Shown here: one piece after another, positions 1 to 64,000 of the stretch | Numbering within the stretch: the stretch's first letter is position 1 | How the letters are laid out: every line of letters starts with the position of its first letter | Assembly (NCBI GenBank): GCA_030697165.1 | Contig: JAUYQQ010000009.1 | Coordinates: 62,001 to 126,000 of the forward strand | Length of the DNA: 64,000 nt | Direction of reading: 5' to 3' | From: Acidobacteriota bacterium | GTDB lineage: Bacteria; Acidobacteriota; Vicinamibacteria; Vicinamibacterales; UBA2999 | Program-made: the position numbers and the translations under genes | Notes under the pieces: model-generated | Databases searched by the model: none | Told to the model about the DNA's origin: nothing | Seen by the model: only the letters and a program-made list of their open reading frames with translations

Positions 1-1362
1 AACGTCACGGTTCGTCCGCAGTGGACCGTGTTGACGATGGACCCACCGGTGCTGCTCTTCCTGGGCGGGTTATGCCTGGTGACACCAATCCTGTTTGGAT
101 TGTTGCCGGCGTGGCACCTGTCGCGCACGAACGGCAGCGAGATGCTGAAAGAGGGCGGCCGCAACACCACGTCGCGGCGTGCCTTCCGCTGGACCAGCGG
201 ACTCGTCGTCGCGGAGATCGCGCTGTCGCTGGTCGTGCTCGTCTGCACCGGCATCCTGATCAATACGATGTGGTCGCTACGTGCCGCCGATCGCGTCTTC
301 GACATCGACCACCTCGTCACCGCTACGCTGACGCTGCCGGCGTCGTACCGGACGGCCGACCAGCGGCTGAGTTTCGTGAACCGTCTTGGCGAACGGCTGC
401 GCGCGAATCCGGCGATCGCGGGCGCCAGCCTCGCAAGCCTCATGCCGCTGTCAGGAATGTCGCCGTTGCGCCGTCTCGGACTCCCAAACGCGCCGGTCAC
501 CAGCACCCCGGGCGGGCCCGACATTGGTGTGATCAGCGTGGGCGCCGGCTACTTCCAGTCGCTGGGCATTTCGGTCCTGCACGGGCGGGATTTTGCCGAC
601 AGCGACGTCGCGGGCTCGCCCGTGGCGATCGTCAACCGGCGGTTCGCCGAAGTGCATTTCCCCAACACCGATCCCCTCGGTCAACAAATTCAGGCGGTCG
701 AGATCGGCAAGGAGCAGGACGCCGTGTGGCTCACCATCGTCGGCATCTCGCCGTCGGTCCGCCAGGCGATCGTGACGGAAGCACCGCCGGTGGTCTACGT
801 GCCCTACCGTGGCGAAGCACTGCCGCGGCTGGATCTCATCGTGCGGGCGGCCGGCATCAGCGCGGCTCTGGCGCCAACATTGCGCGAAGAGCTGAAGGCG
901 ATTGATGACTCCATCCCGTTGGTGTCGCCGCAGACCTCGGAAGAGATGATGTCGGTCCGGTTATTCACGCACAACCTGACCGCCGGCTTGTTCATCGCGC
1001 TGGGCGCGGTGGTCTTGCTGGTGTCAACGGCCGGTCTTTACGCGATCACCTCGCATGCCGTCACCATCCGCACCCAGGAGATCGGTGTGCGCATGGCGGT
1101 CGGCGCATCGGCGGGCGACATCGGCTGGATGATCGGCCGGAGGGCGATCGGGTTGATCGTGGCGTCCAGTGCGATCGGCGTAGCCGCCACGTACGCCTCG
1201 CGAGATCTGATGAAGACGTTCGTGGCGCAGGCCGGATCCAGCAACTGGCCCTTGGTGGCGGCGGTCGCGGCGGTTCTCGGTGTCGTGGCGCTCGTCGCGG
1301 CGGTGATTCCGGCCCGCCGGGCGACGCGGATGAGTCCGGTCGCTGCGCTTCGTCACGACTGA
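1..1362 (+). CDS. ADOP-type ABC transporter permease, C-terminal part (5' end outside window)
   Basis: The frame is already open at base 1, so this is the C-terminal ~453 residues of a longer protein. It shows a MacB-type periplasmic core followed by a C-terminal FtsX domain: a hydrophobic segment near the start, a soluble region of about 230 residues, then three membrane segments ending in the usual tail (arginine-rich linker, MSPVAALRHD). This matches the second half of the acidobacterial duplicated orphan permeases, which are MacB/FtsX-like and usually lack an adjacent ATPase. A complete member lies at 13108-15552. Substrate is unknown; macrolide or lipid/peptide export is typical for the superfamily. 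Confidence 0.9.
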   Translation, partial: NVTVRPQWTVLTMDPPVLLFLGGLCLVTPILFGLLPAWHLSRTNGSEMLKEGGRNTTSRRAFRWTSGLVVAEIALSLVVLVCTGILINTMWSLRAADRVFDIDHLVTATLTLPASYRTADQRLSFVNRLGERLRANPAIAGASLASLMPLSGMSPLRRLGLPNAPVTSTPGGPDIGVISVGAGYFQSLGISVLHGRDFADSDVAGSPVAIVNRRFAEVHFPNTDPLGQQIQAVEIGKEQDAVWLTIVGISPSVRQAIVTEAPPVVYVPYRGEALPRLDLIVRAAGISAALAPTLREELKAIDDSIPLVSPQTSEEMMSVRLFTHNLTAGLFIALGAVVLLVSTAGLYAITSHAVTIRTQEIGVRMAVGASAGDIGWMIGRRAIGLIVASSAIGVAATYASRDLMKTFVAQAGSSNWPLVAAVAAVLGVVALVAAVIPARRATRMSPVAALRHD

Positions 1363-1402
1363 GAGGCGGCGACCGCCATGGAGGCCGCGGCCTCTGGTCG
1401 CG

Positions 1403-1496
1403 GTGGGGCTCGGGGGCTCGTCGCGACGCGACTCGTAGGGCTCACTTCGTTCGTGGGGATTTTCCCTACGAGGGCGCGAGAGCGCCCGAGCCCCAC
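1403..1496. repeat. nested inverted repeat downstream of the permease
   Basis: The 12-mer GTGGGGCTCGGG at 1403-1414 is the exact reverse complement of 1485-1496. Inside it, CTCGTAGGG at 1432-1440 pairs with CCCTACGAG at 1464-1472. The RNA would fold into a long two-part hairpin just after the permease stop. There is no T-run, so it is better read as a dispersed palindromic element than as an intrinsic terminator. Its right half is shared with the direct repeat at 1464-1569. Confidence 0.7.
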
Positions 1497-1569
1497 GATG
1501 GTCCGCCGGACCGAGCCCCACGAGCGACCCGTCCCGCCGTAGCGCGAAGCGCGAAGGAGGAAGCGAGCC
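1464..1569. repeat. direct repeat copy A flanking the toxin-antitoxin pair
   Basis: About 106 bp. Its last 58 bp (1512-1569) match 2319-2376 at 56 of 58 positions, and the preceding part (ccctacgagggcgc and onward) matches 2270-2318 more loosely. It includes a GCGCGAAGCGCGAAGGAGGA core. The two copies bracket the vapBC-like pair in direct orientation. Confidence 0.8.
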
Positions 1570-1587
1570 CTGCTGAGCCTGGCCGGA

Positions 1588-1962
1588 TCACCAGAACGCG
1601 GGCGGATAGCGCCGGCGAATGATGCGGTCTTTGGTCAGGAGACCCGTGGCCCGAATCGCCGCCTGCGCCACGATCATCCGGTCGAACGGGTCTCGGGTCC
1701 AACTCTGGGCCACGGCCTCCCGTGCCACGCGGGGAAACGGCAGGTCGCAGATCGCCAGACCGATTCGGCCCGCCAGGTCGTCGATGACGGCGTTACCCGG
1801 GGTGGTCGTGCGCTTGGTTTCGAACAGGTACTGCAGTTCCAGCACCACCGCTGGCGATACGAGCAGGTCGTGCTCCTCCACTGCCCGGCGTCCAGCGGCC
1901 GACAATCGCCGGTGCTCGCCGGCGAAGAGCCACGCGACCACGTGCGTGTCCAGGTAGATCAC
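1588..1962 (-). CDS. PIN-domain toxin (VapC-like ribonuclease)
   Basis: A 124-residue protein of typical VapC length. The conserved acidic set of a PIN nuclease is visible: D5 (YLDTHV), E42 (VLELQYL), D91/D94 (RDPFDRMI) and D112 (TKDR). PIN toxins of this class cleave RNA in a Mg-dependent way and are neutralised by the co-encoded antitoxin. The GTG start (1960-1962) overlaps the antitoxin stop as GTGA, the classical translational coupling of type II modules. The RNA target cannot be predicted. Confidence 0.9.
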   Translation of the reverse strand: MIYLDTHVVAWLFAGEHRRLSAAGRRAVEEHDLLVSPAVVLELQYLFETKRTTTPGNAVIDDLAGRIGLAICDLPFPRVAREAVAQSWTRDPFDRMIVAQAAIRATGLLTKDRIIRRRYPPAFW

Positions 1963-2183
1963 GGCCGCCAGGTGTCGCTCCAGTCGATCGAGACGAGGTC
2001 GTCAGGATCGCCCCGCAAGAACTTCGTCCGCGGCACCAGCCGGCTGAGTTTGGACGCCGCCGCCACCGGCGCGATCTTCAACCGGCGCCCGCGGCGCTCG
2101 ACCTCGACCGGCTGACCGCTGTCGAGCACCGAGTCGAGAATCCGGTAGATGTCTTGACGCAGATCGGAAGCGGTGATTGCCAT
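1959..2183 (-). CDS. Phd/YefM-like antitoxin of the PIN toxin
   Basis: A 74-residue protein starting MAITASDLRQDIYRILD, the usual N-terminus of Phd/YefM antitoxins, with the following strand pair (PVEVERRGRRLKIAPV) typical of their DNA-binding fold. The C-terminal half is less conserved and should wrap the toxin. The start at 2183 is preceded by GGGAGAAAGC, a good ribosome-binding site; the frame stays open further upstream, but that part runs into the repeat at 2270-2376 and is not convincing. Such antitoxins normally autorepress the operon. Confidence 0.87.
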   Translation of the reverse strand: MAITASDLRQDIYRILDSVLDSGQPVEVERRGRRLKIAPVAAASKLSRLVPRTKFLRGDPDDLVSIDWSDTWRP

Positions 2184-2269
2184 GCTTTCTCCCGGACTGA
2201 GAGCCGATCCTATCGTACGTGTGTCAGCGATGGCAATCGTACGCCCGATCAACTGGTGGGAATGGGGTC

Positions 2270-2376
2270 CCCCACGAGGGCGCCGGAGCGCCCCGAGCCC
2301 GACCAAGGCGCAAAGCGCCGAGCCCCACGAGCAACCTGTCCCGCCGTAGCGCGAAGCGCGAAGGAGGAAGCGAGCC
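2270..2376. repeat. direct repeat copy B flanking the toxin-antitoxin pair
   Basis: Second copy of the element at 1464-1569 in the same orientation. The 58 bp at 2319-2376 differ from copy A at two positions only. It lies in the 312-bp gap between the antitoxin and the DUF2911 gene; the rest of that gap holds only a promoter candidate. Confidence 0.8.
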
Positions 2377-2416
2377 TCACCCGTCGGCAAGACCTAAGCT
2401 CGTGCGTAGCAGGGTC

Positions 2417-2445
2417 TTGGACCTGTTACGCAGGCGGGTTACGAT
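2417..2445 (+). promoter_or_regulatory. sigma70-like promoter candidate for the DUF2911 gene
   Basis: TTGGAC at 2417-2422 and TACGAT at 2440-2445 are separated by 17 bp, about 50 bp upstream of the ATG at 2496. Seen by eye only. Confidence 0.45.
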
Positions 2446-2495
2446 GGATCACTGTTGAACGCAAAGCCAAGCACGGCCTTGCGAAGGAGAAACTA

Positions 2496-3038
2496 ATGAA
2501 GCGAACTGTTTTGGCCGTCGCGATCACCGCGCTGGCGTTCGGCGCCGCGGTCAGCGCGCAGAAGACCACCCCGATCCACCCCGGCAAGGCCGGCAGCCCG
2601 CACGAGCGGGTCGAGTGGACCGTCGACGGCGCCAGCCTGTCGATCGAATACGGCCGTCCCTCGCTCAAGGGCCGCACCCCCGGCAAGGACGTCGATCCGT
2701 ACGAGGGCCGCGAGTGGCGCACGGGCGCAGACGAGGCCACCACGTTCAAGACCGACAAGATGCTGATGTTCGGCTCGCTGCACGTGCCGGCCGGCACCTA
2801 CACGCTGTACACGATTCCGACCGGTGGCACGTGGCACCTCGTGATCAGCAAGAAGACGGGTCAGTGGGGCGTTCCCTACCCGAAGGGCGAAGACCTCGGC
2901 CGCGCGCCGATGACGCTCGGCACCGCTCCTGCCGCCGCCGAGCAGCTCACCATCTCGATCCAGGACACGGCCGCCGGTGGCACGCTCCAGATCGATTGGG
3001 GCACCACGCGCGCGAGCATTCCGTTCACGGTCGGGTAA
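2496..3038 (+). CDS. DUF2911 exported protein
   Basis: A 180-residue protein. The first ~20 residues form a signal peptide (MKRTVLAVAITALAFGAAVSA, then Q). The rest matches the DUF2911 family: a beta-rich domain with the segment SIEYGRPSLKGR, then REWRTGADEATTF, and the conserved PAGTYTLYTIP and WHLVISKK stretches. The family is common in Bacteroidota and Acidobacteriota and has no established function. The ATG at 2496 follows GAAGGAG and places the signal peptide correctly; the frame is open further upstream but that extension has no coding character. Confidence 0.88.
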   Translation: MKRTVLAVAITALAFGAAVSAQKTTPIHPGKAGSPHERVEWTVDGASLSIEYGRPSLKGRTPGKDVDPYEGREWRTGADEATTFKTDKMLMFGSLHVPAGTYTLYTIPTGGTWHLVISKKTGQWGVPYPKGEDLGRAPMTLGTAPAAAEQLTISIQDTAAGGTLQIDWGTTRASIPFTVG

Positions 3039-3042
3039 CTAC

Positions 3043-3098
3043 AGGTGCCACGGTGCCAGAGTGCCAGGGTGCACCTTGGCACCTAGCACCGTGGCACC
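3043..3098. repeat. GGTGCCA-type hairpin between genes
   Basis: GGTGCCACGGTGC at 3044-3056 is the exact reverse complement of 3086-3098; the intervening bases repeat the same words (gtgccag, ggcacc). It starts right after the DUF2911 stop and may act as an RNA hairpin, but no T-run follows. Confidence 0.7.
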
Positions 3099-3164
3099 CT
3101 GGCACCTAAGCACCTCAGCCGTTTCTGCACTATCCTTGCTTCCTCTATCCCGAGGAGGCCCACG

Positions 3165-3743
3165 TTGTCCCGGCGACTCTCGTTGCTGACCTTGCTGTGC
3201 ACGCTGGCGGCAACCGGCGTGGCGCGCTCGACCACGGTTATTCCCCCCACCTTCGACGCGTTGGTATCCGGTGCCAATACTATTTTCGTCGGTGAGGTGA
3301 TGAACGTGCGTGCCGCGTGGGAATCCACCCCCGCCGGGCGCGTCATCAGGACGATGGTCACCTTCCGTGTCGAAGCCGTCTGGAAGGGGAACGTCGGTAC
3401 AGTCACCCAACTCGCATTCATGGGCGGGGAGATCGGCGATCTCGGCATGAAGGTGCACGGCATGCCCACGTTCCGCATGGGCCAGCGCGACGTGCTGTTC
3501 GTCGGCAGCGAAGCGAGACGGATCAGCCCGTTGGTGGGATTGATGCACGGCCGCATGCGCGTCGAGCGCGACCTGGTGTCCGGCGTCGACCGGGTCCGCA
3601 CCCACGACGGGCAGGCGCTCGGCAGCGTGACGCAGATCGGGCCGCAGCGGGCGCCGGCCTCGCTCGCGTCCGTTACCCCAATGCGCCTCAGCGACCTGGC
3701 AGACGCCGTGCGTGCCCAGATCACTGCTGCGAGGCGGCAATGA
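3165..3743 (+). CDS. exported protein, possibly NTR/TIMP-like, coupled to a metalloprotease
   Basis: A 192-residue protein with TTG start behind GAGGAGG and a signal peptide of about 22 residues. The mature part has a pattern that recalls the NTR/TIMP OB fold: NTIFVGEVMNVR, then VTFRVEAVWKGN, then FRMGQRDVLFVG (an F..G..y.lf.g strand). TIMPs are inhibitors of matrixin metalloproteases, and the next gene encodes a matrixin, overlapping this stop codon as ATGA. The N-terminal cysteine that animal TIMPs use to chelate zinc is absent here. The family call and any inhibitory role are inference; export and coupling are seen. Confidence 0.6.
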   Translation: MSRRLSLLTLLCTLAATGVARSTTVIPPTFDALVSGANTIFVGEVMNVRAAWESTPAGRVIRTMVTFRVEAVWKGNVGTVTQLAFMGGEIGDLGMKVHGMPTFRMGQRDVLFVGSEARRISPLVGLMHGRMRVERDLVSGVDRVRTHDGQALGSVTQIGPQRAPASLASVTPMRLSDLADAVRAQITAARRQ

Positions 3744-4870
3744 CGACCATTCGCCGCCGCACCCTGTGGGGAGCGCTGGTTGTGCTGCTGCTCGGCGTGA
3801 CGGCCGCCGACACGCCGCTCGGCTTTTCGCTGCTCCCCAACAAGTGGCCGAACGGCACGGTGACCATGCACCTGCAGCTGGGCAGCGCGTCGAGCCCGCT
3901 GGTGGACGGCTTGACCAGCTGGAACCAGGTGGCCACCAATGCCCTGGCCACCTGGAACACCCATATCGACCTGGTCAAGTTCTCGGCTGTGCCGAACTCC
4001 ACCGCATCGCGCGCCGAGAATGACGGCCGCAACAGCGTGTTCTTCGATTCCGCGGTGTTCGGCGATCCGTTCGACCGCGACACCCTGGCGATCGCCACGA
4101 GCTGGTATCGCGTCAGCACGGGCGCCAAGATCGAGGGTGACGTGGTGTTCAACAACGCCAAGTCGTGGAACTCGTACCGCGGCAACTTGCGCACCTCGGG
4201 CACCACCACGGTCAACGACTTGATGCGCGTGGCGCTGCACGAGTTCGGTCACATTCTCGGCCTCGACCATCCCGACGAGAACGGCCAGAACGTCAGCGCG
4301 CTGATGAATTCGGAGATCAGCAACCTCGACGCGCTGACGGCCGACGACATTGCCGGTGGCCGCTCGTTGTACGGCGGCGGCGTGACCTCGAACGTCAGCT
4401 TCCCACCGCGCAACGAGCCGAACGACTTCTTCAACCAGTTGATCGGCGTGTACCAGAACGAGTTGCGCGCCGGCCAGGTCACCACCTACGTCGATCCGGA
4501 AGGCATCGTCGTGTGGCTGATCGAGTACGCGCGCTACCGGGTGGGCTTGTGCGATCACTCGGCGGCGCAAACCCGCGTGTTCGCCGCGATCGACAACGCC
4601 GGGGTCTTTGGGGTGTGCGCGCTCACGCCGGCCGGCACCATTCCCTTCCCGCCACGCAACGAAGGGCTCGACTTCATGAATGCCCTGCAGGTGAAGTACC
4701 GCGACGATCTCAGGCGCGGCGCCGGCTCGTCGTTTGTGAACAACGAGGGCGCCGTGGTCTGGGTACTCGAGTACCTGCGCTATCGCTTGAATGGCTGCAA
4801 CCACGGTGATGCCACGACGAAGGTGTTCGCGCAAATTCGCGGCCAGGGCGTCCAGCCCGTCTGTCGCTAG
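3740..4870 (+). CDS. matrixin-family zinc metalloprotease with duplicated C-terminal domain
   Basis: A 376-residue protein with a signal peptide or anchor (residues ~8-23), a catalytic domain (~30-213) and a tail of two repeats. The zinc motif HEFGHILGLDH (H167, E168, H171, H177) is the HExxHxxGxxH signature of metzincins, and ALMNSEI at ~187-193 fits the Met-turn. The tail holds two copies of a 73-residue unit (221-293 and 303-375), each starting FPPRNE and ending GV..VC with an internal W..EY.RYR and C.H. About half the positions are identical between copies. The tail may bind substrate or the cell surface; I do not recognise it. The start overlaps the previous gene. Confidence 0.87.
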   Translation: MTTIRRRTLWGALVVLLLGVTAADTPLGFSLLPNKWPNGTVTMHLQLGSASSPLVDGLTSWNQVATNALATWNTHIDLVKFSAVPNSTASRAENDGRNSVFFDSAVFGDPFDRDTLAIATSWYRVSTGAKIEGDVVFNNAKSWNSYRGNLRTSGTTTVNDLMRVALHEFGHILGLDHPDENGQNVSALMNSEISNLDALTADDIAGGRSLYGGGVTSNVSFPPRNEPNDFFNQLIGVYQNELRAGQVTTYVDPEGIVVWLIEYARYRVGLCDHSAAQTRVFAAIDNAGVFGVCALTPAGTIPFPPRNEGLDFMNALQVKYRDDLRRGAGSSFVNNEGAVVWVLEYLRYRLNGCNHGDATTKVFAQIRGQGVQPVCR

Positions 4871-4907
4871 TGGCACGCCCCTTGCTCCCGTTCATGACTG
4901 AAGAGTC

Positions 4908-5714
4908 ATGGCGGGAAAACAAGCGGGAATCAATCGTCGCGAGTTCGCCTGTAGGGGGTTGAGCGCCGGAATCGGGTCGTTGGTTGCCACCCGCGCGGCC
5001 CACGCTCAAGAACAGCCATCGCGCGAGCCGCGGCTGATCTCCGACACCGACATCCTGAATTTCATCCTGAACCTGGACTACCTGCAGGCCGAGTTCTATA
5101 CCGTCGCCATCAGCGGCCGGCGGATCGGGGACTACAGCGTCGCCACTAGCGGCGTCGGGACCACCGGCGATACTGTTGGCGGCGCCGCGATCCCCTTCGA
5201 GCCCCGCCTGCACGAGGTAGTGACGCAACTGGCCGCCGACGAACGGGCCCACGTGAAGACCTTGCGCGATCGGCTGGGTCCCCTGGCCGTCGCGAAGCCG
5301 GCCATCAACCTCGAGGCCATGGGCACCGGGTTCCGGTCCGAAGCCGAGTTTCTCGCACTCGCACGAATGTTCGAGGATCTGGTGATGACGTCGTACCTGG
5401 GCGTGAGCAGCCTGATCGGTGATCCCCGGATGAGGGCCACCGCGGTGGGCCTGGCCCTCGCCGAAGCCCAGCACGCGAACACGTTCCGGAGCCTTGTCTC
5501 GGAACGCGGCCTGGTCGTCACCCGCTTCGATGCGCTCGACGTGCCGCCGCCACCGGCGGCCGGGGGCCGGCACTTCAACGTCGACAGCGAAGGCCTCTGC
5601 AACGTTCGCAGCGCGAGCCAGGCGCTGGCCGTGCTCTATCGCACCGGGACGCCTTTCGCCGCCGCCGGCGGCTTCTTTCCCCAGGGTCTCAACGGCGTAG
5701 TGAAGAACGTCTAG
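4908..5714 (+). CDS. Tat-exported ferritin-like domain protein
   Basis: A 268-residue protein with a twin-arginine signal (NRREFACRGL) and cleavage expected after AAHA. The mature region is an up-and-down helical ferritin-like domain: LDYLQAEFYTV, DERAHVKTL, FEDLVMTSYLG and LAEAQHANTF supply the E and ExxH residues that could bind a di-metal centre. It matches the ferritin-like family found with Tat signals in many soil bacteria; the physiological role is unknown. It lies downstream of the protease gene with a 37-bp gap. Its stop shares the palindrome CTAG with the stop of the convergent gene at 5711-6343. Confidence 0.85.
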   Translation: MAGKQAGINRREFACRGLSAGIGSLVATRAAHAQEQPSREPRLISDTDILNFILNLDYLQAEFYTVAISGRRIGDYSVATSGVGTTGDTVGGAAIPFEPRLHEVVTQLAADERAHVKTLRDRLGPLAVAKPAINLEAMGTGFRSEAEFLALARMFEDLVMTSYLGVSSLIGDPRMRATAVGLALAEAQHANTFRSLVSERGLVVTRFDALDVPPPPAAGGRHFNVDSEGLCNVRSASQALAVLYRTGTPFAAAGGFFPQGLNGVVKNV

Positions 5715-6343
5715 TTACCTTCTGAGCGCTTCAGTACGGATCGATACTCGTCGGGCGTGTCGATGTCGAGATACGCGCCCGCGTCCTCGACCGGCACGTC
5801 GAGCCGCCGCGACGCGTGCGCGGCAAAGATCGCCTTTGCGCCGATCCGCGGATCGGCCGAGCGCAGGTCATCGAACACGGCGCGATCGAAAATCACGGGA
5901 TGGCCATGGCGCGCGCCACCTGCCCTGAGCGTAGTCGAAGGGTGGACCGGCCGTACAATCGGCGCCCGCGACTCTCGCCAGGCGGCGACAATGGCGGCGA
6001 CCGAGGCGGGCCGCACGAGCGGCACGTCCACCAGGGTGACCAGGATCGCCTCGAGTTGGGGGTCATCCACGGCGGCCAGCCCCGCCAGCAGCGACGACAG
6101 CTGCCCCTCGGCCCAGCCCAGGTGCTCGACCACCCGCGCGCGCGGTTCAAAGGCTGGCATCGCAGCGCGAACGGCATCAATGTGCGCGCCGGCGACCACG
6201 GCCACACTGGGGAGACCGGCCGCCAGCAAGGTGGTCACGACCCGCGACAGCACTGTGTCTCCGGTTGTCCCTAAAGGTAGCGCGGCCTTGGCCTGGCCCA
6301 TTCTGGACGAGGCGCCGGCAGCCAGCACGATGGCGCGAATCAT
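5711..6343 (-). CDS. MobA-like nucleotidyltransferase (MocA type)
   Basis: A 210-residue NTP-transferase. The N-terminal signature VLAAGASSRMGQAKAALPLG is the nucleotide-binding loop of MobA/MocA enzymes, followed by LVDVPLVRPAS, the metal-binding aspartate region. Members attach CMP or GMP to molybdopterin for molybdenum hydroxylases; a related sugar nucleotidyltransferase is possible. MoaE and MoaD are encoded at 17.8-18.5 kb, which fits a cofactor role. An in-frame insertion HPSTTLRAGG is coded by a palindromic repeat (5919-5945). Confidence 0.85.
   Translation of the reverse strand: MIRAIVLAAGASSRMGQAKAALPLGTTGDTVLSRVVTTLLAAGLPSVAVVAGAHIDAVRAAMPAFEPRARVVEHLGWAEGQLSSLLAGLAAVDDPQLEAILVTLVDVPLVRPASVAAIVAAWRESRAPIVRPVHPSTTLRAGGARHGHPVIFDRAVFDDLRSADPRIGAKAIFAAHASRRLDVPVEDAGAYLDIDTPDEYRSVLKRSEGN
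5919..5945. repeat. dispersed CTGAGCGTAGTCGAAG repeat inside the MobA-like gene
   Basis: The element cctgccctgagcgtagtcga, continuing to agggtgg, encodes PSTTLRAG on the minus strand. A split version of the same element occurs at 9085-9144. It falls between conserved parts of the protein, so it is probably a tolerated loop insertion. Confidence 0.8.
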
Positions 6344-6423
6344 CGCATTTCCCGTTCAAAAACCTGCAATGGAGCGCCGAACGCTCGAGCTGGGTAAACA
6401 CCGTTACAATCTGAGACGTATAC

Positions 6424-6453
6424 TTGACTTCCCATTGTTGACCTGCCTACACT
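6424..6453 (+). promoter_or_regulatory. promoter candidate and long leader of the cold-shock gene
   Basis: TTGACT at 6424-6429 and TACACT at 6448-6453 are 18 bp apart. Transcription from here gives a leader of about 120 nt before the ATG at 6583, as is common for cold-shock genes. The leader contains a small perfect hairpin, GATACC/GGTATC at 6509-6523. The rest of the 239-bp gap from 6344 shows nothing else. Confidence 0.5.
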
Positions 6454-6582
6454 GGCCCCGTTTTCGTGCCCCCTTGCCAGTGGCCACAGTGTAATCGGCC
6501 TCATTTTTGATACCACCGGTATCGTGGGTGCGGCGGCCTGGAGGGCGTTTCCTACAGGCTTCGGTTCATCGGAGGACAGGTT

Positions 6583-6789
6583 ATGCCGACCGGAACAATC
6601 GCACGGCTCCTTATCGACAAGGGTTTCGGATTCATTCGTGATGAATCCGGCCTGGAGCATTTCTTCCACCGCAGTTCCGTTCGCGGGGCGGTGTTTGAAC
6701 TGCTGCGCGAAGGACAGCGCGTCGAGTTCGTCATCGAGGAATCCCAGAAGGGCCCTCGCGCAGGAGACGTGCGGCTCGTTGAGGGGTAG
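6583..6789 (+). CDS. cold-shock domain protein
   Basis: A 68-residue protein, the normal length of a single cold-shock domain. GTIARLLIDKGFGFIRDE corresponds to RNP1 (KGFGFI) and LEHFFHRSSV to RNP2 (FFH). Such proteins bind single-stranded RNA/DNA and act as RNA chaperones. It has a strong ribosome-binding site (GGAGG) and a leader of over 100 nt. The IARLL start and the acidic RVEFVIEES segment are somewhat divergent from CspA. Confidence 0.92.
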   Translation: MPTGTIARLLIDKGFGFIRDESGLEHFFHRSSVRGAVFELLREGQRVEFVIEESQKGPRAGDVRLVEG

Positions 6790-6796
6790 AGTAAGG

Positions 6797-6820
6797 CCGG
6801 CCCCAGACGGGTGGGGCCGG
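6797..6820 (+). repeat. GC hairpin after the cold-shock gene
   Basis: CCGGCCCC at 6797-6804 pairs exactly with GGGGCCGG at 6813-6820. No T-run follows, so termination is uncertain; it could set 3' stability of the small mRNA. It covers a possible GTG start (6811) of the next gene, which argues for the later TTG. Confidence 0.6.
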
Positions 6821-6831
6821 AGTTCGTCGCC

Positions 6832-7452
6832 TTGAAACGTATCCTTGTTCGCCTGGCCGCCGTCGCGGCACTCTTCCTCGTTCTGGTCGCCGTTGCCGCG
6901 CCGCGCCTGGGCGGCTGGCTCGTCGTCGAAGATCCCCTGCAGAAAGCCGACGCCATCTTCGTGCTGGGCGGCACCATGTTCGAGCGTCCGCTCGAGGCCG
7001 TGGACCTGTATCACGAAGGGTGGGCGCCGCGAATGCTGCTGATGCGGCAGATTGCGGACGATGGCGAGGTGGAGTTGCAGCGGCGCGGCGTGCAGTACCA
7101 CCGGGAAATTGACGTGCAGGTGGACGTGCTGACCAGGCTGGGCGTGCCGCTGGCGGCCATCGAGATCCTGGGCCAACAGAACAGCACCAAGGACGAAGCC
7201 GACGCGCTGCGCGACATCGTCGTGGCCAGGAACTGGTCGCGGGTGATCGTCGTGACGTCGAAGCAGCACACGCGGCGCGCCAGGCTGGTAATGAACCGTC
7301 GCGTCGCGACGACCGGCGGGCAGGTGATCCTCCGCGCATCGCGCTACGACCGGACCGACGCGGACGGCTGGTGGCGGCAGCGTGGCACGCTGCGGTTCAC
7401 GTTGTTCGAGACGCAGCGGTTGATCGCCTACTGGCTGGGGATAGCGGACTGA
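6832..7452 (+). CDS. YdcF/DUF218-family membrane-anchored protein
   Basis: About 206 residues. An N-terminal hydrophobic anchor (ILVRLAAVAALFLVLVAVAA) is followed by a DUF218 domain: ADAIFVLGG near residue 40, then GVPLAAIEIL and the VIVVTSKQHTRRA segment. The family includes ElyC and SanA and is tied to envelope homeostasis; the fold is Rossmann-like, and no reaction is firmly assigned. I prefer the TTG at 6832 because it gives a basic MKR start before the anchor; a GTG at 6811 lies inside a hairpin. The gene ends 12 bp before tRNA-Sec. Confidence 0.8.
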   Translation: MKRILVRLAAVAALFLVLVAVAAPRLGGWLVVEDPLQKADAIFVLGGTMFERPLEAVDLYHEGWAPRMLLMRQIADDGEVELQRRGVQYHREIDVQVDVLTRLGVPLAAIEILGQQNSTKDEADALRDIVVARNWSRVIVVTSKQHTRRARLVMNRRVATTGGQVILRASRYDRTDADGWWRQRGTLRFTLFETQRLIAYWLGIAD

Positions 7453-7464
7453 TATGATCGGAGC

Positions 7465-7560
7465 GGAAGTGAACGGGGCCCGGTGGCCCTCCCGGTCTTC
7501 AAAATCGGTCGCTGCCTCCTTGTGGGGCAGGCTGGGTTCGACTCCCAGGCGCTTCCGCCA
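7465..7560 (+). tRNA. selC: tRNA-Sec (anticodon TCA), selC
   Basis: A 96-nt tRNA with an encoded CCA end. Acceptor GGAAGTG pairs with CGCTTCC. The D arm has an extended GGGGCC/GGCCCT stem with a short loop. The anticodon arm is CCGGT-CTTCAAA-ATCGG, with UCA reading UGA. A very long variable arm (CTGCCTC/GGGGCAG) and a T arm CTGGG-TTCGACT-CCCAG complete it. The extra-long acceptor/variable arm geometry with UCA is specific to selenocysteine tRNA. SelA, SelB and SelD are not in the window, so at least one selenoprotein gene is expected elsewhere in the genome. Confidence 0.95.
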
Positions 7561-7564
7561 ACCT

Positions 7565-8257
7565 TCACACCAACAGCGCTAACACCTTCTCGGTATCGGC
7601 TAGATCTGCCAGCACGAAGTCCGCGCCGGCGGCGGCCAGCTCGTCAACCGAGTGTCCACCCGTCGCCACTGCAAGGCACTGCGCCCCGGCGACGCGCGCG
7701 CACTCGATGTCATGCGGCGTGTCGCCAATGACGATGACGCGCTCGAGCGCTTCGGCCGGCACGTCGTAGGTCTCGGCACGCTGCCGCGCGATTGGCACCA
7801 GCGCATTGCGATCCGCGGCATCGTCGCTGAAGGCACCCCATTCGAAGAAGTCCCACAACTCGAAATAGGTCAGCTTGATCTCGGCCGCCGCGCGGTAGTT
7901 GCCGGTCAGCAGGGCCAGGTGCAGGTGGTCATACTCGCCCAGCGCCTCGACCAGCTCGCGGGCCCCAGGCATCAGTCCCTTGTGGCCCGTGCCTTCGTGC
8001 TGGATCTCTTCCTCGAGCAGCGGCAGGTACGTGTCGCGGAAGCGCGCGTGGTTCTCGGCCGTGTCGGGCAGGCCGGCCGCCTGCAGCGCCTGCGACAGGA
8101 GAAACGAATCGGTCCGGCCGCCAAATGACGCGTGCGTGAAGCCGTCGGCCACGCCAAAGGTGGTGGCAAAGGCGCGCGTCATGGCGCGCATCCCGGCACG
8201 GCCGCTCAGCAGCAGCGTGCCATCAATATCGAATAGAACGAGGGCGGGAGTTTTCAC
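7565..8257 (-). CDS. HAD-superfamily hydrolase (phosphoglycolate phosphatase-like)
   Basis: A 230-residue protein. Motif I is LFDIDGTLL (nucleophile and acid/base aspartates near residues 9 and 11), motif II LALLTGN, and motif IV VIGDTPHDIECAR, with a helical cap between. It resembles Gph-type phosphatases acting on small phosphorylated metabolites such as 2-phosphoglycolate. Substrate is not predictable from sequence. It faces tRNA-Sec convergently with a 4-bp gap and lies downstream of the PHP and ABC-like genes in the same direction. Confidence 0.88.
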   Translation of the reverse strand: MKTPALVLFDIDGTLLLSGRAGMRAMTRAFATTFGVADGFTHASFGGRTDSFLLSQALQAAGLPDTAENHARFRDTYLPLLEEEIQHEGTGHKGLMPGARELVEALGEYDHLHLALLTGNYRAAAEIKLTYFELWDFFEWGAFSDDAADRNALVPIARQRAETYDVPAEALERVIVIGDTPHDIECARVAGAQCLAVATGGHSVDELAAAGADFVLADLADTEKVLALLV

Positions 8258-8271
8258 AGGAGATTAGGAGG

Positions 8272-8985
8272 TCAGGAGAACAACTTTTTCAAGAACCCGA
8301 CCGGCTTCAGCTCGCCGGTCGCCCCCACCAGCTCGACGCGGCGGCCGCCAATTGCCTTGACGAGCTCGGCGTCGGCAGTCAGCACCAGCAGCGCCAGGCC
8401 GCGGGAGCGGGCGAGGCGGGCGAGGTCGGCGCCAAACCCCGCCACGGTGTCTCGCGGCAGGCTGGCGGACGGATGCTCGGCGATTAGCAACTGTGGCCCG
8501 AGCGCCAGGGCGCGGGCCAGGTGCACCCGCATGTGAGTGTCAGGACGGGCGCGGCCGGCGGGAACGTCGAAGTCCGCTGCCGCGATCCCCACCTCGCGAG
8601 CCAGCGCCGTGACCTGCGGCAGCACGACCGGGTCGATCGGATCAACTTCGAGCGTGAACGACAACGCGATGTTCTGCAGCACCGAGAACATCTCGACCAC
8701 GATGCCGCGTGAGGTGACCATGCCGAGCCGGTCCAGCGACGTGAGCCACGCGTTGATATCGGCAATCGTCCGGGTGTTCTGGCCGAACAAGACGATGTCG
8801 CCCGCGTCGGGTAGCGCTGCGCCGGTCACGAGGTGCACGAAGGTCTCGGCGGCCAGGGCATCAAGTCCACTGACGGCCAGCACCTCTCCTGGTGCCAGCG
8901 CCAGCGACGTCATGCGCAACGGCCTGAGTCCCTGGTAGTCCTTGACCAGGTCCTGAACAGCCAGCAGTGATGGTGTGCCGCTCAC
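8272..8985 (-). CDS. ABC ATPase-like protein with degenerate nucleotide-binding motifs
   Basis: A 237-residue protein with the length and overall layout of an ABC ATPase (LLAVQDLVKDYQGLRPLR start, GEVLAVSG strand, ...ALALGPQLLIAEHPSASL). The Walker A region reads VSGLDALAAET (residues ~38-48) and lacks the GK[ST] lysine. The Walker B region reads LLIAEHP where DEP is expected, and no LSGGQ signature is visible before HLARALALG. It is therefore unlikely to hydrolyse ATP. A structural or regulatory role in a transporter complex is possible; no permease is adjacent. It overlaps the PHP gene by 4 bp, implying coupled translation. Confidence 0.8.
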   Translation of the reverse strand: MSGTPSLLAVQDLVKDYQGLRPLRMTSLALAPGEVLAVSGLDALAAETFVHLVTGAALPDAGDIVLFGQNTRTIADINAWLTSLDRLGMVTSRGIVVEMFSVLQNIALSFTLEVDPIDPVVLPQVTALAREVGIAAADFDVPAGRARPDTHMRVHLARALALGPQLLIAEHPSASLPRDTVAGFGADLARLARSRGLALLVLTADAELVKAIGGRRVELVGATGELKPVGFLKKLFS

Positions 8986-9884
8986 GACGGGCGCCGGGCG
9001 TTGGCGCGCTGCTCGAGCGCCGCCAGGTCGTCGGGAGGCAACAGGATGGCGCCCAGGGTATTGCGATGCGAGCGCGCCCCGCCTCCTGCCCTGAGCGAAC
9101 CAGGGGGACTGGCCGGGAGCGAGTCCCCCTGGTGAGTCGAAGGGTCGCCATGAAAGTCGGAGCCGCCGCTGACGAGCAGGCCCAGCCGCTGCGCGAGCCC
9201 GCGATACAACTGCACGTCTTCCGGCAGGTGATCCGAGTGATAGACCTCGATGGCATCGAGCCCCGACTCCGCCAGCGGGCCGATCAGCGCATCGCGCCTG
9301 GTCACGGCCGGATGCGCGAACGACGCCACACCGCCGGCCGCATGAATGGCCGCCACGACCGTGGCCGGGCTCGGGCCGGTGCGCGGCACGAAGGCCGGCA
9401 GGCCCGTCGCCAGCCAGCGTTCGAAGGCCTCGGCCACCGACGCGACATGGCCGGCGGCAACCAGCGCGCGCGCCACCTGTGGCCGCCCAATCGAGGTGCC
9501 CGGCCGCGTCGCCGCGGCGGTGACCATCGACTCGACGTCCACGGGCATGCCGAGCGTGGCCAACCGCGCGCCAATCTCGCGGACGCGCGCCACGCGCTCG
9601 GCGCGCTGCCCCTCGAGAAATGTCAACAGCGCCGGGCTGGCCGGATCGAAGAAGTAGCCCAGCATGTGAACGTCGCGCTCCTCGGCGACCGAGGTGATCT
9701 CGATGCCGGGGATCAGCCGAATGCCGCGGGCCGCCGCCTCGACCCCGGCCTCGGCCAACGCCGCGACCGTGTCGTGATCGGTCACGCTCATGGTGGCGAT
9801 GCCGGCGGCGGCGACTCGCGCCACCAACTGGGGCGGCGTCAGGCGGCCGTCGGACGCGGTGGTGTGGAGATGGAGATCGATCAC
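8982..9884 (-). CDS. PHP-domain phosphoesterase
   Basis: A 300-residue protein starting MIDLHLHTTASDGRLTP, the metal-binding H.H...SDG signature of PHP hydrolases. Further motifs are SVTDHDTVAAL, GIEIT and VYHSDH. Closest in layout to the YciV/RNase AM group (3',5'-nucleoside bisphosphate phosphatase), which removes 5' nucleotides from short RNA or pAp. Near the C-terminus a segment PASPPGSLRAGGGARS is coded by nested repeats (9085-9144) just after the metal-binding SDFHGD. First gene of a three-gene minus-strand run. Confidence 0.87.
   Translation of the reverse strand: MIDLHLHTTASDGRLTPPQLVARVAAAGIATMSVTDHDTVAALAEAGVEAAARGIRLIPGIEITSVAEERDVHMLGYFFDPASPALLTFLEGQRAERVARVREIGARLATLGMPVDVESMVTAAATRPGTSIGRPQVARALVAAGHVASVAEAFERWLATGLPAFVPRTGPSPATVVAAIHAAGGVASFAHPAVTRRDALIGPLAESGLDAIEVYHSDHLPEDVQLYRGLAQRLGLLVSGGSDFHGDPSTHQGDSLPASPPGSLRAGGGARSHRNTLGAILLPPDDLAALEQRANARRPS
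9085..9144. repeat. repeat within a repeat, inside the PHP gene
   Basis: The halves cctgccctgagc (9085-9096) and gagtcgaaggg (9134-9144) are the two ends of the element seen intact at 5919-5945. Between them sits a second palindrome: ACCAGGGGGACT at 9099-9110 and its exact reverse complement at 9122-9133. The whole stays in frame with the host gene. Confidence 0.8.
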
Positions 9885-9885
9885 G

Positions 9886-9996
9886 ATGATTTTGCGATCT
9901 GATGATCTCGCGACGTGGCGATTTGGCTAACGCGTGTCACGAAATCCCAAAGTCCCAAAATCCCCAAATCACCAGATCGCCAAATCCCCAAATCAG
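9886..9996. repeat. word-like low-complexity intergenic stretch
   Basis: Degenerate short words (ccaaatcccc, aaatcacc, gatctgatgatct) are repeated between two genes that both run on the minus strand. No coding frame or promoter is convincing here. Similar word-like spacers occur at 3043, 18523, 20551, 34503, 36090 and 51838. Confidence 0.55.
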
Positions 9997-11012
9997 CGAC
10001 CCGCAGCGCGCGAGCGCGCTTTGGCTCGCCCGCCTCCGCGCGGACGCTTCGGCGCGCCAAGTGGTTTGTGTCCGGTGGCGCGCTGCCGTTTGACGAGGGC
10101 TCGGTACTCGCGGATTAGCAGCTCCAGGTGCTCGCGTTCTTCTTCGGCGAAATCCAGGAAGACCTGCTTGCCTTCCGAGTCTTCGAAGCGTTCGCCGTAG
10201 CGCTTGAAGAAGCGGTGCGACCCGCGCTCGCAGCGAATGCCGATGCGATAGGCCTCGAGGTCGTCGACCCCGTCGCGGCGCAGTTGATCGGTGCCGGCGG
10301 CAAACAGGCCGTTGGCCGCGCCCTTGAAGAACAGGAACGTCGGCCGCGACTCGAGCAGCGGATCCTGCTTGAGCAGCGCGTCGTAGCGCGCCTCGAGGGT
10401 CTTCAGGTGGTGCACTTCCTCGGTGGCCAGCTTGCGGAAGATCTCGCGGGCCCGCGGATCCTTGACCAGCTTCACGCCACTGCCGTAAAACTCCATGCCG
10501 CTGCGCTCCGTGGCAATCGCAATGCGCAGCGCATCGCGCGCGAACAGCAGTTCGGAGTTGGAGGGCTCTTCCGGCGCGCGCCCGGTCGTGCACGCATCGC
10601 AGGTGCCGTAGACCTGGACGACGCTCTGCCGCGCCGTGAACGCGCGGGCTGCCGCCACTTCTTCGACCAGCGACTCGATGTCGGAGCTGAGAAACTCGTA
10701 CGAGCGGTTGCAGGTCTTGCAGATCAGGTGAAAGTGCCGGGGATGCCGGTACGAGTGCTCGAAGCGGAAGCGGCCCTCGCCGAAGTCGACCTTGCGGGCG
10801 ATCCCCGCCTCTTCCATCCACTGCAGGGTGCGATAGACCGTGGCCCGGCTGATCCGCTCGTCCTCGCGCTTGATCAGCACCACCAGATCGTCGGCGCTCA
10901 AGTGTCCCTCCTGCTTGAGGAACACGTTGACGATCAGGTCGCGCTTGCTCGAACGTTTCGTGCCGGCCGGTCGCAGCCGATCGAGATCCGGGATGGCCGC
11001 CGGGGTGGCCAT
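9993..11012 (-). CDS. Fur-family regulator fused to a rubrerythrin/ferritin-like domain
   Basis: A 339-residue two-domain protein. Residues ~20-145 are a Fur-type winged helix and dimer domain: SRATVYRTLQWM recognition helix, HPRHFHLICKTC metal region, and the structural zinc cysteines C98/C101 and C138/C141. Residues ~155-300 form a four-helix ferritin-like domain with paired E/ExxH sites (E169, E198-H202 region; E253/E262, E290-H295 region) expected to bind two irons. A basic tail follows. It may couple DNA binding to iron or peroxide sensing by a diiron centre. The ATG at 11012 follows AAAGGGG, 10 bp after the IscA-type gene; an upstream GTG would overlap that gene. Confidence 0.87.
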   Translation of the reverse strand: MATPAAIPDLDRLRPAGTKRSSKRDLIVNVFLKQEGHLSADDLVVLIKREDERISRATVYRTLQWMEEAGIARKVDFGEGRFRFEHSYRHPRHFHLICKTCNRSYEFLSSDIESLVEEVAAARAFTARQSVVQVYGTCDACTTGRAPEEPSNSELLFARDALRIAIATERSGMEFYGSGVKLVKDPRAREIFRKLATEEVHHLKTLEARYDALLKQDPLLESRPTFLFFKGAANGLFAAGTDQLRRDGVDDLEAYRIGIRCERGSHRFFKRYGERFEDSEGKQVFLDFAEEEREHLELLIREYRALVKRQRATGHKPLGAPKRPRGGGRAKARSRAAGR

Positions 11013-11022
11013 GGCAGCCCCT

Positions 11023-11400
11023 TTACGCGCTGAAGGACGAGCCGCAGCCACAGGTCGAGGTGGCGTTGGGGTTCTTGATGGTGAAGCCGCCGCCGGTGAT
11101 GGTGTCGACGAAATCCACTTCGGCGCCCTTCAGGTAGCTGACACTCACCGGGTCGACGAACAGGCGCACGCCGTTCGACTCGAACAGCTGGTCGCCGACG
11201 CCGCCGCTCTCTTCGATCATCAGGCCGTACTGGAAGCCCGAGCAGCCACCGCCCTGCACGAACACGCGCAGGCCGCTTTCGAGCTTGCCCTCTTCGGCGA
11301 GCAGTTCGCGGATCTTGCCGGCTGCCGATTCGGTGACCGTGATCATCGGGTCGGTCATCGGGGGCGCGGTCGGGGTGAGGGTGTGCGTCTCTGTATTCAT
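11023..11400 (-). CDS. HesB/IscA-family iron-sulfur carrier (ErpA-like)
   Basis: A 125-residue protein. The three conserved cysteines are present: C53 in [10 protein letters not shown], and C117 and C119 in TCGCGSSF near the C-terminus. These bind iron or a [2Fe-2S]/[4Fe-4S] cluster for delivery to apoproteins. A ~17-residue N-terminal extension precedes the canonical [15 protein letters not shown] start, so an internal ATG may be used. It is directly followed by the Fur-rubrerythrin fusion on the same strand, which suggests joint iron control; the downstream class I fumarase is a likely client. Confidence 0.92.
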
Positions 11401-11526
11401 GATTAATCCTAGTTTATTCCGCCTACGCCCGGATTAAAAGCACGCCGGGCTACGGCGGGACCTCGCCATAGCTCGGCCGGTATTCCCCAAGCGACGGCGG
11501 GCCGCCGAGAAATCCCTCGAATTCGC

Positions 11527-13056
11527 CTAAAACCTTGCTTCTGCCAGTTCGGCCAGGTGCCCCGCCGAGTCCTGCTCCAGGTCCTTGTGCAGGCTGTTGC
11601 CGTGGGCGTCCATGGTCACGATCGCTGGGAAGTCCCTAAGTTGTAGATGCCACATGGCCTCAGGAGTTCCAAACTCGAGCAGCGACACCCCCTCCACCCG
11701 GTCAATACAGCGCGCGTAGAACTGTGCAGCCCCGCCGATGGCGTTGAGGTAGACCGCCCCGTGCTGCTTCAGGCCGGCCAGCGTCTTGCCGCCCATCCCG
11801 CCCTTGCCCATCACCACGCGAATGCCGTACTTGCCGATGATGTCGGCCTGATACGGCTCCTCGCGGATGCTGGTGGTCGGCCCCGCCGCAGTCACCTTCC
11901 ATGACCCGTCGTCCTGCTTCGCCACCACGGGGCCGCAGTGATAAATCACCCCGCCGTTCAGGTCCACCGGCGGCGCGTGACTCGCCAGGTGATGGTGCAC
12001 TGCATCGCGGCCCGTGTAAGCCTGGCCGCTGATCAGCACGACGTCGCCGACCTTGAGGGACCGGATGGTGGCCTCGTCGATCGGCGCGCGCAGCACCACC
12101 TCGCGGCCGGTGCGCTTGAAACCGGCCTGGTCCATCATCGGAATGGTCGGCACCGACGGATCCCGATAGATCCATTCCTTGATCGCCCCGGTGGCGCCGT
12201 CGAGCGTTACGCCCAGCCGGCGATAGGCCCAGCAGTCGTACGCGACCGACACGAAGAAGCTTGCCGGCAGGCGGTTCTGCGCGCCGACCTTGCAGCCAAT
12301 CAGCGAGATGCGGCCGCCAAAGCCCATGGGGCCGATGCCGAGCGTGTTCACGGTGCGCATGATCTCGGCCTCGAGCTCGGCGAGCCGCGCGTCGGGGTTG
12401 AGGTCGTCGAGGCTGCGGAACAGCTGCTGCTTGGCCTCGACATAGCCGCTGGTGCGGTCGCCGCCAATGCACACGCCGATGGCGCCCGGGGCGCAGCCCT
12501 TGCCCTGCGCGTTCCACACCGCGTGGAGAATGCACTTGCGCACGCCCTCCATGGTGCGGTCGGCGCGGCCGAGGTGCGGCAGCTCGGCCGGCAGCGAGTA
12601 CTGCGCGTTCATGTTCTCGCAGCCGCCGCCCTTCAGCAGCAGCTTCACCTCGATGTCGTCGCGCTCCCACTGCTCGAAGTGAATTACCGGCGTGCCGGGG
12701 CCCAGGTTGTTGCCGCTGTTCTCGCCGGTCAGCGAATCAACCGAGTTGGGGCGCAGCTTGCCGCGCCTGGTGGCCTCCGCAATGGCGTCCTTGATCTGCT
12801 TCTTGAGCAGGATCTGGTTCACGCCGACCGGGGTCTTCACCTCGAAGGTCGGCATGCCGGTGTCCTGGCAAATGGCCCCCTCGACTTCGGCCGCCTGGTC
12901 GATGTTCTGGCTGATGATGCTGAGCGCCTGGCCGGCGCGCGAGTCGGCCGCCTCGGTGTCGCGGGCGTGCCGCATGGCCGCCCGCACGTCGGGCGGCAGG
13001 TCCGTGGAGGTCTTCACAATCAGCGCGACCACGGAATCGAAGAAGCTGGGGAGCAT
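11527..13056 (-). CDS. class I fumarate hydratase ([4Fe-4S], single chain)
   Basis: A 509-residue protein combining the alpha and beta regions of class I fumarases. The three cluster cysteines are visible: C63 in AICQDTGMPT, one in GGGCENMNAQ and one in GVCIGGDRTSG. The C-terminal half has GDVVLISGQAYTGRDA and VMGKGGMGGKTL. It interconverts fumarate and malate in the TCA cycle; tartrate dehydratase is a less likely alternative for a fused chain. The 126-bp gap to the IscA-type gene holds no recognisable element. Confidence 0.92.
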   Translation of the reverse strand: MLPSFFDSVVALIVKTSTDLPPDVRAAMRHARDTEAADSRAGQALSIISQNIDQAAEVEGAICQDTGMPTFEVKTPVGVNQILLKKQIKDAIAEATRRGKLRPNSVDSLTGENSGNNLGPGTPVIHFEQWERDDIEVKLLLKGGGCENMNAQYSLPAELPHLGRADRTMEGVRKCILHAVWNAQGKGCAPGAIGVCIGGDRTSGYVEAKQQLFRSLDDLNPDARLAELEAEIMRTVNTLGIGPMGFGGRISLIGCKVGAQNRLPASFFVSVAYDCWAYRRLGVTLDGATGAIKEWIYRDPSVPTIPMMDQAGFKRTGREVVLRAPIDEATIRSLKVGDVVLISGQAYTGRDAVHHHLASHAPPVDLNGGVIYHCGPVVAKQDDGSWKVTAAGPTTSIREEPYQADIIGKYGIRVVMGKGGMGGKTLAGLKQHGAVYLNAIGGAAQFYARCIDRVEGVSLLEFGTPEAMWHLQLRDFPAIVTMDAHGNSLHKDLEQDSAGHLAELAEARF

Positions 13057-13107
13057 ATCTGCACAGTTTAGGCGAACTTCCCACCCTCCGCCATCGTCTC
13101 ACTGAGG

Positions 13108-15552
13108 GTGAAACTCGCCCTGCGCCGCCTCTTCAAGAGCCCAGCTTTCGCTCTGACCGCGGTCATGACGGTGGGCGCCGCGATTGGCGCCAACGCCCTG
13201 ATTTTCAGCGTCGTCAACGGCATCATCCTCAAACCGCTGCCGTATCACCAGCCGGCCTCGCTGGTGGCGGTGTGGCATGTGGCCCCAGGGGTGATGGCGG
13301 GGCCGCTCAATCAGTCGGCCGCCACCTACTTCATGTATCGCGACAGCGCGCAGGTGTTCGAGGACATCGGGCTGTGGAGCAACGGCTCGGCCACGGTCAC
13401 CGGCCGCGGCGAGCCGGAGCAGGTGCAGACGATGAACGTCACCGACGGCACGCTGGGCGTGCTCGGCGTGCGGCCCGCGCTCGGTCGTGGCTTCAGCCGC
13501 GAGGATGACCTGCCGACCGGCCCCGATGTGGTGATGCTCTCGCATCGTTATTGGGAGCGGGTGTTCAGCAGCAGTCCGGCGGCGATTGGACAGTCACTGA
13601 TGCTCAACGGCCGGGCGCACGAGGTGATCGGCGTGCTGCCCGAGGGCTTCCGCTTCCTGGATCAGAACCCGTCGCTCTTCGTCACGTTCCAGTTCAACCG
13701 CACCGAAATCCATGCGGCCGGCTTCAGCTATCAGGGCATCGCGCGGCTCAAGCCGGACACGTCGATCGCCCAGGCCAACGCGGATGTCGAACGGCTGCTG
13801 CCGACGTTGACAGAGCGCTTCCCGTTGCCGCCGGGCTTCACCCAGAAGATGTTCGAAGAGGCGAAATTCGGGAGCCTGGTTCGTCCGCTCGAGGTGGACG
13901 TGGTGGGCGACATCGGCAGCATGCTGTGGTTGATGCTCGGCACGGTCGCACTCGTGCTGCTCGTCGCCTGCGCCAATGTCGCCAACCTGTTCCTGGTGCG
14001 CGCCGAAGGACGCCAGCAGGAGCTGGCCGTGCGCCTGGCGCTCGGCGGCTCGGCGCGCCGGGTCGCGTGGGAGCTGATGTCGGAATCGCTGCTGGTCGCC
14101 ATGCTGGGCGGCGTGCTCGGCGTGGGCCTGGCCTACGGCGGCATCCAGTTGCTCGTCTACCTGCAGCCGGCGCAACTGCCGCGCCTGAACGAGATCACCC
14201 TGGATCCCGTCGTGCTGGTGTTCACCCTCGGCCTGTCGCTCGTGGCGGGCCTGCTGTTCGGCGCGATCCCGGTGCTGAAGTATGCGAGGCCCCATCTCGC
14301 GGCCGCGCTCAAGGACAGCTCGCGCGGGTCGAGTGAAGGCCGCGAGCGGCATCGCGCGCGCAACACGTTCGTGGTGGCCCAGGTCGCGCTGGCGGCCATC
14401 CTGCTGGTGGCGTCTGGCCTGATGGTGCGCACGTTCCTCGCCATTCGCGACGTGCCGCCGGGCTTTACCAAGCCGGAAGAAGTGCTCACACTGCGCATTT
14501 CGATTCCCCAGGCCGTGGTCAGCAACGCCGGACAGGTGGCACAACTGCACGAGCAGATCGTGCGCCGCATCGAGGCGGTGCCTGGCGTGGTGTCGGTTGG
14601 CACCACCTCTTCGTTGCCGATGGACGGGAACAACAACAACGATCCGGTCTGGGTCGAGGACTTCCCGGCTCCCGAAGGGCAGATCCCGACGTTGCGGCGT
14701 CACAAGTACATCGGCGAAGGCTACTTCGCCGCGATGGGCAATCACATTGTCGCCGGGCGGGACCTGACGTGGCGCGACGTCCACACCTCGGCGCCCGTTG
14801 CGCTGATCAGCGACAACCTGGCGCGCGAGTACTGGAAGGACCCGTCACGAGCGGTCGGCCGGCGCATTCGCCGTTCGTCGCAGTCGCCCTGGATTGAAAT
14901 CGTCGGCGTCGTCGGCGACGACCGGCAGGATGGCGCGACGCAGCCCTCGCCGACGATGGTTTACTGGCCGATCTTGACGACCGGCTTCGACAACCAGCCG
15001 TATATCCAGCGATCGCTGGCGTATGCGATCCGCTCGTCGCGGTTGCAATCGAGCACCTTCCTGCCGGAAGTGCAGCGCGCGGTGTGGAGCCTCAACCCCA
15101 ACCTGCCGCTCGCGCGCGTGCGCACGCTGTCGCAGATTTACGACGAGTCGATGGCGCAGACGTCGTTCGTGCTGGTGATCCTCGGTATTGCCGCTGCGGT
15201 CACGCTGTTGCTCGGCGTGGTTGGCATCTACGGTGTGATCGCCTACATCGTGTCGCAGCGGCGCCGCGAGATCGGCATCCGCATGGCGCTCGGCGCGCAC
15301 GGCGGCACGGTGCAGCGCATGTTCATCAGCCGCGGCGTCGCACTCGCCGGCATCGGCCTGGTGGTCGGCCTGGTGTCGGCCTCGCTGCTGATGCGCCTGC
15401 TCAGCTCGTTGCTGTTCGGCGTCAGCCCATTCGATCCGCTCACCTACGCCGCCGTGGTGACGGCGCTCGGCCTGGTCGCCCTGGTGGCCACCTGGCTCCC
15501 CGCCCGCCAGGCGACGCGCGTAGACCCCATGTCGGCGCTCCGCGCCGACTGA
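13108..15552 (+). CDS. ADOP-type ABC transporter permease (MacB/FtsX duplicated)
   Basis: An 814-residue protein with two MacB periplasmic-core/FtsX modules in tandem: one N-terminal membrane segment, a soluble domain, then FtsX helices at ~275-400, followed by a second segment, soluble domain (~450-670) and FtsX helices (~690-800). The tail (QATRVDPMSALRAD) is the family hallmark. No ATPase gene is adjacent, which is typical. The GTG start at 13108 gives the usual LALRRLFKSPAFALTAV N-terminus. It diverges from the fumarase gene with a 51-bp gap. Substrate unknown. Confidence 0.92.
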   Translation: MKLALRRLFKSPAFALTAVMTVGAAIGANALIFSVVNGIILKPLPYHQPASLVAVWHVAPGVMAGPLNQSAATYFMYRDSAQVFEDIGLWSNGSATVTGRGEPEQVQTMNVTDGTLGVLGVRPALGRGFSREDDLPTGPDVVMLSHRYWERVFSSSPAAIGQSLMLNGRAHEVIGVLPEGFRFLDQNPSLFVTFQFNRTEIHAAGFSYQGIARLKPDTSIAQANADVERLLPTLTERFPLPPGFTQKMFEEAKFGSLVRPLEVDVVGDIGSMLWLMLGTVALVLLVACANVANLFLVRAEGRQQELAVRLALGGSARRVAWELMSESLLVAMLGGVLGVGLAYGGIQLLVYLQPAQLPRLNEITLDPVVLVFTLGLSLVAGLLFGAIPVLKYARPHLAAALKDSSRGSSEGRERHRARNTFVVAQVALAAILLVASGLMVRTFLAIRDVPPGFTKPEEVLTLRISIPQAVVSNAGQVAQLHEQIVRRIEAVPGVVSVGTTSSLPMDGNNNNDPVWVEDFPAPEGQIPTLRRHKYIGEGYFAAMGNHIVAGRDLTWRDVHTSAPVALISDNLAREYWKDPSRAVGRRIRRSSQSPWIEIVGVVGDDRQDGATQPSPTMVYWPILTTGFDNQPYIQRSLAYAIRSSRLQSSTFLPEVQRAVWSLNPNLPLARVRTLSQIYDESMAQTSFVLVILGIAAAVTLLLGVVGIYGVIAYIVSQRRREIGIRMALGAHGGTVQRMFISRGVALAGIGLVVGLVSASLLMRLLSSLLFGVSPFDPLTYAAVVTALGLVALVATWLPARQATRVDPMSALRAD

Positions 15553-15565
15553 AATCGCGCCGACT

Positions 15566-15732
15566 GGGGTCTGACCCCCAATTTCACAATTTTGTGGATT
15601 GGGGTCAGTCGTCGTGACTGGCTTCGGCCGGTCGCCGAGACGAACGTCTCGGAAACGGCCCAATTCTGGCGCGCCAATCTCGGAAACGACTGCCCCCAAT
15701 CCACTGTTTGGTGAAATTGGGGGTCAGACCCC
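15566..15732. repeat. 167-bp fold-back element
   Basis: The 22 bp at 15566-15587 (ggggtctgacccccaatttc, then ac) are exactly reverse-complementary to 15711-15732. The similarity continues inward with gaps (ggattggggtcagtcg against cgactgcccccaatcc). It lies between the permease stop and the methyltransferase start and has the form of a small MITE-like element with no transposase. It keeps an open frame that falsely lengthens the next gene. Confidence 0.85.
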
Positions 15733-15742
15733 ATCATGCGGT

Positions 15743-16384
15743 GTGAAGCTGAAGACGGCCGTGGCGGCGTTGCTCTTGCTGGCGACCCCTGCGTCGCCGC
15801 AAAGTCCAAGCCACGGCCGGCTGTTTCCGCCCTCTGATCTCGGCCTGCTCGAGGCGCCCGACCGCGACCTCTGGCAGCGGCCGGATCAGATCATGGACGC
15901 CATGGGCATTGCCGAGGCCTCAGTGGTGGCCGACATTGGCGCCGGCAGCGGCTGGTTCACCATCCGGCTCGCCCGCCGCGTGGGTCCGCAGGGCCTGGTT
16001 TACGCCGAAGACGTCCAGACCGAGATGATCAACGCCATTACCCGCCGGGTGCAGCGTGAGGGACTGACCAATGTCCGCGCGGTGCACGGGCAGAACAGCG
16101 ATCCGCGCCTGCGGGCCGGGGCCATGGATGCGATCCTGATCGTCGACGCCTATCACGAGGTGGAAGACCGCGTGACCATGCTCGCCAACCTGGCGCGCGC
16201 GCTCAAGCCGAACGGGCGAATCGGCGTCATCGACTTCAGGCTGGATGGGACGGGGCCGGGACCGTCACCCGAGGAGCGCGTGAGCCCGGACGTGGTCGTG
16301 AAAGACGCGGCCAAGGCGGGGCTCCGGCTGGTGCGCCAGGAGCCCTTCCTGCCGTATCAGTACTTCCTGATCTTCGGGAAGTAA
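15743..16384 (+). CDS. exported class I SAM-dependent methyltransferase
   Basis: About 213 residues. A signal peptide (LKTAVAALLLLATPASPQS) precedes a Rossmann methyltransferase domain with motif I VADIGAGSGWFTIRLA and the acidic post-I YAEDVQ, then ILIVDAYHEV. The GTG at 15743 is chosen because the frame upstream is the fold-back repeat. Exported methyltransferases of this kind recur in this phylum; the acceptor is unknown, and SAM supply outside the cytoplasm is a puzzle. A non-cleaved anchor with the domain inside the cell is an alternative. Confidence 0.8.
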   Translation: MKLKTAVAALLLLATPASPQSPSHGRLFPPSDLGLLEAPDRDLWQRPDQIMDAMGIAEASVVADIGAGSGWFTIRLARRVGPQGLVYAEDVQTEMINAITRRVQREGLTNVRAVHGQNSDPRLRAGAMDAILIVDAYHEVEDRVTMLANLARALKPNGRIGVIDFRLDGTGPGPSPEERVSPDVVVKDAAKAGLRLVRQEPFLPYQYFLIFGK

Positions 16385-16996
16385 CTAGCGGGCGCCGAGG
16401 AACTTCCAGGCGCTCGGCAGCACCAGTCCCGCCGCGACCATCTTGATCACGTCGACGATCACGAACGGGTAGAGGCCGATCGCCAGTGCCGCAGTCATGC
16501 CGATGCCGTTCGCCAGCCACAACACGCCACCGGCGAAGATCACCGACAGGCCGGCGGCCATGGCCAGGATCGACGACAGGTAACGACGGTCAAGGCCGCG
16601 CTCGGCCAGCAACCCGGTGAGAAACGCCGCGGCCGGATAGGCCATCAGGTACCCGCCGGTCGGGCCCAAGAGCCGCAGGAAGCCCTGCGGCAGCTCAGGC
16701 GAGAACGCAAACACCGGCAGGCCGGCAAGGCCAAGCGTGAGATAAAGGATCTGGCTGAGGGCGCCGAGACGGGACCCGAGGACCGCCGCGCCGATGAGCA
16801 CGACCATCGGCTGGATGGTAAACGGCACGGGCGTGAACGGCAGCGGAAAGCTGAGCTGCGCCGCCGCCGCCGTCAGCACCGCCACGAAGGCAACCGAGAG
16901 CACCTGCACGCCGGTCCACACGCTGGCGGAGCCCGCGCGCATGCTGACCTGATCGAGAATTGTGGATGCGTGCGAAACCTGGGGACGTGATGTCAT
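16385..16996 (-). CDS. bioY: BioY biotin transporter (ECF S component)
   Basis: A 203-residue membrane protein with about six hydrophobic segments. The family stretches [23 protein letters not shown] and [17 protein letters not shown] are clear. BioY binds biotin in the membrane and works alone or with a shared ECF energising module, which is not encoded nearby. The ATG at 16996 abuts the convergent methyltransferase stop at the other end and diverges from thiD with only 16 bp between the start codons, so their promoters must overlap the opposite coding sequence. Confidence 0.92.
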
Positions 16997-17012
16997 GACA
17001 CGGAATTCTACT

Positions 17013-17798
17013 ATGCCCGCCGCCCTGACCATCGCCGGGTCCGATTCTGGCGGCGGTGCCGGCATCCAGGCCGATTTGAAGACATTTGCCGCCCACGGCG
17101 TCTATGGCACCTCGGCGATTACGGCGCTGACGGCGCAAAACACGCTGGGCGTCACCGGCATCCACGTCGTGCCGGACGACTTCGTGACCGCGCAAATCGA
17201 GGCGGTGGCGGGCGACATCGGGTGCCAGGCGGTCAAGACCGGCATGCTGGCGACGTCCCAGATCGTGGAGGCGGTGGCCGCGGCCGTCGAGTCATTCGAC
17301 TTGCCCAACCTGGTGGTCGACCCGGTGATGGTGGCCAAGAGTGGGGATCACCTGCTCGATGAGGAAGCGGTGCACGCCGTGCGCTGGACGCTGCTGCGCC
17401 TCGCCCGCGTGGTGACCCCCAATATTCCCGAGGCCGAAGTCCTGGCGAAGATGCCGATCCGGTCGGTCGCCGACATGCGCGAAGCGGCGCGCCGCATCGC
17501 CACGCTCAAGCCGGCGGCGGTCGTGATCAAGGGCGGGCACCTCGCCGGACCCGAAATCGTCGATGTGCTGCTCGAGCGCGGCGAGTTCCACGAGTTTGTC
17601 GGCCCCCGCATCGAGGGTCGGAACACGCACGGCACCGGGTGCACGTTCGCGGCGGCGATTGCCGCGCACCTGGCGAAGGGTGCGAACCTGGTCGACGCCG
17701 TGCGCGAGGCCAAGGCATATGTCGCCGGCGCCATGCATCCGGGCGTTCCCCTGGGGGGCGGCCACCGGCCGCTCAATCACTTCTGGAAGCTATACTGA
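17013..17798 (+). CDS. thiD: hydroxymethylpyrimidine/phosphomethylpyrimidine kinase
   Basis: A 261-residue ribokinase-fold protein. [20 protein letters not shown] at the start and the anion-hole motif [18 protein letters not shown] near the C-terminus identify ThiD, which phosphorylates HMP and HMP-P in thiamine synthesis. The start at 17013 matches the family; an ATG at 16995 would overlap the bioY start. It leads a likely operon with moaE and moaD. Confidence 0.92.
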
Positions 17799-17807
17799 AG
17801 GGCTGAC

Positions 17808-18281
17808 ATGGTCCCGCTGACCGCCATCACCACGGCGCCGCTCGACACCGACGCCCTCGTGCGCGCCCTCGACACGTCGGGCATTGGCGCGGTGGTGACG
17901 TTCATCGGGCTGGTGCGCGATCACAACCTGGGGCGGCGCGTCCTGCATCTCGAGTACGAAGCGTACGAGGCGTTGGCGCGGCGCGGCCTGGACCTGATCG
18001 TGACGGAAGCGGCAGCCCAGTGGCCGGCGGTGCGGCTGGCCATTCATCACCGCACGGGCCGAATGGAAATCGGCGAAGCCAGCGTCGCGATCGCCGCTGC
18101 CTCGCCGCATCGCGCTGATGCGTTTGCGGCATCGCGCTACGCGATCGAACGGATCAAGCAGATCGTGCCGATCTGGAAGCACGAATACTTCGAGGGTGGC
18201 GACGTGTGGATTGAGGGCGCCACGGCCGATCCCGACAACACCGAGGCGCGCACCCAGGCGCTGAAGATCGCATGCGCGTAA
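17808..18281 (+). CDS. moaE: molybdopterin synthase catalytic subunit
   Basis: A 157-residue MoaE. Recognisable parts are VTFIGLVRDHN, LEYEAYEALA, IHHRTGRMEIGEASVAIA, HRADAFAASRYAIERIK and the catalytic PIWKHEYF lysine segment. It transfers sulfur from the MoaD thiocarboxylate to precursor Z. It overlaps moaD by 10 bp. Confidence 0.95.
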   Translation: MVPLTAITTAPLDTDALVRALDTSGIGAVVTFIGLVRDHNLGRRVLHLEYEAYEALARRGLDLIVTEAAAQWPAVRLAIHHRTGRMEIGEASVAIAAASPHRADAFAASRYAIERIKQIVPIWKHEYFEGGDVWIEGATADPDNTEARTQALKIACA

Positions 18282-18517
18282 CGATCCGGCTGTTTGCCCG
18301 TCTGCGCGACATCGCCGGCACTGGCGAGCTGGCGCGCGAAGCCCCGAGCGGCGCCACGGTCGGCGCCCTGTGGGCGGGCCTGGTGGCCGAGTACCCCGAG
18401 CTGTCGCCGTACGGGAAATCGATCTCGTGCGCGGTCAACGCGGATTATTCGAAGTTTTCCGCGACGATCAACGACGGCGACGAGGTCGCGTTTCTGCCGC
18501 CGGTCTCCGGCGGATGA
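18272..18517 (+). CDS. moaD: molybdopterin synthase sulfur carrier subunit
   Basis: An 81-residue beta-grasp protein ending in the obligatory Gly-Gly (FLPPVSGG), which is adenylated and turned into a thiocarboxylate. The start MRVTIRLFARLRDIAG is typical. Overlap with moaE ensures stoichiometric synthesis. Confidence 0.94.
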   Translation: MRVTIRLFARLRDIAGTGELAREAPSGATVGALWAGLVAEYPELSPYGKSISCAVNADYSKFSATINDGDEVAFLPPVSGG

Positions 18518-18570
18518 TCGGTAGCCAGATGCCAGTATCCAGATGCCAGGGCATGAACCTCGGTACTTCT

Positions 18571-18626
18571 GGCTACTGACTACTGGCTACTGGCTACTGG
18601 CTACTGGCTACTGGCTACTGGCTACC
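18571..18626 (+). repeat. tandem 7-mer array directly upstream of prfA
   Basis: Eight units of GGCTACT (second unit GACTACT, last GGCTACC) end one base before the GAAAGGA ribosome-binding site of prfA. The preceding bases 18523-18552 repeat a related word (agatgccag). A 7-bp unit can change copy number by slippage. Confidence 0.88.
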
Positions 18627-18640
18627 GAAAGGATTGTGTT

Positions 18641-19717
18641 TTGTTCGACAAGCTCGAAACCGTTGAGGGCAAGTACGAGGAGCTGATGGCGTCGCTTGGC
18701 ACGACCGCCGTGCAGAGCGATGCCAACGAATTCCGCAAGCAGTCAAAAGCGCTCGCGGAGATCGAGGAGCTCGTCCAGAGGTACCGCGACTACAAGGCGG
18801 TGTCGCAGGAGATCGCCGGCACCGAAGAGATGATCAAGGGCGGCGACCCCGAGATGCGCGACCTCGCCCTCGAAGAGCTGAACGACCTCAACGTCCGCAA
18901 GGAACGGCTGTCGGACCAGATCAAGATCCTGCTGGTCCCCAAGGACCCCAACGACGATCGCAACGTGATGGTGGAGATACGTGCCGGCACCGGCGGCGAG
19001 GAAGCGGCGCTGTTCGCCAGCGAGTTGTACCGTGCCTACGTTCGTTACGCCGAGCGTCAGCGCTGGAAAGTCGAGCTGATGTCGCTGAGCGAAGCCGACA
19101 AGGGCGGCGTCAAGGACGTGGTCGTCGCCATCGAGGGCAAGGGCGCTTACAGCAAGCTGAAGTACGAAAGCGGCGTGCACCGCGTGCAGCGCGTGCCGGC
19201 CACCGAAGCCAGCGGCCGCATTCATACCTCGGCGGCCACCGTCGCGGTGCTGCCGGAAGCCGACGAAGTCGACATCGTGATCCAGGAGAAGGACCTCCGC
19301 ATCGACACGTTCTGCTCGAGCGGTCCTGGCGGCCAGAGCGTCAACACCACCTACTCGGCCGTGCGCATCACCCACATCCCCACCGGCACGGTGGTCTCGC
19401 AGCAGGACGAGAAATCGCAGGTGAAAAACCGCGCCAAGGCCATGAAGGTGCTGCGCAGCCGTCTCTACGACGCGGAAATGCAGAAACAGCACGATGCGAT
19501 TGCCAAGGACCGCAAGAGCCAGGTCGGCACCGGCGACCGCTCCGAAAAGGTGCGCACCTACAACTTCCCGCAGAGCCGCGTCACCGATCACCGGATCAAC
19601 TTCACCTCCCATCAATTGCACGACGTCATGGACGGCTATCTCGACGAACTGATCGACGCCCTCAGCACCTTCTACACCGCCGAGAAACTGCGCGAAGTCA
19701 CCCAGTCGGGGCAGTGA
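18641..19717 (+). CDS. prfA: peptide chain release factor 1
   Basis: A 358-residue class I release factor. The GGQ motif ([12 protein letters not shown], residues 230-232) triggers peptide hydrolysis; the PAT tripeptide at ~186-188 reads UAG/UAA and separates it from RF2. The TTG start is supported by the AAAGGA site 8 bp upstream and by the family N-terminus ([15 protein letters not shown]). prmC follows with overlapping stop and start. Confidence 0.96.
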
Positions 19718-20559
19718 CGCTCAGACAACACCTCACCGCGGCGAAAGGCCTCCTGGTGGCGGCCGGCATCGAGCCGGCCGAGGCCGCACGAGACGCGCTG
19801 TTCCTGGCCATGCACACGCTCGGTTGGGATCGGGCGACGATCCACGCCCGCGACCTCGAGTCGCCTCCCGACACGTTCGCCGCCGCTTACGGCGCCGCCA
19901 TCGAGCGGCGGACGCGGCGCGAGCCGACCGCCTACATCACCGGCCACCAGGAGTTCTGGAACCGCGACTTCCTGGTGTCGCCGGCGGTGCTGATTCCTCG
20001 ACCCGAGACCGAGCTCATCATCGAGGAAGCGCTGTCGCTGGCGTTTGTCACGGTCGCCGACATCGGCACCGGCAGCGGCTGCCTGGCGGTGACGCTGGCC
20101 GCCGAGTTCCCGCGCGCGCAGGTGGTGGCCACCGACATCTCGGCGCCGGCGCTGGAGGTCGCACGCGGCAATGCACAGCGTCACGGTGTGGCCGACCGCA
20201 TCGCATTTCGCGAAACGCCGTACCTGGACGGCGTCACCGGTCCGTTCGACCTGATCGTGTCGAACCCGCCGTACGTAACCGACGCGGAGTACGCGGACCT
20301 GGCGCCCGAGGTCCACGACTTCGAACCCCGCTCGGCGCTGACCGCCGGGCCCGATGGGCTTGGCGATGTGCGCGCGATCCTGTCGTGCGCCGCGACGCGG
20401 CTCGTCCCCGGCGGAATGCTACTGATGGAGATTGGCTTCGGCCAATCAGAAATGGTACGCTCGCTGGTCCAGGCGACACCAGATCTCACGTTGGTGCGCA
20501 TCAGCCCCGACCTCCAGTCAATCCCCCGCATCGTCGTCGCCCAACGAACTGCACCTTAG
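19714..20559 (+). CDS. prmC: release factor glutamine methyltransferase
   Basis: A 281-residue enzyme that methylates the GGQ glutamine of release factors. Residues ~1-75 form the helical N-domain; motif I is [16 protein letters not shown] and the catalytic NPPY occurs in [13 protein letters not shown]. The GTG start overlaps the prfA stop (GTGA). The stop codon lies in the first unit of a 9-bp tandem repeat. Confidence 0.95.
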
Positions 20560-20595
20560 GCACCTTAGGCACCCTAGGCACCCTAGGCCCCCTAT
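20551..20595 (+). repeat. tandem 9-mer at the prmC 3' end
   Basis: Five units of GCACCTTAG/GCACCCTAG (last unit GCCCCCTAT). The first unit supplies the prmC stop codon, and TAG recurs in phase in units 2-4. Confidence 0.85.
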
Positions 20596-20610
20596 GGCAC
20601 CATATCCCCC

Positions 20611-20952
20611 ATGAGCTGCTTGTTCTGCAAGATCATCGCGGGCGACATTCCCGCGTCGAAAGTCTACGAAGACGATCAGTTGATCGCCTTCAATGACATC
20701 AATCCGCAAGCGCCGACCCACGTGCTGATCGTGCCGAAGCGCCACATCCCGACACTGAACGACCTGGCGGCCGCAGACGATGGGCTGGTGGGGACGATGG
20801 TGCGACGAGCGGCCGCGATTGCGAAGGAGAAAGGGTTCGACGGTCCTGGCTATCGAACCGTCTTCAACTGCAACGCCCAGGCCGGCCAGACGGTGTTCCA
20901 CATCCACCTGCACCTGCTCGGCGGACGCACCCTGGCCTGGCCGCCCGGCTAG
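20611..20952 (+). CDS. HIT-family nucleotide hydrolase
   Basis: A 113-residue histidine-triad protein. CLFCKIIAGDIPASKVYEDD opens the domain and QTVFHIHLHLLGG is the H-x-H-x-H catalytic triad. HIT proteins hydrolyse AMP-linked substrates such as adenosine 5'-phosphoramidate. The C-terminus (RTLAWPPG) is normal. Confidence 0.94.
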   Translation: MSCLFCKIIAGDIPASKVYEDDQLIAFNDINPQAPTHVLIVPKRHIPTLNDLAAADDGLVGTMVRRAAAIAKEKGFDGPGYRTVFNCNAQAGQTVFHIHLHLLGGRTLAWPPG

Positions 20953-21782
20953 TCTTTTCTCGCCAGCAGATAGCGGCCGAAGCCGGCCTCTCGCTGGAGC
21001 ACGAAGTCCACCGCGCGGTACCCCCTGGCGAAGTACTCCTGGAACATCTGCCGTACGTGCAACCGCCACTGCAGCGCCCGTTCGGGCGCTTGCTGCTGCA
21101 TTTGCGTGAAGCCGGTGGGGATCTCGATCCACAGGCGCCGTTCGGCCACCGTCAAGTCGATGCTCTTGACCTCGCGCCAGCCGTCGTCCAGGGCCGTGAC
21201 GTTCACCACCGGGGCCATCCCTACTTCATGAGACACGGCGCGCAGCCCCGGGGTTTGTTCCAGCCGGCGAGCAACGTGGGGCTCGCCGATTCGCCAACTG
21301 ACAATCAGGCGATCGGTCGGCGTGCCGCGGTGCAGGGCGCTGGTGGACTCGCCGTAGAAATTCTCGGCATACTCCTCCACCACGCCGCCCAGCTTGGCGA
21401 AGTTGAAGTGCGCGTTCATCGCCTGCATGGGGTCGAACGTCCACTCGATGAGCTCGTAGCCTTGCGCCAGCGCCCGCGCGCGCTGCTCGAGCTTCAACTG
21501 GAATCCGAGGCCGCCGCGGTACTCGGGCAGCACGCCGGCCATGTGCGACCACATCATCGGCCGGCCGTCCTTCATGCCGACCACGGCATAGGCAAAGCCA
21601 ACCATGTGGTCACGATCGAAGGCGCCGATCAAGGTGGCGCCGCGCTTGACGGTGAAGATGAAGACCGGGACGGTGACGATGTCGCCGAGGTCGGTGTAGC
21701 CCCAGATGGCCTGCTCGAGGGCGACCACCTGCCGGAACTCGTCGATGGTGGTGAGGTGCCGAATACGAATGTCAGTCGTCAC
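20949..21782 (-). CDS. GNAT-family acetyltransferase
   Basis: A 277-residue protein. The acetyl-CoA loop is visible as GVLPEYRGGLGFQLK, preceded by VGFAYAVVGMKDG and followed by IEWTFDPMQAMNAHFNF. This layout matches the predicted GNAT group COG3375, larger than usual because of a C-terminal extension of ~120 residues. The substrate is not known. It overlaps the HAD gene by 4 bp and the convergent HIT gene by 4 bp. Confidence 0.82.
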   Translation of the reverse strand: MTTDIRIRHLTTIDEFRQVVALEQAIWGYTDLGDIVTVPVFIFTVKRGATLIGAFDRDHMVGFAYAVVGMKDGRPMMWSHMAGVLPEYRGGLGFQLKLEQRARALAQGYELIEWTFDPMQAMNAHFNFAKLGGVVEEYAENFYGESTSALHRGTPTDRLIVSWRIGEPHVARRLEQTPGLRAVSHEVGMAPVVNVTALDDGWREVKSIDLTVAERRLWIEIPTGFTQMQQQAPERALQWRLHVRQMFQEYFARGYRAVDFVLQREAGFGRYLLARKD

Positions 21783-22462
21783 AGAACGTCCGTCAGTTGT
21801 AAAAGCGTTTGTATCACCGCGACATTTGGCGGCAACCCCGCCGGCACCTCGCCGGATCGGCGCAGCAGCACGGCCTGCATGCCGGCCTTGAGCGCGCCCT
21901 CGACATCGTGCTTCAAGCTGTCGCCGACCATCATGGATTCGCCCGCCGACACGCCCGCGCGCTCCAGCGCCGCATCGAAGATGCTGCGGTGCGGCTTCAT
22001 GTAGCCGTGAGCAGACGACGAGACCGAGACGTGGATGAGCCCGTTCAGCGAGAAATGTTCGCGGAACGCGTCGAGGCAGCGGTGTGAATTCGAGATCACC
22101 CCCACCTTCAGGCCACGCTCCTGTAACCCCTTCAGCACCGGCGCCGCATCGTCATACATCTCGAAGTGGTGGTTCACGGCCCACTGCTCGTAAATTTGTC
22201 GCGCCACCTCCACCACCTTCGGCCCGCGGCCGCCCATGTGCTCGATGATCGAGGCGGTGTAGTGGATGAACAGATCGTGGTTGTAGATCTGCTCTTCGAC
22301 CTCGTCCAGGATGAACGACGAGGCGGCGGTCGCCTGATCGAAACGCGCGGGATCGACCTCGATGCCGCCGGTGGCGCAGGCCTGCCGGTAGCCCTCGGCC
22401 TGGAATGTCGGACCGGGATAGATCAGCGTGAAGTCGACGTCAAAGAAGACAGCGCGGATCAT
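21779..22462 (-). CDS. HAD-superfamily hydrolase
   Basis: A 227-residue protein. Motif I FFDVDFTLIYPG carries the D-x-D pair (with F where G is usual), motif II VGVISNSHRC and motif IV MMVGDSLKHDVEGALKAG. A C1-type helical cap lies between. Probably a phosphatase for a small metabolite. It is translationally coupled to the downstream GNAT gene. Confidence 0.87.
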   Translation of the reverse strand: MIRAVFFDVDFTLIYPGPTFQAEGYRQACATGGIEVDPARFDQATAASSFILDEVEEQIYNHDLFIHYTASIIEHMGGRGPKVVEVARQIYEQWAVNHHFEMYDDAAPVLKGLQERGLKVGVISNSHRCLDAFREHFSLNGLIHVSVSSSAHGYMKPHRSIFDAALERAGVSAGESMMVGDSLKHDVEGALKAGMQAVLLRRSGEVPAGLPPNVAVIQTLLQLTDVL

Positions 22463-22487
22463 TTCTTAACCACGAAGGACACGATGG

Positions 22488-23855
22488 TCACGAAGTCTTC
22501 TTGATGGATTGGTCTTCGTGATCTTCGCGTGCTTCGTGGTTCCATGGCCCTGCGACGGCGATCGTGGCGCGCGCCGGATCGAGCAACTGGCGCGCGGCGT
22601 CGCTCGCGGCCTCGAGCGTGACCGCCTGCACCAGGCCGGGCACGCGCTCGTCGTAATCCAGGCCCAGGTCGAAGAAATCGGCGTTCAGCAGAAACGACGC
22701 GATCGCCGCGTTGGTCTCGAGCTGCCGCGGCAACGAACCCACCAGGTAGCTCTTCGATTCGTCGATCTCCTGCGCGGTAAAGCCGGACTGCACGACCGCG
22801 GCGAGTTCCGCATCGATCGACCGAATGGCGCGCTCGACGTTGTCGGCCGACACGCCGGCGCGAATCGTGAACGGGCCCGCACCGAGGCTCGCCTCGAGCG
22901 AGCTGAACACGTAGTACGCCATCCCCTGCCGCTCGCGAATGCTGTCGCCCAACCGGCCGCCGATGGCGTACTGGCCAAGCGCGTTGTTCATCACCGAATA
23001 CGTGATGTAGTCGGGGTGCGAGCGACGAATGCCGACAAACCCGTACGCCAGGTCGGCCTGCGCCTTGTTCATCATCGGCACCGTCACCAATCGGCGCTCG
23101 GTCGGCGCCACGGCATCGGGCACAAGCCGTCCGTCGGGCACGACCACGTCGGTCGGCAGCCCTTGTCCCGCCGGCTTGTCCGCCGTAGCCTGGGCGGAGG
23201 TGGAAGCCTTGGCGGAGGCGGACCAGTCGCCAAACGCCTTGGCGATGGCGGCGGTCGCCGCGTCCTCGGCCACGTCGCCCACCACGACCACGGTGATGGC
23301 CGGCGGTTGAAAGCCCTTCTGGTAGAACCGCACCAGGTCCTGCCGGCGAATTCCCTCCACGCTGGTGACGCTGCCGCGCACCTTGCGGCTGTATGGATGC
23401 GACCCGTAGAGCGCACGCGCGAAAGCATCGACGGCCATCGGCGCCGGATCATCCTCAGCCTGGCGGATCGCGGTGATCAGGTCCGCGCGCCGCGTGTTCA
23501 CTTCGTCGTCCGGAAACGCCGGATGGCGGGCAATGTCGGCGGCCAGGGTCAGCACGGCACCGAAATCATCCGACAGGCAGGTGGCGCTGATGGCCATCTG
23601 GTGGCGGCCGGTCACGACCGACAGGGAGGCGCCGCGGCCATCGAGGTCGTCGGCAATGACCTCGGCCGGCCGCGTCACGGTCCCCCGGTCGAGGACGCGG
23701 GCGCACAGCGCCGCCACGCCTTCGCGGTCGGGCGGGTCGGCATAGGCGCCGGCGCGCACGCCGACCACCAGGCTGACGGCAGGCGTGGTGTGGTTCGCCT
23801 TCGCGATCACCGTGACGCCGTTATCGAGAACGGTCCGCTTGGGATTGAGCGCCAT
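22488..23855 (-). CDS. M16-family peptidase homologue without zinc motif
   Basis: A 455-residue M16-fold protein. The position of the inverted zinc motif HxxEH reads VAALCARVL, so it should be inactive and act as the partner subunit, as in mitochondrial processing peptidase and other M16 heterodimers. Two halves of the fold can be followed (VSLVVGVRAGAY; MNKAQADLAYGFVG). Residues ~213-230 (SAKASTSAQATADKPAG) are coded by a repeat. The C-terminal tail (NHEAREDHED) also looks repeat-derived. Start and previous stop share one base (TAATG). Confidence 0.87.
   Translation of the reverse strand: MALNPKRTVLDNGVTVIAKANHTTPAVSLVVGVRAGAYADPPDREGVAALCARVLDRGTVTRPAEVIADDLDGRGASLSVVTGRHQMAISATCLSDDFGAVLTLAADIARHPAFPDDEVNTRRADLITAIRQAEDDPAPMAVDAFARALYGSHPYSRKVRGSVTSVEGIRRQDLVRFYQKGFQPPAITVVVVGDVAEDAATAAIAKAFGDWSASAKASTSAQATADKPAGQGLPTDVVVPDGRLVPDAVAPTERRLVTVPMMNKAQADLAYGFVGIRRSHPDYITYSVMNNALGQYAIGGRLGDSIRERQGMAYYVFSSLEASLGAGPFTIRAGVSADNVERAIRSIDAELAAVVQSGFTAQEIDESKSYLVGSLPRQLETNAAIASFLLNADFFDLGLDYDERVPGLVQAVTLEAASDAARQLLDPARATIAVAGPWNHEAREDHEDQSIKKTS
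23175..23223. repeat. dispersed repeat inside the M16 homologue
   Basis: The sequence with words cttgtccgccgtagcc, ggcggaggtggaagcc and ttggcggaggcgga encodes SAKASTSAQATADK in the minus-strand gene. The low-complexity Ala/Ser/Thr/Lys peptide falls between the two halves of the fold. Confidence 0.65.
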
Positions 23856-25138
23856 TACTCGACCACCGGCTCGAACCAGCCAATGGTGCGGTTGGCGGGC
23901 GTCAGGTACTTCACCGCCGCGGCATGCACGGCCTCAGGGGTGACGGCGTCGAGCCGGGCGCGCAGGTCGCGATAGTACTGCCACGCGCCAATCGTCTCGA
24001 AGTAACCCAGTTGATGGGCGATGTCGGTCACGCTGTCGGTGTCGTAGACGAACCGCGCGCGCAATTGCGCGTTGACCTTGGTGAACTCCGCGTCCGTGAT
24101 GCCGTCGTGCAGCAGGCGAGCCACCTCCGTCAGCACCGTCTCTTCGATCGCGGCGAGCGGCTTGCCCTCGGCGACACTGACGCTCAGGGAATACAAGTAC
24201 GGATGCTCGGTCGGCATCAGGGCGCCGCTCACGCTCGAGGCCAGGCCGCCATCGACCAGCGCGCGATACAACCGGGCACTTCGCTGTGGGCGCGACACGC
24301 CGCCACCCGACCAGATGTTCAGGCCCCCGGCGCCATTCAGCACCGCGTCGGCCACCAGCAACGGGAAAAACGCGTCATCGGCGAACGCCGGGGCATGAAA
24401 CGAGGCCTTCCAGTACGCGGTGGTGCCTTCCTTGCGCAGCACCACGCGGCGTTCGGCCTGCTGTTCAGGCTCCACCTGGCGCACGCGCGCCGGACGAGCG
24501 CCTGCGGCAATGCCGCCGAAGTGCGCTTCGATCCGCTTGAGCACATCGTCCGTGTCCACGTCGCCGACCACCACGAGGGTGGCGTTCGAGGGGACGTAGT
24601 ACCGGCGGTAATGACCGTACAGATCGTCGCGCGTCATCGTCTGCAGGTCGGACAACCAGCCGATGGTCGGGTGGCGATACGGGTGCACCTTGAAGGCGGT
24701 GGCGTTGACCTCGGTGTCGAGCAGCTGCTCGGGGTCGTTCTCACCGCCTTGCAGTTCCGAGATGATGACGGTGCGCTCCGACTCGCAATCGTCCGGGTCG
24801 TAGAGACAGGCGTCCATGCGCTCGGCTTCGATGAACAGCATGCGGTCGAGCGCGTCCTTCGATGCGGTCTCCAGGTAGGTCGTCTGGTCGATCCAGGTAT
24901 AGCCGTTCCAGCTACCGCCGAACTTCTCGATGATGCCCTTCACCTGGTCCCGGGGAATGTTGCGGGTGCCCTTGAAGTTCATGTGCTCGCACCAGTGGGA
25001 CACCCCGGTGATGCCCGGCGTCTCGTCCTTCGAGCCGACCTTGTACCAGCACCAGACCGACGCCAGCGGGGCGGTATGGACCTCCTGGACGAGGACCTTC
25101 AAGCCGTTATCCAGCACCGTTTCGCGCACTCCCGACAC
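23855..25138 (-). CDS. M16-family zinc peptidase
   Basis: A 427-residue protein with the active zinc motif HWCEH (H48, E51, H52) and the distant zinc glutamate in ERTVIISE. The N-terminal [20 protein letters not shown] and the second-half [14 protein letters not shown] are typical of the family. It should form the catalytic half of a heterodimer with the following gene. The GTG start at 25138 follows GGGAGG; the frame remains open upstream but there it crosses the ileS promoter region. The family degrades peptides or processes signal sequences; location unknown since no signal peptide is seen. Confidence 0.9.
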
Positions 25139-25229
25139 TGATAACCTCCCGGCCAGAGTTGCCTTCCCGACAAGGAGCGCCTCCCGGCCCGGCCAAGTCG
25201 TTCCTCCACAGTACAATAGGAGGAACGAC

Positions 25230-28046
25230 ATGGCCGATTGGAAAGATACGTGCAACCTGCCCCGGACGTCCTTCTCGATGAAGGCCAACCTGCAGACGAC
25301 CGAACCCGAGACCGTGGCCCGCTGGGACGCGATGGACCTGTACGGGCAGATTCGACAGGCGCGCAAGGGGGCCAAGAAGTTCCTGCTGCATGACGGCCCC
25401 CCGTACGCCAACGGCAACATTCACATCGGCCATGCGCTCAACAAGATCCTGAAGGACCTGGTCGTCAAGTCGCACAACATGATGGGCTTCGACGCGCCCT
25501 ACGTCCCGGGCTGGGACTGCCACGGCCTGCCGATCGAGTTGCGCGTCGACCGCGAGCTCGGCCCGAAGAAGCGGCAGATGAGCACGGCGGATTTTCGCCG
25601 CGAATGCCAGGCGTACGCGGCCAAATACCTCGACATCCAGCGCGATGAGTTCAAGCGCCTGGGCGTGATTGGCGAGTGGGGCGAGCCCTACAAGACGATG
25701 AACCACCCCTATCAGGCGGCCATCGTCCGCGCGCTCGGCAAGTTCGTCGAGCAGGACATGGTCTACAAGGGCAAGAAGCCGGTGCACTGGTGCACGCATT
25801 GCCGCACCGCGCTGGCCGAGGCCGAAGTCGAGTACGAGCCGCACACCTCGCCCTCGATCTACGTCGAGTTCCCGATGGTGGATCCCGACGTTTGGAGAGC
25901 GACGGCTTTAGCCGTCGCTGGCTCAGCGGACGCTAAAGCGTTTGCTCTCCAAGCGATCTCCGTCCTCATTTGGACAACGACGCCGTGGACCATTCCCAGC
26001 AACCTGGCGATCGCGTTCCATCCCGAGTTCGAATACGGCCTGTACGACGTCGACGGCAAGGGTGTGATCGTCGCGAAGGACCTGGCGAAGGCTGTTTCAG
26101 AGAAGGTCGGCAAGTCGTTCGACAAGCTGGTCGCCACGTTCCCCGGCAGCGTCATGGAGCGCCTGGTCTTCCGTCACCCGTTGTACGCGCGCGACTCGCT
26201 CGGCGTGCTCGGCGATTACGTCACGCTCGAAGCCGGCACCGGCGCGGTGCACACCGCTCCCGGACACGGCGCGGACGACTATCACACCGGCGTCAAATAC
26301 GGCCTCGAGATCTACGCGCCGCTCGACCCGGGCGGACACTACAACGAGTCGGTTGAGCTCTTTGCCGGTCTCAAGGTGTGGGATGCGAACCCGAAGGTCG
26401 AAGCTGCGCTCAAGGAGCGGGGCCACCTGTGGTCGCGCGAAGACTTCGAGCACTCGTACCCGCACTGCTGGCGCTGCCACAACCCGGTGATCTTCCTCGC
26501 CACCGCCCAGTGGTTCATCGCCATGGACGCGAAGCACCTGCGCGAGCGCGCGCTGAAGGCGATCAACGACACCCGGTGGATCCCGTCGTGGGGGCAGGCC
26601 CGCATCGAGGGCATGATCGCCAACCGCCCCGACTGGTGCATCTCGCGGCAGCGCGTGTGGGGCGTGCCGATCCCGGCGATGGATTGCGTCAAGTGCGGCC
26701 ACGCGGTACTGACCAAGGCCCTGGTCGACAAGGCGGCGGCGGTGTTCGACGTCTACGGCGCCGACGCGTGGTACGAACGGCCCCTCGAGGAATTCGTGCC
26801 CGCGGGCATGACCTGCAGCGAGTGCGGCGGCACGGCCTTCGATCGCGAGAACAACATCCTGGACGTGTGGTTCGACTCGGGCTCCAGCCACGAGGCGGTG
26901 CTGCCGTTCCGCGCCGATCTCCAGTGGCCGGCCGACCTCTACCTCGAGGGCAGCGACCAGCATCGCGGCTGGTTCCACAGCTCGCTGCTGGTCGGCATCG
27001 GCACGCGCGGCCGCGCGCCGTTCAACCAGGTGCTGACGCACGGCTTCGTGATGGACGACCAGGGCCGCAAGATGTCGAAGTCCCTGGGCAACACCGTGGC
27101 GCCACAGGACATCATCAAGCAGAGCGGCTCCGAGGTCCTGCGGTTATGGGCGTCGATGGTCGACTACCGCGAAGACATCCGCGTCGGCAAGGAAGTGCTG
27201 GCGCGCACGGTCGAGGCGTACCGCAAGATCCGCAACGTCATCCGCGTGCTGGTGGCCAACCTCTACGATTTCGATCCCAAGGACGATCGCGTGCCGAACG
27301 CACGCCTGCAGGAGGTCGATCGCTGGGCGCTGGCCAAGTACGCCGACGCGGCCGAACGCATCGTCAAGGCCTACGACGACTACGACTACCCGCAGATCTT
27401 CCAGGTCGCCAGCCAGCTGATCACCGTGGACCTGAGCGCGTTCTACATCGACGTGACCAAGGACCGGATGTACACCCTGGGCGCCAAGTCGGAAGCCCGC
27501 CGCTCGGGACAGACCGCGATGTTCATCATCGTCGACGGTCTGGCGCGGCTGCTGGCGCCGATCCTGTCGGTGACCATGGACGAGTTGTGGCGGATGCTGC
27601 CGGGGGAACGGGAGGCGTCGGTGCACATGGCGCTGTTCCCTGGCGAGCTGGCGCAGTGGAAGGACGCCGCGTTGATCGAACGGTGGGCGGCGCTCGCCGC
27701 GGTGCGCGACCAGGTCAACCTGCAGCTCGAAGAGAAGCGCAAGGACAAGACCATTGGCGCCAACCTGTCGGCACGGGTGATCGTGGAGCAGGACGGCGCA
27801 ACCGCGGCGTTGCTGGAGAGCTACCGAGAGTTTCTGCCGACGCTGTTTGGCGTTTCGGAAGTCGAGCTCAAGCCCCAAGGCCCAAGCCCCAAGCCAGACG
27901 GAGGCCCTCGGGTCGACGTAGCGAAGGCCGAGGGAGCGAAGTGCGACCGCTGCTGGCGCTACGTGCCGGACCTGAGCCAGGACCCCGATCGCGCCGGCCT
28001 TTGCCCACGTTGCGTCGAGGCATTGGCCGAACCGGTGAGCCTCTAA
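25230..28046 (+). CDS. ileS: isoleucyl-tRNA synthetase
   Basis: A 938-residue class I synthetase. HIGH at 65-68 ([12 protein letters not shown]), KMSKS near 613, the editing domain between, and a C-terminal zinc knuckle (CDRCW...CPRC, ~906-930) are all present. Two foreign-looking inserts interrupt it: residues ~221-241 ([20 protein letters not shown]) coded by a palindromic element just before the editing-domain strand [11 protein letters not shown], and a Pro-rich stretch before the zinc knuckle coded by 27892-27934. The ATG at 25230 follows AGGAGG; a TACAAT at 25212-25217 may be its -10. First gene of ileS-lspA-lgt-rluD. Confidence 0.96.
25892..25952. repeat. palindromic element inserted in frame in ileS
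   Basis: Ends TTGGAGAGC (25892-25900) and GCTCTCCAA (25944-25952) are perfect inverted repeats. Inside, gcgacggctttagccgtcgc (25899-25918) is a 9-bp-stem hairpin, and gacgctaaagcg continues the pattern. It lengthens the protein by about 20 residues without a frameshift. Confidence 0.9.
27905..27934. repeat. second palindromic repeat in ileS
   Basis: CCCTCGG at 27905-27911 and CCGAGGG at 27928-27934 flank gtcgacgtagcgaagg. Together with the preceding caaggcccaagccccaagcc words it codes the spacer between the anticodon-binding region and the zinc knuckle. Confidence 0.65.
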
Positions 28047-28047
28047 C

Positions 28048-28542
28048 GTGCTGGCGTCACGAAAGCTGGAAATTTATATCACCATGGTCGTGGTGGTCCT
28101 TGATCAGATCACCAAGGCGCTCGTCCGCCCGGCGCTGGCGCTGCATGAAAGCGTGGTGGTCATTCCGGGCTACGTCGACTTCACGCGCGTGCACAACACC
28201 GGCGCCGCCTTCGGCATGCTGAACGCGGCGGATTTCCCGTTCAAGGCCGTGGTGCTGTCGCTGGTCGCCCTGATCGCCTTGGGCGGGGTCGCATGGTACG
28301 CTGCTACCGTACCGCTTGCCGATCGGCTGGCTCGCATCGGCATTGCCGGCGTGCTGGGGGGGGCCATCGGCAACCTGATCGACCGCGCGAAAGACGGCTA
28401 CGTGCTCGACTTCGTGGACGCCTATTGGAACGGCTGGCACTTCTGGGCCTTTAACGTCGCCGACGCGGCCATCACCATCGGCGTGATTTTCATGATTCTC
28501 GACATTCTTGGAGTAGGCAGACGTGCATCCAATCCTGTTTAG
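28048..28542 (+). CDS. lspA: lipoprotein signal peptidase
   Basis: A 164-residue inner-membrane aspartyl peptidase with four hydrophobic segments. The catalytic aspartates are D112 in GNLIDRAKDGYV and D139 in FNVADAAITIG; VHNTGAAFGML is the conserved periplasmic box. It cleaves prolipoproteins after Lgt modification. GTG start one base after the ileS stop; its 3' end overlaps lgt by 20 bp. Confidence 0.95.
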   Translation: MLASRKLEIYITMVVVVLDQITKALVRPALALHESVVVIPGYVDFTRVHNTGAAFGMLNAADFPFKAVVLSLVALIALGGVAWYAATVPLADRLARIGIAGVLGGAIGNLIDRAKDGYVLDFVDAYWNGWHFWAFNVADAAITIGVIFMILDILGVGRRASNPV

Positions 28543-29353
28543 CGCCGGAGCGATCACCATCTACTCGTACGGCGTGCTGCTGGCCGCCGCCTACCTCGCC
28601 GGCTTGTGGTTGGCCGTCAGGCGGGCGAAGGCCGCCGGCTATGACGGCAACCGGATCATGGATCTGGGCATCTGGGTGATCATCGCCGCCCTGGTTGGCG
28701 CCAAGCTGTTGCTGTTCGTCGTCGATTTCGAGCACTTCACCAGCAGCTGGGACGAGTTCACGACGCTGCTACGCTCGGGCGGCGTGTTTTACGGCGGCCT
28801 GATTGCCGCCATTCTCGTCTGCATCTACCTGCTGCGGAAGCACCGGCTGCCGCTGTGGACCTCGGGCGACCTGTTCGCCCCAGGCATTGCGCTCGGCTAC
28901 ATGGTCGGCCGGCTCGGCTGCCTGGCGGCCGGCTGCTGCTACGGCAAGCCGACCGAGGTGGCCTGGGCCATCACGTTCACCGACCCGGCCGCCAACTTCA
29001 ACGTCGGCACGCCGCTCAACGTCGCGCTGCACCCGACCCAGCTGTACGAATCGGCGGCCGGCCTGGTGATCCTGGTCGCGCTGCTGGCGCTCGAGAAGCG
29101 GCCGGGGTCGTTCCCGGGGCGCACGTTCTGGAGCTTCGCGTTCCTGTACTCGGTACTGCGCTTCATCATCGAGTTCTTCCGCGGCGACGACCGCGGCCTG
29201 GTCCTCGACATGCTGTCCACGTCGCAGTTCATCTCGGTGGTGCTCGGACCGCTTAGCCTGGTGATGCTGTGGTACCTGAGCCGGGCCAATCGCCCGGCGG
29301 CGCCGGTGGCGGCCGACACGTCCCACGGCCCACGCAAGCCCCGGTTCACATGA
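28523..29353 (+). CDS. lgt: prolipoprotein diacylglyceryl transferase
   Basis: A 276-residue polytopic membrane enzyme. Family marks: YSYGVLLAAAYLAG, GGVFYGGLIAA, MVGRLGCLAAGCCYGKPT, HPTQLYES and RFIIEFFRGDDRG. It transfers diacylglycerol from phosphatidylglycerol to the lipobox cysteine. The GTG start lies 9 bp after a GGAG site. Pairing with lspA forms a lipoprotein maturation block. Confidence 0.95.
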   Translation: MHPILFSAGAITIYSYGVLLAAAYLAGLWLAVRRAKAAGYDGNRIMDLGIWVIIAALVGAKLLLFVVDFEHFTSSWDEFTTLLRSGGVFYGGLIAAILVCIYLLRKHRLPLWTSGDLFAPGIALGYMVGRLGCLAAGCCYGKPTEVAWAITFTDPAANFNVGTPLNVALHPTQLYESAAGLVILVALLALEKRPGSFPGRTFWSFAFLYSVLRFIIEFFRGDDRGLVLDMLSTSQFISVVLGPLSLVMLWYLSRANRPAAPVAADTSHGPRKPRFT

Positions 29354-30486
29354 GCCAGGGCAAGGGTCCAGGCACGCGGGACCGCAATAAACCTCGCAGG
29401 ACGGGCGCCGACAAGAAGGCCGCCGCCGTAGCCGCGCGGGCGGTCAAGACCGCCGCGGCGCCGGCGACCCGGCAAATGACGTTCACGGCCGAGGAAGACA
29501 ATCGCGGTGACCGCCTCGATCGCTTTCTCGCCGGCGAAATCCCGGATTACTCGCGTTCTCAGATCCAGCGGCTGATCGAGAGCGGCCACGTCACGCATTC
29601 CCGCTACGCTGCCGCGAAGCCAAACTCCGATATCCGCGAGGGAGACGTGCTCACGGTGGCGCTGCCCGAGCCGACGCCGGCGGCGGCGCAGGCGGAAGAT
29701 CTCCCCATCGAGATCCTCTATGACGATGTGGACATCGTCGTGGTGAACAAGCCGGCCGGCATGGTGGTGCATCCCGCGGCGGGGAATCCCTCGGGCACGC
29801 TGGTCAACGCCCTGCTCCACCACGTGAAAGACCTTAGCGGCATCGGCGGCGAGATTCGCCCGGGCATAGTCCATCGCCTCGACAAGGGCACGTCGGGCGT
29901 GATGGTGGTCGCGAAAAATGACGACGCGCACCGCGAGTTGACGCGGCAGTTCCACGATCGCGAGGTCGAGAAGGAATACGTGGCGCTGGCGTGGGGCCTG
30001 GTGCAGCAGCGCAAGCGCATCAACGCCCGCATTGGCCGCGACCCCAAGAACCGCATCAAGATGTCAACCCGGGCGAGCCGATCGCGCGAGGCCATTACCC
30101 GGGTCACGTGGTCTCGCGATCTGCAGGGCGTCACGCTGTTGCGGGTCGCCATTCACACCGGCCGCACCCACCAGATTCGCGTCCACCTGAGCGCCATCGG
30201 CCACCCCATCGTCGGCGACTCGCTCTATGGCGGCGTGCATCGCCGCGTGCCGCATCCGCTGAAGGCCGTAACCCGGCTGGCACGGCCGTTCCTGCATGCC
30301 GAGCGGCTGGTGATCACGCATCCGCGGACCAAAGAGCGCATGGAGTTCACCGCGCCGATCCCAGACGACCTCGAGGCGATTGCCTACGAGCTGGCGCCGC
30401 CGGAGATCCGCGAGACGGTGTTCGCGCGGGTCTCGATCGCGGAAGAGACACACCACGATCTGGACGAAGACGAAGACGACGACTAG
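29350..30486 (+). CDS. RluD-type 23S rRNA pseudouridine synthase
   Basis: A 378-residue protein. A basic, disordered N-terminus (~1-45) precedes an S4 RNA-binding domain (~50-100) and the RluA-family catalytic domain with D178 in GIVHRLDKGTSG and the later RTHQIRVHL. The C-terminus is acidic (HHDLDEDEDDD). RluD makes the pseudouridines in helix 69. The ATG overlaps the lgt stop as ATGA; an upstream frame inside lgt is not used. Last gene of the ileS operon. Confidence 0.92.
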   Translation: MSQGKGPGTRDRNKPRRTGADKKAAAVAARAVKTAAAPATRQMTFTAEEDNRGDRLDRFLAGEIPDYSRSQIQRLIESGHVTHSRYAAAKPNSDIREGDVLTVALPEPTPAAAQAEDLPIEILYDDVDIVVVNKPAGMVVHPAAGNPSGTLVNALLHHVKDLSGIGGEIRPGIVHRLDKGTSGVMVVAKNDDAHRELTRQFHDREVEKEYVALAWGLVQQRKRINARIGRDPKNRIKMSTRASRSREAITRVTWSRDLQGVTLLRVAIHTGRTHQIRVHLSAIGHPIVGDSLYGGVHRRVPHPLKAVTRLARPFLHAERLVITHPRTKERMEFTAPIPDDLEAIAYELAPPEIRETVFARVSIAEETHHDLDEDEDDD

Positions 30487-30490
30487 ACGA

Positions 30491-31705
30491 TCAGATGTGG
30501 TGTCCGGCTTTAGCCGGACCTTGCGGCCTGAAGCCGATCACCAATAGCAGGGCGGCCGCAAAGGCCAGTGCGGCCGGTCCCAGGAACAGCCGCGTGAAGT
30601 CCACGGAGCCGTCGGCCAACCGGAAGACGTCGCCCAGCCACCCCCACAACAAGCTGCCCGCGAACGGTCCCACGCCGAGGATCACCAGGTTGAACAGGCC
30701 CTGCGCGCTGGCGCGCGCGTCTCGGGGGCAACGCTCGTCCACGAAGATGTAGACCGCCGCGAAGAAGAACGCGTAGCACATGCCATGGACGACGTTGATG
30801 GCGACCATGAGCCACAGCGGATCGCCGATGGCGAACACGAGGAAGCGCGCCGCATGGGCCAGCACGCCAAGCGTCATGGTCCACTTCCACCCGAGGCGTG
30901 CCAGCGCCCAGCCGAGGATCGCCATCGAGGCAATCTCGGCGATCTGGCCCACGCTCATCGCCGGCATGATCCAGTTCTCGGCGAGACCCGCCTGCTGCAG
31001 GAACGGGCTGGTCCATTGGAAGTACGCCTGGTGCACGAGCGCGTCCATCAGCGTCGCCACGAACAACACCGCCATCGCCGGGTCGCGCAGGAGCTTCAGC
31101 GCCTCGATCGGCGCGCTGGCGGCGCCTTCGCGGCGGGCCGGCGGCGTGTGCGGCAGCAGCAACGAGAACGCGGCGAGCGCGATCGACGCCAGCCCGGCGA
31201 CGGTGAAGATGCTGGCGAGGGCGGCGTGCAGATCGGGCCCGGTCTTGCCGGCCAGAATGAACACGAACGGCCAGCTGGCGGCAATCCAGCCGATGGTCCC
31301 CCACAGCCGCACCTTCCCGAAGTCGCGCTGGGCGTCCTTGATGTGATGGAAGCAAATCGCGTTCGTCAGCGACATGGTCGGCATGTAGGCCAACTGGTAG
31401 ATCAGCATGACGATGAAGAACGACCAGAAGTCGCGCTGGTAGGCGAGCGCGAACATCGCCGTGCCGCCGACCAGGTGCAGCACGGCCAGCAGCTTCTCGG
31501 TCGACAGCAGGCGGTCGGCGATCTGGCCGCCAAAGTAGAGGCCGGCTAAACAGGCGATGGCCTGGGTGGCGAAAATCCAGCCGATCTGCCCGCCGGTAAA
31601 TCCGAGCACGTCGCCCAGGTACAGCGCCAGCAGGGGAAGCCAGGAGCCCCAGATCAGGTACTCCAGGAACATCATCACGGCGAGGCGGGTCGAGGAGGCA
31701 GGCAT
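30491..31705 (-). CDS. MFS transporter (nucleoside/sugar:H+ symporter-like)
   Basis: A 404-residue protein with about 12 hydrophobic helices. The N-terminus MPASSTRLAVMMFLEYLIWGSWLPLL and the GQIGWIFATQAIACLAGLYFGGQIADR loop match the NupG/xapB-like MFS group. The last residues (GPAKAGHHI) are coded by a palindromic repeat at 30502-30519. It diverges from the Gfo/Idh gene at 31760 by 54 bp and probably imports a substrate of that locus. Confidence 0.87.
   Translation of the reverse strand: MPASSTRLAVMMFLEYLIWGSWLPLLALYLGDVLGFTGGQIGWIFATQAIACLAGLYFGGQIADRLLSTEKLLAVLHLVGGTAMFALAYQRDFWSFFIVMLIYQLAYMPTMSLTNAICFHHIKDAQRDFGKVRLWGTIGWIAASWPFVFILAGKTGPDLHAALASIFTVAGLASIALAAFSLLLPHTPPARREGAASAPIEALKLLRDPAMAVLFVATLMDALVHQAYFQWTSPFLQQAGLAENWIMPAMSVGQIAEIASMAILGWALARLGWKWTMTLGVLAHAARFLVFAIGDPLWLMVAINVVHGMCYAFFFAAVYIFVDERCPRDARASAQGLFNLVILGVGPFAGSLLWGWLGDVFRLADGSVDFTRLFLGPAALAFAAALLLVIGFRPQGPAKAGHHI
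30502..30519. repeat. perfect palindrome GTCCGGCT-TT-AGCCGGAC
   Basis: An 18-bp palindrome overlapping the end of the MFS gene. A sister copy with GA instead of TT in the centre lies at 54446-54463. This family gives the frequent ...PAKAGH C-termini. Confidence 0.85.
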
Positions 31706-31759
31706 GACTAGGCTGCACTATAGTGTGACCCGCGGAAAGAGAACAGCGAGGAGCGTCAG

Positions 31760-32986
31760 ATGGCGGGCAGGCTGGGGGTTGGGTTCATCGGCAGCGGGTT
31801 CATGACCCGCTTTCACATCCGGTCGTGGGAGGCGGTGCGCGACGCCGACATTCGCGGCATCTACAGCCCGACCCGGGCTAACGCCGAAGACGCCGCGGCG
31901 CTGGCCCGCTCGCTGAGGGTCGGCGACGCCCGCGCGTTCGACTCGATCGAGGCGATGGTGGCCGACGAGTCGATCGATGCCATTTGGCTATGCGGCCCCA
32001 ACTTCGCGCGCGTCGAGAACATGGAACGCATCGTCGCCGCAATCAAGAACGGCGCGAAGCTCAAGGCGGTGGCGTGCGAAAAGCCGCTCGGCCGCAACGC
32101 CGCCGAGGCCAGGCGCATGGTCGAACTGGTGGAGGAGGCCGGCCTGCTGCACGGCTACCTCGAGAACCAGTTGTTCGCCCCCAGCCTCGAGCGCGGCAAG
32201 CAGATCATCTGGGAGCGCGGCGCTGCCACCGCCGGGCGGCCGTACCTGGCCCGCGCTGCCGAAGAGCACAGCGGCCCGCACATGCCGTGGTTCTGGCAGG
32301 GCGACCTGCAGGGCGGCGGCGTGTTGAACGACATGATGTGCCACAGCCTGGAGGTGGGACGCTACCTGCTGACCAAGCCCGGCGCCCCGCGCGACAGCAT
32401 TACCCCGGTGAAGATCTCGGCGCAGATCGCGTCGCTCAAGTGGTCGCGGCCCGAGTACGCGTCGCTGCTCAGCAGCACCATGACCAGCCAGGTGGATTAC
32501 GCGCGCACGCCCGCCGAGGACTTCGCCCGCGCCAGCGTGACCTACGTGGACGAGGCCGGCACGCCGCTGATCGTCGAAGCCACCACGTCGTGGAGCTACG
32601 TGGGCGCGGGCTTGAAGCTGTCGATGGAGCTGCTGGGCCCGGAGTACTCGATGTCGGTGAATACCCTCGACGGCGGCACCAAGCTGTTCTTCTCGCGCCG
32701 GCTGCGCGAGCAGCAGGCCGGCGAAGACCTGGTCGAGAAGCAAAACGCCGAGCAGGGCCTGATGCCGATCGTCGGCAACGAGGCCGCCGAGTACGGCTAC
32801 GAGAACGAGAACCGCGCGTTCACCCGCTGGTTCCTCGACGGCGTGCAGCCCGAGCTTGGCTTTCACGCCGGCTGCGAGGTGAGCGAGCTGCTGATGACGT
32901 GCTACATGAGCGCGGAAGAGGAACGGGTGATTGCGTGGAAACCACAAAACCTGCAGTCGTACATCCCGGTGCCGGCCAGGCGCTGA
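31760..32986 (+). CDS. Gfo/Idh/MocA-family oxidoreductase
   Basis: A 408-residue NAD(P)-dependent dehydrogenase. The Rossmann start LGVGFIGSGFMTRFHI and the catalytic EKP triad (VACEKPLGRNAAEA) are clear; the C-terminal domain is the usual beta-sheet substrate domain. It lacks a signal peptide, so it is cytoplasmic. Likely oxidises or reduces a sugar or sugar acid. Divergent from the MFS gene, and its 3' end overlaps the isomerase gene by 52 bp. Confidence 0.88.
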   Translation: MAGRLGVGFIGSGFMTRFHIRSWEAVRDADIRGIYSPTRANAEDAAALARSLRVGDARAFDSIEAMVADESIDAIWLCGPNFARVENMERIVAAIKNGAKLKAVACEKPLGRNAAEARRMVELVEEAGLLHGYLENQLFAPSLERGKQIIWERGAATAGRPYLARAAEEHSGPHMPWFWQGDLQGGGVLNDMMCHSLEVGRYLLTKPGAPRDSITPVKISAQIASLKWSRPEYASLLSSTMTSQVDYARTPAEDFARASVTYVDEAGTPLIVEATTSWSYVGAGLKLSMELLGPEYSMSVNTLDGGTKLFFSRRLREQQAGEDLVEKQNAEQGLMPIVGNEAAEYGYENENRAFTRWFLDGVQPELGFHAGCEVSELLMTCYMSAEEERVIAWKPQNLQSYIPVPARR

Positions 32987-33810
32987 CCCGGCGCGCCTTT
33001 GGGCTGGCGGCGGCCGGCGGCCTGCTGGTGGCCTGCCGCGGCTCGCGCCCCGTGACGATCGGCGTGCAGAGCTACAGCTTTCGCGACCGATCCCTCGAGG
33101 ATGCGATTGCCGGCATGCAGAAGCTGGGACTCACCAGTTGCGAGTTATGGCAGGGGCACCTGGAGCCGCGCCGCATTACCCGCGACGAGATGCGGCAATG
33201 GCGCGAAACGGTGGAGATCGACTTCTTTCACCGCGTGCGCGAACAACTGGCCAAGGCGTCGATCACCCTGTCGGCCTACAACATCAGCTTCCGCGATGAC
33301 TTCTCAGACGCCGAGATCGAGCGCGGCTTCGAGATGGCGCGGGCCCTCGGCGCGCCCTCGATCACCTCGTCCTCGAACGTCGCCACGGTGGCGCGGATCG
33401 CCCCGGCTGCCACGCGCCAGCAGATGCTGGTGGCGGTGCACAACCACTCGCGCATCGACGACAACGAGTTCGCGACGGTGGCCAGCCTGACCGGGGCGCT
33501 CGCACAGGGTCCGTTCATCGCCGTCAACCTCGACATTGGCCACTTCACCGCCGCCAACGAAGACGCGGTCGCGTTCCTGTCGGCGCACCACGAGCGCATC
33601 ACCACGCTCCACCTCAAGGACCGCAAGCGCGACCAGGGCCCAAACGTCGAGTTCGGCGCGGGCGACACGCCGATCGTGCCGGTGTTGAAGCTCCTGCAGG
33701 AGCAGGACTGGCCGATTCCGGCCAACATCGAATACGAGTACAAGGGCGGCGATTCGATCGAGGAGGTCGGCAAGTGCCTCGCCTATTGCCGGCGGGCGCT
33801 CGGCGTATAA
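32935..33810 (+). CDS. sugar phosphate isomerase/epimerase-like TIM barrel, Tat/lipoprotein signal
   Basis: A 291-residue protein. Residues ~17-36 (ALTRRAFGLAAAGGLLVAC) combine a twin-arginine motif and a lipobox cysteine. The rest is a xylose-isomerase-like barrel: VTIGVQSYSFRDRSLE, EFATVASLTG, NLDIGHFTAANEDA, LHLKDRKRDQGPN and IEYEYKGG supply the metal ligands E/D/H. The GTG start at 32935 follows GAAGAGGAACG and overlaps the previous gene. Members isomerise or epimerise keto-sugars; recent studies link such enzymes to 3-keto-sugar cleavage. Substrate is inference. Confidence 0.82.
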   Translation: METTKPAVVHPGAGQALTRRAFGLAAAGGLLVACRGSRPVTIGVQSYSFRDRSLEDAIAGMQKLGLTSCELWQGHLEPRRITRDEMRQWRETVEIDFFHRVREQLAKASITLSAYNISFRDDFSDAEIERGFEMARALGAPSITSSSNVATVARIAPAATRQQMLVAVHNHSRIDDNEFATVASLTGALAQGPFIAVNLDIGHFTAANEDAVAFLSAHHERITTLHLKDRKRDQGPNVEFGAGDTPIVPVLKLLQEQDWPIPANIEYEYKGGDSIEEVGKCLAYCRRALGV

Positions 33811-33817
33811 TCCGCGA

Positions 33818-34504
33818 ATGCTGCGAACAATCCTGGCGGTTGGCGTGGTCCTGGTGTCGAGCGTGAGCGCGCAATCGCCCGCGTCTTTGACAGCGGCTGA
33901 GAAGGCCGAGGGCTGGAAGCTGATGTTTGACGGCACGTCGCTCGCCGGGTGGCGCGGCTACAAGACCGAGACGGTGCCGTCCGGCTGGACCGCGGCCGAC
34001 GGTGTGCTGACGCGCACCGGCGCCGGCGGCGACCTGATGACCGTCGCGCAGTACGGCGACTTCGAGATGCGCTTCGAGTGGAAGGTGCCGGAAAAGGGCA
34101 ACAGCGGCATCATCTACCGCATCGCCACCACCGAGCCATATCCCTGGCACACCGGGCCCGAGTATCAGATCCTGCACAACCAGGGCCACGCCGACGGGAA
34201 GAACCCCATCACCTCGGCCGGCTCCAACTACGCCGTCAACCCTCCCGTGAAGGACGTGACCAAGCCGGTCGGTGAATGGAACGAGGGGCGTTTGCTCGTT
34301 CGCGGCAATCACGTCGAACATTGGCTGAACGGCGTGAAGGTGGTCGAGTACGAGATCGGCAGCGCCGACTGGGAAGCCCGCGTTAAGGCGAGCAAGTTCG
34401 GCAAGATCCCGCCGTACGGCCGCACCAAGGTCGGCTACATCGCTCTTCAGGATCACGGCGACGCGGTCTCCTACCGCAACCTGAAAATCAAGGCGCTTCC
34501 CTAA
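33818..34504 (+). CDS. DUF1080 protein (3-keto-disaccharide hydrolase-like)
   Basis: A 228-residue exported protein with signal peptide LRTILAVGVVLVSSVSA. The domain is a concanavalin-like sandwich of the DUF1080 family: WKLMFDGTSLAGWRGY, FEMRFEWKVPEKGNSGIIYR, GPEYQILHNQGHAD, GEWNEGRLLVRGNHVEHWLNGVKV (quoted in pieces). Family members hydrolyse 3-keto-glycosides made by glucoside 3-dehydrogenases. It follows the isomerase by 7 bp and so probably acts in the same pathway. Confidence 0.85.
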   Translation: MLRTILAVGVVLVSSVSAQSPASLTAAEKAEGWKLMFDGTSLAGWRGYKTETVPSGWTAADGVLTRTGAGGDLMTVAQYGDFEMRFEWKVPEKGNSGIIYRIATTEPYPWHTGPEYQILHNQGHADGKNPITSAGSNYAVNPPVKDVTKPVGEWNEGRLLVRGNHVEHWLNGVKVVEYEIGSADWEARVKASKFGKIPPYGRTKVGYIALQDHGDAVSYRNLKIKALP

Positions 34505-34538
34505 CTACCAACTATCAACTTTCAAGTTTCAACTCTGG

Positions 34539-36053
<1,515 letters not shown>

Positions 36054-36218
36054 GGGGTCCCTTTCGCTTGCCGATCGAGCAGAAGGTAGCTCAAATGCGT
36101 CACACGGAAACACCGAATCACGGGAACACGGACCACTTCTTGGAAGAATGTTTTCCGGTTTCCGTGTTTCGGTGATTCCGTGCGGTGCATTCTACAGGCT
36201 ACAATCGCCGCCACCATC

Positions 36219-37916
36219 ATGCAGGTCATCCGCAATCGCACGATATACGACGTCGTCATTATCGGCTCGGGCGCCGGTGGCGGCATGGCTGCCAAGGTGC
36301 TGACCGAGGCCGGGGCGAATGTGATGATGCTCGAGGCTGGCGTCATGTGGGACGCGCGCACTGACGCCAAGATGATGGCGTGGCCCTACTCCTCGCCGCG
36401 CCGCGGCGCGGCCATTCCAGCCCGCCAGTTTGGCGAGTTCGACGCGGGCCTGGGCGGGTGGACGCTCGAGGGCGAGCCCTACACCTCGGCGCCGGGGGAC
36501 CAGTTCGACTGGTTCCGGACGCGCATGCTGGGCGGCCGCACCAATCACTGGGGCCGCATCTCGCTGCGGTTTGGTCCGGATGATTTTCGCCGCAAGAGCA
36601 TCGACGGCCTCGGCGACGATTGGCCGATCAGCTACGAAGACCTGAAGCCTTACTACGACAACGTCGATCGGCTGGTCGGGATCTTCGGCTCGAATGAAGG
36701 CCTGCCCAACCACCCAGATGGCGTGTTCCAACCGGCGCCGCGCCCGCGATGCTGGGAGCTGCTGATCAAGCGCGCCGCCGACAAGCTGAACATCACTTGC
36801 ATCGCCAACCGGCTGTCGATTCTCACGCAGCCCTTGAACGGCCGGCCGGCGTGCCATTACTGCGGCCAGTGCGGCCGCGGCTGCTCGTCGCACGCCAATT
36901 TCTCGTCGCCGTCGGTGCTGCTGCCCCCGGCCCTCGCGACCGGGCGGCTCACGATCACGAGCAACGCGATGGCGCGCGAGGTGACCGTGGACGAGGCGGG
37001 CCTCGCCAACGGGGTCAGCTACATCGACAAGACCACCGGGCGCGAGAACCACGTCCGCGGCCGCATCGTCGTGCTGGCCGCCAGCGCGTGCGAATCAGCG
37101 CGGCTGCTGCTCAATTCGAAGTCGGCGAAGTTCCCGCACGGGCTGGCCAATTCGAGCGGGACCGTCGGCAAGTACCTGACCGACACGACCGGCACCGGCG
37201 TGTCTGGACATATCCCCGCCATGATGGAGGGCGTTCCGCACAATGAAGATGGCGCGAGCGGCGCGCACCTCTACATGCCGTGGTGGCTCGACAACACGAA
37301 GCTAGACTTCCCGCGCGGGTACCACATCGAGCTTGGCGGCGGACGCCGCATGCCCGGCTTTGGTGTGATGGGCAATATTCATCGTTACGGCGCCGGCGGG
37401 GGCGGTTACGGCAAGCAGTTGAAGGACGACTACCGCCGGTTCTACGGCTCGACGGTGAACTTCGCCGGCCGCGGCGAGATGGTACCGAACGACGCCACCT
37501 TCTGCGAGATCGATCCGTCGGTGGTCGATCGCTGGGGCATCCCGGTGCTGCGATTCCACTTCAAGTGGAGCGACCACGAGCACAAGCAGGTGAAACACAT
37601 GCAGGAGACGTTCCGCGCGATCATCCACGAGATGGGCGGCACGCCGCTCACGCCGATGCCCTCGCGCGAGAACGGCTACGGCATCCTGGCGGGCGGACGC
37701 ATCATCCACGAGCTGGGCGTGACGCGCATGGGCAACGACCCGTCACGGTCGGTGCTCAACCGTCACTGCCAGGCACACGATGTGAAGAACGTGTTCGTGG
37801 CCGATGGCGGGCCGTTCGTGTCGCAGGCCGATAAAAACCCGACCTGGACGATCCTGGCCCTCGCCATGCGCACGGGTGAGTACATCGCCGAACAGCGAAA
37901 GGCGGGCGTGATATGA
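36219..37916 (+). CDS. GMC-family oxidoreductase (glucoside 3-dehydrogenase-like large subunit)
   Basis: A 565-residue flavoprotein. VVIIGSGAGGGMAAKVL is the FAD-binding dinucleotide fold, MLGGRTNHWGRISLRF the GMC signature, and DKNPTWTILALAMRTGEYIAE the C-terminal flavin contact. It carries a CHYCGQCGRGC cysteine cluster (residues ~210-222) as in membrane-linked sugar dehydrogenases with an extra Fe-S or disulfide element. Encoded with the subunit-3 gene by a 4-bp overlap. It probably oxidises a sugar at C3 and passes electrons to a cytochrome. No signal peptide; the partner has one and can carry it out via Tat. Confidence 0.88.
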   Translation: MQVIRNRTIYDVVIIGSGAGGGMAAKVLTEAGANVMMLEAGVMWDARTDAKMMAWPYSSPRRGAAIPARQFGEFDAGLGGWTLEGEPYTSAPGDQFDWFRTRMLGGRTNHWGRISLRFGPDDFRRKSIDGLGDDWPISYEDLKPYYDNVDRLVGIFGSNEGLPNHPDGVFQPAPRPRCWELLIKRAADKLNITCIANRLSILTQPLNGRPACHYCGQCGRGCSSHANFSSPSVLLPPALATGRLTITSNAMAREVTVDEAGLANGVSYIDKTTGRENHVRGRIVVLAASACESARLLLNSKSAKFPHGLANSSGTVGKYLTDTTGTGVSGHIPAMMEGVPHNEDGASGAHLYMPWWLDNTKLDFPRGYHIELGGGRRMPGFGVMGNIHRYGAGGGGYGKQLKDDYRRFYGSTVNFAGRGEMVPNDATFCEIDPSVVDRWGIPVLRFHFKWSDHEHKQVKHMQETFRAIIHEMGGTPLTPMPSRENGYGILAGGRIIHELGVTRMGNDPSRSVLNRHCQAHDVKNVFVADGGPFVSQADKNPTWTILALAMRTGEYIAEQRKAGVI

Positions 37917-38500
37917 AACGGCGTGACGTCCTCAAGTTGCTGCTGGCCGCCCCGGCCGCCGGCTTCACATGGACCGAGGCCGAGGCCTCGCAAGCCGGCG
38001 CTGCCGCCCAGGCGGCGCGCGCGGCCACCACGGCCAAGCCGTTCGTCCCGGCTTTCTTTACCGCCGCCGAGTACCGGCTGGTGGGCACGCTCGCCGACAT
38101 CATCATCCCGAAGGACGAGCGATCAGGGAGCGCCAGCGACGCCGGAGTACCGGAGTTCATGGACTTCATGATGCTCGACCAACCCGAGCGTCAGATCGCC
38201 ATGCGCGGCGGGCTGGCGTGGCTGGACGTCACCTGCCAGCAGCGCTTCGACAAGACGTTCATGAACTGCACCGACGCCGAGCGAACGTCGGTGCTCGACG
38301 ACATCGCCTGGCCGGCGAAGGCACGGCCAGAACTGGCGCACGGCGTGGCGTTCTTCAACAGCTTCCGCGATCTCACCGCCAGCGGCTTCTGGACAACGCG
38401 CATGGGCATTGACGACCTGCAGTACCTGGGCAACCGCTCGGTGGCGCGCTGGAACGGCTGTCCCGATGCGGCGCTAAAGAAGCTCGGGGTCAGCTATTGA
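37913..38500 (+). CDS. gluconate 2-dehydrogenase subunit 3-family protein
   Basis: A 195-residue protein with a Tat signal (MKRRDVLKLLLAAPAAGF). The core with LVGTLADIIIPKDERSGSAS and GVPEFMDFMMLD is the family hallmark. This small subunit pairs with GMC dehydrogenases and is needed for export and stability; it coexports the folded large subunit. Its overlap with the GMC gene fits a fixed complex. Confidence 0.9.
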   Translation: MKRRDVLKLLLAAPAAGFTWTEAEASQAGAAAQAARAATTAKPFVPAFFTAAEYRLVGTLADIIIPKDERSGSASDAGVPEFMDFMMLDQPERQIAMRGGLAWLDVTCQQRFDKTFMNCTDAERTSVLDDIAWPAKARPELAHGVAFFNSFRDLTASGFWTTRMGIDDLQYLGNRSVARWNGCPDAALKKLGVSY

Positions 38501-39024
38501 CGGCCAAGCGGCTGTCCCGGACGCTCATCTACGAAGGGCGAATCTTCCGATTCGAGATCGACCGCGTCATCCTGCCCGGCGGACACACGATCGACATGGA
38601 AATCGTCCGCCATCCCGGCTCGGTGGTGCTGTTGCCGGTGCCATCGCCCGGCACGATCATTTTGATCCGCCAGTACCGCTACGCGATCGACCGCTACATC
38701 TGGGAACTGCCGGCGGGCACGCTGAAGCCAGGAGAGGATCCGGCGGCGGCCGCGGCCAGGGAGTGCGAAGAGGAGATCGGCCTGGCACCGGCCCGCGTGA
38801 CGCGGCTCGGCGGCTACTTCCCGACGCCGGGGTTCTGCGACGAAGAGATGACCTACTGCCTGTGCGAGGAGCTGCGGCCGCCGGCGCCCGATTCAACGGT
38901 CCGCAAGGACGAGGACGAGGAGATCGAGCCGCGGACCTTCACCGTCGCCGAGGCCCGCGCCATGGTGACGTCGGGCGAGATTGTCGACCTCAAGACCCTG
39001 GCCGGGCTCGCGCTGCTCGGCTGA
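38497..39024 (+). CDS. NUDIX hydrolase (ADP-ribose pyrophosphatase-like)
   Basis: A 175-residue protein. The Nudix box runs from G74 to ~96 (GTLKPGEDPAAAAARECEEE then IG). The N-terminal beta domain and GGYFPTPGFCDEEMTYCLCEEL match ADP-ribose pyrophosphatases, which remove free ADP-ribose. TTG start overlapping the previous stop; the function is general housekeeping and not clearly tied to the sugar locus. Confidence 0.9.
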   Translation: MTAKRLSRTLIYEGRIFRFEIDRVILPGGHTIDMEIVRHPGSVVLLPVPSPGTIILIRQYRYAIDRYIWELPAGTLKPGEDPAAAAARECEEEIGLAPARVTRLGGYFPTPGFCDEEMTYCLCEELRPPAPDSTVRKDEDEEIEPRTFTVAEARAMVTSGEIVDLKTLAGLALLG

Positions 39025-39040
39025 CTTCACGGTTCGGCAC

Positions 39041-39250
39041 GTTCTGAATCACGCGACAGTGTGTTTAAACGGAACATTTAACTATAAACGTTTTATTTAT
39101 ATATATTTAGCGCCAAGAATCTGGTCTTTTTCCTGCCTTAGTGTTCTATTTTGGTAATATTGTCACTATTGTCGTTTGGGTGACATTTTTGTAATGCCAG
39201 ATAATCCTCAAATACACTACCAAAAAGCCTGTTTTCGACCTTCCTGACGC
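39041..39250. other. AT-rich intergenic island
   Basis: The 275-bp gap 39025-39299 contains a sharply AT-rich stretch (tttaaacggaacatttaact, ttttatttatatatatttag, ttctattttggtaatattg) in an otherwise GC-rich window. No ORF or tRNA fits. It may hold promoter and regulator-binding sites of the small exported protein at 39300. Confidence 0.7.
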
Positions 39251-39299
39251 GAACTGGTTGGGTGTCCAAAGTGGCAGCTCAATTGCTCTACGAAGGGGC

Positions 39300-39746
39300 A
39301 TGAGCAAAAACAATCGCTCCCAGTGGATCGTCAAAGTGGTCGTAGCCGTCGTCCTGCTCGCCATGCCGCTCGTGGCGCAGGCCCAATCGTCCACCTCACC
39401 ACGGGGTGTGTGGATGGCAGCCTCCGCTGACGAAGCGTCCCTGACCGGCCGTGGCTTCGGCCGGCTGACCATCGCCGACGGGTTGCTGGCCTTCCAGTCG
39501 GCGGACTACGAGTGGCACCTGGAGTTGTGGGAGGTCAAGCGCGTCTCCCCTAGCCAAGCGCTCGCCAACACACTCGAGATCGAAAGCGTCGCCGGCCAGG
39601 TCCACTACGTCGCCATTCTCGACGCTCAGCTGACGCCGACCGCGCCCGGCAAGGCCGCGCGGACCATCGAGCGCGCCGTGAACACCGCGCCGGCGGTCTC
39701 GCCGGCACGGGCGACGCTGGCCACAGCGAGCGGCGGGCCGCGGTAG
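39300..39746 (+). CDS. small exported protein of unknown function
   Basis: A 148-residue protein. A signal peptide with a long hydrophobic core (WIVKVVVAVVLLAMPLVAQA) is followed by a mature domain of ~115 residues with SLTGRGFGRLTIADGLLAFQ and YEWHLELWEVKRVS, which suggests a small beta barrel or PH-like fold. I do not recognise it. ATG at 39300 follows GAAGGGGC. It is preceded by the AT-rich island and convergent with the hybrid kinase gene. Confidence 0.7.
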   Translation: MSKNNRSQWIVKVVVAVVLLAMPLVAQAQSSTSPRGVWMAASADEASLTGRGFGRLTIADGLLAFQSADYEWHLELWEVKRVSPSQALANTLEIESVAGQVHYVAILDAQLTPTAPGKAARTIERAVNTAPAVSPARATLATASGGPR

Positions 39747-39764
39747 GTTGCGACTCGGCGCCCA

Positions 39765-42062
39765 CTAGCGGGCTCGATTGAATAGCGAGGCCAGGGCGTT
39801 CAACAGCGCCTCGGCGGTGTAGGGTTTCGGCACGAAGCTCTGCGCACCTGCCGCCACCGCCTTCGCCACGAGCCCGTTGGCGTCGAGGCCACTCGAACCA
39901 ATAATCAGCACCGCCGGATTGATGGCCTTGAGCGCCACGATCAGGGCGGGGCCGTCCATCACCGGCATGGCCATGTCGGTCAGCACGGCGGCGATCTCAC
40001 TCTGGTGAGAGACGTACGTGGAGACGCCTTCGGCACCGTTGCTGGCCAGGCGCACCCGGTAACCGAAGCGGGTCAACACCTTCTCCGCGATCAGCCGAAT
40101 ATGCTGCTCGTCGTCGACCACCAGAATCACTTCGCCATGTCCGCGCGGGAGCGCGGTCTGGGCGACGGCCGCTCCCTCTACGGCCTCGGCGGTCGTCTCT
40201 GCCGGCAGATAGACCTTGAAGGTCGAGCCCCGGTCCTTCTCGCTGTACACGTGAATGTACCCGCCATGCCCCTGGACGATGGAGTGTGCCGTCGCCAGGC
40301 CGAGACCGGTGCCCCGGCCTGAATCTTTAGTGGTGTAGAAGGGCTCGAAGATGCGGTCCAGCACCTCGGGCCGCATCCCCATCCCCGTGTCTTCCACTCG
40401 CAAGACCACGTAGGGACCTGGCCGTGCGTCCGGATTCATGCCAGCGTAGATCTCGTCGATGCTGACGTTCTTGATCGTGACGCTGAGGCGCCCGCCATTG
40501 GGCATGGCGTCTCGCGCGTTCAGGCACAGATTGATCAGCACCTGGTGAAGCTGTGTCGGGTCGGCCCTGATGGGCCACGGCTCCGACTCAACCTTCACCG
40601 CGAAGCCAATATTCTTCGGAAAAGTATCGGCGGCAATCTTCTCGACGTCACGCACGACGGTCAGGACATTGATGGTCGCCCAGGACCCCTCGGTGCCCTT
40701 CGCGAACGAGAGCACCTGCCGGACCATGTCGGCACTCCGCTTCACGCTGGACTCGAGGATGCCCAGCGTCTCGAGCTTGGCAGGATCCGCCTCGTCCTCT
40801 TTCAGGATCTCAATCGACATCAACACCGGCGCCAGTGCGTTGTTGAGATCGTGAGCAATGCCGCCGGCCAGCGTGCCGAGACTCTCGAGCCGTTGTGCCC
40901 GCAGGAAGTGCCGCTCCATTCGCTTACGGTCGGTGATGTCCTGGAACGCGCCCTGGATCCGGCTGATTCGGCCGGCGTCGTCGCGCACCGCCTCGCCAAT
41001 CGCGCGCACCCAGATCCGGCGTCCCTTCGCGGTGATGACGACGCTCTCGAAGTCGAACGGGATGCCTTCCTGAACACACCGCTCCACTGCCCGAGCCACC
41101 GCGGGACGGTCGGCCTCATCGTAGAACTCGATCGCTTCCTGCAGGCCGGGGGTATGGCCAGGGGGCACCTCGTGAATGGCCCGCGTGACATCAGACCACG
41201 TGATGGCGAGGTCGGGAACCTGCAGGGACCATCCGCCCAGCCGCGCGGCGTCGCCAGCAATTCGCAGCAGCGCGGTCTGGCTGCGCGCGGTGTCCTCGGA
41301 CTTGAGCTGCTCCGTGATATCGCGCGAGATGCCGGTGGAGCCCACCACCCGTCCCTGCGCATCGCGAATGATGCGGGCATTGGCGCTCAGCGTCACCTCC
41401 CGCCCATCCTTGGCGTAAACGCGGCTGGTGTAACCGAGGGTGTCGCGGCCGGACTGCAGAGCCTCGGCGAAGATCGCCGAGTCGCGCTCGGCCTGCCCAG
41501 GGGGGATGAAGTCAAGGAATGAGCGTCCGACCATCTCCTCGGGTTCACGCCCGTAGATCTTGCGACAGGCCTGGTTCAGGAACGTGATCCGCCCTTCGGC
41601 ATCGACGGCCCAGATCAGATCGTGGGAGGTTTCGACGAGGTCACGATAGCGGGCTTCGCTGGCCCGCAGCGCCTCGGTGAGTTCGCGGTGCCGAACCTGT
41701 GCGCGGACGCGCGCCAGCAGTTCCGCCGGGGCTACCGGCTTGGTGAGATAGCCGTCCGCACCGGCATCGAGTCCCCCGGCCTGCTCCTCGGAGCCGGTCG
41801 CCCGCGCGCTAAACAGGATGACCGGGCTGTCGGCGATGTCCGGATCGGCTCGAATCTGCCGAAGCACCTCCAACCCGGAGATGTCGGGCAGCATCACGTC
41901 CAGCAGGATCAGATCGGGGCGGAGCTGCTTGACGACTTCGAGGGCCTGGCGGCCATTGAGCGTTTTCGCGACGTTAAAACCACCACGTTCGAGAATCAAC
42001 GCCGTGGCCTCAAGGGCGTCTTCGTAGTCGTCGACTACGAGCACAGTCGCAAGGTTTTTCAT
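39765..42062 (-). CDS. hybrid sensor histidine kinase with terminal receiver domains
   Basis: A 765-residue cytoplasmic protein. Order: receiver (1-120, D11/D12 and phosphoacceptor D55 in LILLDVMLPD), two PAS domains (~135-255 and ~265-395, the second with a PAC region), HisKA with GGIAHDLNNAL, HATPase (LINLCLNARDAMPNG, VEDTGMGM, GTGLGLATAHSI) and a second receiver (~645-760, AAVLTDMAMPVMDG). No transmembrane segment. A REC-PAS-PAS-kinase-REC order suggests input from an upstream phosphorelay. No output regulator is adjacent. The ligand is unknown. Confidence 0.9.
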   Translation of the reverse strand: MKNLATVLVVDDYEDALEATALILERGGFNVAKTLNGRQALEVVKQLRPDLILLDVMLPDISGLEVLRQIRADPDIADSPVILFSARATGSEEQAGGLDAGADGYLTKPVAPAELLARVRAQVRHRELTEALRASEARYRDLVETSHDLIWAVDAEGRITFLNQACRKIYGREPEEMVGRSFLDFIPPGQAERDSAIFAEALQSGRDTLGYTSRVYAKDGREVTLSANARIIRDAQGRVVGSTGISRDITEQLKSEDTARSQTALLRIAGDAARLGGWSLQVPDLAITWSDVTRAIHEVPPGHTPGLQEAIEFYDEADRPAVARAVERCVQEGIPFDFESVVITAKGRRIWVRAIGEAVRDDAGRISRIQGAFQDITDRKRMERHFLRAQRLESLGTLAGGIAHDLNNALAPVLMSIEILKEDEADPAKLETLGILESSVKRSADMVRQVLSFAKGTEGSWATINVLTVVRDVEKIAADTFPKNIGFAVKVESEPWPIRADPTQLHQVLINLCLNARDAMPNGGRLSVTIKNVSIDEIYAGMNPDARPGPYVVLRVEDTGMGMRPEVLDRIFEPFYTTKDSGRGTGLGLATAHSIVQGHGGYIHVYSEKDRGSTFKVYLPAETTAEAVEGAAVAQTALPRGHGEVILVVDDEQHIRLIAEKVLTRFGYRVRLASNGAEGVSTYVSHQSEIAAVLTDMAMPVMDGPALIVALKAINPAVLIIGSSGLDANGLVAKAVAAGAQSFVPKPYTAEALLNALASLFNRAR

Positions 42063-42144
42063 CTAACCCTATTTCGTACCAGGCCGTGGCCAAAGTCCAG
42101 TCGCAGTCGGTCGAACCAGCTCATCAGGAACAAACATCACCGGC

Positions 42145-42173
42145 TTGCTTCGGCAACGCGTTGCCACGACAAT
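42145..42173 (+). promoter_or_regulatory. promoter-like site shared with 45032-45060
   Basis: TTGCTT at 42145-42150 and GACAAT at 42168-42173, 17 bp apart. The flanks cggcttgcttcgg and cacgacaatcgg are identical to those upstream of the PQQ dehydrogenase. The spacer contains the perfect palindrome GGCAACGCGTTGCC. It lies 29 bp before the NHL gene. Confidence 0.5.
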
Positions 42174-42201
42174 CGGTCTTCCACTGAAAGGGAGCCGCCC
42201 G

Positions 42202-43362
42202 ATGATTCCGACTCGCCGACCTTCTGCCGCTTTTCTCAGCACTGCCCTGCTCGCCGTCGCGAGCGTCAGCCTTCTCAGCCAGGCGCCGGCGAAACCACCC
42301 GCGCCACCGCGCGGTGCGTCCGGGCCACCCGAGCACGCGAAGGTCGCCCCGATCAACAACCTGCCGAATCCGTACGAGACCGTGCGCAACTTCGGCACGC
42401 TCCCTGACGGCCGGGCTTGGGGCTCGGTCAGCGCCATCCACGTCGATCCCGACGGCAAGCACATCTGGGCGGGCGATCGCTGCGGCGCCAATTCCTGCGC
42501 CGGCTCGACCGTGAATCCGATCGTCAAGATGGATCCCAGCGGCAAGGTGGTCCAGAGCTTTGGCGCGGGCGTCATCCTGTGGCCACACGGCATGGACGTC
42601 GATCGGCAGGGCAACGTGTGGGTGGTCGATGCGCGCTCCGCGACCGCCGCGGAGTTGAAGCAGTTCCCCGATGCCAAGGGCAAGGGTCACACCGTCGTCA
42701 AGTTCAGCCCGCAAGGCAAGGTGCTGCTCACGCTTGGCACGCCCGGTGAGGCGGGCAGCCCGCCGACGCACTTCACCGAGCCCAACGACGTGTTGATTGC
42801 CCCCGACGGCAGCATCTTCGTCGCCGAGGCGCACAACGCGCAGTTCCTCGACCAGGATGCGCCCAATGCGGTGGGCCGAATCTCGAAGTTCTCGGCCGAC
42901 GGCAAGTTCATCAAGACCTTCGGCGCCTACGGCTACGCCGCGAGCGAGTTCCGCGGACCGCACTCGCTGGCCATGGATTCAAAGGGCCGTCTGTTCGTCG
43001 CCGATCGCGGCAATCGCCGCATCCAGATTTTCGACCAGGAGGGCAAGCACCTCGACACCTGGTACCAGTTCAGCCGCATCAGCGGGCTGTTCATCGATCG
43101 CAACGACACGCTCTATGCGATCGACTCGGAGTCGGACGACAACTACAACCCGGGCTGGCGCAAGGGCCTGCGCGTCGGCAGCGCCCGCACCGGCGAAGTG
43201 TGGTACTTCGTGCCCGAGCACGTCTCGCGGCAGGCCTCGGGCATGGGCGGTTACGGCTCGATGGGCGAAGGCGTCGCGGTCGATGCGCAGGGCAACGTCT
43301 ATGCCGGCGAGGTGGGACCCGTGCAGGGCGTCACGAAGTTCATCCCACGCCTGAAGCGCTGA
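42202..43362 (+). CDS. exported NHL-repeat protein (peptidyl-alpha-hydroxyglycine lyase-like)
   Basis: A 386-residue protein with a signal peptide (residues ~8-28). The rest is a beta-propeller of NHL-type repeats: HGMDVDRQGNVWVVDA, FTEPNDVLIAPDGSIFVAEA, GPHSLAMDSKGRLFVADRGN (R-I-Q-I-F) and a last blade with EGVAVDAQGNVYAGEV. Bacterial relatives of peptidyl-alpha-hydroxyglycine alpha-amidating lyase have this layout, but the activity is unproven here. The ATG at 42202 lies behind AAAGGGAG. Confidence 0.85.
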   Translation: MIPTRRPSAAFLSTALLAVASVSLLSQAPAKPPAPPRGASGPPEHAKVAPINNLPNPYETVRNFGTLPDGRAWGSVSAIHVDPDGKHIWAGDRCGANSCAGSTVNPIVKMDPSGKVVQSFGAGVILWPHGMDVDRQGNVWVVDARSATAAELKQFPDAKGKGHTVVKFSPQGKVLLTLGTPGEAGSPPTHFTEPNDVLIAPDGSIFVAEAHNAQFLDQDAPNAVGRISKFSADGKFIKTFGAYGYAASEFRGPHSLAMDSKGRLFVADRGNRRIQIFDQEGKHLDTWYQFSRISGLFIDRNDTLYAIDSESDDNYNPGWRKGLRVGSARTGEVWYFVPEHVSRQASGMGGYGSMGEGVAVDAQGNVYAGEVGPVQGVTKFIPRLKR

Positions 43363-43413
43363 ACCAGCCGTTCCCGATGCCGCACGACCGGCGCTGACCG
43401 CCGGTCGTGCCGG

Positions 43414-44964
<1,551 letters not shown>

Positions 44965-45031
44965 GGCAACGCCCCCTCCGGCGTGGGCCAAAGAATACCC
45001 CGGGTCGAGCAGCGGCTGCGACTCAAACGGC

Positions 45032-45060
45032 TTGCTTCGGGCGGCGACTGGCACGACAAT
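45032..45060 (+). promoter_or_regulatory. promoter-like site shared with 42145-42173
   Basis: TTGCTT at 45032-45037 and GACAAT at 45055-45060, again 17 bp apart, in the same flanking words as the site at 42145. It lies 20 bp before the dehydrogenase ATG, so the leader would be very short. Confidence 0.5.
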
Positions 45061-45079
45061 CGGCCGCGAGGTTTCCCTT

Positions 45080-47089
45080 ATGGTCCGTCGGCTGCTCGCA
45101 GGCACTCTGTCTCTGCTCGTCCTCGTCGGCCTGGTGACCGCGCAACAGGCCCCTGCCCCGGTTGACGATAAGGCGCTTGCGAGCGTGGAGTCGCGTCCCG
45201 GTGACTGGCTGTCCTACGGGCGCGACTACTACGAGCAGCGGTTCAGTCCGCTCGATCAGATCAACGACACCAACGCCGCGAAGCTGGGGCTGGCCTGGTC
45301 GTTCGAGACGGCCACCGACCGCGGACTCGAGGCCACACCGCTGGTGATCGACGGCGTCATGTACACCACCGGATCGTGGAGTGTCGTCTACGCCGTCGAT
45401 GCCCGGACCGGAAAGCAGCTCTGGAAGTTCGACCCCGAGGTCCATCGCAAGTACGACCAGCTCGCCTGCTGTGACGTCGTCAATCGCGGCGCCGCGTTCT
45501 ACAAGGGCCGCGTCTATCTTGGCGCGCTCGACGGCCGGCTGATCGCGATCGATGCCGTGAGCGGCAAGCCGTCCTGGTCGGTGACGACGGTCGATCAGAA
45601 GCAGGCGTATACCAGCACCGGCGCGCCACGCATCGCCAACGGCAAGGTGATCATCGGCAACGGTGGCGCGGAGTACGGGGTCCGGGGCTACGTGTCGGCC
45701 TACGACGCCGAGACCGGCAAGCTGGCGTGGCGGTTCTACACCGTGCCCGGTGATCCGTCCAAGCCGCAAGAGAACAAGGCGCTCGACGTCGCGCTGCCCA
45801 CGTGGCAGGGCGAGAACTGGTGGAAATTCGGCGGCGGCGGCACGGTGTGGGATTCGATCGTCTACGATCCCGAGCTCAACCTGCTGTACGTCGGCACCGG
45901 CAACGGCGCCGCGTGGAACCGTGAGATTCGCAGCCCGGGCGGTGGCGACAACCTCTACCTGGCCTCGATCCTCGCCATCAACCCCGACAACGGCGAACTG
46001 GTGTGGCACTACCAGACGGTGCCCGGCGACACGTGGGACTACACCGCGGTGCAGCCGATGATGCTGGCCGACCTGCAGATGGGCGGCCGCCTGCGCAAGG
46101 TGCTGATGCAGGCGCCGAAGAACGGGTTCTTCTACGTGCTCGATCGCGCGACCGGCGAATTGCTGGCAGCCGACCCGTACGTAACCGTCAACTGGGCCTC
46201 GCATGTGGACATGAAGACCGGCCGGCCGGTCGAGATGCCTGGCGCCGACTACAAGGAGAAGGGCACCTACATTCGCCCGGGCCCGCTCGGCGGCCACAAC
46301 TGGCAGGCCATGTCATTCAGCCCGAAGACCGGCCTCGTCTACATTCCCGCGCAGGATAACGGGCGTTACTACGAGCAGCCGAAAGACTTTGAATACCGGC
46401 CGCTCGAGTACAACCTCGGGCTCGCGCCGGTCGGCCGAAACATGGACCGCTACGACGTGCCGTACACCGGCCGGCTGCTGGCGTGGGACCCGATCGCGCG
46501 CAAGCCGCGCTGGACGGTCGAGTACGGTTCGTACTGGAACGGCGGCACCCTCGCCACGGCCGGCAACCTGGTGTTCCAGGGCACGGCGGCCGGCGACTTC
46601 ATCGCCTACCACGCCGCCACCGGCGAGAAGCTCTGGTCGTCGTGGGCGACGACCGGCATCGTAGCGCCGCCGATCACCTACATGATCGACGGCAAGCAGT
46701 ACGTGTCAGTGATGGCCGGATGGGGTGGCGCGTTCTCGAAGAAGACGCGCAGCTACGGCCGGTTGTTGACCTACGCGATCGGCGGTACGGCTGATCTGCC
46801 GTCTCGACCGCGGCCGCGCGCGGTCACGGCGATTGCCAGCAACGCGCGGCCCGAAGAGATTGCCGCCGGCGCCCGGATCTTCAACACCTACTGCGCCCGC
46901 TGCCACGGCGGCGGCACCATCCTGCCCGACCTGCGGCGTTCGTCGCCGGGCATCTACAACGGCCTCGAGAAGATCCTGGACGGCTCGCTCGTCGAGCAAG
47001 GCATGCCGCGCTTCGCGGAACTCGACAAGCCCGCCGTGGCGGCCCTGCGGGCGTACTTGCTGGACGAACGCAAGAAGCTGGTGCCCTGA
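45080..47089 (+). CDS. PQQ-dependent quinohemoprotein alcohol dehydrogenase
   Basis: A 669-residue periplasmic enzyme with a signal peptide ([21 protein letters not shown]). The eight-bladed PQQ propeller is recognised by [20 protein letters not shown], the vicinal cysteines near residue 130 (LACCDVV) that cover PQQ, and repeated W-motifs ([13 protein letters not shown]). A C-terminal cytochrome c domain carries CARCH at ~604-608, making it a quinohemoprotein like type II alcohol dehydrogenases. It oxidises alcohols and gives electrons to a c-type acceptor. No PQQ synthesis genes are in the window. Confidence 0.92.
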
Positions 47090-47117
47090 CCGCTGTCAGG
47101 GCGCGCCGCCTGATCCT

Positions 47118-47438
47118 CTAGAACAGGCTCCAGAAAGGAGGGAACGTGCCCAGCAGGCCAAGCGCCGTGAGCACGACCGTGGCCAGCCACACTGGTGGAT
47201 GAGTCACGGTGCGGTCCCGCCAGCGACTGTGCACGATCAGCCAGGCGGCGAGCCAGACGACGCAAGCGAACGTGGCGCGGCCCGACAAGCCCCCGGCTGG
47301 CCCATACAGGGCCGGCGCCGCAAATACCCCCGACTCATTCAGGACGCAGAAGGCCCCCATGGCGAAGGCGCCAATGCCGGCGCCGAGATACGCCGCCATG
47401 GCGGCGCCGTTCGAAGCGGTTGCGGAATCGGAGGTCAT
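47118..47438 (-). CDS. small membrane protein of unknown function
   Basis: A 106-residue protein with three hydrophobic helices (~12-38, ~55-72, ~84-98). Start at 47438 is preceded by a GGAGGACAGG-type site. It follows the 176-residue membrane protein by 14 bp on the same strand, so they are probably cotranscribed. Unknown family. Confidence 0.7.
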   Translation of the reverse strand: MTSDSATASNGAAMAAYLGAGIGAFAMGAFCVLNESGVFAAPALYGPAGGLSGRATFACVVWLAAWLIVHSRWRDRTVTHPPVWLATVVLTALGLLGTFPPFWSLF

Positions 47439-47452
47439 GGAACCTGTCCTCC

Positions 47453-47983
47453 CTACTGCAGCGGGGCGACTTTGTTGACGAGGGTGCCGAGCAGGCCGAT
47501 GAAGCCGACGATGGCGAAACAGATCAGCAACATCGTCATGGTCGCGCGCCGCAACGAGGTGTCGGTCAACAACTGCGATCGGTAGCGCGTGCTGACGAAG
47601 GCCACGGCGGTCGCCAGCATGGCCGCGATCCAGGGCATGTGCTCCTTGCATTCCATCGCAAACGCGTGGAGCCAGGCGGTGTCTGGATTCCCCAGGAGCA
47701 GTGCGCGCGGGTACGGGCCCAAATCAACCGTGCCCGCCGGCGGTGGCAGCCGGTACTCAGGGAAGACCACGAACGTGCCGACCAGGACCGAAGCCCAGAG
47801 GGCGGCGGCGGTGAAGAGCAGCAGTCCGCTGAGCGCGCGGGCCTGGGCGCGGTTGGCCTCGGGATCGCGGCCCGCGGCCATGGCCTGCAGGCAGAACAGC
47901 GCGGCAAAGAGCCCCGCCAGCGCGGCGCCACTCAAGCCGATACCGTGAACCATCGTCCAGATACTGCGATCACTGAACAGCAT
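47453..47983 (-). CDS. four-helix membrane protein of unknown function
   Basis: A 176-residue protein with four predicted membrane helices (~12-34, 51-74, 117-131, 148-168). H13 in TMVHGIGLSGA and H106/H115 with E111 in WLHAFAMECKEHMPW sit near helix ends and could bind heme or a metal; this is inference. It is convergent with the PQQ dehydrogenase gene and leads a two-gene unit with the small membrane protein. Confidence 0.7.
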   Translation of the reverse strand: MLFSDRSIWTMVHGIGLSGAALAGLFAALFCLQAMAAGRDPEANRAQARALSGLLLFTAAALWASVLVGTFVVFPEYRLPPPAGTVDLGPYPRALLLGNPDTAWLHAFAMECKEHMPWIAAMLATAVAFVSTRYRSQLLTDTSLRRATMTMLLICFAIVGFIGLLGTLVNKVAPLQ

Positions 47984-48126
47984 TGGGTGCTCCTGAGCGA
48001 ATGGACTGGTGAGAGTCTACCTCGCCCCGGTCTGGGTTTGAGTAAACCAAACGAGGATGTGAGGGAGATGAGAAAAGGCTAGCGGGGATTTCAGGCGGGA
48101 AGCGGCGGACCCGAAGGTCCGCCGGC

Positions 48127-50589
<2,463 letters not shown>

Positions 50590-50628
50590 GATGCCGCCCC
50601 TCCCAGGGGCGATTGTATTCAGGTGTGA

Positions 50629-50665
50629 GCCGGAAGGCGGGAGAATTACAGACCCGCCTTCCGGC
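50629..50665 (-). repeat. hairpin between the DksA-like gene and lon
   Basis: GCCGGAAGGCGGG at 50629-50641 pairs perfectly with 50653-50665. It lies between the two minus-strand genes. No T-run follows, so it is not a clear terminator; it may be a dispersed palindrome or limit readthrough into lon. Confidence 0.65.
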
Positions 50666-50690
50666 GGGCCTGTGATTAGGACGCCGGGTG

Positions 50691-51155
50691 TTAACCCCGC
50701 ATGTCGAAACCGAGGCTCGAGGAACCGCGGCGCGCCTGGATGCGTTCGCGCTGCTGTGCCATCTCGCGGGCTTCTTCGCAGTCCTTGCAGCGAACCGCGA
50801 AGGGCAGCGCGCGCAGCCGGGGCTGGGCGATCTCTTCCGCGCACTCGAAGCAATGACCGTAGGTGCCTTCTTCAAGGCGCGACAGCGCCTCGTTGATTTT
50901 GTTCAACGTCTCCGCCTTCATCTGGATGAGGGCGAATTCGATGTCTTCCTGGATGTCGACCTCCGAGGTCTCACCCGGATCGAGCACTTCGTGGTCCTTT
51001 TCCGAACCCTCGGCGCGCACATCGCGAATCTTCCCCTGAACTTCGCTCAGGATCTCGCGCTGACGCTCGACGAGCATCCGCTTCAATTCGTCGTACCGTG
51101 CCCCGATGGGCACTTCCGCTACCGCTACGTTCCGCTTCTTCGACTTGGCTGCCAT
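50691..51155 (-). CDS. TraR/DksA-type zinc-finger protein
   Basis: A 154-residue protein. A coiled-coil region (~18-100) is followed by the C4 zinc finger with CFEC and CKDC and a basic tail. The acidic tip (~60-75, DPGETSEVDIQED) is where DksA proteins contact RNA polymerase. The family modulates the polymerase secondary channel, often with ppGpp; the SpoT/Rel gene is 1.1 kb away. The ATG at 51155 follows GAAGGGAG. Confidence 0.87.
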   Translation of the reverse strand: MAAKSKKRNVAVAEVPIGARYDELKRMLVERQREILSEVQGKIRDVRAEGSEKDHEVLDPGETSEVDIQEDIEFALIQMKAETLNKINEALSRLEEGTYGHCFECAEEIAQPRLRALPFAVRCKDCEEAREMAQQRERIQARRGSSSLGFDMRG

Positions 51156-51243
51156 GACTGCAACCGCTCCCTTCGTTCCCTGTCCTACAGGGAAGCTATG
51201 ATTTGCCCCGCTCTTGCGCATACCTCTAAGCAAGACCGATGCC

Positions 51244-51272
51244 TATAAACCCGACCGAACCTGTACTTCCAA
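51244..51272 (-). promoter_or_regulatory. promoter candidate for the DksA-like gene
   Basis: On the minus strand TTGGAA (51272-51267) and TTTATA (51249-51244) are separated by 17 bp, about 90 bp upstream of the start. Confidence 0.45.
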
Positions 51273-51640
51273 TTACTGATATGAGCGAAGGATAGATTGA
51301 CTGGGAATATGAACCGGCGAGTTCGAGAGTGCCCGGTCTTCCTTATCTATCGCGTTTATTCACAAGGACTTAACTGTCCATGCCTTGCCCGGTTATCAGC
51401 GGCCCGAACACCGTTCACTGATGATTAGACGCCGGACCCCTGAATTGGGTTCTCCCTCACTCTGTCACTTATCGGGGACACCCAGAAACCGGGAAAAGGT
51501 ACCACAGTGCCTACCGCTGTGGCAAGAATTACACTTTCCCAACTGGGGAATTCTCACCAGTGGTGGCGCCCTTTTCGACACACCTTTCCAGGGGTCCTGG
51601 CTCGTACTGATAAGATAGGGGTTTCTCCAAGGAGCTTTGG
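51273..51640 (+). ncRNA. candidate structured leader or small RNA upstream of rpmB
   Basis: A low-GC stretch of ~370 nt with clear stems and no convincing gene. CCACAG/CTGTGG (51502-51522) lies inside GGGAAA/TTTCCC (51491-51540), and caccagtggtg and ccaggggtcctgg form further hairpins before the rpmB ribosome-binding site. It may be a 5' leader of rpmB or a separate RNA; I recognise no known family. Short open frames on both strands here lack coding character. Confidence 0.35.
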
Positions 51641-51642
51641 TT

Positions 51643-51834
51643 ATGGCAATGCGCTGCGATATCTGCGACAAGGGCCCGGCGGTTGGCCGCCGTGTCTCTC
51701 ACGCCCACAACGTCCGTCCCCGCCGGTTCGAGCCGAACCTGCAGACGGTCCGCGCCGTCGTTGACGGAGCCACCAAGCGTGTGAAGGTCTGCACCCGCTG
51801 CATCCGCTCGGGCAAGATCACCAAGGCGGCTTAG
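51643..51834 (+). CDS. rpmB: 50S ribosomal protein L28
   Basis: A 63-residue L28 of the zinc-binding type: CDICDKGPAVGRRVSHAHN at the start and KVCTRCIRSGKI near the end supply four cysteines. RRFEPNLQTVRA is the conserved centre. It has an AAGGAG site and probably the long leader described above. Confidence 0.95.
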   Translation: MAMRCDICDKGPAVGRRVSHAHNVRPRRFEPNLQTVRAVVDGATKRVKVCTRCIRSGKITKAA

Positions 51835-51837
51835 GCA

Positions 51838-51870
51838 GGTGGGGCTGGTAGGGCAGGTGGGGCTGGTGGG
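51838..51870. repeat. tandem GCAGGTGGGGCTGGT-type repeat
   Basis: Two near-identical 17-bp units fill the gap between rpmB and the RidA gene and reach the latter's start region, so that GGTGGGGG serves as its ribosome-binding site. Confidence 0.7.
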
Positions 51871-51873
51871 GGC

Positions 51874-52254
51874 ATGAAGGAACTTGTGACGGCAGCCGGG
51901 GCGGCCAAGGCGATTGGACCGTACTCGCCGGCGCTGAAGGTGGGGAACCTGCTGTTCCTGTCGGGATCGATTCCGCTCGATCCCGTCACCGGCCAGATCG
52001 TGGCCGGTGACATTACCGCCCAGGCCACGCGCGTGATGGACAACATCAAGGCGCTGCTGGCCGCGGCCGGCGCGGACTTCTCGCACGTCGCCCGCACCAC
52101 CGTGTTCATGGTCGACCTGGGCGAGTTTGCCGCCATGAACGACGTCTACGCCAGCTACTTCACCGCGCCCTACCCGGCGCGCTCGACCGTCCAGGTCGTG
52201 AAGCTGCCCAAGGACGTGCGCGTCGAAATCGACGTCATCGCCGTTCTGGAATAG
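51874..52254 (+). CDS. RidA-family enamine/imine deaminase
   Basis: A 126-residue protein. The family marks are KAIGPYSPALKVGNLLFLSGSI, the catalytic arginine region ARTTVFMVDLGEFAAMN and PARSTVQVVKLPKDVRVEIDV (shown in parts). RidA hydrolyses reactive 2-aminoacrylate and similar imines. It is convergent with and overlaps the Rel/SpoT gene by 20 bp. Confidence 0.93.
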   Translation: MKELVTAAGAAKAIGPYSPALKVGNLLFLSGSIPLDPVTGQIVAGDITAQATRVMDNIKALLAAAGADFSHVARTTVFMVDLGEFAAMNDVYASYFTAPYPARSTVQVVKLPKDVRVEIDVIAVLE

Positions 52255-54409
52255 GCGACGACCGCTCGACGTTCAACACGCCCTTAATCCCGCGCACCGC
52301 CTTTAGCACCTGCTCCAGGTGCTTCATGTCCCTGATCTCGACCGTCACGTCAATGCGCGCGCGCTGATCGCCGGTGCGCGCCTCCATGTTCGTGATGTTG
52401 GTGTTGATGTCGGAAATCCGCTGGCTGAGTTCCGCCAGCATCCCCTTGCGGTCCTCGACCTCGATCGTCAGCCGCACCGTGTACGGCGCGAGGTCGGCGC
52501 CCTTGTCCCACTCGACGTCGATCCGGCGCTCGGGGTCGTACATCAGGTTGACTACGTTCGGACATTTCGCCGCGTGCACCGAGACGCCCTTGCCGCGCGT
52601 GATGTACCCCACGATCTGTTCCCCGCGAATCGGGTTGCAGCACTTCGCCCGGAACACCATCACCTCGTCCGCGCCGCGCACCTTGATGCGATCCGGCTCG
52701 CTGCCGGTCCGCAGCACGCGCTTGACGGCCGAGAGCACGGGATGCTCCGGCGCCTGCTCCTTGAGTTCGTCCTGCGGGACGATCTTGTCGAGCACCAGGC
52801 GCGGCGACACCTTGCCGTAGCCGATCTGCGCCAGCAGATCCTCGGGCTTCGCTGCCGCGAACTCGGCGAGGATCTTCTGCATCGCCTCGCCCTCGACCAG
52901 CTTGCCGCCGTTCAGGCCGAAGCGGCGGGCCTCCTTGTCGAACACGCGCTTGCCCAGCTCGACCGCGCGCTCCTTCTCCTCGGCCTGGATCAGGTGCTTG
53001 ATCTTGTTGCGGGCGCGCGAGGTGACCGCGAAGTTCAGCCAGTCGCGGCTCGGCTTGTGCGACGCATTGCGGATGATTTCGACGATGTCGCCGTTCTTGA
53101 GGCGGGTGCGCAGCGGCACCATGCGGCCGTTGACGCGGGCGCCCACGCACTGGTGGCCGACGTCGGTGTGAATCGAGTACGCGAAGTCGATCGCGGTCGA
53201 GCCCTTGGGCAGCACCTTGACCGTGCCGCGCGGCGTGAAGGTGTAGACCTCCTCGGGATAGAGATCGATCTTCAGGTTCGACAGGAACTCCTGCGGGTCG
53301 CGGGTGTCCTGCTGCCATTCGAGCAGCTGCCGCAGCCACTGGAAGTATTGCTCATCGCGCCCGGCGCCGACCCGCCCTTCCTTGTATTTCCAGTGCGCCG
53401 CAATGCCTTCCTCGGCCAGCCGGTGCATCTCCTCGGTGCGAATCTGCACCTCGAACGGAAAGCCGCGGTCGCTGATCACCGAGGTGTGCAGCGACTGGTA
53501 GCCGTTGGGCCGCGGCATGGCAATGAAGTCCTTGATGCGGCCCGGCACCGGCGACCACGTCTGGTGAATGATGCCGAGCGCGGCGTAACAGTCCTTTACC
53601 GACGGCGTCACGATCCGCAGGGCGACGAAGTCATACACCTGCTCGAGATCGATCTTCTGGGCCTTGAGCTTGAGCCAGATGCTGAACAGGCGCTTGACCC
53701 GGCCGTCGACGCTGATCACCGGCACTTGCGCCTCGAGCAGCTTGGCGCGCAGGTCGCCAGTGAGCTGCTCGATCATGCCTTCAGTCGGCTTGCGCTTGGC
53801 TTCGACCTTGGCCCGCAGCGTCGCGAACGCGTCTGGCTCCAGGAAGCGGAACGACAACTCCTCGAGCTCGTTCTTGATGCGGCTCATGCCCAGCCGGTTG
53901 GCAATCGGCGCGTAGATGTCCAGGGTCTCCTGCGCGATGCGCGCGCGCTTGTCGTCGGCCATGTGCTGCAGCGTGCGCATGTTGTGCAGGCGATCGGCCA
54001 GCTTCACCAGGATGACCCGGATGTCATCGACCATCGCCAGCAGCATCTTGCGGAAGTTCTCGGCCTGGCGTTCTTCGCTGGACGAGAATGGGATGGCGCC
54101 GATTTTGGTCACGCCCTCGACGATGTGGGCGACGTCCTCGCCGAACTTCTCGCGGATCTTGTCGGGCGTGGTCAACGTGTCCTCGACCACGTCGTGGAGC
54201 AGGCCGGCGGCAATGCAGACGGCGTCCAGTTTCATGTCGGCCAGGATGTCGGCCACTTCCAGGGGGTGGACGAGGTACGGCTCCCCCGAATGGCGGATCT
54301 GTCCCTTGTGCTCCAGGGCCGAGAACACGTAGGCCCGGCGGAGCAACTCGAGATCGGCGTCCGGGCTATAGCCCTGGACCTTGTCGAGCAGATCCTCGAA
54401 GCGAATCAT
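52235..54409 (-). CDS. bifunctional (p)ppGpp synthetase/hydrolase (Rel/SpoT)
   Basis: A 724-residue RSH enzyme. The hydrolase HD motif is in AGLLHDVVEDTLTT (~70-80), the synthetase domain has RPNGYQSLHTSVIS (~310-330), the TGS domain VYTFTPRGTVKVLPKGSTAIDFAYSIHTDVG follows (in parts, ~395-430), then helical, zinc-finger (CCNPIRGEQIVGY) and ACT domains (~645-720). Both activities look intact because the HD and synthetase residues are kept. It controls the stringent response and probably acts with the DksA-like protein nearby. Confidence 0.94.
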   Translation of the reverse strand: MIRFEDLLDKVQGYSPDADLELLRRAYVFSALEHKGQIRHSGEPYLVHPLEVADILADMKLDAVCIAAGLLHDVVEDTLTTPDKIREKFGEDVAHIVEGVTKIGAIPFSSSEERQAENFRKMLLAMVDDIRVILVKLADRLHNMRTLQHMADDKRARIAQETLDIYAPIANRLGMSRIKNELEELSFRFLEPDAFATLRAKVEAKRKPTEGMIEQLTGDLRAKLLEAQVPVISVDGRVKRLFSIWLKLKAQKIDLEQVYDFVALRIVTPSVKDCYAALGIIHQTWSPVPGRIKDFIAMPRPNGYQSLHTSVISDRGFPFEVQIRTEEMHRLAEEGIAAHWKYKEGRVGAGRDEQYFQWLRQLLEWQQDTRDPQEFLSNLKIDLYPEEVYTFTPRGTVKVLPKGSTAIDFAYSIHTDVGHQCVGARVNGRMVPLRTRLKNGDIVEIIRNASHKPSRDWLNFAVTSRARNKIKHLIQAEEKERAVELGKRVFDKEARRFGLNGGKLVEGEAMQKILAEFAAAKPEDLLAQIGYGKVSPRLVLDKIVPQDELKEQAPEHPVLSAVKRVLRTGSEPDRIKVRGADEVMVFRAKCCNPIRGEQIVGYITRGKGVSVHAAKCPNVVNLMYDPERRIDVEWDKGADLAPYTVRLTIEVEDRKGMLAELSQRISDINTNITNMEARTGDQRARIDVTVEIRDMKHLEQVLKAVRGIKGVLNVERSSPIPERR

Positions 54410-54445
54410 GAAGTTCGGTGTCTAATTGCTTATCGGTCGCTGATG

Positions 54446-54463
54446 GTCCGGCTGAAGCCGGAC
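54446..54463. repeat. GTCCGGCTGAAGCCGGAC palindrome upstream of the Rel/SpoT gene
   Basis: Near-identical to 30502-30519 (16 of 18). It sits in the 233-bp gap between the divergent Rel/SpoT and TPR lipoprotein genes. No other element is clear in that gap. Confidence 0.75.
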
Positions 54464-54642
54464 GCTACATTCAGAGACAAGCCCGGCCGAGCCGGAAGTG
54501 CCAGCGGCGTCCGCCGTGAGGTGGACCTTGATCCATCATAGGGCATCGCCAGCCGGAGGTTGCGGGGGGTCTGGAAACGAAGCTATACTTTCCGGCCTTG
54601 CGGCTTGAACGTGTTTTACAGGGACTTACAGGGGGAATTCTA

Positions 54643-55605
54643 ATGAGAAAGCGGTCTTCGGCAGCGTATTTGGCGCTGGTTGTCGGGCTGAGCGTCACGT
54701 TGGCCGGTTGCGGATATATCAGTCAGGTCCGCGCCATGAAAGCGTTCAAGGACGGCAACAAGGCCTACGCCGCCAGCGACTGGCGGACGGCGGTCCAGAA
54801 ATATCAGGAAGCCGCGGACATGACCGCCAGCGACCCGGCCTGCGAATGGTGCCCGGCGATCTATTTTTACCTCGGCAATTCGTACGACAACATGTATCGG
54901 CCGGCACGCAAGGGCGAGCCCGAGAACGACGCCTTCTTGACGAAGGCAATCGAGAACTACAAGCTCGCGAGCGAGAAGCTGACGGAAGAGTCGAATCCGA
55001 AGCGTTCGCTGGCCCTGGAGTTCCTGGTCTCGACCTACGGCCCCGACAAGCTGGCCGACCCGACGCAGGCCGAACCGGTGGTGAAGCGCATGATCGAACT
55101 GGCGCCGAACGAACCGACCAACTACTTCCAGCTCGCCAAGATCTACGAGGACTCGGGCGAGTACGAACTGGCCGAGGAAACCTACCTGAAGGGCCGCGAC
55201 GCCAGGCCGAACGACCCGACCGTGTACCTGACGGTGGCCGGCTACTACAACCGCCAGGGCGACTTCGCCAAGCTGGTCGAGAACCTGCGCAAGCGCATTG
55301 AGCTCGAGCCAAACAACCCCGAGGCACACTACACGCTGGCAACCTACCACTGGGACAAGGCGTCACGCGACTTCCGCCTCTCGGACAAGGAAAAGCTGCA
55401 GCTCGTCCTTGACGGCCTCGACGCCGTGAACAAGGCCCTCGAAATCAAGGCCGACTACATCGAGGCCATGACCTACAAGGGCCTGCTGCTTCGCACCCAG
55501 GCGCTGGTCGAGAAGGACCCCAAGAAGCAGAAGGAACTGCTGACCGAAGGCACCGCGCTCGGCGACAAGGCCAACGAGATGCGCAAGGCCCGGGCATCGA
55601 GCTAG
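54643..55605 (+). CDS. TPR-repeat lipoprotein
   Basis: A 320-residue protein with a lipoprotein signal (LVVGLSVTLAGC, lipid on the cysteine at ~24) and a tail of tetratricopeptide repeats: AFKDGNKAYAASDWRTAVQKY, IYFYLGNSYDNMY, YFQLAKIYEDSGEYELAEETY, NNPEAHYTLATYHWDKA (in pieces). The repeats should hold a protein partner on the periplasmic side of a membrane. The terminator at 55653-55687 closes the transcript, followed by the TonB-receptor gene. Confidence 0.86.
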   Translation: MRKRSSAAYLALVVGLSVTLAGCGYISQVRAMKAFKDGNKAYAASDWRTAVQKYQEAADMTASDPACEWCPAIYFYLGNSYDNMYRPARKGEPENDAFLTKAIENYKLASEKLTEESNPKRSLALEFLVSTYGPDKLADPTQAEPVVKRMIELAPNEPTNYFQLAKIYEDSGEYELAEETYLKGRDARPNDPTVYLTVAGYYNRQGDFAKLVENLRKRIELEPNNPEAHYTLATYHWDKASRDFRLSDKEKLQLVLDGLDAVNKALEIKADYIEAMTYKGLLLRTQALVEKDPKKQKELLTEGTALGDKANEMRKARASS

Positions 55606-55652
55606 AAACCATATAGTTTGGGCGGTTGGTTAATCGCCCAAACCCCAAAAAC

Positions 55653-55687
55653 GGGCCGGTTCCGCAATGCGCGGGCCGGCCCTTTTC
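55653..55687 (+). terminator. intrinsic terminator after the TPR lipoprotein gene
   Basis: GGGCCGG at 55653-55659 pairs with CCGGCCC at 55676-55682, followed by TTTT at 55683-55686. Confidence 0.85.
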
Positions 55688-55747
55688 TATTTACCCGCAC
55701 GTAACCCGCAAATGAGATAATTCACGCTCTGTTCAGGAGCGATGTAC

Positions 55748-58700
55748 ATGAAACATTTGATTAGGTTTGTCTTCTCCCTCGTCGCCGTTCTCGCCGTCGC
55801 GTCGACCGTCAACGCGCAGGTCACCACCGGCTCCCTTCGCGGCAAAGTCCAGAACGAGCAGCAGCAGCCCGTCGCTGGCGCCAGCGTCATTGCCATCCAC
55901 CTCCCCTCGGGCTCGAGCTACGAGGCCACCACCCGCAACGACGGCGGCTTCACCATCGTCGGCATGCGCGTCGGCGGCCCGTATTCCGTGACGGTGGCCT
56001 ACAGCGGCGGCGGCGCCGCCGCCTTTGCTCCCGAGACCCAGGAGAGCATCGAAGTGAACCTGGGCGTCGCCACCGACCTGGCCTTCACGGTGCGGGCCAT
56101 TGCGGTGACCGAAACGATCACGGTGACCGCCCAGTCGGACGCGGTGTTTGCGTCGAACCGCACTGGCGCGGCGACCGCGGTCACGCGCGAGGAGATGGCG
56201 TCACTGCCGACCATTTCCAACCGCCTCGAGTCGTTCGCCCGGCTGACGCCGTCGATGGGCGGCAACATGTCGTTCGCCGGCCAGGACAACCGCATGAACA
56301 ACATCACGGTGGATGGGTCCTACTTCAACAACTCGTTCGGCCTGGGCGGCCAGCCCGGCGACCGCACGGGCGTCGCGCCCATCTCGATGGACGCCATCGA
56401 GCAGGTCCAGATCAACGTGGCGCCGTTCGACGTGCGCTCGGGCAACTTCGTCGGCGCCGGCATCAACAGCGTCACGCGCAGCGGCACCAACCAGTTCCGC
56501 GGCTCCGGGTTCTACCAGTTCCGCGACGACGGCCTGGTCGGCAAGGAAGCCAAGGACCTGCCGGTGAACCCCGGTACGTTCAGCTTCAAGAACTACGGCG
56601 GTTGGGCGGCCGGCCCCATCGTCGAGAACAAGCTGTTTTTCTTTGGTAACGCCGAAAAGGAAGAGACCGAAGGACCGGGCACCACGTTCCGCGCCAACGC
56701 GGGCGGCGAGGCCGCCGTCGGCAGCACCACCCGGGTGCTGGCGTCCGACCTGACCGCGCTCAGCAGCTTCCTGAAGCAGCGCTTCGGCTACGACACCGGC
56801 CCGTTCCAGGATTACGCGCACCTGACCCCCGGCCGGCGCCTGCTGGCGAAGTTCGACTACAACATCAACAACCGCAACAAGCTCAGCTTCCGGTACAACC
56901 AGCTCGATTCGGACACCGACGTGTTGCTGTCGAACTCGTCGTCGCTCGGCTTCGGCAACCGCCGCACCAACACCTTCGGGCTGAACTTCCAGAACTCCAA
57001 CTACAAGATCCTGGAGAACATCAAGTCGGGCGTCGGCGAACTGAACACCGTGATTGGTTCGACGATGTCGAACTCGCTGATTGTCGGCTACTCGTCGCAC
57101 GACGAGAGCCGCGAATCGCTCGGCAGCTTCTTCCCGATGGTCGACATTCTCGAAGGCGGCTCGGTCTACACCACCTTCGGCTTCGAGCCGTTCACGCCGA
57201 ACAACGAACTGCGCTACAAGTCGTTCCAGCTCCAGAACAACTTCAGCAAGTTCTCGGAGAAGCACACCTGGACGGCCGGCTTCAGCTTCGAGCGCTACGA
57301 GTCCGAGAACGTCTTCTTCCCGGGGTCGCAGAGCGTCTACGTCTACAACTCGCTGCAGGACTTCTACGACGACGCGAACCGGGTGCGCCCGGTCACGCTC
57401 AACCGTTTCCAGGTCCGCTACAACAACATCCCCGGCCAGGACAAGCCGATCCAGCCACTCGAGGTCGTCTACACCGGCGGCTACATCCAGGACGAGTGGA
57501 CCGTCAACGACAAGCTCAAGCTGATAGCCGGCCTCCGCATGGATGTGCCGATCTTCGGTGAGACCGGTTACACCAACGTCAACGCCGACGCGCTGACGTT
57601 CCGCGACGAAACCGGCGCCGCCGTGCAATACCAGTCGGGCAAGCTGCCCGACGCCAACCTCCTGTGGTCGCCCCGCCTCGGCTTTAACTGGGACGTCACC
57701 GGGAGCCGCAACACGCAGGTGCGCGGCGGTTCGGGCGTGTTTACCGGCAAGCCGCTGTTCGTGTGGATTTCCAACCAGATTGGCAACACCGGCGTGCTGA
57801 CCGGCTTCATCCAGAACAACAACAGCACCGCGAACCCGTTCAACCCGGACCCGAACGCCTATAAGCCCACCAACGTGACCGGCGCGCCGGCCACCAGTTA
57901 CGAGCTGGCGCTGACCGACCAGAACTTCAAGTTCCCCCAGGTGTGGCGCACCAACGTCGCCGTCGACCGCCGCCTCCCCGGTGGCTTCACCGGCACGGCC
58001 GAGTTCATCTACAACCGCGACGTCAACGGGATGTACTACATCAACGCCAACCTGCCGGCGGCCCAGACGTCGTTCGCGGGCGCCGATAACCGGCCGCGCT
58101 GGACCACCAACCGCATCAACAACGTCACCGGCAACCAGGTGAGCAACGCCACCGTGATCAAGAACCAGGACGTGGGCACGGCGTGGAACGCGGTGTTTTC
58201 GGCGAAGAAGAACACGTCATGGGGCATGGTCCAGGCCGCCTACAACTACGGCGAGAGCAAGAACACCGTTGACCCGGGCTCGATCGCGTTCGGCTCGTGG
58301 AGCAACAACGCGCACTCCGGCGATCCCAACAATCCGGGAACGAGCTACGCCGGCGCGTCGCCCGGCCACCGCTTCTTCATGACCGGGTCGTACCGGAAGC
58401 AGTACTTCGGGTTCGGCGCCACCGCGATCTCGGCGTTCTTCGAGGCCAGGACCATCGGTAACGCCAGCTACACCTTCGCGGGTGACATGAACGGCGACGG
58501 CGGGTTCAACGACCTGCTCTACATCCACGCCAACACCGGCGAGATGAACTTCGCACCGTTCACGTCGGGCGGCGTCACCTATACCGCGGCCCAGCAGGCC
58601 GCGGCATGGGAGGCCTACATTGCGCAGGACTCCTACCTCAGCAAGAACCGGGGGAAGTACGCCGAGCGCGGTGCGGTGTTCCTGCCCATGGTCAAGCGCC

Positions 58701-58993
58701 TCGATGTCAGCGTCACGCAGGACGTCTTCACGAGCAGCGGGGGCGGCCATCGCTTCCAGTTCCGCGCCGACTTCATCAACTTCGGCAACCTGCTGAACAA
58801 GGACTGGGGCGTGTCGCAGCGGCTCGTCTCGAACCAGCCGTTGACCAACCCGGCGGTCGATGCCGCCGGACAGTCGACCTACCGGCTGCGGCTGGTCAGC
58901 GGCCAGCTCATGTCGCAGTCGTACCAGCAGACCGCCGACCTGAACGACGTCTACCGGATTGCGTTCAGCCTGAAGTACTTCTTCGGGTCGTAA
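55748..58993 (+). CDS. Oar-like TonB-dependent receptor
   Basis: A ~1081-residue outer-membrane protein. Signal peptide (HLIRFVFSLVAVLAVASTVNA), then a carboxypeptidase-regulatory-like domain (~22-105: GSLRGKVQNEQQQPVAGASV), a plug with TISNRLESFARLTPSM and DGSYFNNSFGLGG, and a long 22-strand barrel ending in AFSLKYFFGS. These receptors import large or polymeric substrates using ExbBD energy; an ExbB-ExbD-ExbD operon lies 4 kb downstream. The ATG at 55748 is 8 bp after AGGAG and starts the signal peptide; an ATG at 55742 is too close to the site. Confidence 0.93.
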   Translation: MKHLIRFVFSLVAVLAVASTVNAQVTTGSLRGKVQNEQQQPVAGASVIAIHLPSGSSYEATTRNDGGFTIVGMRVGGPYSVTVAYSGGGAAAFAPETQESIEVNLGVATDLAFTVRAIAVTETITVTAQSDAVFASNRTGAATAVTREEMASLPTISNRLESFARLTPSMGGNMSFAGQDNRMNNITVDGSYFNNSFGLGGQPGDRTGVAPISMDAIEQVQINVAPFDVRSGNFVGAGINSVTRSGTNQFRGSGFYQFRDDGLVGKEAKDLPVNPGTFSFKNYGGWAAGPIVENKLFFFGNAEKEETEGPGTTFRANAGGEAAVGSTTRVLASDLTALSSFLKQRFGYDTGPFQDYAHLTPGRRLLAKFDYNINNRNKLSFRYNQLDSDTDVLLSNSSSLGFGNRRTNTFGLNFQNSNYKILENIKSGVGELNTVIGSTMSNSLIVGYSSHDESRESLGSFFPMVDILEGGSVYTTFGFEPFTPNNELRYKSFQLQNNFSKFSEKHTWTAGFSFERYESENVFFPGSQSVYVYNSLQDFYDDANRVRPVTLNRFQVRYNNIPGQDKPIQPLEVVYTGGYIQDEWTVNDKLKLIAGLRMDVPIFGETGYTNVNADALTFRDETGAAVQYQSGKLPDANLLWSPRLGFNWDVTGSRNTQVRGGSGVFTGKPLFVWISNQIGNTGVLTGFIQNNNSTANPFNPDPNAYKPTNVTGAPATSYELALTDQNFKFPQVWRTNVAVDRRLPGGFTGTAEFIYNRDVNGMYYINANLPAAQTSFAGADNRPRWTTNRINNVTGNQVSNATVIKNQDVGTAWNAVFSAKKNTSWGMVQAAYNYGESKNTVDPGSIAFGSWSNNAHSGDPNNPGTSYAGASPGHRFFMTGSYRKQYFGFGATAISAFFEARTIGNASYTFAGDMNGDGGFNDLLYIHANTGEMNFAPFTSGGVTYTAAQQAAAWEAYIAQDSYLSKNRGKYAERGAVFLPMVKRLDVSVTQDVFTSSGGGHRFQFRADFINFGNLLNKDWGVSQRLVSNQPLTNPAVDAAGQSTYRLRLVSGQLMSQSYQQTADLNDVYRIAFSLKYFFGS

Positions 58994-59043
58994 GAACGCC
59001 CAGCACTCGGGCTTGGGGCCTGGGGCTTGGAACTTGGAATTTA

Positions 59044-59076
59044 GGGGCGGGTCTTCGGACTCGCCCCTTTTTTCTT
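59044..59076 (+). terminator. intrinsic terminator after the TonB-receptor gene
   Basis: GGGGCGGGTC-TTCG-GACTCGCCCC hairpin with a UUCG loop at 59044-59067, followed by TTTTTT. A word-like repeat (ggcttggggcctggggcttgg) precedes it. Confidence 0.9.
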
Positions 59077-59095
59077 GTACCGGTATATTTCTTTT

Positions 59096-60847
59096 ATGAA
59101 ACGACCTGCCGCCCTCGTCGTGGCCCTCCTCCTGGTTGCCGCTTCCACCGGCCCTGTGCGGGCGCAGAACGAGCTGGGCCAGATCGATTTCCCCACTTCG
59201 GGCGCCCCAGCCGCGCAGCCAGCATTCCTCAAGGGCGTGCTGCTGCTGCACAGCTTCGAGTACGACGATGCCAAAGAGGCGTTCCTCGAGGCGCAACAGG
59301 CGGACCCGGGGTTCGCCATGGCGTACTGGGGCGAGGCCATGACCTACAACCACCCGGTGTGGCAGCAGACGGCGCCAGAGCTCGCCAGGGCCGCGCTGGC
59401 GCGCCTCGCACCAACCCTCGAAGGCCGTCTCGCCAAGGCGCCGACGGCAAAGGAGAAGGATTGGCTCGCCTCGCTCGAACGCCTCTACAGCACGGACGAG
59501 AAACTGACGCGCGACCGCGCCTACGCCGAACACATGCGGCGCATGCACGAGAAGTATCCGGCTGACGACGAGGTGACGTCCTTCTACGCGCTGGCGTTGC
59601 TCGGCACCAGCCACGGCGGCCGCGACTTCTCCATCTACATGAAGGCGGCGGCGCTCGTCGAGCAGGTCTACGCGAAGAACCCGCAACACCCCGGCGCCGC
59701 GCATTACCTGATTCATTCGTACGACGACCCCATCCACGCGCCGCTCGGCCTGCGCTTCGCCGACGCCTATTCGAAGATCGCGCCGGCAGCCTCGCATGCC
59801 CTGCACATGCCGTCGCACATCTACGTCGCGCTCGGCATGTGGGATGAAGCCTCGGCGATCAACGAGCGCTCGATGAAGGCCGCCGACGCGCGCCGCGCCG
59901 AGAAGGCGCTCGACGTCGACGCCCGCGGCTTCCACGCCATGCTGTGGCTGGTCTATGGCTACGCCCAGCAGGGCCGGTTCGAGGAGTCACGCGCGCTGTT
60001 GTCGCAGATGGAGGCCGACGCCAAGACCAGCGGTTCGGTGCGGACCCGCAGCCACCTGGCACTGGCCCGCGCCGCCTGGCTGATCGAGTCGCGCAAGTGG
60101 GGCGAGGCCAAGGCGCCGGTCGTGGCGAAGGGCCTCGGCACCGACGCCGCCATCGCGGACCTGTTCGCCATCGGGATGGCGGCCATCCGTTCAGGCAACC
60201 GGCTGGCCGGCGGCAACGCGCTCCAGCAGATGGCAGTGCTGATGGAAGATTCTCCCACCGCCGCGGGCCCGGCCACGACTCCGCCCGCTATGGTGGGCAA
60301 GCCCCCAGCCGCGGGGCCGAGCAAGCCTGTCGTATCGGGGTCAACGAGGGCCGGGATTTCACCGGTCGTAGAGTCGCATGCCGCCCACACCGGCGGGCAG
60401 CCGGCGATCGGCCTGCCTTCGGCCGGCGGCGGGCCCGACAAGCGCGCCGCCCAGGTCATGGCTCAGCAGCTCGAGGCCGTCCTGCTGTTCTCGGAGGGCC
60501 GGCGCGAGGAGGCCCTGGTGCTGGCCCGCCAGGCGGCCGTAGTCGAAGACGGCATGTCGTTCGAGTTCGGCCCGCCGGTGCCGGTCAAACCGGCCCACGA
60601 GCTCGTCGGAGAGATGCTGATGGACCTGCGGCGCCCCCGCGAGGCGATCCCGGCGTTTGAGACCTCCCTGAAGCGGAACCCCCGGCGCGCCCTGTCGCTG
60701 CTGGGTCTCGGCCGGGCGTCGATGGCCGTCAAGGACATGTCCCGCGCCATGGGCGCCTACGGCGAGCTCAGGAAGATCTGGAAGAACGCCGACAAGGGAC
60801 TGCCGGAGCTAAGGGAGCTCGGGCTGGTGCCGCCGCCGAGCTACTAA
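59096..60847 (+). CDS. exported TPR-repeat protein
   Basis: A 583-residue protein with a signal peptide (RPAALVVALLLVAASTGPVRAQ). It has TPR-like helix pairs at ~45-85 (FLKGVLLLHSFEYDDAKEAF), a conserved WGEAMTYNHPVW and DEASAINERSM, and a last array (~520-565: PREAIPAFETSLKRNPRRAL). A linker at ~385-455, rich in Pro, Ala and Gly, looks repeat-derived. Proteins of this layout are frequent in Acidobacteriota; no activity is known. It precedes the spermidine-synthase-like gene by 12 bp, so they may form an operon. Confidence 0.85.
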   Translation: MKRPAALVVALLLVAASTGPVRAQNELGQIDFPTSGAPAAQPAFLKGVLLLHSFEYDDAKEAFLEAQQADPGFAMAYWGEAMTYNHPVWQQTAPELARAALARLAPTLEGRLAKAPTAKEKDWLASLERLYSTDEKLTRDRAYAEHMRRMHEKYPADDEVTSFYALALLGTSHGGRDFSIYMKAAALVEQVYAKNPQHPGAAHYLIHSYDDPIHAPLGLRFADAYSKIAPAASHALHMPSHIYVALGMWDEASAINERSMKAADARRAEKALDVDARGFHAMLWLVYGYAQQGRFEESRALLSQMEADAKTSGSVRTRSHLALARAAWLIESRKWGEAKAPVVAKGLGTDAAIADLFAIGMAAIRSGNRLAGGNALQQMAVLMEDSPTAAGPATTPPAMVGKPPAAGPSKPVVSGSTRAGISPVVESHAAHTGGQPAIGLPSAGGGPDKRAAQVMAQQLEAVLLFSEGRREEALVLARQAAVVEDGMSFEFGPPVPVKPAHELVGEMLMDLRRPREAIPAFETSLKRNPRRALSLLGLGRASMAVKDMSRAMGAYGELRKIWKNADKGLPELRELGLVPPPSY

Positions 60848-60859
60848 GGAGCGGGCGGG

Positions 60860-61759
60860 ATGGGCACCCAACAACGCGCCTCAGGTGGGGCTCGGGCACC
60901 GCGGCCGAGCGGCGTCGTGCCCGCAGTCCTGGCGGTGGCCCTGCTCGCCGCGGCCGTCGCGCTGGCCTTCTGGTCGATGTCGCCGGACCGCACCCTCGGG
61001 CGCCTGGAGCACGAGGAGGTGTCGGCGTTCTCGCGAATCCGGGTCCGCAGCAACGGCGAGGTCCGCGCCCTGACGTTCGTACGCGACAACGGACAGGAAG
61101 TCGTGCAGAGCCGCGTCAACCTGGCGGCGCCCCAGACCTTGATGTCGCCGTACGCCCGCGGCATGTTCGCCAGCTACCTCTACCAGCCTCATCCGCAGCG
61201 CGTGCTGATCGTCGGTCTGGGCGGCGGCGCGATGGTTCGCTTCCTGACCCATCACCAGCCGCAGGTGCAGATCGACGCGGTCGAGATTGATCCCGCCGTC
61301 GTCCGTATCGCCGACGAGTACTTCGGTGTGCGCTCCGGCGGGAACGTCCGCGTGCATACCGCCGACGCGGTGGCGTTCGTGGAGTCCACCGTTGACCGGT
61401 ACGACCTGATCCTCATGGACGCGTTCCTGCGTCCGTCGAGCGGCACCGACGCGACCGGCGTGCCGACGGCCCTCAAGACGCTGGCGTTTCTCGGGCGCCT
61501 GAAGCAGGCGCTGGCCCCAGGCGGCGTGGTCGCGTTCAACGTCAACGAACACGCCAGCATGGCCGACGACATCGCCGCGGTCGCGGCCGCGTTTGGCCAC
61601 GCCGCGGTCTACCGCTGCCCGCCCTCTGACAACAAGGTGGTCATCGCCACCGAGGGCGGCATGGCCAAAGATGGCGAGCTGCGCGCCCGCATCGATGCAC
61701 TCGATGCGCGCTTTAGCGGGGCGCTGTCTTTCGCGGATTTACTGCGGAACCGGGAGTAG
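60860..61759 (+). CDS. membrane-anchored spermidine synthase-like methyltransferase-fold protein
   Basis: A 299-residue protein. One membrane helix (~19-38) anchors a Rossmann domain with VLIVGLGGGAMVRFLTHH, AVEIDPAVVRIADEYFG and LILMDAFL, the layout of spermidine synthases. The catalytic and diamine residues are not obvious, so polyamine synthesis is doubtful; it may be a methyltransferase-like or fused-type synthase without its membrane part. Its 3' end overlaps the convergent transglutaminase-like gene by 47 bp. Confidence 0.8.
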   Translation: MGTQQRASGGARAPRPSGVVPAVLAVALLAAAVALAFWSMSPDRTLGRLEHEEVSAFSRIRVRSNGEVRALTFVRDNGQEVVQSRVNLAAPQTLMSPYARGMFASYLYQPHPQRVLIVGLGGGAMVRFLTHHQPQVQIDAVEIDPAVVRIADEYFGVRSGGNVRVHTADAVAFVESTVDRYDLILMDAFLRPSSGTDATGVPTALKTLAFLGRLKQALAPGGVVAFNVNEHASMADDIAAVAAAFGHAAVYRCPPSDNKVVIATEGGMAKDGELRARIDALDARFSGALSFADLLRNRE

Positions 61760-62507
61760 AAATCGCACGGGCGAAGACGAGCAGGAAGATCGCCAAACTG
61801 CCGCCGGTGAGGAGGAGGTGATCTGACTTGAGGATGACGACTCGCATGGAGGTCTGTCGCATCCACTCGTCACCCGCGGTGGCGCGGACCACGCTGGCAA
61901 GCGCGCCCAGTCTCGTCCAGTTTGTGCGCCGGTACGGCGAGAACAGCGACAGCTCGCCATCACGGTATTCCTCGGGCAGCCAGTCGCGCATGTGAAGAGG
62001 CAATGCGCGAATCTCGTCAATCCCCAAGAACCGGCCGTCAATCGGACTTTGAAAACCTCGGCCTTCGATTGGATCGAGCAGCACCCAGCGTCCGGCATCG
62101 TCTGGCGTCTCGAACATGATGTGGCCGGCGCCCTGTTCGTCGACATTGGCCTGAAGTATTCGAAAGGGGCGTCCGCGGGAAACGAAGACCGCGCCGAGCG
62201 CCCCGGCGGCCCTGCCGCAATCGCCGCCGGTAAGAAGGTAGTCGGCCTCGCTTCGCAGCGGCCACGCGGCGACTTCGCCAACGGCGCCATACTCCTCGAT
62301 ATGGCGGAAGCGGGCGGCGACACGCCGGGTGAGCTCAAGTGCGTTGTCGAGCCGGATCTCGCTGGAGATGCCCTCGTTGATGGACGCCGACAGCACGGAT
62401 GCCCGGTGCACACGCGCCGCAGCGATCCCGACCACGCACATCAAGCCGACCATCACGCCCAGGCACAGCCGACGGCGGGAGTCCCGATCCCATGCCAATG
62501 TCCCCAT
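61713..62507 (-). CDS. transglutaminase-like membrane protein
   Basis: A ~264-residue protein with two membrane helices (~14-34, ~225-250) around a soluble core. The core shows a transglutaminase/protease-like triad: C97 in GGDCGRAAGAL, H129 in GAGHIMFE and D145 in WVLLDP. The function may be peptide cleavage or cross-linking in the periplasm. The start at 62507 lies after a hairpin at 62563-62589; an upstream ATG at 62564 would fall inside that hairpin. The family call rests on the triad spacing alone. Confidence 0.65.
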   Translation of the reverse strand: MGTLAWDRDSRRRLCLGVMVGLMCVVGIAAARVHRASVLSASINEGISSEIRLDNALELTRRVAARFRHIEEYGAVGEVAAWPLRSEADYLLTGGDCGRAAGALGAVFVSRGRPFRILQANVDEQGAGHIMFETPDDAGRWVLLDPIEGRGFQSPIDGRFLGIDEIRALPLHMRDWLPEEYRDGELSLFSPYRRTNWTRLGALASVVRATAGDEWMRQTSMRVVILKSDHLLLTGGSLAIFLLVFARAISTPGSAVNPRKTAPR

Positions 62508-62562
62508 CTTCACAATCAGCAGTTCATCGTGTCCGTAGGCGCCTCGCGTGGCGTACACGCAC

Positions 62563-62589
62563 AAGGCCGCCGGGTTGCCCGGCGGCCTT
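62563..62589 (-). terminator. hairpin between the ExbD and transglutaminase-like genes
   Basis: AAGGCCGCCGGG at 62563-62574 pairs with CCCGGCGGCCTT at 62578-62589. It follows the ExbD operon on the minus strand. There is only a short A/T end, so termination is probable rather than certain. Confidence 0.65.
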
Positions 62590-62614
62590 GTGCGTATGTT
62601 CTGGCGAGCGGGAG

Positions 62615-63094
62615 CTAGTTTCCGCCCGTGCGGCCGGCACCGGCGGCAGCGCGGCGCATGCCCTCGGTGATGATGCCGACTTTTTCGACGCCTGCGCCCT
62701 TGGCGGCGTCGATCACTTCGACGATCGCGCCGTAGCTGAGCGAGCCGTCGCCGGCGATGAACAGGGTTTTGTCCTTGCGTTCCTCGTAGATCTTACGGAG
62801 CGAGTCTTCGAGGTCGGCGATCGTGACATCGCTCTTGTTGATCGAGATCTTCCGGTCGGCGGTGTATTCGATCACGATCTGCGAAACGTCGACCTGGGTC
62901 TGCTCGGCGGTCTTGGTTTCGGCCGGCAGGTTGACGTCGAGCCCCTTCTGCGACAGCGGCAGGGCGGCCATGAAGATGACCAGGAGCACGAGCAGCACGT
63001 CGATCATCGGCGTGATGTTCATGTCGCCATTGGCTTCGAGCTTCTTGGCGGTGATGACGCGGTCGGCGCCGAGGTGCTGGTGTGCGTGTGCCAT
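62615..63094 (-). CDS. ExbD/TolR-family biopolymer transport protein
   Basis: A 159-residue protein: a short cytoplasmic start, one helix (~25-47, DMNITPMIDVLLVLLVIFMA) carrying the conserved proton aspartate (ID), then a periplasmic domain with VIEYTADRKISINKSD and GAIVEVIDAAKGAGVEKVGI. It works with ExbB as a proton-driven motor for TonB or gliding systems. The ATG at 63094 follows GGAGG and the previous stop by one base. Confidence 0.92.
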   Translation of the reverse strand: MAHAHQHLGADRVITAKKLEANGDMNITPMIDVLLVLLVIFMAALPLSQKGLDVNLPAETKTAEQTQVDVSQIVIEYTADRKISINKSDVTIADLEDSLRKIYEERKDKTLFIAGDGSLSYGAIVEVIDAAKGAGVEKVGIITEGMRRAAAGAGRTGGN

Positions 63095-63095
63095 G

Positions 63096-63536
63096 TCAGT
63101 TACCTCCGCCGGCCAGCAGGGTGCGGTTCTTGGGGTCGGTGATCAGCCCCATGTCCTCAATCCCCATGGCGCGCAATTCGTCCATGAGATCCATGACGGC
63201 GGCATAGCGGGCTTCTTCATCGGCCTTGATGAGGATGATGCGCTCGGCCTTGGTCTCGAGAATCTCTTCGACTTTCTGCCGCAGGTCTTCTTTCCGAACG
63301 GGCAGGCCGTTGACGAAGTACCGGTCGGTCTTGTCGACGGCGACGACCGTCTGGTCCTGCGTTTCCGGCTTGTCCGCGGTATTTGCGGCGAGCGGCAGTT
63401 TGACGTCAGCACCCTTCTGGAGCAGCGGGGCCACGATCATCATGATGATGAGCAGGACCAGCATGACGTCCACGAGGGGCGTGACGTTGATGTCCGATTT
63501 GATTCCGCCTCGGGAACCGCCGACATCCATTGACAT
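63096..63536 (-). CDS. second ExbD/TolR-family protein
   Basis: A 146-residue protein with one helix (~16-38, SDINVTPLVDVMLVLLIIMM; the conserved aspartate is in LVDV) and a periplasmic domain (VVAVDKTDRYFVNGLPVR, RYAAVMDLMDELRAMGIED). It differs from the other ExbD, so the two probably form a heteromeric complex with ExbB. Duplicated ExbD genes are usual in Acidobacteriota and Bacteroidota. Confidence 0.92.
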   Translation of the reverse strand: MSMDVGGSRGGIKSDINVTPLVDVMLVLLIIMMIVAPLLQKGADVKLPLAANTADKPETQDQTVVAVDKTDRYFVNGLPVRKEDLRQKVEEILETKAERIILIKADEEARYAAVMDLMDELRAMGIEDMGLITDPKNRTLLAGGGN

Positions 63537-63611
63537 AACAGATACTCCTTACCGAATTACCGGGAGGGCGCCTGGCTGGGCGGGACTGAAGTCCCGCCCT
63601 CCTGGCACCAA

Positions 63612-64000
63612 TTACGCCGTCTTCTTGATGAAGTAGTCGACCATCTCCGACGACGAGTTGTCCATCTCGACGTTGAAGAATTCGAGCTTGCCCGACAGGT
63701 AGTTGTAGAACCACACGGCCGGGATGGCCACGAACAGACCGAGCGCGGTTTCGACGAGCGCTTCGGCGATACCGGCCGAGACGGCGCCGATGCCGCCCGA
63801 ACCCGAGGAGGCGATACCGACGAAGGCGTTGATAACGCCGATGACGGTGCCGAGCAGGCCGACGAACGGCGCGGTCGCGCCGATGGTGGCGAGGCCCGAG
63901 ATGCCCTTCTTGAGGTCGTTCGAGGTCAGCGCGGTGGCGCGCTGAATCGAGCGGCGGACGGTGTCGAGCAGGTCCTCACGCGACAGGTTGCTGCCGCTTT
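63612..64000 (-). CDS. MotA/TolQ/ExbB proton channel protein (C-terminal part, cut by window end)
   Basis: Reading the minus strand from base 64000 gives about 129 residues to TAA at 63614-63612. The segment has LKKGISGLATIGATAPFVGL, LLGTVIGVINAFVGIA, AGIAEALVETALGLFVAIPA and ends MVDYFIKKTA. This is the two-helix channel domain of ExbB/TolQ (GLLGTVIGVI and ALVETALGL are diagnostic). It sits directly upstream of the two ExbD genes, with a 75-bp gap from its stop to the first ExbD start; the N-terminus lies beyond the window. Confidence 0.92.
   Translation of the reverse strand, partial: SGSNLSREDLLDTVRRSIQRATALTSNDLKKGISGLATIGATAPFVGLLGTVIGVINAFVGIASSGSGGIGAVSAGIAEALVETALGLFVAIPAVWFYNYLSGKLEFFNVEMDNSSSEMVDYFIKKTA

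Follow-up and report, generated by a model that had tools for sequence, protein, structure and literature searches.

The window, that is, the whole stretch of 64,000 nucleotides of acidobacterial DNA analysed here, carries two overlapping genes on its forward strand between positions 3165 and 4870. The first of them (3165–3743) begins with TTG, is preceded by the likely ribosome-binding site GAGGAGG (3152–3158) and encodes an NTR/TIMP-like exported protein of 192 amino acids, as judged from the open reading frame, its homologues, a structural model and a fold search. Since a relative was found at E ≤ 0.001 in 71 of 99 related genomes, 3165–3743 is no chance reading frame. Residues 1–22 (3165–3230), which end in A-R-S, form a predicted Sec-type signal peptide; the cut before T23 was set by eye according to the A-X-A rule and without a predictor. 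The mature protein is predicted to start with T-T-V-I-P-P-T-F. Its first five residues, T-T-V-I-P (3231–3245), are the proposed active-site ridge, placed by the fixed spacing to the barrel and by the starts of the TIMP alignments, and the mature NTR-like (OB-barrel) domain spans 3231–3740 according to the AlphaFold2 model, Foldseek and VIA-align.

The second gene (3740–4870) begins with ATG and encodes a matrixin of 376 amino acids, in which a signal peptide is followed directly by the catalytic domain. The Pfam match to Peptidase_M10 (PF00413; E = 9.7e-15, 55.2 bits at a cut-off of 24) covers residues 61–212 (3920–4375), with the zinc motif HEFGHILGLDH at 4238–4270 and the Met-turn ATG at 4304–4306. 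The structural model of this protein was poor (pLDDT 50, below 40 in the C-terminal repeats) and was used for the catalytic fold only, which matched MMP catalytic domains and serralysins. A profile built from the window protease and its relatives detected human MMPs (MMP-16, E 1e-9). The C-terminal part (4394–4867) consists of two repeats of the F-P-P-R-N-E type with about 75 residues each, with borders set by eye and without a match in Pfam; related proteases carry other C-terminal modules, including bulb-lectin-like ones (profile matches to mannose lectins).

The stop codon TGA of the NTR-like gene lies within ATGA (3740–3743), giving an overlap of 4 nt between stop and start codons. An earlier note on this DNA had described an exported protein of 192 residues whose stop overlaps the start of a matrixin with the motif HExxHxxGxxH, and all of this was recovered: the frame is present, its N-terminus is signal-peptide-like by eye, and the protease matches PF00413 above the cut-off. 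Among 130 separate pairs, 84 have a start codon exactly at −4 like the window; 93 overlap, 25 are spaced by 0–30 nt and 12 lie farther apart. For these distances the start closest to the stop was taken, which biases them towards short values. Translation of the matrixin is probably coupled to that of the NTR-like protein. Directly upstream of the NTR-like gene, an imperfect inverted repeat of GGTGCCA/TGGCACC units was observed at 3043–3115, with 30-nt arms that are 83% complementary and a core pattern that is absent from the rest of the window. A sigma-70-type scan of 2900–5000 returned no promoter-like site (0.4 expected), and one terminator-like site was found in the same range (1.2 expected); these counts allow no statement on transcription.

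Both genes are flanked by DUF2911 and Ferritin_2 genes (Pfam), among others. The Ferritin_2 gene (4908–5714) lies directly behind the matrixin; the pair occurs in 20 named loci, and this gene has no match in any of them. On the reverse strand, a gene pair resembling a PIN toxin and its antitoxin (by eye) is located at 1588–2390; it also stands beside the NTR–matrixin pair in locus L105 (about 92% identity) and in no other named locus. As flanking genes, the DUF2911 gene and MobA-, cold-shock- and YdcF-like genes were tested, the latter three labelled by eye. The DUF2911 gene and the three downstream genes are kept in all six named loci of the same genus. In the 14 more distant named loci none of the tested flanking genes has a match, whereas the NTR gene and the matrixin are both present in 13 of them, the remaining one (L115) ending before the protease. 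Synteny was therefore rejected as an explanation of why the two genes are paired: outside the genus, nothing but the NTR gene and the matrixin is conserved side by side.

Predicted fold and mature N-terminus of the NTR-like protein

The structure prediction was run on an alignment of the window protein, in its predicted mature form, and 20 relatives from named loci. The resulting AlphaFold2 model (pLDDT 80.1, pTM 0.78) has a helix at residues 8–14 of the mature numbering, long strands and a second helix at 153–169, with a weak stretch at 94–105. Foldseek against the PDB listed agrin NtA, the NTR domain of PCOLCE and TIMPs in its first ten rows (E 0.014–0.059, probability 0.97–1.00) and nothing at E ≤ 0.001. 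In VIA-align, the best row was N-TIMP-3 (Z 9.0, rmsd 2.9, 116 aligned), and the next rows were other TIMPs, agrin NtA and the NTR domains of complement C3, C4 and C5 with Z values of 7–8.8. Here, a Z value below 8 may reflect a common arrangement only, and a fold proves no function. At the level of a predicted model, the computation establishes an NTR (OB-barrel) fold for the protein. Since Foldseek had no row at E ≤ 0.001 and NTR domains of complement reach Z 8.8, neither the fold nor the register points to TIMP alone. In VIA-align, each of the 14 TIMP rows shown begins at residue 1 of both the model and the TIMP (numbered 301 or 1001 in renumbered structures). Several complement NTR rows likewise start at model residue 1, and the alignments give range ends only, so that the TIMP register is weak evidence by itself.

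The window NTR-like protein has no credible counterpart in Pfam, NCBIfam or PHROGs; DUF3145 was considered and rejected (E 0.041, under its cut-off). At E ≤ 10, the TIMP profile PF00965 had no match to the window protein or to 31 members of its family. With phmmer a single unrelated chain was obtained (E 1.4), and the 31-row family profile had no match among PDB sequences. PF00965 was also without a match in 60 related genomes; no control matched either, so this search is uninformative. By tblastn, the window NTR-like protein had 0 matches in 50,697 phage records and no match against plasmids.

The predicted mature N-terminus was compared over 167 family frames, including a few fragments and duplicates. 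Directly ahead of the predicted cut, 159 frames have A, S or G, and the stretch computed from position 1 up to V23, with which the first conserved strand motif ends, counts exactly 23 residues in 159 of the 167. Position 1 is mostly occupied by T (87), S (22) or A (21), position 2 by T (70), V (45) or S (24), and position 5 is P in 85 frames. With the cut set by eye, the first residue of the mature protein as predicted is also the start of the NTR-like domain and corresponds in register to TIMP residue 1. A cysteine at mature position 1, 2, 3 or 5 was found in none of the 167 frames. Thus, two further statements of the earlier note were borne out, namely its guess of an NTR/TIMP fold, for which prediction and fold search of 3165–3743 gave a match to the NTR superfamily and not another fold, and its remark that the N-terminal zinc-binding cysteine of TIMP is missing. 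In TIMPs, residue 2 points to the S1′ pocket of the protease. A review describes Cys1-Thr2-Cys3-Ser4-Pro5 as the ridge that TIMP-3 inserts into the protease, Cys1 lying over the zinc, and states that exchange of Cys1 for Ser abolishes MMP inhibition (PMC7308558). This loss of inhibition argues against the mechanism being simply copied without the cysteine.

Pairing with matrixins, fused frames and partner proteases

In the order survey, the DNA around all 103 family places in 99 related genomes was searched in all frames with family and matrixin-domain profiles. A matrixin was found directly downstream on the same strand in 87 loci and fused behind the family domain in 11, i.e. in 98 of 103. 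In the remaining five (L017, L064, L078, L081, L098), the family frame lies 0–2 bases from the contig end, so nothing is visible downstream there. Due to broken family copies (L018, L063) and overlapping loci (L020, L033), the 103 loci are not all independent. The NTR gene of L018 and L063 is interrupted by an in-frame TAG or a frameshift, with the downstream matrixin frame open; an assembly error and a lost partner cannot be told apart. In L118, two NTR–matrixin pairs stand in tandem on one contig.

Across the phylum, the 31-row profile detected a relative at E ≤ 1e-4 in 103 of 247 sampled genomes. From the matches listed, 58 loci were picked by hand, mostly from the upper part, and two fillers were added, yielding 59 family places. 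At 55 of these the family gene is paired or fused (42 adjacent, 13 fused). The 42 adjacent cases comprise 38 found by script and four missed by the distance rule (L220, L229, L248, L257), in which the protease frame is open far upstream and which were confirmed by domain position. A stricter recount by domain position gave 54 of 59, with pair L254 lost. One place lies at a contig edge (L214), and three are without a metzincin nearby. These partnerless members (L216, 3253–4092; L218, 3020–3838; L226, 2986–3705; no metzincin within the 3 kb taken) may be a branch with another role. Over all loci examined, 131 separate pairs and 26 fused frames were counted, and the adjacency that the earlier note had suggested surveying in other genomes was found both within the order and in the phylum sample. 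In addition, a contig scan with two narrow patterns returned 20 loci, 16 with acidobacterial titles, three with Acidimicrobiia and one with Cyanobacteria; the titles of L108 (Cyanobacteria) and L109 (Acidimicrobiia) look wrong.

The mirror-tree correlation between NTR protein and matrixin was 0.56 over 152 pairs, which indicates joint inheritance only. Mutual information between both proteins was rejected as evidence of coupling, as it tracked clade differences. Shuffles inside clusters gave a mean z of 0.43 for ridge and active site, 0.30 for the rest and the active site and 0.60 for the ridge and positions elsewhere. Such coupling counts provide no evidence that the NTR-like protein inhibits the matrixin.

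A search of the 130 separate partner proteases (order and phylum) found the cysteine-switch pattern in none. The 89 separate partners of the order likewise have no cysteine switch, and among the stretches listed for them the catalytic domain stands nearly always directly behind the signal peptide. As far as a pattern search can tell, the computation thereby shows partner proteases without a recognisable cysteine-switch prodomain. As a partnerless control, PF00413 was sought in 45 genomes and 29 regions away from family places were inspected. The strongest PF00413 match in these genomes (L174, E 4e-43) has no partner and carries a prodomain with PRCGTPD. Three regions have or contain a family domain after all (L154, L157, L168), four have their start or end at the edge of a contig and are not judgeable (L175–L178), and the other 21 are weaker PF00413 matches that look like other metzincins, without a family gene.

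In the 26 fused frames the family domain is N-terminal and thus takes the prodomain position. Switches between fused and separate forms amount to at least three on the protease tree and at least five on the family tree. The catalytic Glu is kept in 18 fused frames and missing in eight (L086, L088, L089, L093, L094, L095, L101, L157), where HK, HG, HN, HV or HL replaces HE but the zinc histidines are kept; judged from this motif, the eight proteases are likely dead. They lie on one side of a single branch (FastTree, support 94, one change), so this is one loss and not eight. The clade also has fibronectin-like C-terminal repeats, typed by eye. Among the separate partners, the motif was readable in 113, each of which has the catalytic Glu, and unreadable in 13. 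The ridge, defined by T, S or V at position 2 and no starting gap, is kept in two of the eight frames without Glu versus 16 of the 18 with Glu, and it is deleted in three of the eight (Fisher p 0.003 for the comparison; the rows are not independent, and the criterion was picked after viewing them). The erosion of the ridge in the Glu-less clade fits a ridge that is needed only against an active enzyme.

Known related systems

The interplay of TIMPs and matrixins is mostly presented as a matter of animal biology. Animal TIMPs (PF00965) share with the window family the NTR/OB fold with an N- and a C-terminal helix and a domain that starts at the signal-peptidase cut and acts beside matrixins (PMC7308558). 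The window family differs in that it has no Cys-x-Cys N-terminus, no disulfide scaffold and no PF00965 match, is single-domain and is encoded with or fused to its protease. Classical matrixins belong to the same catalytic family (PF00413) as the partner proteases, but have the cysteine-switch prodomain that is absent from all 130 separate partners and present in the partnerless L174.

The closest published precedent is Mtz-Tim of Listeria (2021), a secreted metzincin and a TIMP-like lipoprotein, which are paired in other Gram-positive bacteria too. According to this paper, Mtz cuts Tim, both together weaken the cell wall, Tim relatives outside Listeria also lack a lipobox, and the authors came across no TIMP-like protein of bacteria described before theirs (PMC8235301). 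The Listeria pair agrees with the present case in that a metzincin gene adjoins the gene of an exported protein with a predicted TIMP-like fold, the pair being kept in many bacteria. It differs in that the protease comes first there and Tim is a phage-linked lipoprotein cut by Mtz, whereas here the NTR gene is first, overlapping and often fused, no lipid anchor is predicted, and the pair is phylum-wide and lies on acidobacterial chromosomal MAG contigs. In the literature searched, with subscription journals thinly covered, no other report of bacterial TIMP-like proteins was found besides PMC8235301, and the main text of a 2025 paper on horizontal MMP gene transfer contains neither TIMP nor Acidobacteri (PMC12587646). 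AprA and AprI are likewise a bacterial metzincin with a nearby periplasmic inhibitor that uses an N-terminus made by signal peptidase; this N-terminal residue of AprI coordinates the zinc, and an N-terminal fusion blocks inhibition (PMC4070987).

Proposed mode of action and alternatives

It appears moderately probable that 3165–4870 encodes a protease together with a dedicated NTR-fold inhibitor, which acts N-terminus first like TIMP and is not a TIMP by membership. A bacterial inhibitor–protease pair in Acidobacteriota is likely, in the absence of inhibition data. In the proposed mechanism, the matrixin would be exported without a prodomain, so that signal peptidase alone would release active enzyme. 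The NTR-like protein would be made first, be exported together with the matrixin and, by an inferred binding, sit in the active-site cleft in TIMP fashion. Its free N-terminus, exposed by signal peptidase, may then cap the catalytic zinc, with residue 2 (Thr, Val or Ser) directed at the S1′ pocket; this inferred cap would do without a cysteine and be comparable to the signal-peptidase-made residue of Pseudomonas AprI. Through the inferred inhibition the enzyme would be silent in the periplasm and restrained outside, these places of action being inferred as well, and in the fused genes the domain in prodomain position would inhibit in cis.

This reading as an inhibitor is based on the NTR/TIMP fold with a start in the TIMP register and on the pairing (98/103 and 55/59) with its gene order, overlap and fusions in prodomain position, all obtained by computation. 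It is further based on the lack of a cysteine switch in 130 partners together with the switch in partnerless L174, on the fixed 23-residue spacing of the ridge (159/167) and its erosion in the Glu-less clade, and on the AprI precedent for zinc capping by a signal-peptidase-made N-terminus. The absence of binding or inhibition data and of a complex model counts against it, as does the fact that no sequence profile links the family to TIMP. The same applies to the TIMP-like partner of Listeria, which is cut and for which inhibition is not the reported outcome, and to the three of 59 phylum places without a metzincin nearby. The control provided by the Glu-less clade is weakened because it represents one event and the ridge criterion is post hoc.

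Alternatively, the NTR-like protein could be a chaperone or foldase that helps the prodomain-less matrixin to fold in the periplasm, any inhibition being secondary, and the fused forms would as part of this be prodomains in the usual folding sense. An NTR gene that is made first and overlaps, a domain at the prodomain position in 26 fused frames and partner proteases without a recognisable prodomain would all agree with such a role. We nevertheless regard it, including its view of the fused forms, as unlikely, since the fold is that of NTR domains, which include inhibitors, a fixed N-terminal ridge is unnecessary for a chaperone, and the ridge is eroded in the Glu-less fused clade though folding is still required there. 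By analogy with the proposal made for Listeria Tim, the NTR-like protein could instead be a substrate of its protease or an effector released by it, a cleavage fragment acting at another site, e.g. at the envelope. The model for this role is the cleavage of Tim by Mtz with effects that require both proteins (PMC8235301), but the predicted cut has no lipobox cysteine (0 of 167 at position 1), the gene order is opposite to that in Listeria and fusion to the protease is frequent, which makes this role quite improbable. Hardly any more credit can be given to a targeting or docking domain that binds matrix or surface ligands and positions the protease without blocking it: agrin NtA and PCOLCE NTR stand level with TIMPs in Foldseek, complement NTR domains reach Z 7–8.8 and three of 59 family genes have no metzincin, yet the missing cysteine-switch prodomain and the ridge erosion in the Glu-less clade would remain unexplained, and several proteases already have their own C-terminal modules.

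Under the preferred reading of an inhibitor with its protease, a function is offered for an exported family that is not recognised by Pfam, NCBIfam or PHROGs profiles, and the pair hints at how bacteria manage matrixins that are exported without a prodomain. Only tentatively, and as a possibility held with some reserve, we propose that Acidobacteriota possess a phylum-wide, cysteine-free branch of the TIMP type, in which the signal-peptidase-made N-terminus of an NTR domain would serve as zinc cap and replace the prodomain of matrixins that emerge active, in trans in the pairs and in cis in the fusions. With its wide occurrence in bacteria, its fusions and its Glu-less clade, the NTR–matrixin pair allows tests of how TIMP-style inhibition arose and what it requires at the least. 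If the proposal is true, the TIMP mode of inhibition would be older than animals and the cysteine scaffold, or of an origin separate from them.
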